Below, piece after piece: positions 1 through 32,909 of a stretch of DNA of 32,909 bases. The notes beneath the pieces were generated by a model. The model had not been told where the DNA came from. It saw only the letters and a list, made by a program, of their open reading frames with translations, and made no database searches. Source of the DNA: Myxococcaceae bacterium (GTDB taxonomy: Bacteria; Myxococcota; Myxococcia; Myxococcales; Myxococcaceae); the NCBI GenBank assembly GCA_020247085.1, contig JADCJJ010000401.1, forward strand, positions 1 through 32,909, written 5' to 3'. The translations under genes and the position numbers were made by a program. Each line of letters begins with the position of its first letter. Position 1 is the stretch's first letter.

Positions 1-1
1 G

Positions 2-673
2 CTCGACGCGCCCCCGCGGGGCGTGAGGCTGCTGACGCCAGACCTGCGCGGCTTCGGCGAGAGCGCGCTCGGCCCCGGCCCCTCGACGATGGAGGCGATG
101 GCCGAGGACGCGTTGGCGCTGCTCGACGCGCTCTCGCTGCCGTCGGCGGTGGTGGGCGGGCTGTCGATGGGCGGCTACGTGGCGCTTTCGCTCGCGCGGC
201 TCGACCCCGGGCGGGTCCGCGGGCTCCTGCTCGTCGACACGCAGTCGCTCCCTGACGACGAAGCCGGCAAGGCCCGCCGCGAGGCGGTCGCCCATGACGT
301 GCTGGCCCACGGCGTCGATGGGCTGGTCGACGGCATGCTGCCCCGTCTCTTCGCCGCGGCGACCCCGGCCGCGGTGCGAGCGCCCATCGAGGCCCTGATG
401 CGCGCGCAGACGCCCGAGGCGGTGGCCGCGGCCTCGAGGGGCATGGCGAGCCGGGCCGACGCGAAGGACCTGTTGGCGCGCTTCGCGGGCCCGGCCCTCG
501 TCGTCGTCGGCGCCGAAGACGTCATCACGCCGCCACAGAAGGCGAAAGCCATGGCTGACCTGCTCGGCGACGGGCGCCTCGAGATCGTCGAGGGCGCGGG
601 GCACCTGGTGCCCGTCGAGCGCCCGGCGGAGTTCAAGCGCCTGCTCGAGCGCTTCGCCACGGCCTTCGGCTGA
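2..673 (+). CDS. Alpha/beta hydrolase (5'-truncated by window edge)
   Basis: Alpha/beta-hydrolase-fold enzyme, substrate unknown. The frame is open from base 2, so the true start lies upstream. The visible protein begins inside the fold with TPDLRGFGES, the usual loop before helix B. The nucleophile elbow GLSMGGY puts the catalytic Ser at about residue 55 of the visible part. The acid is probably the Asp in GAEDVITPP and the His is in GAGHLVPVERP near the C-terminus, so all three triad residues appear present. The order and spacing fit the large family of 3-oxoadipate enol-lactonase, esterase and haloperoxidase-like hydrolases. A specific reaction cannot be assigned. It ends 21 bases before the convergent lipoprotein gene. 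Confidence 0.9.
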   Translation, partial: LDAPPRGVRLLTPDLRGFGESALGPGPSTMEAMAEDALALLDALSLPSAVVGGLSMGGYVALSLARLDPGRVRGLLLVDTQSLPDDEAGKARREAVAHDVLAHGVDGLVDGMLPRLFAAATPAAVRAPIEALMRAQTPEAVAAASRGMASRADAKDLLARFAGPALVVVGAEDVITPPQKAKAMADLLGDGRLEIVEGAGHLVPVERPAEFKRLLERFATAFG

Positions 674-694
674 CGCCGCGCCGGGCAGGGAGCG

Positions 695-1072
695 TCAGGG
701 CTGGCAGACGACCGTCTCGCCGCTGACCATGCAGGTGCGGCAGGTGTTCGTCTTCTTCAGCGCGCCGTCGATGCACTCGAGGGTGGCCTTGCCGTCGGCG
801 GTGCACAGGCCCTTGCGCTCGGCCGACGAGGCGCAGGCGTCGTTCTCGACGTTGCCGCTCATGTCACACTTCACCGTGTCGCCCTCGCGCCGGCAGCCGT
901 TGGCCCCCTTGCAGGGCAGCGCCGTCCACTTGCCGACCTTGCACTCGAGCGCGGCAGAGGCGCTCTCGCAGAGGAACCCGGTGACGTTGCACGAGTCCCC
1001 GGCCTTCGGAACGCCGCACCCGACGGCGAGGAGGCTGGCGAAGACAGTCGAGGCGAAGGCGAAGTGGCGCAT
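695..1072 (-). CDS. Small Cys-rich lipoprotein
   Basis: Predicted 125-residue secreted lipoprotein. The N-terminus is a signal peptide (MRHFAFASTVFASLLAVGC) ending in a good lipobox, AVGC, at Cys19. The mature part is rich in cysteines (about ten) spaced as in small disulfide-bonded repeats: one half around LECKVGKWTALPC and a second around LECIDGALKKTNTC look like two copies of the same short module. No catalytic motif is visible and I do not recognise a named family. Such proteins are common in myxobacterial genomes, usually with unknown function. It lies downstream of the dipeptidase gene on the same strand, 63 bases away, so the two could be cotranscribed. Confidence 0.75.
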   Translation of the reverse strand: MRHFAFASTVFASLLAVGCGVPKAGDSCNVTGFLCESASAALECKVGKWTALPCKGANGCRREGDTVKCDMSGNVENDACASSAERKGLCTADGKATLECIDGALKKTNTCRTCMVSGETVVCQP

Positions 1073-1135
1073 GGAATTCCAGAGGTCGGCCCGGTGAGGA
1101 AGCGGGCTTACTGTCGGCCCCCGCCCGGTGGCGCG

Positions 1136-2149
1136 TCAAGCAAGAACCTCTCCCCAGAAGCGGCGGAAGTTGTGCCCCAGCACCTTCTCGACGACCCGCA
1201 CCGGCAGGCGGCGGGCGACCAACACCTCGGTCAGGCGCCGCAGGTCGCGCACGTCGCGCATGCCCTGGGGCAGCGGGATCAACCCGTCGAAGTCGCTGCC
1301 GAGCGCGACGCCGTCTTCTCCCATGACGTCGAGGGCGTGCTCCACGTGCCTGGCGACGTCGTCGAGGCGCCGGCCCCCGAGGAACTGCGGCGCGAAGATG
1401 ATGCCGACCACGCCGCCCTTGTCGGCGATGGCCTTGAGCGTGGCGTCGTCCAGGTTCCGCCACAGCGGCGTCGCGCCCCGCACGCCCGCGTGGCTGCAGA
1501 AGGGCCGCGCTGCCGGGTGGGCCAGCAGCGAGGGCAGCATCGCCGGCGAGGCGTGGGCCACGTCGATGGCCATGCCGTGCTGGCCCATCGCGTCGAGCAC
1601 CTCGTGGCCGAGCGGGGTGAGCGGCCGGTTGCCCATCAGCGGCGTCGAGGTGCCGCCGAGCTCGTTGTTCGACAGGTGCGTCAACGACATGAAGCGCACG
1701 CCTCGCCGGGCCAGCTCGGCGACCCGGTCGACCCGCCCCTCGATGGCGTGCGCCCCCTCGATGCCGATGATGGCCGACAGGCGGCCCGCCGCCAGGTTGT
1801 CGGTGAGGGCCGCCCGGGCCCCCGTCACCGCCGCCACGCCCCTCGACTCGGCGCAGTACCGCTCGAGGTTTCCCACCTGCCACAGGCAGCGCGCCCACTC
1901 GCCCGCGCGGGCCGCGCTCGGCCAGCCCTCTTTGCGCATCAGCAGCTCGAAGCCGTCGACGAGCGGCAACCCCCGCGTCACGATGGTGAAGGCCTGAATC
2001 TTCACCCCCGCCTCCCGCAGCCGGGGGAAGTCGACGTGGCCCCTCTCAGAGGCCTGGTTGAGGTCGCGGTTCCACATGAGCGAGTCGGCGTGGCCGTCGG
2101 CGATGGGGACGCGGCGGTGCAGCTCGTCGAGGTCGATCATTCGACCCAT
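1136..2149 (-). CDS. Membrane-dipeptidase-family (M19) zinc dipeptidase
   Basis: Peptidase family M19 (renal-dipeptidase-like) enzyme, 337 residues, expected to hydrolyse dipeptides with a binuclear zinc site. Ligands visible: HxD in ADGHADSL (His20, Asp22), bridging Glu131 in [10 protein letters not shown], His199 in DVAHAS, His220 in CSHAGVR and the Asp in GSDFDG (about 286-288). All are in the family order and the length is near full for bacterial members. No signal peptide is evident, so it is probably cytoplasmic. The start chosen is the ATG at 2149; another Met three residues later is equally possible. It is divergent from thiS across only 38 bases. Confidence 0.93.
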
Positions 2150-2150
2150 G

Positions 2151-2180
2151 GTGGCAGAAGCGCGCGCCGGGTGGCAGAAG
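2151..2180. repeat. 10-bp direct repeat in the dipeptidase/thiS divergent spacer
   Basis: GTGGCAGAAG occurs exactly at 2151-2160 and again at 2171-2180, a 20-base period (about two helical turns) inside the 38-base gap between two divergent start codons. It could be an operator or a chance duplication. The gap is too short for a thiamine (TPP) riboswitch. Confidence 0.4.
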
Positions 2181-2187
2181 GCGCGTC

Positions 2188-2388
2188 ATGCAGATCGTCG
2201 TCAACGGAGAGCGCCGCCAGGTGCCCGAGGGCACCACCGTCGCGGCGCTGCTCACGGCCCTCTCGATCGAGCCGCGGCGGGTCGCCGTGGAGCTCAACGA
2301 GCGGGTGGTGCCGAAGGCCCGCCACGCCGAGACGACGCTGGGCGAGGCCGACCGCCTCGAGATCGTCACCTTCGTCGGGGGCGGCTGA
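2188..2388 (+). CDS. thiS: Sulfur carrier protein ThiS
   Basis: ThiS, the ubiquitin-fold sulfur carrier of thiazole synthesis, 66 residues. It begins [18 protein letters not shown] and ends in the diagnostic VTFVGGG, whose terminal Gly-Gly is adenylated and thiocarboxylated before sulfur is handed to ThiG. The central [10 protein letters not shown] segment is also typical of ThiS. It is 17 bases upstream of thiG on the same strand, the standard order, which supports the call. The activating enzyme ThiF, the glycine oxidase ThiO or ThiH, and ThiC are not in this window and must be encoded elsewhere. Confidence 0.95.
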
Positions 2389-2405
2389 GCCGCCAGGAGC
2401 GCACC

Positions 2406-3191
2406 ATGTCCATCGACCGGCCCTTCACCATCGCGGGCGTCACCTTCGGCTCGCGCCTCATCGTCGGCACCGGCAAGTACCCCAGCCTCGAGGTGATGCA
2501 GGCGTGCCACGAGGCGTCGGGCGCCGAGCTGGTGACGGTGGCCGTGCGGCGGCTCGACCTGAGCGCGCCGAAGGAGCGCTCGCTGCTGGCCTTCATCGAC
2601 CCGCGCCGCCTGCGCCTGCTGCCCAACACCGCCGGCTGCTACACGGCAGACGACGCGGTGCGCACGTGTCACCTCGCCGCCGAGCTGGGGCTGTCGACGT
2701 GGGTCAAGCTCGAGGTGCTCGGCGACGAGAAGACGCTCTTCCCCGACGTCGAGGCCACCGTCTCGGCCGCCCGGCGCCTCGTGAAGGAGGGCTTCACCGT
2801 GCTCCCCTACACCTCGGACGACGTCATCACCGCGCGCAAGCTCGAGGACGCGGGCTGCGCCGTGGTGATGCCGCTGGCAGCGCCCATCGGCTCGGGGCTG
2901 GGCATTCGCAACCCGCACGCGTTGCGCCTCATCCTCGAGACGGTGAAGGTGCCGGTCATCGTCGACGCGGGCGTGGGCACGGCCAGCGACGCCGCCATCG
3001 CGATGGAGCTCGGCTGCGATGGCCTGCTGCTGAACACCGCCATCGCCGGCGCGAAGGAGCCGGTGCGCATGGCGCGCGCGATGAAGCTCGCCGTCGAGGC
3101 CGGCCGCGACGCGTACCTCGCGGGGCGCATTCCGATGAAGGCCTATGGCTCGGCCTCGAGCCCGCTGACGGGCCTCGTGCACGGCGCATGA
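2406..3191 (+). CDS. thiG: Thiazole synthase ThiG
   Basis: ThiG condenses 1-deoxyxylulose 5-phosphate, dehydroglycine and the ThiS thiocarboxylate into the thiazole phosphate precursor of thiamine. 261 residues, the normal family length. It is a TIM barrel beginning [19 protein letters not shown]. The Schiff-base lysine is Lys101 in WVKLEVLGD. Phosphate-binding loops are visible as [12 protein letters not shown] and [11 protein letters not shown], and the C-terminus has the usual ASSPLTGL. The frame is open further upstream (from 2058), but the homologous start is the ATG at 2406 and the upstream extension would overlap thiS. The stop overlaps the tenI start as ATGA, indicating translational coupling. 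Confidence 0.96.
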
Positions 3192-3790
3192 CGCTCCCCT
3201 TCTCGGTCCTCCTCATCACCGATTGGTCCCGCGGCCCGCACTGGCTCCTCGGCCGCGTGGCGAGGGCGCTCGAGGCGGGGCCAGGCGTGGCGGTGCAGCA
3301 CCGGCACCCCGGCGCGACCGACGCCCAGCACTACGACGAGGGCCTGTCGCTGGCGAGGCTGTGCGCCGCGGCGGGCGCGCCGCTCTTCGTCAACGGCCGC
3401 GTCGACCTGGCCCTCGCCCTCGACGCCCACCTTCACTGCACGACGCGGTCGCTGCGGCCGGACCAGGTGAGGGCCCTGCTGCCGTCGCGGTGGATTTCGA
3501 CGGTCGTGCACGGAGTGGACGACACGGCCTCTGGAGCCGACCTGGCCCTGGTGAGCCCCGTCTTCACGCCCACCTCCAAGCCCGGCGACACGCGTCCGCC
3601 GCTTGGGCCCGAAGGGTTCTCGGCCCTGGCGGCCCGGCTGCCCTGCCCAGCCTTCGCGTTGGGGGGCATCACGCCGGCGTCGGCGGCACGGCTGGGTCAC
3701 CCCCCGGGCGTCGCCGTCATCTCGGCGGTGCTCGAGGCCGATGACCCGGCCGCGGCAGCGGCGGCGCTCCTCAGGGCCACGAGGCGCTGA
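3188..3790 (+). CDS. tenI: TenI-type thiazole tautomerase (ThiE/TenI family)
   Basis: 200-residue TIM-barrel protein of the ThiE/TenI family. It keeps the family pattern [26 protein letters not shown] and GVAVISAVL. Where thiamine-phosphate synthase ThiE has Asn-Asp (Mg ligand) in its VNDR-like motif, this protein has VNGRVDLAL, and where ThiE has the G-Q-x-D segment it has HLHCTTRS. Both Mg-binding Asp residues therefore seem absent, as in Bacillus TenI, which carries NGRVD. The His of STVVHGVDD matches the catalytic His of TenI. The likely role is aromatising the ThiG product. Automatic annotation would probably say ThiE. It overlaps thiG by 4 bases (ATGA) and its 3' end overlaps the convergent lipoprotein gene by 20 bases. 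Confidence 0.8.
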
Positions 3791-4829
3791 AGCTCGCCGC
3801 GGGAATGGTGTAGCAGGCGCCGTTCGCCACGGGGGTGTCGGAGCCGAAGTTCCACTGGCGCACCACGACATTGCTCACCGAACCCGAGAACTGCCCGCTC
3901 GAGGCGCTCTCGGTGGCGGCGGTGAAGGTGACGCTGCCGGACTGCGCGAGGAATTCCCGCGCGCAGCCCGTCGCGGTCGAGCCCGAGAAGGTGCACTGTT
4001 CCCCGAAGCGCAGGCAGGCCTGGCAGTCGCCATAGTTGGCGCCGGTGAACTGACCCGAGAAGGGGAGCGGCAGGGCGCCGGCAGCCGCGCGCACGAGCTC
4101 GAACCCGACCTGCTGCGTCGACGTCGAGAAGTACGCCTCGTTGTACACGGCGCGGGCCGTCGTCGCGTACCGGGCGCGCAGCCGCGTGTACCCGCCGCCC
4201 GGCAGGGCGCCGACGCTCAGGGTCGGGCAGGCCGCGCCGCCGCCCGTCGGCCCCACCCCACCGCCTCCCGCACCGCCGCCGCCCGTCGAGGCGGGCACGC
4301 AGACCCCAGCGATGCACTCGCCGTCGGTTCGGCAGGCCGCGCAGAACGCGCCACCGTTGCCGCAGCGGGTGTTGTTCTGCTCCGAAGTGCCAGCGCGGGC
4401 GCAGACGCCGGTCTCGAGGCGGCACCCGTTGGTGCACGGCGGGGCGCCACCGCCGACGCCGCTGCCACCACCGACGCCGGTGCCGCCACCGCTGCTCCCC
4501 CCCCCAACGGCGACCGTACCGCCGCCTCCGCCCGGCCGGCCTCCAGCCAGTCCGCCGCCGGACCCGCTCACGCCGGCGCCGGTCCCGAAGCCGCCCTCGC
4601 ACCGACCAAAGCTGCACGTCGTGCCGAGCGCGCACTGCATGCACGCTTGGCCGCTGATGCCGCACTCCTGGCTCGTGGGCGTCAACACGCAGCGCCCAGT
4701 GCTGGTGCAGCAGCCAGACGTGCAGGTGCGGGAGTCACACGTCGGCACCCCCGAGCACGAGGTCGCGCTGACTCCGATGAGGAAACCCAACGTCGAGGCG
4801 GCGAAAGCGAGGCGCGTGGAGGCGTTCAT
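3771..4829 (-). CDS. Large Cys/Gly-rich secreted lipoprotein
   Basis: Predicted 352-residue exported protein of unknown function. From the ATG at 4829 it starts MNASTRLAFAASTLGFLIGV, a signal peptide followed by SATSC, a plausible though not ideal lipobox at Cys25. The frame stays open 24 codons further upstream, but those lack signal-peptide character. The mature part has Cys-rich modules (TCDSRTCTSGCC, QACMQCALGTTC), a long Gly/Ser low-complexity linker at about 80-130, a second Cys cluster (CTNGCRLETGVC, FCAACRTDGEC), another Gly linker and a C-terminal globular region of about 140 residues. Cys-knot-like modules joined by Gly linkers are common in myxobacterial surface proteins. Its last codons overlap tenI. 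Confidence 0.8.
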   Translation of the reverse strand: MNASTRLAFAASTLGFLIGVSATSCSGVPTCDSRTCTSGCCTSTGRCVLTPTSQECGISGQACMQCALGTTCSFGRCEGGFGTGAGVSGSGGGLAGGRPGGGGGTVAVGGGSSGGGTGVGGGSGVGGGAPPCTNGCRLETGVCARAGTSEQNNTRCGNGGAFCAACRTDGECIAGVCVPASTGGGGAGGGGVGPTGGGAACPTLSVGALPGGGYTRLRARYATTARAVYNEAYFSTSTQQVGFELVRAAAGALPLPFSGQFTGANYGDCQACLRFGEQCTFSGSTATGCAREFLAQSGSVTFTAATESASSGQFSGSVSNVVVRQWNFGSDTPVANGACYTIPAASFSASWP

Positions 4830-4968
4830 GGGCGAGACGAAGCGGTCGGCTCCGGCCGGCCGCGCGGAGACGGACATTGTCCCTAGCCGAAACCGCCCCA
4901 CGTGGGCCAGCCCCCTTCGCGAGGGCGTACGGCCGCGGGGCAGCGTCGGCTACGCTGCGCCGTCTCGC

Positions 4969-5967
4969 ATGCTCGTGCTCAGGCCCCTGTCCCTCGGAGA
5001 GATCGTCGACCGCTCCGCCACCTTCTGGCGCTCGCACTGGCGGGCGCTCTTCCAGCTCTTCCTGGGCTTTCAGCTCGCGCAGTACGTGCTGTTCAAGGCG
5101 GTCGAGGTGACGCTCGCGGCGCGGTTCCCCGCGGCGCTCGACCCGACGAAGGCGCTCGAGCTCATGCAGCAGGATCCGGCGGTCTGGGGCCCCTCGCTGG
5201 TGCCGGTGGCGGCGCTCTTCGTGGCGGTGTCGCTGGTGAACCTGCTCGTCGGGCAGATGTCGGGGGTGGCGTTGACGGGCTTCGTCTTCCCCCGCCTCGT
5301 GGGGGAAGGCGCGCCGACGGTCGGGGCGGCGCTGCGGCTCGCCCTGGGGAAGCTCGGACCGGGGCTGGGCTTGTTCGCCCTGACGCTCGGGTGGACGGCG
5401 CTCGTCGGCGTCGCCTTCCTCCTGCCGGGGGGGGCGACGCTCGCCGGCGGGCTCCTGCTCACCTCGCGGGGTAACACGGCGGCTGGGGCCGTCGTAGCGC
5501 TCGTCGGGCTGGGGCTGACCGCGGGCGGGCTGCTGGTGCTGGTGCTGTGGTTCCTCTTGCGCTTCGTCCTCACCTCGCAGGTGCTGGCGATCGAGCCGGG
5601 GGGGGCGCTCGCCGCCTTTCTGCGGACGGGGGCGCTGTCGAGCGGGCGCGTCGGCCCGGGCTTCGGGGGGCTGGTCAAGGGGCGGCTGACGCTGCTGCTC
5701 TCGCTCATCTTCGCCATCCTCCTCGTGCTCGGCTTTCTGACCAGCCTGCCCGAGCTGGTGGTGAAGGGGGTCTACGGGGCCTTGGGCCCGGGTTCGACCC
5801 AGAGCGCACCCGAGCTGCTGGTGGTGCCGGCGCAGCTGCTGCAGGTCGTCGTCGGGGCCGTCCTCGCCCCGCTGTACGTGGTGTTCCAGGTCGTCTTCTA
5901 CGTCGACATGCGGGTTCGCCGGGAGGGGCTCGACCTCGAGCTGTCGGGCCGGGGCGCTCCCGCGTGA
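4969..5967 (+). CDS. Multi-spanning membrane protein, GDPD-membrane-domain-like
   Basis: 332-residue integral membrane protein. The N-terminus LRPLSLGEIVDRSATFWRSH is typical of proteins whose membrane region resembles that of glycerophosphodiester phosphodiesterases (LSLGEIxDRA... then an amphipathic stretch). About six hydrophobic segments follow, at roughly 28-45, 85-107, 138-160, 168-200, 238-262 and 290-318. No catalytic domain is attached. The ATG at 4969 begins this conserved motif. The upstream open frame runs antisense to the lipoprotein gene and is ignored. The stop overlaps the next start (TGATG), so it is translationally coupled to the DUF4129-like gene. Function unknown; possibly an assembly or scaffold membrane factor. 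Confidence 0.8.
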   Translation: MLVLRPLSLGEIVDRSATFWRSHWRALFQLFLGFQLAQYVLFKAVEVTLAARFPAALDPTKALELMQQDPAVWGPSLVPVAALFVAVSLVNLLVGQMSGVALTGFVFPRLVGEGAPTVGAALRLALGKLGPGLGLFALTLGWTALVGVAFLLPGGATLAGGLLLTSRGNTAAGAVVALVGLGLTAGGLLVLVLWFLLRFVLTSQVLAIEPGGALAAFLRTGALSSGRVGPGFGGLVKGRLTLLLSLIFAILLVLGFLTSLPELVVKGVYGALGPGSTQSAPELLVVPAQLLQVVVGAVLAPLYVVFQVVFYVDMRVRREGLDLELSGRGAPA

Positions 5968-6695
5968 TGCCCGTGGCGCTGTCAGCGCTGCTCTGCGCCG
6001 CGCCGTGCGAGCTGCCGGGCGCCGAAGGGCTGAGCGACGCGCAGGCGCGGGCCTTGTGCGCGCTCGAGGTCGAGGCGCCGGCGACGAGCGGCGCCTCGCT
6101 GGCCGCCATCTACGCGCGGCCCGGCTTCGAGCGGGCGCGGCGCCCCGAGGCGAGCGACGTGTTGCGGCGGCTCAGGGCGTGGCTCGAGGCGATCTTCGAG
6201 ACGGCGGGGGCCGAGAGCTACTCGAACGTCACGCGCGTCGTGGTGCTCGTCGCGGCGGCGCTGGGCGCCATCGCGGCGGTGGTGCGCCTGGGGCGGCGCG
6301 GCGCACGCCCGACGGCGACGGCGCCGGGGACCCCGGCCGAGGCCGGGCTCGAGCTGGCGAACCCGCTCGAGCACCTCGCCAGGGCCCGCGACGCGCTCTC
6401 GTCGGCCCCACGTATGGCGGCGCGTGAGGGCCTGCTGGCCATTCTGTCGGCGCTGGAGCGGCAGCGGCTCGCCCGACCGGACCGGGTGAAGACGAACCGG
6501 GAGATCGTCTCGGAGCTGCCGGGGCGCGGCGCGCCGGGCCCCATCGTCGAGGCGGTGCGAGCCCAGCTCGGCTGGTTCGACCGGGCCTGGTACTCGGCGG
6601 CACCGCTCGATGCTGAGGCGGCCGGGCGTTTCCTCGACGCCGCGCAGGGGCTGGTGGCGCAGCTCGCCCGGCTCGGGCCGGAGCCGGGCCCATGA
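5967..6695 (+). CDS. DUF4129-like membrane protein
   Basis: 242-residue protein with a short N-terminal hydrophobic segment, an alpha-helical region, one clear transmembrane helix (about 92-110, VVVLVAAALGAIAAVVRL) and a cytosolic C-terminal domain. The C-terminal pattern KTNREIVSEL followed by a helix and WFDRAWYSAAPLD is characteristic of DUF4129. DUF4129 proteins usually sit beside DUF4350, MoxR ATPase and DUF58 genes. Here the DUF4350 gene follows directly, but MoxR and DUF58 are not in the window. The start overlaps the previous stop and the stop overlaps the next start (ATGA), so three genes form a tightly coupled unit. Biochemical role unknown. Confidence 0.8.
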   Translation: MPVALSALLCAAPCELPGAEGLSDAQARALCALEVEAPATSGASLAAIYARPGFERARRPEASDVLRRLRAWLEAIFETAGAESYSNVTRVVVLVAAALGAIAAVVRLGRRGARPTATAPGTPAEAGLELANPLEHLARARDALSSAPRMAAREGLLAILSALERQRLARPDRVKTNREIVSELPGRGAPGPIVEAVRAQLGWFDRAWYSAAPLDAEAAGRFLDAAQGLVAQLARLGPEPGP

Positions 6696-7810
6696 AGCGG
6701 CTGTGGCCCTGGGCGAGCTACGCGGTGCTGCTGGCGCTGGCCCTCTCGCTCGGCTTCGCCGCGGAGTCCGACGAGCGGGTCTCGAGCGTACCGCGCGTCG
6801 ACAACCCGGGCCCGCTGGGGCTCAAGGTGCTGCACACGTACCTCTCCGAGGCCGGGTTCGACGTGCGGGTGAGCGCCGACGGCCTCTTTCGGCTGACTCG
6901 AGACGTGAAGACGGTGCTGATCCCCGCGCCCACGGCCGCGACGCTCGACGACGCCGACGTCGAGGCGCTGAAGGCCTTCGCCCGGGCCGGCGGGACGGTC
7001 GTGGTGCTGCTGCCACGCGGCGTGGACCTGGGCGCGCTGCGCGACTTCCTCGGCGTGAAGGGGCTCGCCGCGGTGCCCCTCGACGCGACGGCGCGAGACC
7101 CGGCCGGCGCGACGCTGACGGTGGTGCACCAGCGCGGCGCGCTCTCGGGCGTCAAGCGGCTGCGCGTCGGGCAGGGCGAGGCGATGACGCTGGCCCGGCC
7201 CGACGCCGTGCCCCTGACGAGCCCGCCGGCCGTCTGGTGGCTCCGCGAGGGCCGGGGCGAGGTCTACGTGGCCACCGGGGCCGACCTGGCGCAGAACGGC
7301 CGGCTCGACCTCGAGGGCAACGCGCAGCTGTGGCTGAACCTGGCCGCCCGTGGGCCGCTGTGGCTCGACGAGTCGCACCACGTCGCGCGGGCAGGGCCCC
7401 GGGCCACGCTCAGCCTCTGGGCGACGCTGCTGCAGCTGGCCTTCGTCGCGGCGCTGTTCGCGCTCTCGTCCGGCGCGCGCCTGGGTCCGCCACGGGAGCC
7501 GCCCCGGCGCGTCCACCGCTCGGGGCTCGAGTACGTCGAGGCGATGGCGCGGCTCACGCAGCGCGCCGGTGTGGAGCGCGAACTGGTCGAGGCGCTGCGG
7601 CACGAGGTACGGCTGGCGCTGCGCGAACACCTGGGGCTGGCGCTGACGCTGAGCGACGCCGAGCGCGTGCGCGCCGTGGGCGCGCAGCTGGGCTGGCCGC
7701 GGGCCGACGCCGAGGCGCTGTTCGGCGACCCCGGCTTCCTCTCGTCGTCGCGCCGCGTGGCCGCGCTCGAGGCCCGCCTCGCCGGGCGGAGCGAGGCCAC
7801 CCGCACCTGA
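6692..7810 (+). CDS. DUF4350 domain membrane protein
   Basis: 372 residues. It has an N-terminal transmembrane helix (about 7-23), then a DUF4350 region starting around SVPRVDNPGPLGLKVLHTYL, a GATase1-like fold with strands such as TVLIPAP and GGTVVVLLPRG, and GRGEVYVATGADL near its end. A second transmembrane helix lies at about 239-257 (LWATLLQLAFVAALFALSS), and a C-terminal helical cytosolic tail contains HRSGLEYVEAMARL. This layout, with the globular domain between two helices, is standard for the family. It is coupled by ATGA to the DUF4129-like gene. A 64-base gap separates it from ccmA, so it may share a transcript with the ccm genes. Function not known. Confidence 0.82.
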   Translation: MKRLWPWASYAVLLALALSLGFAAESDERVSSVPRVDNPGPLGLKVLHTYLSEAGFDVRVSADGLFRLTRDVKTVLIPAPTAATLDDADVEALKAFARAGGTVVVLLPRGVDLGALRDFLGVKGLAAVPLDATARDPAGATLTVVHQRGALSGVKRLRVGQGEAMTLARPDAVPLTSPPAVWWLREGRGEVYVATGADLAQNGRLDLEGNAQLWLNLAARGPLWLDESHHVARAGPRATLSLWATLLQLAFVAALFALSSGARLGPPREPPRRVHRSGLEYVEAMARLTQRAGVERELVEALRHEVRLALREHLGLALTLSDAERVRAVGAQLGWPRADAEALFGDPGFLSSSRRVAALEARLAGRSEATRT

Positions 7811-7874
7811 GGGCCGCGCCGGCGGCGGACGACGGGCTTGATGCAGGGCGCCGGGCTGCTAGAGCCCTTGCGCC

Positions 7875-8522
7875 GTGGCACTCGCGCTCGAGGCACTCGA
7901 CGTCAGCAAGCGCTTCGGTGCGCGCTGGGCGCTGGCCCGCTTGAGCTTCTCGCTGCCCGAGGGCCGGTCGCTGCTGCTGACGGGGCACAACGGCTCGGGC
8001 AAGACGACGCTGCTGCGCCTCATCGCCACCGCCTCGTTCCCCACCGCCGGCGTGCTCAAGGTGCTGGGCTACGACTCGCGCGCGCAGCGCGACGCCCTGC
8101 GGCCCCTGGTGGCGCTCGTCTCGCACGCGTCGTTCCACTACGAGGACCTGACGGCGGCGCAGAACCTGTCGCTCACGGCCCGGCTCCTGGGGGTCGCGAA
8201 GCCTTCCACGGTCGTCGACGAGCTCCTCGGACGGCTGGGGCTGCGCGAGCGCGCCGACAGCCCGGTGCGCCAGTTCTCGGCGGGCATGCGCAAGCGCCTG
8301 GCCATCGCGCGGCTCTTGCTGCGGGCCCCGAAGGTGGCGCTGCTCGACGAGCCCTTCGGCGAGCTCGACCCGGCCGGCATCGCCCAGATGGAGGCCCTCA
8401 TCGCCGAGCTCCAGGCGCAGGGGGCGTCGGTGGTGTTGGCCACGCACCTCGTCGAGCAGGGGCAGCGGCTGACGCACGAGCGGCTGCACCTCGAGGGCGG
8501 GCGGAAGGCGGCGGCGGCGTGA
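7875..8522 (+). CDS. ccmA: Haem exporter ATP-binding protein CcmA
   Basis: 215-residue ABC ATPase of cytochrome c maturation System I. Walker A is GHNGSGKT (37-44), signature FSAGM (134-138), Walker B VALLDEP (154-160) and the switch His lies in LATHLVEQG. With CcmB it powers release of holo-CcmE from the CcmC complex in the inner membrane. The short length and the LSL/LLTGHNG style match CcmA rather than drug exporters, and the following ccmB-C-D-E genes settle the call. The start is a GTG at 7875 with no strong Shine-Dalgarno sequence. The stop overlaps ccmB as GTGA. Confidence 0.93.
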   Translation: MALALEALDVSKRFGARWALARLSFSLPEGRSLLLTGHNGSGKTTLLRLIATASFPTAGVLKVLGYDSRAQRDALRPLVALVSHASFHYEDLTAAQNLSLTARLLGVAKPSTVVDELLGRLGLRERADSPVRQFSAGMRKRLAIARLLLRAPKVALLDEPFGELDPAGIAQMEALIAELQAQGASVVLATHLVEQGQRLTHERLHLEGGRKAAAA

Positions 8523-9208
8523 CGCGCCCCTCGCTCCTCGGCGCCGCCTGGCTGGTGCTGAAGAAGGACTGGCAGATCGAGTGGCGCACCCGCGCCAGGC
8601 TCACCGCCCTGCTCTTCTTCTCGCTGGCCACCCTGCTCCTCTTCTCGTTCGCGATGGGCCCCGACGTCACCACGCTGCGGGCCCACGCGCCGGGCTACCT
8701 GTGGCTGGGCCTGCTGTTCGCGAGCGTGCTGTCGCTGGGCGAGTCGTTCCGCGTCGAGGCCGAGAACCAGGCGCTGACGGGGCTGGTGCTGACGCCGGTC
8801 GAGCCGCGGGCCATCTTTCTCGGCAAGGTGCTGGGCAACGCGAGCCTGCTGTTCGGCCTGTCGCTGGTGCTGCTGCCGGTCACCGTGGCGCTCTACGACG
8901 TCGACCTCGGCCGCGCGCCGCTCAAGCTGCTGCTGGTGCTGTTCCTCGGCTGCCTGGGCATCAGCGCCCCCGGCACCGTGTACTCGGCCATCAGCGCCAA
9001 CGCCCGGGCGCGCGACGTGATGCTGCCGCTGCTGCTCTTCCCGGTGCTGGTGCCGCTGCTCCTGGCGGCGGTGAGCGCGACGAAGTTCACGCTGGCGCCC
9101 GACCCGCAAGAACAGCTGGGCTCGTGGCTCAGGTTGCTGACGGCTTTCGATCTCATCTATCTGTCCGTCGGGTTCCTGCTGTTCCCGAAGGTGGTCGAGG
9201 AAGACTGA
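8519..9208 (+). CDS. ccmB: Haem exporter permease CcmB
   Basis: 229-residue permease partner of CcmA with six hydrophobic segments (about 28-46, 58-77, 100-122, 132-153, 164-187, 203-222). It begins with the CcmB-like cytosolic stretch AAWLVLKKDWQIEWRTRARL, then FFSLATLLLFSFA. FRVEAENQALTGLVLTPVEP matches the conserved CcmB loop that contacts the ATPase (normally ExxxGxLxxLLLSP). The GTG start at 8519 overlaps the ccmA stop by 4 bases. The frame is open further upstream, but that part is a shadow of ccmA. It ends 2 bases before ccmC. Confidence 0.93.
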   Translation: MTRPSLLGAAWLVLKKDWQIEWRTRARLTALLFFSLATLLLFSFAMGPDVTTLRAHAPGYLWLGLLFASVLSLGESFRVEAENQALTGLVLTPVEPRAIFLGKVLGNASLLFGLSLVLLPVTVALYDVDLGRAPLKLLLVLFLGCLGISAPGTVYSAISANARARDVMLPLLLFPVLVPLLLAAVSATKFTLAPDPQEQLGSWLRLLTAFDLIYLSVGFLLFPKVVEED

Positions 9209-9210
9209 CG

Positions 9211-9972
9211 ATGACTCCGACTCTCCCGCTGGTGGTGTTGGCGCTCGTGGTCGCGGGCATCGTCGCGCACGTCACGAGCCCGGCGGCGCGGCGATGGGTG
9301 TCGCCGGCGGTGGGCGCCCTCGGCGTGCTGATGCTGGCGGCGCTGTGGTACCTCGGCCTCTTCTGGGCTCCGCCGGAGCAGTACATGAGCGACGTCGGGC
9401 GCATTCTCTACGTCCACGTGCCCCACGTGTGGATGGCGCTGCTGGCCTTCACGCTCAACGTCGGCTGCGCCGTCGCCTACCTGACGAAGAAGTCGTGGGT
9501 GACCGACGCGCTGGCCGAGGCGGCGGCCGAGGTGGGCGTGTACTTCGGGGCGGTGGGCGTGCTGATGGGCAGCATCTGGGCGCGGCCGACCTGGGGCGTC
9601 TGGTGGGACTGGGACCCGCGCCTCATCTCGACGACGGTGATGCTGCTGGCCTACGTCGGCTACCTCGCGCTGCGCAGCTTCACCGACGACCCGGAGCGGC
9701 GAGCCACCTGGAGCGCGGCGGCGGCCATCCTCTCGTACGTGTCGCTGCCCATCGTCTGGTTCTCGGTGCGCTGGTGGAACAGCCTGCACCAGGTGCAGTC
9801 GAACCCGTCGACCGTCGACAAGCCGATGGTGGCGGTGCTGCGCTGGGGCGCGGTGACGATGCTGTGTTTCCTGTTCGTCTTCATCGTCAAGCGCTACGAG
9901 CTCGCCCGCTCGCGGCAGACGGCGGCGCTCGAGCTGCCCCCGCTCGAGGCGCCCCGCCCGGAGGCCGCGTGA
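9211..9972 (+). CDS. ccmC: Haem lyase/delivery protein CcmC
   Basis: 253-residue integral membrane protein that loads haem onto CcmE. The tryptophan-rich haem-handling motif is present as WGVWWDWDPRL (about 129-139), flanked by two conserved histidines: one in YVHVPHVWM near residue 70 and one in WNSLHQ near 193. About six transmembrane helices are predictable, the family norm. The start ATG at 9211 follows ccmB by 2 bases. The C-terminus has an extra polar tail rich in Leu, Glu and Pro. The stop overlaps the ccmD-like start (GTGA). Confidence 0.95.
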   Translation: MTPTLPLVVLALVVAGIVAHVTSPAARRWVSPAVGALGVLMLAALWYLGLFWAPPEQYMSDVGRILYVHVPHVWMALLAFTLNVGCAVAYLTKKSWVTDALAEAAAEVGVYFGAVGVLMGSIWARPTWGVWWDWDPRLISTTVMLLAYVGYLALRSFTDDPERRATWSAAAAILSYVSLPIVWFSVRWWNSLHQVQSNPSTVDKPMVAVLRWGAVTMLCFLFVFIVKRYELARSRQTAALELPPLEAPRPEAA

Positions 9973-10247
9973 AGCCGTTGACCCTCTCGCTGTGGCTGCT
10001 CTCGGCCGTGGCGCTCGCCGACGTGGTGCCCCCCCCCGAGCCGCGCGAGGCCGAGGCGCCCTCCACCCCGGCGCCCGCGCCCGAAGTGCCGGTGGTGACA
10101 CACCCCGCGGGCATCGAGCGGGCGGGGGCCGGCGTCATTCAGGGAGGCTGGGAGTACGTCTACGCCGCCTACGGGCTGGGAACGGCGGGCGTGCTGGCCT
10201 ACGCGGCGTCGTTATTCGTTCGGCGGCAGCGGCCGTCGCGCCCGTGA
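9969..10247 (+). CDS. ccmD: CcmD-like small membrane protein, extended N-terminus
   Basis: 92-residue protein in the ccmD position. The C-terminal half has the CcmD hallmark WEYVYAAYGLGTAGVLAYAA followed by a basic RRQRP tail, that is, one transmembrane helix preceded by an aromatic AAYG motif. CcmD helps release holo-CcmE from CcmABC. Unusual here is an extra N-terminal hydrophobic segment resembling a signal peptide (LTLSLWLLSAVALA) and a Pro/Glu/Ala-rich linker of about 35 residues; typical CcmD is only 40-60 residues. The GTG start at 9969 overlaps the ccmC stop. Confidence in CcmD comes from the motif together with synteny. Confidence 0.78.
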   Translation: MKPLTLSLWLLSAVALADVVPPPEPREAEAPSTPAPAPEVPVVTHPAGIERAGAGVIQGGWEYVYAAYGLGTAGVLAYAASLFVRRQRPSRP

Positions 10248-10257
10248 CGAGGAGCCC

Positions 10258-10722
10258 ATGAAGCCCGAATCGAGAAACCGCCTCATCGCCCTCGGCGCCC
10301 TCCTCGTCGCCGCGAGCGCGCTCGCGTGGATCGCCTTCGGCAACATCGGCGAGAACCTCGTCTACTACTGGAAGCCGGGCGAGATGCTGGCCCAGGGCGA
10401 GAAGGCCTACGGGGCGACGGTGCGCCTGGGGGGCGTGGTGGTGCCTGGTTCCGTCGTCTGGAACGCCGAGCACACGAGCCTCACCTTCGAGGTCGCCGAC
10501 TCGCATGCGCCCACGGCGCCGAAGGTGAAGGTCACCAGCGGCATGACCCCGCCGCAGATGTTCCGCGAGGGCATCGGCGTCGTCGTCGAGGGCACCTTCG
10601 CCGCGAGCGGCGTCTTCACCACCAACCGGCTGATGGTGAACCACTCGAACGAGTACCGCGCGCCCGACGGCGGCGCCGGCGGCGACTGGAAGGGCACGCT
10701 CTCGCAGGCCGAGGCGAAGTAG
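10258..10722 (+). CDS. ccmE: Haem chaperone CcmE
   Basis: 154-residue periplasmic haem chaperone anchored by an N-terminal transmembrane helix (about 9-28). The beta-barrel OB-fold is represented by VRLGGVVVPGSV, LTFEVAD and GIGVVVEGTF. The haem-attachment motif is HSNEY, giving the HxxxY pattern with His129 as the expected covalent haem ligand and Tyr133 following, so this is the classical His type rather than the Cys variant. It receives haem from CcmC and passes it to the CcmF/H ligase, which is not encoded here. The preceding GAGGAGCCC gives a good ribosome binding site. After it the strand switches to the convergent aminotransferase gene. Confidence 0.95.
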   Translation: MKPESRNRLIALGALLVAASALAWIAFGNIGENLVYYWKPGEMLAQGEKAYGATVRLGGVVVPGSVVWNAEHTSLTFEVADSHAPTAPKVKVTSGMTPPQMFREGIGVVVEGTFAASGVFTTNRLMVNHSNEYRAPDGGAGGDWKGTLSQAEAK

Positions 10723-10746
10723 CCGGCCCGTCTCCTTGAGCCCCCA

Positions 10747-12024
10747 TCAGGCGGCCTTCATCGCCTCGGCGACGAGTTGCTCGAGGCGCGAGAGCGCCGT
10801 CTCGAGCGTCGCCATCGTGGGCCCGAAGCTGAAGCGTACGTACTGGCGGAAGCGGCTCGCCCGCGCTGCCCGCCGCTTGCCGGGGTTCACGTCGAAGAAC
10901 TCTCCGGGCACGGTGATGACCTTCTTCTCGAGCGCCGCGCGGAAGAAGCCCATGCCGTCGTTGATGGGTGCGGGCAGCTGCGAGACGTTGCCCCAGACGT
11001 AGAAGGTGCCGTCGGGCACCCGGTCGGCGCGAATGCCCAGGCGCAGGAGGCCCGACAGCAGGCGGTCGCGCTTCTCCTGGAACACCTTGTGGAGCGCCAT
11101 CGTCTCTTGCACCACGAAGGCCTCATCGAGGAGCGGAATGGCCGCGCGCTGCACCGGCTTGTTGCCGCCTCCGTCGAGGAAGCTGCCGGCCGAGGCCACC
11201 GCGTCGATGACCTGCCGCGGCCCCACCGTCCACGTCACCCGCCACCCCGGGTAGCGCCAGTTCTTCGTCAGCCCGTCGAAGACCACCACCGGGTCCTTGT
11301 TGACGTCGTCGACGTAGCGCGCGGCGCTCTCGACGGGGAGCACGCCCGGCGGGCTGTTCCAGATGTAGTGCGAGTAGAACTCGTCGACGAGCAGCGTGCA
11401 GTCGAGCTCGCGCGACACCTCGACCCACCGCTCGAGCTCCTTGCCCTGCACCACCTTCCCGGTGGGGTTGCACGGGTTTGACAGCAGCACCGCCGACAGG
11501 CCCCGCCCCAGCACCTCGCGGCGCAGGTCGTCGGCCGAGAAGGCGTAGCCGCGCTCCCCCTCGAGGAGGATGGGGATGGGCGTGAACGCCTTGAAGATGT
11601 CGAGCAGCTCCTCGTAGGCCGTGTAGTCGGGCAGGAAGTGCCCGAGGTTGATGGAGCCGAGCGCGGCGGCGGCGCGCGTCAGCGAGGTGCGGCCCCCACC
11701 CGACACGCTGACGTTCTCGGGCCCGTACTGCGAGCGCTTCCCCTTGCGGTAGAGCCGGTTGTACAGCGCCGCGATGGCCTCGCGCAGCTCGGGCAGCCCC
11801 TGCACCGGCGCGTACTCCTGGTCGTCGACGTCGACGGGAATGGTGTGCACGCGCGGCGGCGCCCCCGGCAGCTCACCGGTCTCGGGCTGCCCCTGCCCCA
11901 GGTTGCACCAGTCGGGGTTCTTCGCGCTGAAGCCCAGCCGCTGCGCCTCGGTGGTGACGAAGATGACGCCGGTGCGCGGCACCTGGCGAAAGGCGGTGAT
12001 GGAGTGCTCCTCGACGACGCTCAC
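10747..12024 (-). CDS. PLP-dependent aminotransferase, class I/II
   Basis: 425-residue fold-type I PLP aminotransferase. The Schiff-base Lys is Lys254 in DGLTKNWRYPGWR, with the downstream Arg of the same motif contacting the cofactor phosphate. Asn186 (NPCNPTGK), Asp214 and Tyr217 (VDEFYSHY) are the usual PLP contacts, and the substrate-carboxylate Arg is probably in QYVRFSFG near the C-terminus. The N-terminus has NLGQGQPETG. Substrate specificity cannot be read. The GTG start at 12024 overlaps the stop of the upstream glutaredoxin-like gene (GTGA), which fixes the start. Longer upstream frames are shadows. Confidence 0.92.
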   Translation of the reverse strand: MSVVEEHSITAFRQVPRTGVIFVTTEAQRLGFSAKNPDWCNLGQGQPETGELPGAPPRVHTIPVDVDDQEYAPVQGLPELREAIAALYNRLYRKGKRSQYGPENVSVSGGGRTSLTRAAAALGSINLGHFLPDYTAYEELLDIFKAFTPIPILLEGERGYAFSADDLRREVLGRGLSAVLLSNPCNPTGKVVQGKELERWVEVSRELDCTLLVDEFYSHYIWNSPPGVLPVESAARYVDDVNKDPVVVFDGLTKNWRYPGWRVTWTVGPRQVIDAVASAGSFLDGGGNKPVQRAAIPLLDEAFVVQETMALHKVFQEKRDRLLSGLLRLGIRADRVPDGTFYVWGNVSQLPAPINDGMGFFRAALEKKVITVPGEFFDVNPGKRRAARASRFRQYVRFSFGPTMATLETALSRLEQLVAEAMKAA

Positions 12025-12305
12025 GGTGGACCTCGCTTCGCGGTGGACGACAGCGCTGCGTGTACGTCCTCGAGGGAAAACCGCAACTCGAGGCGCACGA
12101 CTCCGTCGAGCTCGACGACGGGCACGCGGTAGCGAAAAGCCGCGAACCACTCGTCCCGCTCGAGGATGTTGCGCGGCTCGAGCCTGAACGGCGCCACGGC
12201 GGCGGCCTCGTCGAGCAGCTCGCGCGCCTCGTCGCACAACGGGCACTGCGGCCTCGTGTACAGCACGATTACCGGCCCATCGCACACCGACGCACCCGAG
12301 CCCAT
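12021..12305 (-). CDS. Glutaredoxin-like (DUF836-type) thiol protein
   Basis: 94-residue thioredoxin-fold protein. The strand-plus-active-site stretch VIVLYTRPQCPLCDEAREL contains a CPLC redox pair (Cys21, Cys24) at the start of helix 1. The cis-Pro loop is RYRVPVVELDG. Size and motif match the short glutaredoxin-like DUF836 family, small cytosolic thiol-disulfide proteins of unknown partner. The ATG at 12305 is the best start. The frame stays open far upstream only because it runs antisense to the DUF4388 gene. It is translationally coupled by GTGA to the aminotransferase. Confidence 0.85.
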   Translation of the reverse strand: MGSGASVCDGPVIVLYTRPQCPLCDEARELLDEAAAVAPFRLEPRNILERDEWFAAFRYRVPVVELDGVVRLELRFSLEDVHAALSSTAKRGPP

Positions 12306-12386
12306 GTGTGGGAAGCGTAGCGCCGACGGCGCCCCCGTCCACATGCCGTGGTGGGCGCAGGCCTGCGAGGGCGACGAAACCAACCG

Positions 12387-12415
12387 TTGAGGCGAGCCGG
12401 GGTTTGGCGTGAAAT
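12387..12415 (+). promoter_or_regulatory. Candidate sigma70-like promoter of the DUF4388 gene
   Basis: TTGAGG at 12387-12392 and TGAAAT at 12410-12415 are separated by 17 bases; each matches the consensus in 4 of 6 positions. The start codon is only 8 bases after the second box, so use of this promoter would give a nearly leaderless mRNA. Pattern match only. Confidence 0.25.
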
Positions 12416-12422
12416 CGGCCTC

Positions 12423-13562
12423 GTGACGATTCGCGGTCTGTCGGGCGACTTCGAGACGATGCCGATGCGCGACCTCATCGGCTTCCTCGCGAACCGCGCG
12501 GCGAGCGGCGTGCTGACGCTCGAGAAAGAGGGCACGAAGAAGCAGCTCCACCTCGAGAGCGGCAGCATCATCAACGCTTCGTCGAACCTGCCGCGCGAGT
12601 TCCTCGGCCAGTTCCTCATCAACCTCGGGCATATCACCGAGGAGCAGTTCACCAAGGCCTGGGAGACGCAGCAGGAGACGAAGGTGTTCCTCGGCCGCAT
12701 CCTGGTGATGATCGGCCTGGTGACCGAAGACGTCGTCGTCGCGGCGCTGGCCACCAAGTTCCGCGAGACGCTGCAAGAGGCCTTCGACTGGAAGTCGGGC
12801 ACCTTCGCGTTCGTGCCCGGGCTCCCGCCGCCGCCGTCCGAGGGCCTCGACGTGCGCGTGTCGCTGATGGACGTCTACAAGGACGCCGAGGTGCGGGCGC
12901 AGGCGTGGGAGCGCCTTCGCAGCGTCTTCCCCTCGCCCCGGTGCACGCTCGAGGTGCGCGAGGAGTTCCTCGAGCTGACGCCAGCCGACGGGTCGATCGA
13001 CCTCAAGCTGCTGGCGGGCATCGACTCGGGCAGGACCATCGAAGAGCTCGCGCTCGGCCTGCACGCCACGGACTTCGTCCTCTACCAGCGGCTGTACGCG
13101 CTCCACGCCATGGGCGCCATCTCGGTGCGGCCGCCGCGCGCCGAGCCAGAGCCCGAGCTCTCCGTCGACATCGATCTCGGCGAGCGCCCCACGCCGGAGC
13201 GGCTGCTCGAGAGCGCCCGCGAGCTCGTCGCGAAGGCGCGGTACCGCGACGCCTACACCCGCGCCCGGCGCGCGCAGCAGCTCGAGCCGACGCCGGCCGC
13301 GGCGCTGCTGCTCAAGCAGATCGAGACCGCCTGGCTGCCGAACCTTCGTGCCGGGCTGCTGGGCGGTGGGCGCCGCCCCACCCCGTCGCTCTCGGGCGAG
13401 CAGCTGGCGGCGCTGCCGTTGTCGGCGGCCGAGCGGTACCTGCTGTCGCGCGTCGACGGCGTGCGCGCGCTCGAGGCCATCGTGCGCGTCGCGCCGCTCG
13501 GCGAGTTCGAGGCGCTATCGGCCTTCGACCGCTTCCTCGCCCAGGGGTGGATCACGCGGTGA
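12423..13562 (+). CDS. DUF4388 domain protein with TPR-like region
   Basis: 379 residues. The N-terminal 100 residues are a DUF4388 (PATAN-like) domain: IRGLSGDFETMPMRDLIGFL, then GVLTLEKEGTKKQLHLESG and FLGQFLINLGHITEEQF. This domain is common in myxobacterial regulatory and gliding-linked proteins and is thought to mediate protein interactions. The central region is winged-helix-like (DSGRTIEELALG). Residues about 265-310 resemble a tetratricopeptide helix pair (ARELVAKARYRDAYTRARRA). A second short helical repeat with SRVDGVRALEAIVRVAPLG closes the protein. No enzyme motif. The GTG at 12423 begins the conserved domain. It is divergent from the glutaredoxin-like gene. Confidence 0.85.
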   Translation: MTIRGLSGDFETMPMRDLIGFLANRAASGVLTLEKEGTKKQLHLESGSIINASSNLPREFLGQFLINLGHITEEQFTKAWETQQETKVFLGRILVMIGLVTEDVVVAALATKFRETLQEAFDWKSGTFAFVPGLPPPPSEGLDVRVSLMDVYKDAEVRAQAWERLRSVFPSPRCTLEVREEFLELTPADGSIDLKLLAGIDSGRTIEELALGLHATDFVLYQRLYALHAMGAISVRPPRAEPEPELSVDIDLGERPTPERLLESARELVAKARYRDAYTRARRAQQLEPTPAAALLLKQIETAWLPNLRAGLLGGGRRPTPSLSGEQLAALPLSAAERYLLSRVDGVRALEAIVRVAPLGEFEALSAFDRFLAQGWITR

Positions 13563-13589
13563 GCGGCACGGCCCCGCCCGGCGCCCGCG

Positions 13590-14939
13590 TCAGGCCGCGC
13601 GCCGCTCCGGCGAGGTGAGCCGCTCCCAGTAGACGCGCAGGTCGAGCCGGGCGCCGAGCGCCTTGCCCATCGCATGCACCCCCGCGAGCTTGCGGTGCAG
13701 GAAGATGAGCTGCGCCGGCGCGGTGCCGCGCTTGAGCGACTTGTAGAAGGCCTTGAGCGCTTCGGCGGCGGCGTCGGTGTGGCGCCGGTCGGTGAAGTCA
13801 TAGGGCTGGTGCTCGTCGCGGAAGATGCACAGCACCGACTCGAGGAGCGCGAAGAGGGCCGCTCGGGCCGCCTCGCTCTCGCTCGGGTCGATGAGGCCGA
13901 TCCGCAAGGCCGCCTCGTACGTCGCCTGTTCGTCACGCCGGAAGCTCGACAGAATGAGCTGCCGGTAGTCGTCGCGAAAGGCCTGCGGGTAGTCACGCGT
14001 GGCGCCGAAGTCGAGCACCACCAGCTCGCTCGTCGACGGCCGGAACAGAAAGTTGGCGAAGTTCGCGTCGGTCTGAACGAGGCCCCAATCGAAGAACTCG
14101 CGGAAGTAGAGGTCGAGGAAGACGTGGGCGTAGCGCTCGCGCTCCTCGCGCGTGGGGCCCGTCGAAAGAAAGGCGTCGACCTTCACGCCCGGCTCGTACG
14201 ACAGCGCCAGCACCCGCTTCGTGGACAGCTCCCGGAAGCAGCGCGGCACGCGGACGCCCGGCAGGTCGGCGGCCTTGACCCGGTAGCGCTCGAGCGAGTC
14301 GGCCTCAGCCTCGTAGTCGGTCTCGCGCACCAGCACCGCCTTGAGCTCGTCGAAGGCGCCGGACACCTCGATGTCCTTCAGCTGCATGGCGAGGAACAGC
14401 CGCGCCACCTTCTCGAGCACCGCCAGGTCGGACTCGATGGTGTCGGCGATGCCACGGAACTGCACCTTGAGGACGATGGCCTCGCGGCCCCCGTCAGGCC
14501 GGTTCCAGTGGGCCAGGTGCACCTGGCCGATCGACGCGCTGGCGAGCGGTTGCGCCTCGACCTCGAGCTGCCCCAGCAGCTCGCTGCCGAGCTCGTCCTC
14601 GAGGATGGAGCGGATCTCGGCGAAGCTCACGTGGTTCCCCGAGTCCTGGAGCTTGCTGAGGATCTCGACGACCTCGGGCGGGAGCACGTCGCGCAGCTCC
14701 ATGCTGAGGAGCTGGCCCGCCTTCATCGCCGCGCCCTTGAGCTGACCGAGGTGCTCGACGATCTCGCGCGCCTGCTCGACCTGCACCTTCGCCGTGTGGA
14801 GCCTGTGCGCCAGCGCCTCGCCCTTTTCGAAGGCGCGGGTCAGGCGCCCGGCGGCCTCTTTCTGTGCGAGCCCGGCGGCGAGCTTGAGCAGCTTCGACGA
14901 GCGAGACCACACGGAGCGGGGAGGAGCCGAGTCGGACAT
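13590..14939 (-). CDS. UbiB/ABC1 (COQ8-like) atypical protein kinase
   Basis: 449-residue member of the ABC1/UbiB/COQ8 family of atypical kinases/ATPases. Motifs: KAGQ (Lys73-Gln76, the KxGQ signature), Ala-rich loop ASASIGQ at 133, ATP-binding Lys158 in IVLKVQ, an ETDYEAEA region at about 206-213, catalytic-loop QTDANFANF (Asp291, Asn296) and metal-binding DFG at 310-312. The QTDxNxxNF form resembles mitochondrial COQ8 (QTDPNWxNF) rather than bacterial UbiB. No C-terminal membrane hairpin is obvious. It probably supports quinone biosynthesis or lipid handling, which is inference. The start ATG at 14939 is followed by MSDSAPPRS. It is 62 bases downstream of the transpeptidase gene on the same strand. 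Confidence 0.92.
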   Translation of the reverse strand: MSDSAPPRSVWSRSSKLLKLAAGLAQKEAAGRLTRAFEKGEALAHRLHTAKVQVEQAREIVEHLGQLKGAAMKAGQLLSMELRDVLPPEVVEILSKLQDSGNHVSFAEIRSILEDELGSELLGQLEVEAQPLASASIGQVHLAHWNRPDGGREAIVLKVQFRGIADTIESDLAVLEKVARLFLAMQLKDIEVSGAFDELKAVLVRETDYEAEADSLERYRVKAADLPGVRVPRCFRELSTKRVLALSYEPGVKVDAFLSTGPTREERERYAHVFLDLYFREFFDWGLVQTDANFANFLFRPSTSELVVLDFGATRDYPQAFRDDYRQLILSSFRRDEQATYEAALRIGLIDPSESEAARAALFALLESVLCIFRDEHQPYDFTDRRHTDAAAEALKAFYKSLKRGTAPAQLIFLHRKLAGVHAMGKALGARLDLRVYWERLTSPERRAA

Positions 14940-15001
14940 AGGGGCCTTCACGAACGGGCGGCAGGCACACCTAGCGCCCAGCCCGGCGCGGTGCAGGACA
15001 A

Positions 15002-16228
15002 TCAGCGCCGGGAGAAGAACAGGCGCATGGCCTCTCGGCCCAGCCAGGTCGCGCGAATGCGCCAGCGGGCCTCGTTGACGATGACGGCCGCCACGGCGAC
15101 GCGGGGCGCCTCCTTCGGGGCGAACCCGACGAACCATGTGTAGTCCCGGAAGGGGGCCTTGTCGGCGAGGCTCCCCGTCTTCCCCACAGCCCCGGGGACG
15201 CGCATGCCGCGCTCGCTGAAGACGCGGCGGGCGGTGCCCTCGGTGACGGTCTCTTCGAGCATGGCGGTGAGCTGCGCAGCGACCTGCTCCGACACGACGC
15301 GCTCGGTGGGTGGCGCCGCCGAGACGTCGCGCTCGAGCAGCACCGGCGCGCGCCACACGCCCTTGTTGGCGGCCACCGCAGCGAGCGCGACGCCGTGGAG
15401 CGGCGAGAGGTACACGTCACCGAAGCCGGCCCCGGTGAGCGCCAGGGGGTAGGTCTCGTCTGGCACCGCGGCGAGCGACACGTCGGCGGGCACCGGAAAG
15501 CGGAAAGGCACGTTGAAGTGGAAGGCCCGCGCCACCGCCTTGAGCTTGCCGGGGTCGAGGTAGCGCGAGGTGAACTTGGCGAAGATGACGTTGGCGCTCG
15601 TCGCCAGCGCCCGGCTGAAGGTGAGGCAGCGCACGTCGCGCTCCGAGTCCTCGAGCTGCGCCGCCTTCACCTTGCGCTTGCCGCCGCGGGCGCACAGCAC
15701 CTCGCCGGGGGCGACGCCGACGTCGAGCAGCGCGGCAGCGGTGACGATCTTGAAGACGCTGGCCGCCGGGTACAGCGCGCGGGTGGCCAGGCCGCGGAGC
15801 CCCGGGGCGGCGGCGCTGTGCTCGGCCATCGCCAGGACACGCCCGGTGCCCGGCTCCATCGCCACCACCGCCGCGTAGGGCGTCTCGTACTTCTCGAGGA
15901 GCGCCTCGAGCTCACCCTGCAGCCGGGGGTCGATGGTGAGGGGCTCGAGCGCGCCCGCGACGGGGGCGGCGAAGCGGTCTCCGACGCGCACGGCGCGGGC
16001 GAGCAGATCGTGCTCCGGCGGCAGCGGCGTCACCCGGGACAGCGGCGGGGCCGTGAGGCGGGGGGGCACGTCGAGCCCACCCTCGTCGAGGGGGACCTCG
16101 GCCGGCGCCTGGGCCGGCAGGAGCAGCATCGCGACGAGAGCGCGCCACACGGGCGGGCACAATGCGCGCAACCGGGGCCGCCAGACAAGGCCGCCGGCGC
16201 GCCCCACCGGCTCGCGCGGGCCCACCAT
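15002..16228 (-). CDS. Penicillin-binding transpeptidase-domain protein
   Basis: Single-domain penicillin-binding protein, about 408 residues from the ATG at 16228. The three active-site motifs are intact: SxxK in ASVFKIVT (Ser157, Lys160), SxN in TSANVIF (211-213) and KTG in VGKTGSLAD (350-352). The C-terminus has RDYTWFVGFAPKE, typical of class B transpeptidase domains. No transglycosylase or dimerisation domain is present. A signal-peptide-like segment (WRALVAMLLLPAQAPA) suggests export. It would sit at the N-terminus if translation begins at the GTG at 16150, so the start is uncertain; 16228 and 16243 (GTG) are also open. Predicted to cross-link peptidoglycan or act as a D,D-peptidase. 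Confidence 0.88.
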   Translation of the reverse strand: MVGPREPVGRAGGLVWRPRLRALCPPVWRALVAMLLLPAQAPAEVPLDEGGLDVPPRLTAPPLSRVTPLPPEHDLLARAVRVGDRFAAPVAGALEPLTIDPRLQGELEALLEKYETPYAAVVAMEPGTGRVLAMAEHSAAAPGLRGLATRALYPAASVFKIVTAAALLDVGVAPGEVLCARGGKRKVKAAQLEDSERDVRCLTFSRALATSANVIFAKFTSRYLDPGKLKAVARAFHFNVPFRFPVPADVSLAAVPDETYPLALTGAGFGDVYLSPLHGVALAAVAANKGVWRAPVLLERDVSAAPPTERVVSEQVAAQLTAMLEETVTEGTARRVFSERGMRVPGAVGKTGSLADKAPFRDYTWFVGFAPKEAPRVAVAAVIVNEARWRIRATWLGREAMRLFFSRR

Positions 16229-16287
16229 ACCCGGGCGGCGCACGAGGGCGTATCCCCCCGCGAGGCTTCCCGCTATGAGCGCCGGCC

Positions 16288-17229
16288 GTGACGGACCTTC
16301 AGGAAATCGCTGCCGTGTGGAAGGGCGAGACCGTTCGGGCCACGCGCTCGGGCCGCGTCCTCGCCCTGCTCATCCTCTTCGTCATGTTCGTCTCGCTCAC
16401 GCTGGCGGTGGTGGGCTTCGTCACACGGCAGCTCAACGCGACCGTGGACAAGCAGCTGCAGTCGGCGGGCGTCGACGCCGGCGACGAGCGCATGAAGGAG
16501 CAGCTCAACCAGGGCAAGCGCCAGATGCTCTCGGTCGTCATCACCGACGACGAGGAGATGCTCGAGTCGCTGCTCACCCTGCCGGTGGTGTTGCTCTTCG
16601 TCTTCAAGCTCACCCTGCGCTTCGTGCCGCTCTTCGTGGCGCTGATGGGGTTCGATCAGCTCGCCGGCGAGCTCGGGCCGAAATCGATCCGCTTCCTCGT
16701 GGTGAGGCTGAAGCGGAACACCCTCATCCTGGGCAAGTTCGCGTCACAGGTGACCATCTTTTCGGGGCTCCTCTTCGTCTGCACGCTCCTGATGGTGCTG
16801 GTGGCGAAGGCGCTCAACGCCGACTTCGCCGCGAAGGACGTGGTGCTGTGGACGGGGCGGCTGCTGGCGGCCTCGTTCGTGCTGGCCCTGGCCTACCTCG
16901 CGCTGACGACGCTGTGCAGCGCGCTCGTCCGCTCCGGCGCGGTGAGCCTGCTGCTCAACATCATGGTGCTCTTCGGCATCTGGGCGCTGGCGTTCTTCGG
17001 GGAGTACTTCACGCTGCCGGGCGAGGTGGTCGACGCCAGCTCGCTCAAGTCGATGATCACCGACGAAAGCCCGCTCGCGTACACGCGCTACCTCTCGGTG
17101 TGGCACTACGGGCAGGACCTGCTGCACCCCGATTGGACGCGCTTCCTGACGGCGGCGGTGGTGCACGTCGGCTTCGCGCTGGTGTTCCTCGGGGCGGCGC
17201 AGCTGGTGATGAAGAAGAGGGACCTGTGA
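16288..17229 (+). CDS. ABC-2-type transporter permease
   Basis: 313-residue membrane protein with about six transmembrane helices: one near 23-45, then, after a charged extracytoplasmic loop of about 55 residues (DAGDERMKEQLNQGKRQM), helices at about 92-120, 150-175, 188-212, 225-245 and 285-308. This is the ABC-2 / NatB-like layout with a large loop between helices 1 and 2. The substrate is unknown. The GTG start at 16288 and the GTGA overlap with the ATPase gene make the pair an obvious exporter. It is divergent from the transpeptidase gene. Confidence 0.87.
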   Translation: MTDLQEIAAVWKGETVRATRSGRVLALLILFVMFVSLTLAVVGFVTRQLNATVDKQLQSAGVDAGDERMKEQLNQGKRQMLSVVITDDEEMLESLLTLPVVLLFVFKLTLRFVPLFVALMGFDQLAGELGPKSIRFLVVRLKRNTLILGKFASQVTIFSGLLFVCTLLMVLVAKALNADFAAKDVVLWTGRLLAASFVLALAYLALTTLCSALVRSGAVSLLLNIMVLFGIWALAFFGEYFTLPGEVVDASSLKSMITDESPLAYTRYLSVWHYGQDLLHPDWTRFLTAAVVHVGFALVFLGAAQLVMKKRDL

Positions 17230-18137
17230 GCCAGACGGCGATTCGGCTGGACCGGTTGTCGAAGCACTTCGGCCCCAAGCGCGCCGTCGACGACGTCTCG
17301 TTCGAGGTGCAAGCGGGGCACTGCTACGGTCTCATCGGCCCCAATGGCGCGGGCAAGACAACGACGTTCTCGATGATGACGGGCTACCTGTTCCCGACGT
17401 CGGGGACGATCAGCATCCTCGGGGTCGACCCCTTCGAGCCCGGCGCCCTCAAGGGCAAGGTGGGCGTGCTGCCGCAGGACGCGATCCTTCCGCCGACGTG
17501 GCCGGTGGGGGCGCTCCTCACCTACTACGGTGAGCTGTCTGGCCTGCCCTCGCCCGAGGCCGAGGCGAGGCGGGTGCTCGAGAAGGTGCAGCTGCCCGAG
17601 ACGTGGGGGCTGTACTCGAACCAGCTCTCGCACGGCATGGCCAAGCGCGTGTCGATGGCGCAGGCCCTCATGGGCAGCCCGCCCGTCATCTTCCTCGACG
17701 AGCCGACGGCCGGCCTCGACCCGAAGATCGCCGCGTCGGTGCGCCAGGTGATTCGCGAGCTGAAGGGCCAGCACACGGTGGTGGTGTCGAGCCACAACCT
17801 GCAGGAGCTCGAGGAGCTCTGCGACGCCACGGCCATCCTCGACAAGGGCAAGCTGGTGAGCGCCGCGACGATGAGCGAGCTCACCGGCCAGATGGCCGAG
17901 TTCCGCGTGCAGCTCGCCCGCGGCGAGGTGCCGACGTTCGAGGTGAAGGCCCTCTCGGGCGTGAAGGACGCGCGAATCGAGCCCAACAACGTGCTCTGCG
18001 TCAGCTTCGACGGGAAGACGATTCAGCCCGAAGAGATCATCACGCGCACCTGCGGGCTGCTGGTCGAGCGCAAGGTGCTGTTCACCGGCGTGTGGCGCGG
18101 CAAGAAGCTCGAAGAGAAGGTGCTGCAGCTCACCTGA
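17226..18137 (+). CDS. ABC transporter ATPase, ABC-2 partner
   Basis: 303-residue ATPase. Walker A GPNGAGKT (38-45), Q-loop VLPQD, signature LSHGM (134-138), Walker B VIFLDEP (154-160), D-loop AGLDP and switch His190 (SSHNLQELEEL). The C-terminal 80 residues form an extra regulatory domain, as in Nat/Ccm-type exporters. It begins with GTG at 17226, overlapping the permease stop. The frame is open far upstream, but that part is a shadow of the permease. Together with the permease it probably exports a small molecule, ion or lipid. The stop is 8 bases from the convergent plsC-like gene. Confidence 0.93.
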   Translation: MSQTAIRLDRLSKHFGPKRAVDDVSFEVQAGHCYGLIGPNGAGKTTTFSMMTGYLFPTSGTISILGVDPFEPGALKGKVGVLPQDAILPPTWPVGALLTYYGELSGLPSPEAEARRVLEKVQLPETWGLYSNQLSHGMAKRVSMAQALMGSPPVIFLDEPTAGLDPKIAASVRQVIRELKGQHTVVVSSHNLQELEELCDATAILDKGKLVSAATMSELTGQMAEFRVQLARGEVPTFEVKALSGVKDARIEPNNVLCVSFDGKTIQPEEIITRTCGLLVERKVLFTGVWRGKKLEEKVLQLT

Positions 18138-18145
18138 GGTGCGCG

Positions 18146-18940
18146 TCAGGGCGCGAGCGGCGCCTGCAGCGCGGCGGCGAGGGGCGCCACCGGAGCCGGC
18201 AGGGGCTTCTGATCGTCGGCGAGCGTCGCGGCCATGAGGTCGTGCACGGCCTGGGCGTGCTCGGCGGCGGTCTCTTCCTTCCAGCCCTTGGTGTCGATGG
18301 GCGGCAGCACGTCGACGGGCATCGTCATGGGCTTGAAGCCGAGGAAGGTGCCCTTCTCCCAGTTCTTGTGCGCGCCGTGCACGACGACGGGCACGACGGG
18401 GAAGCCGGTGGCGATGGCCATGTGCACGAAGCCCTTCTTGAAGGGCAGCAGCCGCCCGTCACGGCTCCGGGTGCCCTCGGGGAAGATCCAGATGCCGAGG
18501 CGGTGGCGGTTCATGAAGACCGCCATGTCCTTGAGCGTCTCGACGGCCTTGCCGGTGTTGCCGCGGTCGATGAGCAGGTGGCCCGACATCCACGCGAGCT
18601 GGCCGTAGAACGGCACCTTGACGATCTCTTTCTTGAAGACGCCGCAGCCGCCGTACGGGCACATCCAGATGCCCGAGAAGGCGTCGAGGGTGCTCGAGTG
18701 GTTCATCACGAAGATGGCCGGCATCGAGCCCTTGAGGCGCTCCCACCCGTTCACCTGCGGGGTGACGCCCGCGAGGAAGACGATGGAGCGCCCCACCACG
18801 TGGCCCCACCAGTTGCAGACGTAGATGCGCGCGACCCGGAAGGGCAGCAGCAGCGTCACTGCGACCATCACGATGAGCGTCATCACCATGATGACGACGA
18901 AACCCGCCACGAAGCGGAACACGTTCACGACGCGATTCAT
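18146..18940 (-). CDS. 1-acylglycerol-3-phosphate acyltransferase-like (PlsC family)
   Basis: 264-residue lysophosphatidic-acid-acyltransferase family protein. It has an N-terminal hydrophobic membrane region (about 8-32), the catalytic HxxxxD box NHSSTLD (His81, Asp86), the glycerol-3-phosphate-binding block FPEGTRS (153-159) and a VPVVVHGAHK motif 4 region. It is expected to transfer an acyl chain to the sn-2 position of lysophosphatidate at the inner membrane. The C-terminus has a Pro/Ala tail. The ATG start at 18940 gives MNRVVNVFRFVAG, consistent with a membrane-anchored start. Whether it is the housekeeping PlsC or an accessory acyltransferase cannot be told. Confidence 0.9.
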   Translation of the reverse strand: MNRVVNVFRFVAGFVVIMVMTLIVMVAVTLLLPFRVARIYVCNWWGHVVGRSIVFLAGVTPQVNGWERLKGSMPAIFVMNHSSTLDAFSGIWMCPYGGCGVFKKEIVKVPFYGQLAWMSGHLLIDRGNTGKAVETLKDMAVFMNRHRLGIWIFPEGTRSRDGRLLPFKKGFVHMAIATGFPVVPVVVHGAHKNWEKGTFLGFKPMTMPVDVLPPIDTKGWKEETAAEHAQAVHDLMAATLADDQKPLPAPVAPLAAALQAPLAP

Positions 18941-19058
18941 GAGGGCGACTGTCCTCGCCTTTCGTCATGCTGGCGTCACGGACAATCGCGCCGGGGCCCT
19001 TCGCGCAGGGCGTCACGCCTGGGGCGGGCCACGGGTGCGCCCCCCCGCGCCGAGGCCG

Positions 19059-19922
19059 TCACTCGACGAAGAACATCGGCTCCCGCTGCTGCACGAAGGC
19101 CTCGACGGCCTGCGCGGCGCGCGTGTCGAGGTCGACGAACTGCACGCCGATGCCGGGCATGACGTCGGGCTGGCGCTCGTCCACCTCGCGCACCCAGCGT
19201 ACGACGCCCTTGCAGTCGACCCGCTCTCCGCTGGGGAGCGAGAAGCCGAGGTCGACCTGCGTGCCCAGGGGGAGCAGGTTCACCGTGGCGATGAAGAGGC
19301 CGCCCTCGGAGATGTCGGAGGAGAACCCGTTGAAGAAGTTGGCCTCGCTCTCGAAGTCTACCTGCGCCTGCATGCGCACGCGCTGCGAGGCGCGCTTCTG
19401 AGGCGGAGCCGACGGGGGCTGGGGCACCACCGGCGGCGCCTGGACCTTCGGCCGCAGCCCCGGCGGCGGTCCCGCAGCGACCAGCGTCGCGCCCAGCCCA
19501 TCGTCCTGCGTGGAAGCCCGAGCCTGGGCCTGCGCCTGGAGGCGCTGCAGCTGCTTCTCGTCAGCAGCCAGCTGCTGCGCGAGTTCGTGCGCCTGGTCGA
19601 GAAAGCGCTTGAGGCCGTCACGGACCTCTTGGGCAGCGCGGACGCGGGTGTCGAGGGCCTGACGCCTGGCGGCGTGGGCGCGCTCGAGCGCAGCCTCTCC
19701 ATCGAGGGCCGGCGCCGCGCGCGCGCGTATCCGCTCGGTCAGTTGACGGTCGCTCACACCAGCGCGCTCTGCCTCGGCGAGGGCGTGCTTCAGCTCGGCC
19801 ACGCGCCGCTCGTACGTCGCGCGCGAGGCCATCGCCCGCTTGAGCTCGTCGAAGAGCCTCGCCTCTTCCTGCGAGGCCTCGCCCTCGCGGCGCGCCACCT
19901 CAGTGTCGTGTTCACTCGTCAC
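19059..19922 (-). CDS. PilZ domain protein with coiled-coil N-terminus
   Basis: 287 residues from the GTG at 19922, chosen because AGAGGGG lies about 7 bases upstream; the open frame extends 29 codons further without merit. Residues about 5-135 are charged heptad-rich helix (EEARLFDELKRAM, QLAADEKQLQRLQ), predicted coiled coil. A Pro-rich linker follows. The last 110 residues are a PilZ domain with both c-di-GMP motifs: RxxxR as RASQR (177-181) and DxSxxG as DISEGG (203-208). The form resembles myxobacterial PilZ proteins that end with a conserved GIGVQFVDLD. It is probably a c-di-GMP effector; the target is unknown. Confidence 0.88.
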   Translation of the reverse strand: MTSEHDTEVARREGEASQEEARLFDELKRAMASRATYERRVAELKHALAEAERAGVSDRQLTERIRARAAPALDGEAALERAHAARRQALDTRVRAAQEVRDGLKRFLDQAHELAQQLAADEKQLQRLQAQAQARASTQDDGLGATLVAAGPPPGLRPKVQAPPVVPQPPSAPPQKRASQRVRMQAQVDFESEANFFNGFSSDISEGGLFIATVNLLPLGTQVDLGFSLPSGERVDCKGVVRWVREVDERQPDVMPGIGVQFVDLDTRAAQAVEAFVQQREPMFFVE

Positions 19923-20018
19923 TGCTACGCCCCTCTGTGAAGCCGACTCGTCTGCGCCGACGTCGCACGCTGCTCCGTCTACGCTGAAAAAGAATAGTAC
20001 CACGGCCACTTCGAGTTG

Positions 20019-20064
20019 AAGGCCTTGTCGTCACGCCCCCAAAGCGGGGCGCGCACGAAGGCTT
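20019..20064 (-). terminator. Candidate hairpin terminator after tusA
   Basis: Imperfect stem-loop just after the tusA stop. The core is CGCCCC (20034-20039) pairing with GGGGCG (20046-20051) around a 6-base loop, extended by flanking AAGGCCTT...CGT and ACGAAGGCTT arms. No clear U-run follows on the minus strand, so intrinsic termination is uncertain. Confidence 0.4.
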
Positions 20065-20309
20065 CACGCGGTGCGGACGACGGCGCGGAGCCACGGCGAC
20101 CGCTCCAGGGCCTCGGTCACCCGGCCGGTCACGCGGCAGAACATCTCGAGGTCGTGCTCGGCGGCGGGGTCGTCGGCCCAGAGCTCGACCCGGACGCCCC
20201 CCTTGAGGGCCTTCGCCAGCTCGACGATCGGCATCGGGCACGGCTTCCCGCGCGCGTCGACGAGGCGCGCTGAAACTTCGAGTCGGACTGGCTCATCTGC
20301 CGAACGCAT
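20064..20309 (-). CDS. tusA: TusA/SirA-family sulfurtransferase-like protein
   Basis: 81-residue TusA-family protein. The signature DARGKPCPMPIVELAKAL contains the conserved CPxP with catalytic Cys24, followed by LWADDPAAEHDLEMFCRVTG, the usual second strand and helix. TusA relays sulfur from cysteine desulfurase to tRNA thiolation or molybdopterin pathways, but many paralogs have other roles. The second Cys in EMFCR is also conserved in part of the family. The ATG start at 20309 has no good Shine-Dalgarno sequence. It is divergent from the triple DsbA-like gene by 65 bases. Confidence 0.87.
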   Translation of the reverse strand: MRSADEPVRLEVSARLVDARGKPCPMPIVELAKALKGGVRVELWADDPAAEHDLEMFCRVTGRVTEALERSPWLRAVVRTA

Positions 20310-20374
20310 TGCAAGCAGGCGCGCGTTTGCTAGAGGACGCGCGCATTCATACCTCTCAGGGGAGTTCCCGCACC

Positions 20375-22333
20375 ATGAAACCCTCAGTCATCATTGCCCT
20401 CATCGTCGGCGGCGTCATCGGGTTTGCCGTCGGGTCGATGTTCAAGAGCAGCTCGGGCGCCAACGCGCCCTCCATCGCCGCGGCGCCGTCGGCTCCGTCG
20501 GCCCCCAGCGCGCCCCGGCCCTCCGGGCAGGGTGGCGACGAGACGGTCTTCCGCGTGCCGCTCGAGGAGTCGGCGCAGAAGGGCGCCCCCACCGCGCTCG
20601 TCACGATGGTCGAGTTCTCGGACTACCAGTGCCCGTTCTGCTCGCGCGCGAACGACACGGTGAACCAGCTCCAGAAGGAGTACGGCGAGCGCCTGCGCGT
20701 CGTCATGAAGCACAATCCGCTGCCGTTCCACCCGCGCGCCAAGCCCGCGGCCCTCGCGGCGCTTGCCGCTGGTGAGCAGGGCAAGTTCTGGGAGATGCAC
20801 GAGAAGATGTTCCAGACGAAGGCGCTCGAAGACGCGGACCTGGAGCGGCATGCGCAGGAGATCGGCCTCAACGTCGAGAAGTGGAAGGCCGATATGCAGG
20901 CCGAGCGCTTCACCAAGCAGATCGACAAGGAGCAGGCCCTCGCCCAGTCGATCGGCGCGACCGGCACGCCGGCCTTCTTCATCAATGGCAAGAAGCTCTC
21001 GGGTGCGCAGCCCATCGACAGCTTCAAGCGCATCATCGACGCCGAGCTCGGTCGCGCCCAGGAGCTGGTGAAGTCGGGCACGCCAGCTGATCAGGTGTAC
21101 GCGCGCATCATCGAGAAGGGTGTCACCTCGCCGCCCCCGGCGCCGCAGCAGCCGTCCGCGCCGCCCCCGCCGGCCGCCGTGCGCAAGATCGACGTGCCCG
21201 ACGACTCCCCCTCGCGTGGCCCGAAGGCCGCGAAGGTGACCATCGTGGCGTGGTCGGACTTCCAGTGCCCGTTCTGCTCGCGCGTCGTGCCGACGATGAA
21301 GCAGATCGAAGACACCTACGCGAAGGACGTGCGCATCGTCTTCCGTCACCAGCCGCTGCCCTTCCACAACAACGCGAAGCTCGCCGCCGAGGCGACCATG
21401 GCGGCGCACGACCAGGGCAAGTTCTGGCCGATGCACGACAAGCTCTTCGCCAACCAGCAGGCGCTCGACCGCCCGTCGCTGGAGCGGTACGCGCAGGAGC
21501 TCGGCCTCGACGTCGGCAAGTTCAAGGCCGCGCTCGACTCGAACAAGTTCGCCGCCAAGGTGGAGCGTGACTCGAGCGAGGGCATGCAGGTCGGGGCCAA
21601 CGGCACCCCGACGTTCTTCATCAACGGTCGTGAGTTCGTCGGCGCGCAGCCCTTCGAGGCGTTCAAGGGCGTCATCGACGAGGAGCTCAAGAAGGCCGAC
21701 AAGCTGCTCGCCAGCGGCGTGAAGCTCGAGAACCTCTACGCCGAGTTCATGAAGGACGCCGGCAAGGCCCCGCCGCCAGCGGCCCCGGGCGCGCCCGAGC
21801 CCCAGAAGGTGGTGACGGACATCAAGATCGACGGCGCCCCGGCGACTGGCGCGAAGAACGCGCCGGTGACCATCGTCGCCTTCTCCGACTTCCAGTGCCC
21901 GTTCTGCTCGCGGGTGGTGCCGACGCTGCACGACCTCGAGAAGCAGTATTCGGGCAAGCTGAAGATCGTCTTCAAGCACCAGCCGCTTCCCTTCCACAAC
22001 AACGCGAAGATCGCCGCCATGGCGTCGATGGCCGCGCACGAGCAGGGCAAGTTCTGGGAGTACCACGACAAGCTCTTCGCCAATCAGCAGGCGCTCGACC
22101 GGCCGTCGCTCGAGCGGTACGCCGAGGAGCTCAAGCTCGACGTGGGCAAGTTCCGCGCGGCTCTCGACTCGAACAAGTTCGACAAGTACGTCACCGATGA
22201 CTCGAACGAGGGCATGCGGGTGGGCGCCAACGGCACGCCGACGTTCTTCATCAACGGCCGGCAGGTCGTCGGGGCGCAGCCCATCGACGCGTTCAAGTCG
22301 GTCATCGACGACGAGCTGAAGAAGAAGAAGTAA
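20375..22333 (+). CDS. Membrane-anchored protein with three tandem DsbA-like thioredoxin domains
   Basis: 652 residues. An N-terminal hydrophobic anchor (about 5-23, VIIALIVGGVIGFAVG) and an Ala/Pro/Ser linker are followed by three DsbA/Thioredoxin_4 domains joined by Pro-rich linkers (about 253-268 and 465-476). Each has a CPFC redox centre (Cys86/89, Cys298/301, Cys508/511), a cis-Pro loop (TP at 198-199, 411-412, 621-622) and the FFING strand. Domains 2 and 3 are nearly identical over about 150 residues; domain 1 is more diverged. It is expected to act on disulfides outside the cytoplasm. The start ATG at 20375 matches the anchor. No dsbB/dsbD gene is nearby. Confidence 0.92.
   Translation: MKPSVIIALIVGGVIGFAVGSMFKSSSGANAPSIAAAPSAPSAPSAPRPSGQGGDETVFRVPLEESAQKGAPTALVTMVEFSDYQCPFCSRANDTVNQLQKEYGERLRVVMKHNPLPFHPRAKPAALAALAAGEQGKFWEMHEKMFQTKALEDADLERHAQEIGLNVEKWKADMQAERFTKQIDKEQALAQSIGATGTPAFFINGKKLSGAQPIDSFKRIIDAELGRAQELVKSGTPADQVYARIIEKGVTSPPPAPQQPSAPPPPAAVRKIDVPDDSPSRGPKAAKVTIVAWSDFQCPFCSRVVPTMKQIEDTYAKDVRIVFRHQPLPFHNNAKLAAEATMAAHDQGKFWPMHDKLFANQQALDRPSLERYAQELGLDVGKFKAALDSNKFAAKVERDSSEGMQVGANGTPTFFINGREFVGAQPFEAFKGVIDEELKKADKLLASGVKLENLYAEFMKDAGKAPPPAAPGAPEPQKVVTDIKIDGAPATGAKNAPVTIVAFSDFQCPFCSRVVPTLHDLEKQYSGKLKIVFKHQPLPFHNNAKIAAMASMAAHEQGKFWEYHDKLFANQQALDRPSLERYAEELKLDVGKFRAALDSNKFDKYVTDDSNEGMRVGANGTPTFFINGRQVVGAQPIDAFKSVIDDELKKKK
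21236..22324 (+). repeat. Intragenic tandem repeat (DsbA domains 2 and 3)
   Basis: Bases 21236-21694 and 21866-22324 encode almost the same 153-residue segment, offset by 630 bases with no gaps. Long nucleotide stretches are identical or differ at single sites, which points to a recent in-frame duplication or ongoing gene conversion. Confidence 0.85.
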
Positions 22334-22364
22334 GCCCATCACGCCCACGTGCGTGAAGGTGACG

Positions 22365-22409
22365 CTGGCCGGTGACGCCCCTCGCAGCGGGGGGCTGGTC
22401 ACCGGCCAG
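22365..22409 (+). terminator. Strong hairpin downstream of the triple DsbA-like gene
   Basis: CTGGCCGGTGAC (22365-22376) pairs perfectly with GTCACCGGCCAG (22398-22409), and an inner GCCCC/GGGGC pairing fills most of the loop. It begins 31 bases after the stop codon. There is no trailing T-run, so it may be a terminator, an mRNA 3' stabiliser or both. Confidence 0.55.
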
Positions 22410-22462
22410 TGTCGTTGGTGGGCCATGACAGCGGCGCCCCCGGGCATTACGAGGTGAGTCCG

Positions 22463-22978
22463 GTGAAGACGCTGGCGGCGCCAGACTCCGCATGGGAAGC
22501 CCGGGTGCGGTGGGGCAGCCGACGGCTGACCGCCGAGGTGCTCGACGGGCGTGGCCGCACCACACTGAAGCTCGGGGACGCGCCGGGTGACGACATCGCC
22601 ATCGGCTCCTCGGCACGGCTCGAGCTGACGTGGCTGCCGACCGGGCTCGAGGTGCGGTTCAGCGCCGGCGTCGAAGGGGAGCTGTCGTCGCCCGGCGACG
22701 CCGGGACGACCTTCAGCGAGCTGCTCGCCCGCGGCCGGGTCAAGGAGGCCGGCGACGCCTTCTTGCTACACCTCGACGCCGGCGAGGACCTGACGGTGCG
22801 CATCGGCACCCTCATCGCCGAGGTGCGGCGCGCGCGGGGCCGCTTCCGACGGCTCCCGCTCGACGCGAGCGCGCTCGTCTTCATCCTCCTGGCGCTCCTC
22901 GGCGTGGGCATCGTGTTGGCGTCGGTGCTGGCGCCCGCCGAGGCGCCAACGCTGCGGTGGCTCCGCAGGCCGAGGTGA
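22463..22978 (+). CDS. Hypothetical protein, beta-rich domain plus one C-terminal transmembrane helix
   Basis: 171 residues, family not recognised with certainty. The first 120 residues look like beta strands in an FHA-like order (ARVRWGSRRLTAEVL, DIAIGSSARLEL, LTVRIGTLIAEVRRA). Similar N-terminal modules occur in myxobacterial motility and TonB-like proteins, so it may be a stand-alone version; that is inference. One clear transmembrane helix lies at about 131-154 (ALVFILLALLGVGIVLASVL), followed by a basic tail, giving a tail-anchored layout. The GTG at 22463 is chosen because GAGGTGA lies 5 bases upstream; GTG codons at 22454 and 22409 are alternatives. Confidence 0.65.
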   Translation: MKTLAAPDSAWEARVRWGSRRLTAEVLDGRGRTTLKLGDAPGDDIAIGSSARLELTWLPTGLEVRFSAGVEGELSSPGDAGTTFSELLARGRVKEAGDAFLLHLDAGEDLTVRIGTLIAEVRRARGRFRRLPLDASALVFILLALLGVGIVLASVLAPAEAPTLRWLRRPR

Positions 22979-23221
22979 AATCGACAGGCCGCGGCCCGGG
23001 GCCCCATGACGCAGCGCCTCACGCCCGGAGACGACCGGCGTGGGTCCACGGGCCTCACTCTCGAACGATCACGGCCTCTTCCGCGCTGACGCAGCGCATC
23101 GTCTCGGATCGCTCATGGCAGGCATGAGGCCTTCCCGCTTGCTTGGCCGCAGGTCGCGTGAGACTTCGCCCGGGTCAGCCAGGCTTTTCCTCCAGCTTCT
23201 CCCCGAAAGAGACCTCGAGCC
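22979..23221. other. Intergenic region upstream of pckG with an 11-bp direct repeat
   Basis: 243 bases without a supportable gene. TGACGCAGCGC occurs at 23007-23017 and 23087-23097, 80 bases apart. GGCCGCGGCC palindromic sequence lies near the start. Likely leader and promoter of pckG, but I cannot identify promoter boxes. Confidence 0.4.
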
Positions 23222-24991
23222 ATGCCCACGGTCACGACGAACCTCACGACGAACCAACGCCTGCTCGACTGGGTCAGCGAGATGGCGGCGATGACGACCC
23301 CGGACCAGGTCGTCTGGTGCGACGGCAGCGCCGACGAGAAGAAGCGCCTCACCGAGTACGCGGTGTCGAAAGGCATCCTCATTCCGCTGAGTCAGCAGAA
23401 GCACCCGGGGTGCTACCTGCATCGGTCGAACCCCAACGACGTGGCGCGCGTCGAGCACCTCACCTTCATCTGTACGCCGACGAAGGAAGAGGCCGGCCCG
23501 ACGAACAACTGGAAGCCGCCCGACGAGGCCTACGCGATGCTCAAGGGCCTGTTCGCGGGCTCGATGAAGGGCCGCACGATGTACGTGGTGCCCTACGTGA
23601 TGGGGCCGCTGGGCAGCCCGCACTCGAAGATCGGCATCGAGGTGACCGACTCGGTCTACGTGGCGCTCAACATGGGCATCATGACGCGCATGGGGAGGCC
23701 GGCGCTCGAGATGCTCGGCGACTCGAACGACTTCAACCGGGGCCTGCACTGCACGGGTGACCTCAACCCCGATCGCCGGTCGATCTGCCACTTCCCGCAG
23801 GACAACACGATCTGGAGCTTCGGCTCGGGCTACGGCGGCAACGCGCTGCTGGGCAAGAAGTGCCTCGCGCTGCGCATCGGCAGCTACCTCGGGCGCAAGG
23901 AGGGCTGGCTCGCGGAGCACATGCTCATCCTCGGCGTCGAGGACCCGGACGGCCGCACGACGTATGTGGCTGCGGCCTTCCCGTCGGCGTGCGGGAAGAC
24001 GAACTTCGCGATGATGATCCCGCCCAAGCGCTTCGACGGGTGGAAGGTGTACACGGTGGGTGACGACATCGCCTGGCTGCGCGTCGGCGAAGACGGGCGG
24101 CTCTGGGCCGTGAACCCCGAGAACGGGTACTTCGGCGTCGCGCCGGGTACCAACTGGCAGTCGAACCCCAACGCGATGAAGACCATCGCGAAGGACACCA
24201 TCTTCACCAACGTCGCGGTGACGAAGGACCTGCAGGTCTGGTGGGAGGGGCTCGACGGCGAAGTGCCCGAGGAGCTCACCGACTGGAAGGGCCAGCCCTG
24301 GAAGCGCGGGTCGAGCGAGAAGGCCGCGCACCCCAACTCGCGCTTCACGGCGCCGGCCTCGAACAACCCCATGCTGTCGTCGTTCGTCAACGACCCGCGG
24401 GGCGTGCCCATCAGCGCCATCATCTTCGGCGGCCGGCGGTCGAACACGATCCCGCTGGTGATGCAGTCGTTCAACTGGGCCCACGGCGTTTACCTGGGAG
24501 CGACGCTGGCCTCCGAGACGACCGCGGCGGCGACAGGGCAGCAGGGCGTCGTGCGCCGCGACCCGATGGCGATGCTGCCCTTCGCCGGGTACAACGTCGC
24601 TGATTACTTCGAGCACTGGCTCAAGATGCAGAGTCGCATTCCGTACCCGCCGAAGATCTTCATGGTGAACTGGTTCCGGAAGAACAAGGACGGCAAGTTC
24701 CTCTGGCCGGGGTACGGCGACAACATGCGGGTGCTGAAGTGGATCGTCGATCGCGCACACGGGAGCGTCGGCGCGCAGGAGACGCTCTTCGGCTGGGTGC
24801 CCAAGCAGGGCCACATCGACCTTTCGGGGCTCGACATCGACCCGGCGCGGGTCGACGAAGCGACCAACATCAACGAGGCCGAGTGGAAGGACGAGTTGAC
24901 GAGCCAGAAGCAGTTCTTCGAGCAGTTCGGCGAGCGCATGCCGAAGACGCTCGACCTCGTCCGGCAGACGCTCCTGTCTCGCCTGTCCTGA
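23222..24991 (+). CDS. pckG: Phosphoenolpyruvate carboxykinase (GTP)
   Basis: 589-residue GTP-dependent PEPCK, catalysing oxaloacetate + GTP to PEP + GDP + CO2, the entry step of gluconeogenesis. Diagnostic motifs: kinase-1a P-loop FPSACGKTN with the hyper-reactive Cys257 that marks the GTP type, kinase-2 VGDDIAWLR, GYGGNALLGKKCLALRI in the substrate and metal region, and NWFRKNKDGKFLWPGYGDN near the nucleotide base site. Length is within the normal range. The start ATG at 23222 begins MPTVTTNLT. Consistent with amino-acid-fed metabolism in predatory myxobacteria. It is followed 94 bases later by a tRNA. Confidence 0.97.
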   Translation: MPTVTTNLTTNQRLLDWVSEMAAMTTPDQVVWCDGSADEKKRLTEYAVSKGILIPLSQQKHPGCYLHRSNPNDVARVEHLTFICTPTKEEAGPTNNWKPPDEAYAMLKGLFAGSMKGRTMYVVPYVMGPLGSPHSKIGIEVTDSVYVALNMGIMTRMGRPALEMLGDSNDFNRGLHCTGDLNPDRRSICHFPQDNTIWSFGSGYGGNALLGKKCLALRIGSYLGRKEGWLAEHMLILGVEDPDGRTTYVAAAFPSACGKTNFAMMIPPKRFDGWKVYTVGDDIAWLRVGEDGRLWAVNPENGYFGVAPGTNWQSNPNAMKTIAKDTIFTNVAVTKDLQVWWEGLDGEVPEELTDWKGQPWKRGSSEKAAHPNSRFTAPASNNPMLSSFVNDPRGVPISAIIFGGRRSNTIPLVMQSFNWAHGVYLGATLASETTAAATGQQGVVRRDPMAMLPFAGYNVADYFEHWLKMQSRIPYPPKIFMVNWFRKNKDGKFLWPGYGDNMRVLKWIVDRAHGSVGAQETLFGWVPKQGHIDLSGLDIDPARVDEATNINEAEWKDELTSQKQFFEQFGERMPKTLDLVRQTLLSRLS

Positions 24992-25085
24992 GCGAGCGGG
25001 TACGGGTGCCCCCGGGCAGCGGGTCGTGCGCGGGGCTTCCGTCGCCGGTCGAGCGGCGCGCGCGCTCCACGTGCGCGCTGGTGAC

Positions 25086-25157
25086 GGGCCCATAGCTCAA
25101 CGGTAGAGCTGGCCGCTCATAACGGCTTGGTTGCAGGTTCGAATCCTGCTGGGCCCA
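25086..25157 (+). tRNA. tRNA with anticodon CAU, probably tRNA-Ile2
   Basis: Folds into a full cloverleaf of 72 bases: acceptor GGGCCCA/TGGGCCC, D-arm GCTC/GAGC with a 7-base loop, anticodon stem GGCCG/CGGCT around CTCATAA (anticodon CAT), 5-base variable loop TGGTT, T-arm GCAGG/CCTGC with loop TTCGAAT, discriminator A73. CCA is not encoded. It is not an initiator: base pair 1-72 is G-C and the GGG/CCC anticodon-stem pairs are absent. C4-G69 and C5-G68 match the known TilS (lysidine) identity pairs, and the TTGGT region resembles tRNA-Ile2. An elongator tRNA-Met remains possible. Confidence 0.93.
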
Positions 25158-25162
25158 CTGAC

Positions 25163-25675
25163 ATGTCCCGCTCGTTCGAACTGCTGTCCGAGGCCTGCGC
25201 CGGCCTGCCGTACCGCGCGCGCAAGATGTTCGGCGGCTACGGCTTCTTCGCGGCCAACGGCGGCATGTTCGCGGGCATCGTGACGAACGACGAGGTGGTC
25301 TTCAAGCTGGCCGACGAGGCGGCGCGGACCGAGCTCATCGCCGCCGGTGGACACCCGTGGACGTTCGAGGGCGGCGGCCGGGCGATGACGATGCAAGCGT
25401 GGATCGTCGTGCCCGAGGACTTCTACGACGACCCCGAGCGCCTGGCGGCGTGGGCGTCCCGTGCGCACCGGCTGGTGCCCGGGAAGCTCGCGGCGCGCGC
25501 GAAGGGTCGCGCCTCGAGGCGGCCCGGCGCCGGAGCAGCCCCCCCGCCAGCACGTCCGCGGGCACGGGCCCCTCGCCAGAGCGCGGCGGCGCCCGGTGGG
25601 GCTGCGTCGAAGGCGCAGAAGGCGGGCACGACGCGGCGCCGGCCTGGCGGTGGTTCGAGGAGGCCGCGGCGCTGA
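25163..25675 (+). CDS. TfoX N-terminal domain protein with a basic tail
   Basis: 170 residues. Residues 1-105 are a TfoX/Sxy N-terminal domain: ARKMFGGYGFFAANGGMFAGI, then VFKLADEA and the C-terminal pair of helices ending WASRAHRLVPGK. TfoX/Sxy is a competence regulator in gamma-proteobacteria, but the isolated N-domain in other phyla has no proven role. The last 60 residues are Arg/Ala/Pro/Gly-rich, disordered and positively charged, and could bind nucleic acid. The ATG at 25163 is only 6 bases after the last tRNA base, with no Shine-Dalgarno sequence; the domain starts here, so a later start is unlikely. Confidence 0.85.
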   Translation: MSRSFELLSEACAGLPYRARKMFGGYGFFAANGGMFAGIVTNDEVVFKLADEAARTELIAAGGHPWTFEGGGRAMTMQAWIVVPEDFYDDPERLAAWASRAHRLVPGKLAARAKGRASRRPGAGAAPPPARPRARAPRQSAAAPGGAASKAQKAGTTRRRPGGGSRRPRR

Positions 25676-25771
25676 AGGCCCCCAGGAGCGCTCCACGCGT
25701 GCAGCTCGGTGAAGCGAGGGCTCTCGTCAGGCGGTGCGCGCCGCGCAGCGACGGGCGAGTCGGAGCCCGAG

Positions 25772-26614
25772 TCAAGCGCGCACGCCGGGCGGCAGGCGTC
25801 GCACGGTGACGAGCCAGTCAGTCGAGCCGAGGGGGTTCCCGTCGTAGGGCGCGTGGTGGGCGCCGACCGCCACGAAGTCGTCGGGCAGTTCGACCCGGCC
25901 GGCGTCGCCGACGAGCACGAGGCGCCCCAGGGCGGCGTGCGAGCGCAGCCAGGGCACGAGGCGCGCGGTGATGGCCGCGTCGAACGACAGGTCTCCGACG
26001 AGCACCACGTCGCACGCCAGGTCGGCGGGCGGGCGCGCGAGGGGGTCGTCGACCACGGCCTCGAGCAGCGCGCGCGGCGCGCCTCGAGCGCCACCGAGCC
26101 TGGCGCCCTCGCCAGCACCACCTTGAGGCCCACTGCGACGCGCGCGCAGACGCCCGGGGCCGCCGCCGCCCACCGGGGCCGCCGCAGCGGGCGCGTCGGC
26201 CGCCAGGTCCCCGACCGCGCCACCTGGCCCGCGGACAGACGTCCCCCGGCCGTCCAGGCCGTTGAGGGCGGCGTTCATCGAGGCGACGACGGCGGCGACC
26301 GGGTCGACGTCGGCGCAGACCACCACCGCCGCCCCGGCCTTCGCGGCAGCGAGCCCCTCGATGGCGCCACCGCTGCCGACGTCGAGCACGCGACGACCGG
26401 CGACCGCCTCGGGATGATCGAGCACCCAGCGCGCGAGGGCCTGCCCGCCCGGCCAGGCGACGGCCCAGTACGGCTGCGCGAGGCCCAACGCCGCCGCCTC
26501 CTCGGGCGTGGCGTGCCAGAGCGGACTCGACGGCATCAGCAGGTGCAGGCGCAGCTCGGGAACCAGCGGCACCACGCCCGGCTGCGTCACCTCCAGCACC
26601 AGCGCCCGGCTCAC
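25772..26614 (-). CDS. Class I SAM-dependent methyltransferase (nicotinamide-N-methyltransferase-like), likely compensated frameshift
   Basis: 280 residues. The first 120 match small NNMT/ETFB-lysine-methyltransferase-like enzymes: QPYWAVAWPGGQALAR, motif I VLDVGSGGAIEGLA (76-89), acidic CADVDP at 100-105, then NAALNGL. The end of the core, LACDVVLVGDLSFDAAI, is also normal. Between them lies a 60-80-residue Gly/Ala/Arg-rich insertion. From about 26165 to 26075 G/C third-position bias moves to another frame, which reads RVAVGLKVVLARAPGSVALE; the two flanking sites are GC-repeat runs. A pair of compensating indels (biological or assembly) is likely. The GTG start at 26614 overlaps the ribE stop (GTGA). 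Substrate unknown. Confidence 0.78.
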   Translation of the reverse strand: MSRALVLEVTQPGVVPLVPELRLHLLMPSSPLWHATPEEAAALGLAQPYWAVAWPGGQALARWVLDHPEAVAGRRVLDVGSGGAIEGLAAAKAGAAVVVCADVDPVAAVVASMNAALNGLDGRGTSVRGPGGAVGDLAADAPAAAAPVGGGGPGRLRARRSGPQGGAGEGARLGGARGAPRALLEAVVDDPLARPPADLACDVVLVGDLSFDAAITARLVPWLRSHAALGRLVLVGDAGRVELPDDFVAVGAHHAPYDGNPLGSTDWLVTVRRLPPGVRA

Positions 26615-27243
26615 CTCACGAAGCCCGCGAGGCGCAGCTGCTCCTCGGTGAGGCCTCCCCGCGCGCCGACCATCTTCGCGACGAACTTGCCGACGATGTC
26701 GGCCTCGAGGTTCACCGGCGCACCGACGCCCTTCGTCGAAAGGCTCGTCTTCGCCCACGTCTCGGGGATGAGCATCACGCCGAAGCGCTCGGCCGACACG
26801 TGCGTCAGCGTCAGCGAGACGCCGTCGATGCACACCGACCCCTTCTCGACGAAGAACGGCGCCAGCGCGCCGGGCAACGAGCACGACAGCCGCCAGGAGC
26901 CACCGTCGGGCCGCACCTCGAGCACCTCGGCCACGCCGTCGACGTGCCCCTGCACCCAGTGGCCGCCGAGCCGGTCACCCACCCGAAGCGCCTTCTCGAG
27001 GTTGACGCGCGTACCGGCCTGCCAGCGCCCCAGCGTCGTCCGCCCGAGCGTCTCAGGCGCGGCCTGCACCTTGAACGACGGGCCCCGCCACTCCACGACG
27101 GTCAGGCACACGCCGTCGCAACTGATGGACTCTCCCCGCCGGAAGTCGGCGGGGTCGAACCCACTGCGGATCCACACGTCGGTGACCCCGCCGGCGGTGA
27201 GCTGCTCGACGGTGCCGACGTCCTGCACGAGGCCGGTGAACAT
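26611..27243 (-). CDS. ribE: Riboflavin synthase alpha subunit
   Basis: 210-residue riboflavin synthase, which dismutates two molecules of 6,7-dimethyl-8-ribityllumazine into riboflavin plus the pyrimidine precursor. It begins with the family signature MFTGLVQDVG and has two lumazine-binding barrels: the first with ISCDGVCLTVV and NLEKALRVGDRLGGHWVQGHVDG, the second with VCIDGVSLTLT and VNLEADIVGKFVAKM. Length is normal. No FMN riboswitch precedes it, and ribD, ribBA and ribH are not in the window. Its stop overlaps the methyltransferase start. Confidence 0.96.
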   Translation of the reverse strand: MFTGLVQDVGTVEQLTAGGVTDVWIRSGFDPADFRRGESISCDGVCLTVVEWRGPSFKVQAAPETLGRTTLGRWQAGTRVNLEKALRVGDRLGGHWVQGHVDGVAEVLEVRPDGGSWRLSCSLPGALAPFFVEKGSVCIDGVSLTLTHVSAERFGVMLIPETWAKTSLSTKGVGAPVNLEADIVGKFVAKMVGARGGLTEEQLRLAGFVR

Positions 27244-27290
27244 GCGCCGCTCCTAACAGCCCCCAGCGCCGCCGGCCGCGGCGAGCATCG

Positions 27291-27827
27291 TCAGGTACGC
27301 TTCTTTCGCCTGGCCTTCGCCGCGCCCTCCTCCTTCTTCGCGACGCCGGCTTCGTCCAGCATGTCGAGGAACTCGACGATGCGACTGTCGGCCTTGCGAA
27401 GGCGCCGCGACAACATGTGGCAGATGTTCTGCAGGATGATGATGTAGGCCGTGTGGTCTGACTTGTAGAGGTTCCACAGATCGACGTTCGTGAGCACGTA
27501 CGTCGTCGTCTTCTTCTTGACGACGCACGTCGCGCTGCGCGGCTGCCGCTCGATGAGCGACATCTCGCCGAAGGTGTCTCCGGGCCCGAGGCGGACGATG
27601 GGCACCAGGTTGCCGCGCGTTGACTTCCGCGCCACCTCGATCTCGCCGTCGCGGATCACATACATCGCGCGCCCGAACTCGCCCTCGCTGAAGACCCGGT
27701 CGCCGGGCGCCCAGGTCTGCTCCTCGAGGAAGTCGATGAGGTTGTCGAGTCGCGGCCCCGTGAGGTCGATGAAGATGGGGACGCTCTTGAGGAACGTGAC
27801 GACGCCAGGGTCTCGCTTGACGCTCAT
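27291..27827 (-). CDS. Cyclic-nucleotide-binding domain protein
   Basis: 178-residue protein with a single cNMP-binding domain. The beta-roll runs from VPIFIDLTGPRLDNLIDFLE through PGDRVFSEGE and the phosphate-binding cassette FGEMSLIERQPRSAT (86-100), which keeps the Glu and Arg that contact cyclic nucleotide ribose and phosphate. After it come a helical segment (RRLRKADSRIVEFLDML) and a Lys/Arg-rich tail. No helix-turn-helix DNA-binding domain is present, so it is not a Crp-type regulator and may sense cAMP or c-di-GMP and bind a partner. The ATG at 27827 fits the domain start; a TTG at 27884 is less likely. It is divergent from the calpain gene. Confidence 0.87.
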   Translation of the reverse strand: MSVKRDPGVVTFLKSVPIFIDLTGPRLDNLIDFLEEQTWAPGDRVFSEGEFGRAMYVIRDGEIEVARKSTRGNLVPIVRLGPGDTFGEMSLIERQPRSATCVVKKKTTTYVLTNVDLWNLYKSDHTAYIIILQNICHMLSRRLRKADSRIVEFLDMLDEAGVAKKEEGAAKARRKKRT

Positions 27828-27879
27828 GCTCAACACGCTGCCACAGCGCACCGCAGGCAGCCTCAGGAATTCTTGGCCA

Positions 27880-27975
27880 TGCAACCAGCTGCTTTCACGA
27901 ATGAATCAAGCCTCAGAAACTCTGTCGGCCGATGTCGGATAATTTAATCGAAGATTGAGCTGAGGTTTTTTCACG
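27880..27975. promoter_or_regulatory. AT-rich divergent control region (cNMP-binding gene / calpain gene)
   Basis: Much more AT-rich than the rest of the window. It contains GATAAT at 27938-27943 (5 of 6 matches to a -10 box on the plus strand) with no clear -35, AATTTAATC just after it, and a T6 run at 27965-27970. Probably holds promoters for one or both divergent genes. Confidence 0.35.
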
Positions 27976-28033
27976 CTCGCACCCGTCTTCTGCTTTCGTC
28001 CTGCGACTCCTCGTCGTCCTGCCGGATTTCCCC

Positions 28034-29797
28034 ATGCCCATTCGATTCAACGACACCAGCCTCGGCGCCGCCTACTCGACGTTCGAGGCGCAGCGGCGCA
28101 GCAACCCGAACCTCAAGCTGGGGCAGGAGCAGGTGCTGCAGCTGGTGGCGCTGGTCGGCGACGGCCACCGGGGGTGGTCGGCGAGCAAGGTGGCCAGCGA
28201 GCTGAAGAAGCCGGGGCTGTCGCGTGAGCAGCAGCTCGCCCTCGTCAAGGGCGGCATGACGGCGTCGGAGAAGCTCGATCTCGCGGCGATCCTCGACCAG
28301 GGCACGGTGCCGCTCGAGCCGGGCGCGCGCCAGTTCCTCGAGGCGGTGCTCGACCGGTCGAGCCCGCAACCGCCGCCTCCGCCGCCCGCTTCGAACGGGC
28401 TGTCGATCTCAGGCGATCAGAAGAACGGGCTGTCGGGCGTGACGAAGGCGGGCGCGACCATCGAGGCCATCAACATTTCGACGGCGCCGACGGGCCGGCT
28501 CCACATGGACGACACGGCGGTCATCGGAAAGGCCGACGCCTCGGGCCGCTTCTCGATGGCGAAGCTCACCGGCGACCAGGCGATGCGCGAGGGCGACCTC
28601 GTCAGGATGCGGGCGCGCTACGCCGACGGCTCCACCTCGGACTGGGTGACGGTGAAGGCCACCGGCATCGCGGCCAAGGACACCAGCAACGCGGCCGTCG
28701 CCCTCTTCCGCATCGGGCTCACCGACGCCGGCACCGGCAAGGTGTCGGTCGCCAACATCAACGCGAGCCGGCAGGTCTCGGAGCCAGGCGCCCAGCTCCA
28801 GTTCACCAACCTGCGCAGCGGCGAGAAGACGAAGGTCACTGTCACCGAGACCGGCGGCTTCCCCGAGGGGTTCTCACTCAACGGCAAGGCCGGGGACTCG
28901 TTCTCGGTCGCCGCCAGCGACGGCGTGAACAACACCGGCTTCACCGAGCTGGTAGGCAACGTGACGGTGCCCGGCGGCGCGCCGTCGGGCCGAGACCTCA
29001 TCCCCGACCCGGCGCTGCACAAGGACGAGCTCGATGCCGCCGGCAAGCCGCGCTTCAGCAAGGCGACGTTCACCGGGCCCCTCTTCATCGACGGCGCGCG
29101 CGCCGAGGACGTGCAGCAGGGGCAGATCGGCGACTGCTACTTCCCGGCGGCGATGGCGGCCATCGCCAAGGCCAACCCCGACGCCATCAACAACCTGGTG
29201 AAGGACAACGGCAACGGCACCTACACGGTGACCTTCAAGGAGAAGGACTGGGCGACGGGGCGCTTCAAGGACGTTCCGGTCACGGTCGACGGCGACCTCT
29301 GGGCGCGCTCCTACGGCGGGCCCCTCTACGGCCGCAGCGCCAATAGCTCCGACACCCGGAAGATGGAGCTGTGGTTTCCGCTCGTCGAGAAGGCCTACGC
29401 GCAGTGGAAGGGCAGCTACGACACCATCGGTAACGGCGGGCATTCGAGCGACGTCTTCGAGGCGGTGCTCGGCCGTGAGGGCCAGCAGATGAGCATCTAT
29501 GCCGGCAACCTCGACCGCGTCTTCGACACCATCAAGAAGGCCGTCGACGCGAAGCAGCCAGTGGCCGCCGGGACGTACGGCGAGAGCGAAGAGGCCCGCT
29601 ACACGAACTCGGGCGTCTACGCCGACCATGCCTATTCCATCCTCGGGTACGAGCAGACGGGCAGCGAGAAGTACGTCGTGTTGCGCAACCCCTGGGGTGA
29701 GTCGGAGCCCTCGGGCAACGGGGCCAACGACGGCATCTTCAAGTTGAAGCTGCAGGACTTCGCGAAGCTGTACCAGAACGTGATGTACCTGAACTGA
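28034..29797 (+). CDS. Calpain-family (C2) cysteine protease with N-terminal modules
   Basis: 587 residues. Residues 1-105 form a helical domain (QEQVLQLVALVG, LSREQQLALVKGGMT). A Pro-rich linker follows (about 110-119), then two beta-sandwich-like modules (about 122-210 and 220-315), each with a GDxxxV or GDSFSV strand. The C-terminal 235 residues are a calpain catalytic domain: QQGQIGDCYFPAAMAAIA gives oxyanion Gln362 and nucleophile Cys368, YADHAYSILG gives His532, and LRNPWGESEP gives Asn552. No signal peptide and no calcium EF-hand. The same N-terminal modules recur in the frameshifted gene at 31950. A 117-residue gene follows after 9 bases. The substrate and the role of the modules are unknown. 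Confidence 0.92.
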   Translation: MPIRFNDTSLGAAYSTFEAQRRSNPNLKLGQEQVLQLVALVGDGHRGWSASKVASELKKPGLSREQQLALVKGGMTASEKLDLAAILDQGTVPLEPGARQFLEAVLDRSSPQPPPPPPASNGLSISGDQKNGLSGVTKAGATIEAINISTAPTGRLHMDDTAVIGKADASGRFSMAKLTGDQAMREGDLVRMRARYADGSTSDWVTVKATGIAAKDTSNAAVALFRIGLTDAGTGKVSVANINASRQVSEPGAQLQFTNLRSGEKTKVTVTETGGFPEGFSLNGKAGDSFSVAASDGVNNTGFTELVGNVTVPGGAPSGRDLIPDPALHKDELDAAGKPRFSKATFTGPLFIDGARAEDVQQGQIGDCYFPAAMAAIAKANPDAINNLVKDNGNGTYTVTFKEKDWATGRFKDVPVTVDGDLWARSYGGPLYGRSANSSDTRKMELWFPLVEKAYAQWKGSYDTIGNGGHSSDVFEAVLGREGQQMSIYAGNLDRVFDTIKKAVDAKQPVAAGTYGESEEARYTNSGVYADHAYSILGYEQTGSEKYVVLRNPWGESEPSGNGANDGIFKLKLQDFAKLYQNVMYLN

Positions 29798-29806
29798 GGC
29801 ACGCGA

Positions 29807-30160
29807 ATGGCCCTGCCCCCCGAGCCCATCGAAGAAGTGCTGCCGAGCGCCGCCTGGGTCGTCGAGGCCGAGGTGGCCGAGGTGCTGGCCACCGGCCCCG
29901 CGCCGCCGAAACCGACGGGTGTCCGGCCGGGGGCGACCAGCGTCGGGTACAAGGCGGCGGCGCAGACGGTGAAGCTGCGGGTGATGCGCGTGCTCAAGGG
30001 CGCGCCCACGACCGAGCTCGTCGTCGAGAAGCCCGTCGGCGCCTACTCCCTCAAGCCCGGCAACAAGGGGCCGTTCCTCGTCGACGCCGCGAAGACCATC
30101 CTCGGGCGCTACGGGCCCGACTCGTGGCACCCCGACCGGGTGAAGCAGGCGCTGGGCTGA
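29807..30160 (+). CDS. Small protein of unknown function, possible partner/inhibitor of the calpain
   Basis: 117 residues, no cysteine and no signal peptide. It starts at ATG 29807 with GAGG 7 bases upstream, only 9 bases after the calpain stop, so the two are almost certainly cotranscribed. Strand pattern SAAWVVEAEVAEVL, a Pro-rich loop, then TVKLRVMRVLKGAPTTELVV resembles the NTR/TIMP-like fold signature (VxAxVxxV ... VxLRVxxVLKG), a fold used by some protease inhibitors; this is a weak resemblance and an inference. The C-terminal half (SLKPGNKGPFLVDAAKTILG, RYGPDSWHPD) is not recognised. A cognate immunity or inhibitor role is plausible from position. Confidence 0.75.
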   Translation: MALPPEPIEEVLPSAAWVVEAEVAEVLATGPAPPKPTGVRPGATSVGYKAAAQTVKLRVMRVLKGAPTTELVVEKPVGAYSLKPGNKGPFLVDAAKTILGRYGPDSWHPDRVKQALG

Positions 30161-30180
30161 GGCGCCGGCCGCTCCGGTCA

Positions 30181-31416
30181 TCACCTTCGGGGGCGCGCGC
30201 TGCTGCCGGGCTCCGCACGGCGGGGCCCGGTCACCACCACCTCGACGGGGTCCGGGCCCGTGTCGGCATCACGTCGGTCGGTGGCCTCGTGCGTGGAGAA
30301 GGGGACAAGCGGCTCGGACGCCACCTCGTGCACCTCGAGCTCGAGGTACGCGGCGTCACCCGTCGGGGCCGCGTACCGAGCCTCGCCTCGCGAGGCGAGC
30401 CGCAGGGCGCCCATCGGCCGGTACTCGCGCAAGGGCGTTGACCAGCGCCGCGGCACCAGCGTCTTCCCGTCCTCGTCGAGCGCAGGGCGATCATCGGACC
30501 AGAAGTCGACGAGCGCGCCCGAGGCCGCGAAGACGAGCACGGAGCGGATCTCGTGCGGGCCGTTGGTGAACGTCGCCTCGACGCGTGTCGAGTCGAGCGC
30601 CCGCCAGCGAACCTTCGGGTCCAGCAGCGCCGCGGGTGAGAAGACCGCCATGTCGTTGAGCAGGGTCACCGTCTCGGTGCGCATGAAGTCAGCCCCGCCG
30701 ACGTCGACCACCGGGAGCACCGACAGCACCCGCACCCGCATGCTCGCGTCGGCCTCGGTGTAGGCGTGCAGGCCGTCGACCGGCACCCCGCCCCGGCTCG
30801 CCTTCATCCAGAAGAAGCGGCGTGGCGGCGAGAAGAAGTTCACCTGCTCGGCCTCGAACGGCATCCACGGAGCCGTCGCCCCGGAGCGGATTCTGCCGGT
30901 CATTCGCGCCCGAAAGCCCGCGGGGCGGGGCCTGCCGACGACGCCGGCGAAGCGCAGGTAGCGCTGCACGGGCGCTGGGAGCGCCGCGACGTCTGTCTCG
31001 GTGACGACGCCCGCGCTGCTCACCTGAGGGCCGCCCGCGCCGGCTTCGCGCACCAGGCCCTCGTACGCGGCCCGCAAGCCGAACGGCCCCCACGCCGCCC
31101 CGCCGTACACCACCGCGACGGCGAGGAGGGCGTTGCCGAGCGTGCCGAAGCGCGCGTCCTGCCAGGCCGTGGCGAGCACGAGCTGAGAGCTGACGAGACC
31201 GACGGCCCCGACGAGCCAGAACCACCGAGGCCAGGCGAGGAGCGCGACGACCCCGGCCATCAGCACGACGCCCGCGAGGCCCCAGGCGCCGGCCATGGCG
31301 CGAGTGATGGGCGTGCGCAGCGCCTCGAGCGGCGCCAGCCCCAGGCCCTTCACGACGCCGAGAGCGTGGAGCAGCGCGTGCGCGGAGAGCACCACGGCGA
31401 AGGCGATGCGGGCCAT
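30181..31416 (-). CDS. DUF6544-family membrane protein
   Basis: 411 residues from the ATG at 31416, which has a GAGGCGGGCGGC stretch upstream; the open frame extends 10 codons further. The N-terminal third contains about four transmembrane helices (MARIAFAVVLSAHALLHALG, then AWGLAGVVLMAGVVALLAWP, WLVGAVGLVSSQLVLATA and LGNALLAVAVVYGGAAW). The cytosolic or periplasmic remainder has the DUF6544 pattern LPAPVQRYLRFAGVVGRPRP, then PPRRFFWMKASRGG, VTLLNDMAVFSPAALL and ALVDFWSDDRP. Function is unknown for the family. It is convergent with the 117-residue gene, 20 bases apart, and faces away from the second calpain copy. Confidence 0.85.
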   Translation of the reverse strand: MARIAFAVVLSAHALLHALGVVKGLGLAPLEALRTPITRAMAGAWGLAGVVLMAGVVALLAWPRWFWLVGAVGLVSSQLVLATAWQDARFGTLGNALLAVAVVYGGAAWGPFGLRAAYEGLVREAGAGGPQVSSAGVVTETDVAALPAPVQRYLRFAGVVGRPRPAGFRARMTGRIRSGATAPWMPFEAEQVNFFSPPRRFFWMKASRGGVPVDGLHAYTEADASMRVRVLSVLPVVDVGGADFMRTETVTLLNDMAVFSPAALLDPKVRWRALDSTRVEATFTNGPHEIRSVLVFAASGALVDFWSDDRPALDEDGKTLVPRRWSTPLREYRPMGALRLASRGEARYAAPTGDAAYLELEVHEVASEPLVPFSTHEATDRRDADTGPDPVEVVVTGPRRAEPGSSARPRR

Positions 31417-31949
31417 GCCGCCCGCCTCATGCAACGAGCCGACCACGTCGTGCCCTCACCGGCGCTTCGGCGCACTCGACGGCCCACGCACTCGCCTGCG
31501 CCCAGGGGTGTCCGCCGCGCAAGCGCTGCGTCGGCAGCGCAGGCGGCGCGGCCAATGCGGCCTCACGGGGCGTGCCGTCGCCGGGCCCCGCGTCGCCACG
31601 AATGCCAGGGCCGCGTCCCCGGTCGTCGTCGAGAGCGCCTGGGGCTCGCTTCATCGCGACGAGCCGGGCTTGGAGACCGGGCGGCTTCGGCGCCAGCCGC
31701 TCGACGGCTGAACCGCCCGATGCAACCCTTCGCGCTCACGCCCCGCGCCCTTTGCCTCGCGCGCCCCGCCGCGCCCTCACCCGTGTCACCGACCACCACC
31801 GGGGCGGCCGGCCATGACCTTCCGAAAACCGGAACGAGCACCTCGAAGCACTCTCGCAGCGGTGCGCGTGGCGGCAGGGGCCGGCGTGGCAGGAGGCACG
31901 GTGTCGGCGCGGCCCCTGGCGTCGGACTCGCCTGCCCCGAGTCACCGCC
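31417..31949. other. 533-bp region without a supportable gene
   Basis: Open frames here lack domain motifs and consistent codon bias. Visible structure: a hairpin with GCGCTGC (31523-31529) pairing with GCAGCGC (31534-31540) around GTCG, with flanking CCGCC/GGCGG arms. A frame beginning at ATG 31814 stays open into the second calpain copy, but its third-position GC is low across 31950-32105, so I treat it as non-coding. Could hold decayed coding sequence. Confidence 0.5.
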
Positions 31950-32909
31950 TTGCCATCGTTCTCAGACCGTCGCTTCGCCGCGCTCGTCTCGAGGGCCGAA
32001 GCCCGGCAGCGCACAGCCCCGGGCCGGCCGCTCCCACGGGAGCAGGTGCTGCGGCTCCTGGCCGAGCTCGGCGACCGCGGCGGGCGCTCGAGCCGGGCGG
32101 TGCTCACCGCGCGCCGAACCTGTCTCGGGAGGAGCAGGTCGCCCTCGTCCGCCGCGGCGTGACCGAGGCAGAGCATCGAGGCCTGGCCGACCGGCAGCTC
32201 CTCGACGCGGACCTCTCGCAGCCCGTGAGCCCCACGCCGGCCACGGGCCTGACCATCACTGGTGACCAGCGCGACGGCCTTTCGGACATGACGCGGGCCG
32301 GCGCGCAGCTCGAAGCCATCAACCGGTCGGCCGCGCCCACCGGCCGCTACTGCCTCGACGACACCACGGTGGTCGGCCAGGGCGGGCGGGACGGCTCGTT
32401 CTCGCTGGCCAAGCTCACCGGCGACCTGGCGATGCGGGAGGGAGACGGGGTGCGCGTGCGGGCCCGCTTCGACGACGGCACCACCAGCGACTGGGTCACC
32501 CTCAACGCCACGGGCCTCGGCGGCCGCGACACGCGCCACGCCGCGATCGCGCTGTTCCGCATCAGGCTCACCGCGGCTGGCCCGGGCACCATCACCGTCA
32601 CCAACATCGACGACAGCTGGCAGAGCAGCGAGCCGGGCGTCCGGCTCCGCTTCGTCAACCAGCGCACCCGCGAGGCCACCACCGTGACCCTCGACGCGCG
32701 CGGCACCTTCCCGGCGGGCCTGACGCTCAAGGGCCGGGCGGGCGACGTGTTCTCGGTCGCCGCCTCCGACGGCGCGGACAACGTCGACTTCGCCGAGGTG
32801 GCAGGAGCCCTGACGGTGCCGGGCGGCCAACCCGGCACGCGAGACCTCGTGCCCGACCCGGGGCTCCACCGCGACGAGCTCGACGCCTGGGGGAAGGCCC
32901 GCTTCGGCA
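31950..32909 (+). pseudogene. Second copy of calpain N-terminal modules, frameshifted, cut by the window end
   Basis: Paralog of the 28034 calpain gene. From 31950 (TTG where the first copy has ATG) frame 3 reads helical-domain sequence like the first copy (LPREQVLRLLAELGDRGG). At about 32105-32116 homology moves to another frame, APNLSREEQVALVRRGVTEA, and then stays open to the window end. From GDQRDG at 32261 onward it is collinear with the first copy (28412 onward, offset 3849) without gaps for 642 bases, covering both beta modules and the RDLVPDPGLHRDELDAWGK junction. Start-to-module distance is 311 versus 378 bases, a change not divisible by three. The catalytic domain, if any, lies outside the window. 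Confidence 0.8.

What the first reader, a model, noticed from the sequence alone, without database searches (positions are those of the whole stretch)
28034..32909. Calpain protease locus with shared N-terminal modules, a small adjacent partner and a tandem second copy
The intact calpain (Cys368/His532/Asn552) carries an N-terminal helical domain and two beta modules that reappear, gap-free over the modules, in a second copy 3.8 kb downstream. A small cytosolic-looking protein follows the intact gene after 9 bases. Constant N-terminal modules, a toxic-type protease at the C-terminus, an adjacent small gene and a tandem partial copy resemble the layout of polymorphic effector/immunity loci. Motifs and duplication are seen directly; the effector role is inference.
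Basis: partly seen in the sequence, partly recalled or inferred. Interest (0 to 1): 0.62.

Follow-up and report, generated by a model that had tools for sequence, protein, structure and literature searches.

The report
Bacterial calpain with TIMP-like partner
In Myxococcota (many of them social predatory soil bacteria), a calpain-type protein-cutting enzyme is almost always encoded right beside a small protein whose predicted shape matches animal TIMPs (protease inhibitors) and netrin-like domains, which suggests a dedicated inhibitor that keeps the enzyme safe inside the cell.

Summary
The finding is real. The window is a whole 32,909-bp MAG contig of a Myxococcaceae-like genome. The 587-aa calpain (28034-29797) has an intact Cys/His/Asn triad, an N-terminal helical domain and two beta modules. 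The 117-aa gene 9 bp downstream is not incidental. It founds a phylum-restricted family: 53 copies in 35 of 195 Myxococcota genomes, 49 of them beside a calpain that carries the modules (46 downstream, 3 upstream). It is absent from the calpain genomes that lack such calpains. It tracks the calpain's divergence as closely as the calpain's own beta modules do (r 0.89 versus 0.90). Its predicted fold is TIMP/NTR-like: agrin NtA Z 10.1, TIMP-1/-2/-3 about Z 7. It has almost no cysteine and no Pfam match.

Best reading: a cysteine protease with a dedicated cytosolic inhibitor, laid out like staphopain/staphostatin but with both proteins from other families. Inhibition itself is inferred.

Polymorphic-effector reading: partly supported. 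The helical domain also fronts several non-calpain enzymes, one of which has its own, unrelated small neighbour. However, the beta modules stay with calpains and the window locus is syntenic in the genus. The tandem copy is a decaying, frameshifted piece cut by the contig end.

The parts
28034..29797 (+). Module-calpain gene, 587 aa, catalytic triad C368 (29135-29137), H532 (29627-29629), N552 (29687-29689)
   Evidence: triad invariant in 42 relatives; model matches m-calpain core Z 27
28034..28357 (+). N-terminal six-helix domain (residues 1-108), also found fused to several non-calpain enzymes
28394..28972 (+). Two beta modules (residues ~121-313), bacterial-Ig-like in the model
   Evidence: Big_6 sub-threshold; structural similarity to the Bap C region and SiiE; beta only in the model
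28985..29794 (+). Calpain (peptidase C2) catalytic core, residues ~318-587
   Evidence: Pfam PF00648 E 2.6e-31; phmmer to calpain-8 E 7e-17; Z 27.0, 264 residues, 2.8 A to 3bow
29807..30160 (+). 117-aa partner gene with predicted TIMP/NTR-like fold; candidate dedicated calpain inhibitor
   Evidence: family alignments; adjacency; model; agrin NtA Z 10.1 and TIMPs ~7
31950..32909 (+). Decayed second copy of the calpain N-terminus and beta modules, frameshifted, truncated by the contig end
   Evidence: likely continuation on contigs C554 and C32

Best explanation
A two-gene protease/inhibitor unit. The first gene encodes a calpain-family cysteine protease with N-terminal targeting or scaffold modules. 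The second, starting 9 bp later, encodes a small cytosolic protein of TIMP/NTR-like fold that binds its calpain and holds it inactive in the producing cell, so that the enzyme acts only after release or on a signal. By analogy with TIMPs, whose N-terminal strand enters the protease cleft, the invariant N-terminus (M-A-x-P-P-E) would contact the calpain active-site cleft. Shown: intact protease, conserved pairing, co-inheritance, predicted fold. Inferred: binding, inhibition, the N-terminal wedge, and where the protease finally acts.
For: Pairing: 46 of 53 family hits lie directly downstream of a calpain catalytic domain, 3 lie upstream, 4 are orphans. In GTDB genomes 44 of 48 loci are adjacent to a module-calpain. 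All 35 genomes with the gene are among the 38 with the N-terminal region; no genome whose calpains lack it has the gene. Gene order is swapped at three loci (L100 and L110; L076), so the link outlives operon order. Co-inheritance: partner versus protease-core distances r 0.887 over 41 pairs, versus 0.896 for beta modules and 0.788 for the helical domain of the same protein; permutation maximum 0.22 or less. Fold: model pLDDT 77.5; best matches are agrin NtA Z 10.1 over 97 residues at 2.6 A, then meteorin and PCOLCE NTR and TIMP-1/-2/-3, with model residue 2 aligned to TIMP residue 2 in several rows; found again in the joint model. Conservation: the N-terminus MA-PPE and the GRYGPD motif are invariant or nearly so in the alignment gathered without motif selection. 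Catalytic triad invariant in paired calpains. Precedent: staphopain/staphostatin, SpeB/Spi and Bacteroides C10/inhibitor pairs are co-transcribed, with inhibitors up- or downstream (PMC3462683).
Against: No biochemical evidence. The read-through joint model gave no interface measure, so binding is untested. About 17 module-calpains in some seven clades lack the gene nearby, although nearly all their genomes hold a paired copy elsewhere. Four orphan copies exist, two of them just downstream of Hsp70/DnaK-like genes. The family has almost no cysteine (45 of 49 have none), so the TIMP zinc-chelation mechanism cannot apply. Sequence-level homology to TIMPs is weak (hhalign P 0.027). Tight linkage alone could give the distance correlation.
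Confidence: 0.55

Rival explanations
1. Interbacterial or predatory effector with an immunity protein: the calpain is delivered into prey or rival cells through its N-terminal domain, and the small protein is the cognate immunity protein.
For: The helical domain is a constant N-terminus on calpain, transglutaminase-like, TGase-elicitor and PPDK-type proteins. The transglutaminase-like type has its own unrelated small neighbour. Orphan small genes exist, as is common for immunity genes. Layout precedent: papain-like Cpe1 with Cpi1, including a Myxococcales locus (PMC12136450).
Against: No known delivery domain or secretion genes at the locus. The window locus is syntenic within the genus. No C-terminal swapping was seen for the beta modules. 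The partner is about as conserved as the protease (mean distance 0.475 versus 0.419), not hypervariable.
Confidence: 0.25
2. The small protein is a folding or secretion chaperone, or a regulatory subunit, of the calpain rather than an inhibitor.
For: Tight pairing is equally expected for a chaperone. Two orphan copies lie next to Hsp70/DnaK-like genes. NTR domains such as agrin NtA and PCOLCE are binding modules, not inhibitors.
Against: The fold is not that of known secretion chaperones and resembles protease-binding NTR/TIMP domains. Bacterial papain-like proteases repeatedly carry neighbouring inhibitors.
Confidence: 0.15
3. Plain intracellular housekeeping protease; the neighbouring gene is an unrelated co-transcribed gene kept by operon inertia.
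For: Conserved chromosomal position within the genus; no signal peptide is evident on either protein (sequence reading only).
Against: Pairing recurs at unrelated loci and in swapped order, and the gene is confined to genomes with hits to the calpain's N-terminal region.
Confidence: 0.05

Closest known systems
Staphopain/staphostatin (C47/I57), with SpeB/Spi and Bacteroides C10 protease/Bfi-Bti pairs
   Same: Papain-fold cysteine protease gene with a small inhibitor gene a few bases away, up- or downstream; the staphylococcal inhibitors are cytosolic beta-barrel proteins (PMC3462683, PMC7863939).
   Different: The protease here is calpain family C2 with helical and beta modules. The partner has an NTR/TIMP-like predicted fold, not the staphostatin fold, and matches no inhibitor family in Pfam.
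TIMPs and NTR domains (agrin NtA, meteorin, PCOLCE)
   Same: Predicted fold and topology: extended N-terminus, helix, long strand A, barrel, C-terminal helix; model residues 2-117 align with TIMP-1 residues 2-122.
   Different: Almost no cysteines, so no N-terminal Cys for zinc and no disulfides. Cytosolic, bacterial, and beside a cysteine protease. Sequence relation not significant.
Calpain and calpastatin
   Same: The protease core is a calpain, Z 27 to m-calpain, and a specific inhibitor is proposed.
   Different: Calpastatin is an unfolded polypeptide that orders on binding calpain (PMC7863939); here the partner is a folded domain encoded beside the protease. Bacterial calpains are reported to lack the calcium sites (PMC4631099).
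Cpe1/Cpi1 interbacterial protease toxin and immunity
   Same: Papain-like protease with an adjacent small cognate protein; distance correlation between partners; a Myxococcales example is shown in that paper (PMC12136450).
   Different: Cpe1 is attached to T6SS/CDI delivery domains and is a different peptidase family; no such domains here.

Membership tests
Calpain family C2 (PF00648) | Peptidase_C2 domain above curated cut-off with Cys-His-Asn triad | tested here: met
   109 bits versus cut-off 23.8; C368/H532/N552 invariant in 42 relatives
Calpain family C2 (PF00648) | Calpain protease-core fold | tested here: met
   Z 27.0, 264 residues, 2.8 A to 3bow chain A
Calpain family C2 (PF00648) | Calcium-binding sites of the protease core | not tested
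   Reported absent in bacterial homologues (PMC4631099); not checked residue by residue here
TIMP / NTR superfamily (partner protein) | NTR-type OB barrel with flanking helices | tested here: met
   Predicted model only: agrin NtA Z 10.1; TIMPs 6.5-7.5; Foldseek best E 7e-3
TIMP / NTR superfamily (partner protein) | Conserved cysteines, N-terminal Cys for zinc chelation | tested here: not met
   45 of 49 members have no Cys; N-terminus is M-A-x-P-P-E
TIMP / NTR superfamily (partner protein) | Significant sequence-profile similarity | tested here: inconclusive
   No Pfam or PDB sequence hit; hhalign to TIMP profile P 0.027, score 18.1 versus shuffled maximum 16.1 of 100
Staphostatin (I57) | Small cytosolic protein encoded beside a papain-fold cysteine protease | tested here: met
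   localisation read from sequence only
Staphostatin (I57) | Staphostatin family profile | tested here: not met
   No Pfam match for the window protein, and no inhibitor family among 49 members
Polymorphic toxin/immunity systems | Constant N-terminal region joined to alternative C-terminal enzymes | tested here: met
   Helical domain on at least four non-calpain types; the beta modules were found only with calpain
Polymorphic toxin/immunity systems | Adjacent cognate small gene | tested here: met
   49 of 53 hits adjacent to a calpain
Polymorphic toxin/immunity systems | Known trafficking or delivery domain | tested here: not met
   None in Pfam, NCBIfam or PADLOC scans
Polymorphic toxin/immunity systems | Toxicity and specific protection by the partner | not testable with these tools
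   needs experiment

The most novel reading that the evidence does not exclude
A bacterial TIMP-fold protein that works as a cytosolic inhibitor of a calpain: the same protease-blocking fold as animal TIMPs, used against a cysteine protease through a cysteine-free N-terminal wedge, and part of a wider Myxococcota set in which one N-terminal helical domain carries different enzymes, some with their own small partner gene.
Probability: 0.3. Interest if true: 0.8.

Novelty: new variant of a known kind. Interest (0 to 1): 0.6.

Why it matters
The papers reviewed here describe no bacterial calpain with a known inhibitor; the 2015 survey says that perhaps no bacterial calpain has been properly characterised at all (PMC4631099). 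A conserved, easily expressed two-gene unit makes function testable. If the partner inhibits, it extends the TIMP/NTR fold to bacteria and to cysteine proteases, and bears on how calpains were controlled before calpastatin. The shared N-terminal domain offers a handle for finding other effector-like enzymes in uncultured Myxococcota.

Tried and rejected
Sequence-only searches for the partner (Pfam at E 10, NCBIfam at E 1, PADLOC at E 0.1, PDB sequences at E 10) gave nothing for the window protein and nothing consistent for the family. A profile search of viral contigs found no relative, so there is no sign of phage carriage. Foldseek against viral structures gave no convincing match.

A joint read-through model (calpain stop read as Gly, 708 aa) was made to look for contacts; it gave good domain models but the tool returns no interface score, so no claim of binding rests on it.

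Rejected: the tandem copy as a functional second effector (frameshift, likely IS66 border, Asn to Thr). Rejected: the small gene as a general calpain partner (absent where calpains lack the N-terminal modules). Considered and dropped: in-frame stop read-through to make a fusion; about half of the pairs are out of frame.

A structural search for the helical domain alone was not done (prediction cap reached).
Full report
What the window is. The window is the complete contig C337 (32,909 bp) of a 7.36-Mb, 641-contig genome. Relatives that carry the same gene pair are titled Myxococcaceae, Archangium or Myxococcales MAGs.

The calpain. ORF 28034-29797 encodes 587 aa. Pfam finds Peptidase_C2 at residues 350-562 (E 2.6e-31, well over the curated cut-off) and only sub-threshold Ig-like matches further upstream. 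In a 42-row alignment C368, H532 and N552 are invariant. The model (mean pLDDT 84.6) shows six helices (residues 8-105), a proline-rich linker, beta modules (about 121-313) and a protease core. The core matches m-calpain at Z 27.0 over 264 residues, and the beta modules resemble Ig-like adhesin repeats.

The small gene. The 117-aa ORF starts 9 bp after the calpain TGA. A homologue follows the second, about 51%-identical calpain of the same genome on contig C126. A profile search of 195 Myxococcota genomes found 53 copies in 35 genomes. Against the calpain positions, 46 lie 75-169 bp beyond a Peptidase_C2 domain end on the same strand, that is, directly downstream; three lie directly upstream (G158, G183, G032); four are orphans. 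One calpain coordinate in that script (G157:C840) was approximated by hand; the adjacency there is shown independently by locus L097. All 35 genomes are among the 38 with hits to the N-terminal region; the overlap has Fisher p about 1.6e-35, although related genomes are not independent. In 63 genomes with any calpain, none lacking the N-terminal region has the small gene.

A motif-based scan of 84,980 species gave 48 loci, all titled as Myxococcota or Deltaproteobacteria MAGs apart from one plain 'bacterium'; 44 are adjacent to a module-calpain. These genomes overlap strongly with the 195 above. Because that scan selected for two motifs, conservation is judged on alignment A3, which was gathered without them: M1, A2, P5, Q53, L57, K75, P76, G100, G103, P104 and D105 are invariant in 41 sequences, and P4, E6, R101 and Y102 nearly so.

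Co-inheritance. Over 41 pairs, partner-to-protease distance correlation is r 0.887. It is 0.896 between the protease and its own beta modules, and 0.788 between the protease and its own helical domain; permutations never exceed 0.22. The partner behaves evolutionarily like a part of the calpain. Linkage alone could produce this, so it shows a stable pair, not binding.

Exceptions. About 17 module-calpains have no such neighbour; on a tree they fall into several clades (7 parsimony changes among 62 tips), with no common substitute gene seen downstream. Nearly all of those genomes hold a paired copy elsewhere. Two orphan small genes sit 72-78 bp downstream of Hsp70/DnaK-like ORFs in different families. 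This is unexplained.

Fold of the partner. The AlphaFold model from 49 sequences has mean pLDDT 77.5 and order helix, five strands, helix. Against solved structures the best matches are agrin NtA (Z 10.1, 97 residues, 2.6 A), meteorin NTR (8.1), PCOLCE NTR (7.6) and TIMP-1/-3/-2 (7.5/7.2/6.8); the next unrelated rows are near Z 6. Several TIMP rows start at residue 2 in both chains, so the conserved N-terminus overlies the strand that TIMPs insert into metalloprotease clefts (the latter from general knowledge of TIMPs). Foldseek E-values are only marginal (best 7e-3), and a Z near 10 on a pLDDT-77 model is a fold assignment, not proof of homology. Profile-profile comparison with TIMP-1/2/3 gives P 0.027, above 100 column shuffles; a comparison with TIMP-1 alone (P 0.09) aligns PPEP with PPHP. 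No cysteine is present in 45 of 49 members, so TIMP chemistry at zinc is excluded. It is therefore not filed as a TIMP; it is a protein with a TIMP/NTR-like predicted fold.

The N-terminal domain on other enzymes. With a 19-row profile the helical domain has 72 hits in 35 genomes. About 60 belong to calpains. Others front a transglutaminase-like enzyme (L069, L134, L135), a P-domain protein distantly related to a TGase-elicitor protein (L066, L067, and L137 with a weaker match), a PPDK_N protein (L068), and an unassigned type (L064, L065, with a weaker match in L070). The transglutaminase-like proteins share a conserved ~80-aa gene directly upstream in three genomes, unrelated in sequence to the calpain partner. 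This supports a constant-domain/variable-enzyme pattern with cognate small genes for at least two enzyme types. Against a classical polymorphic toxin: no delivery domain, stable synteny within the genus, no swapping of the beta modules, and a partner about as conserved as the enzyme.

The second copy. It is frameshifted in the helical domain and runs off the contig. The exact 100-bp overlap with C554, the IS66-like transposase after residue ~454 there (named from reading the ORF, not from a family scan), and the C32 piece that starts with 25 shared bases and carries LRTPWAG instead of LRNPWG indicate a decayed copy. The joins are inferred from contig ends of a MAG.

Mechanism. Precedents are close in layout: staphopains with staphostatins, SpeB with Spi, and Bacteroides C10 proteases with staphostatin-like inhibitors up- or downstream, co-transcribed (PMC3462683; PMC7863939). 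The simplest explanation is a dedicated inhibitor that protects the producing cell from its own calpain. Whether the calpain is exported to digest prey, injected into competitors, or activated inside the cell is open.

Novelty. The papers consulted on bacterial calpains (PMC4631099, PMC9380684) mention no Myxococcota by name and no neighbouring inhibitor in the passages searched, and literature searches for bacterial TIMP/NTR-like inhibitors found none. The library is open-access only, so absence is weak evidence. Rated as a new variant of a known kind: protease plus neighbouring cytosolic inhibitor, with new families on both sides.

Noticed in passing
L109 (2569-2925) and L131 (5001-5390): Orphan copies of the small gene lie 72-78 bp downstream of Hsp70/DnaK-like ORFs in two different families; unexplained and possibly relevant to function.
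   Followed up: partly
L069 1350-1658, L134 2830-3183, L135 2787-3302: A conserved ~80-aa gene of a second, unrelated family sits directly upstream of helical-domain/transglutaminase-like proteins in three genomes.
   Followed up: partly
L064 1319-3502, L065 1630-3744, L070 1534-3519: Helical domain fused to a ~600-aa conserved C-terminal region with no convincing Pfam family (motifs THLGAY, TYCAEHKT); possibly a new enzyme family.
   Followed up: no
L008 (C554) 2736-3980: Calpain fragment bordered by an IS66-like transposase ORF; its first 100 bp equal the last 100 bp of the window, a contig-end overlap.
   Followed up: yes
L006 (C538) 409-1407: A short 332-aa calpain without beta modules, with a related-looking short helical N-terminus, is followed by a right-handed beta-helix-like protein and has no NTR-fold neighbour.
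   Followed up: partly
195 Myxococcota genomes: Calpains are common and multicopy here (63 of 195 genomes, up to 8 per genome, very varied N-termini); the 2015 survey of bacterial calpains does not name Myxococcota.
   Followed up: partly
30181-31446 (-): Convergent DUF6544/DUF6920 protein ends about 20 bp from the small gene and bounds the two-gene unit.
   Followed up: no
20384-22447 (-) and 23069-25093 (-): Two long ORFs of similar length (687 and 674 aa) with no Pfam match at E 0.001.
   Followed up: no
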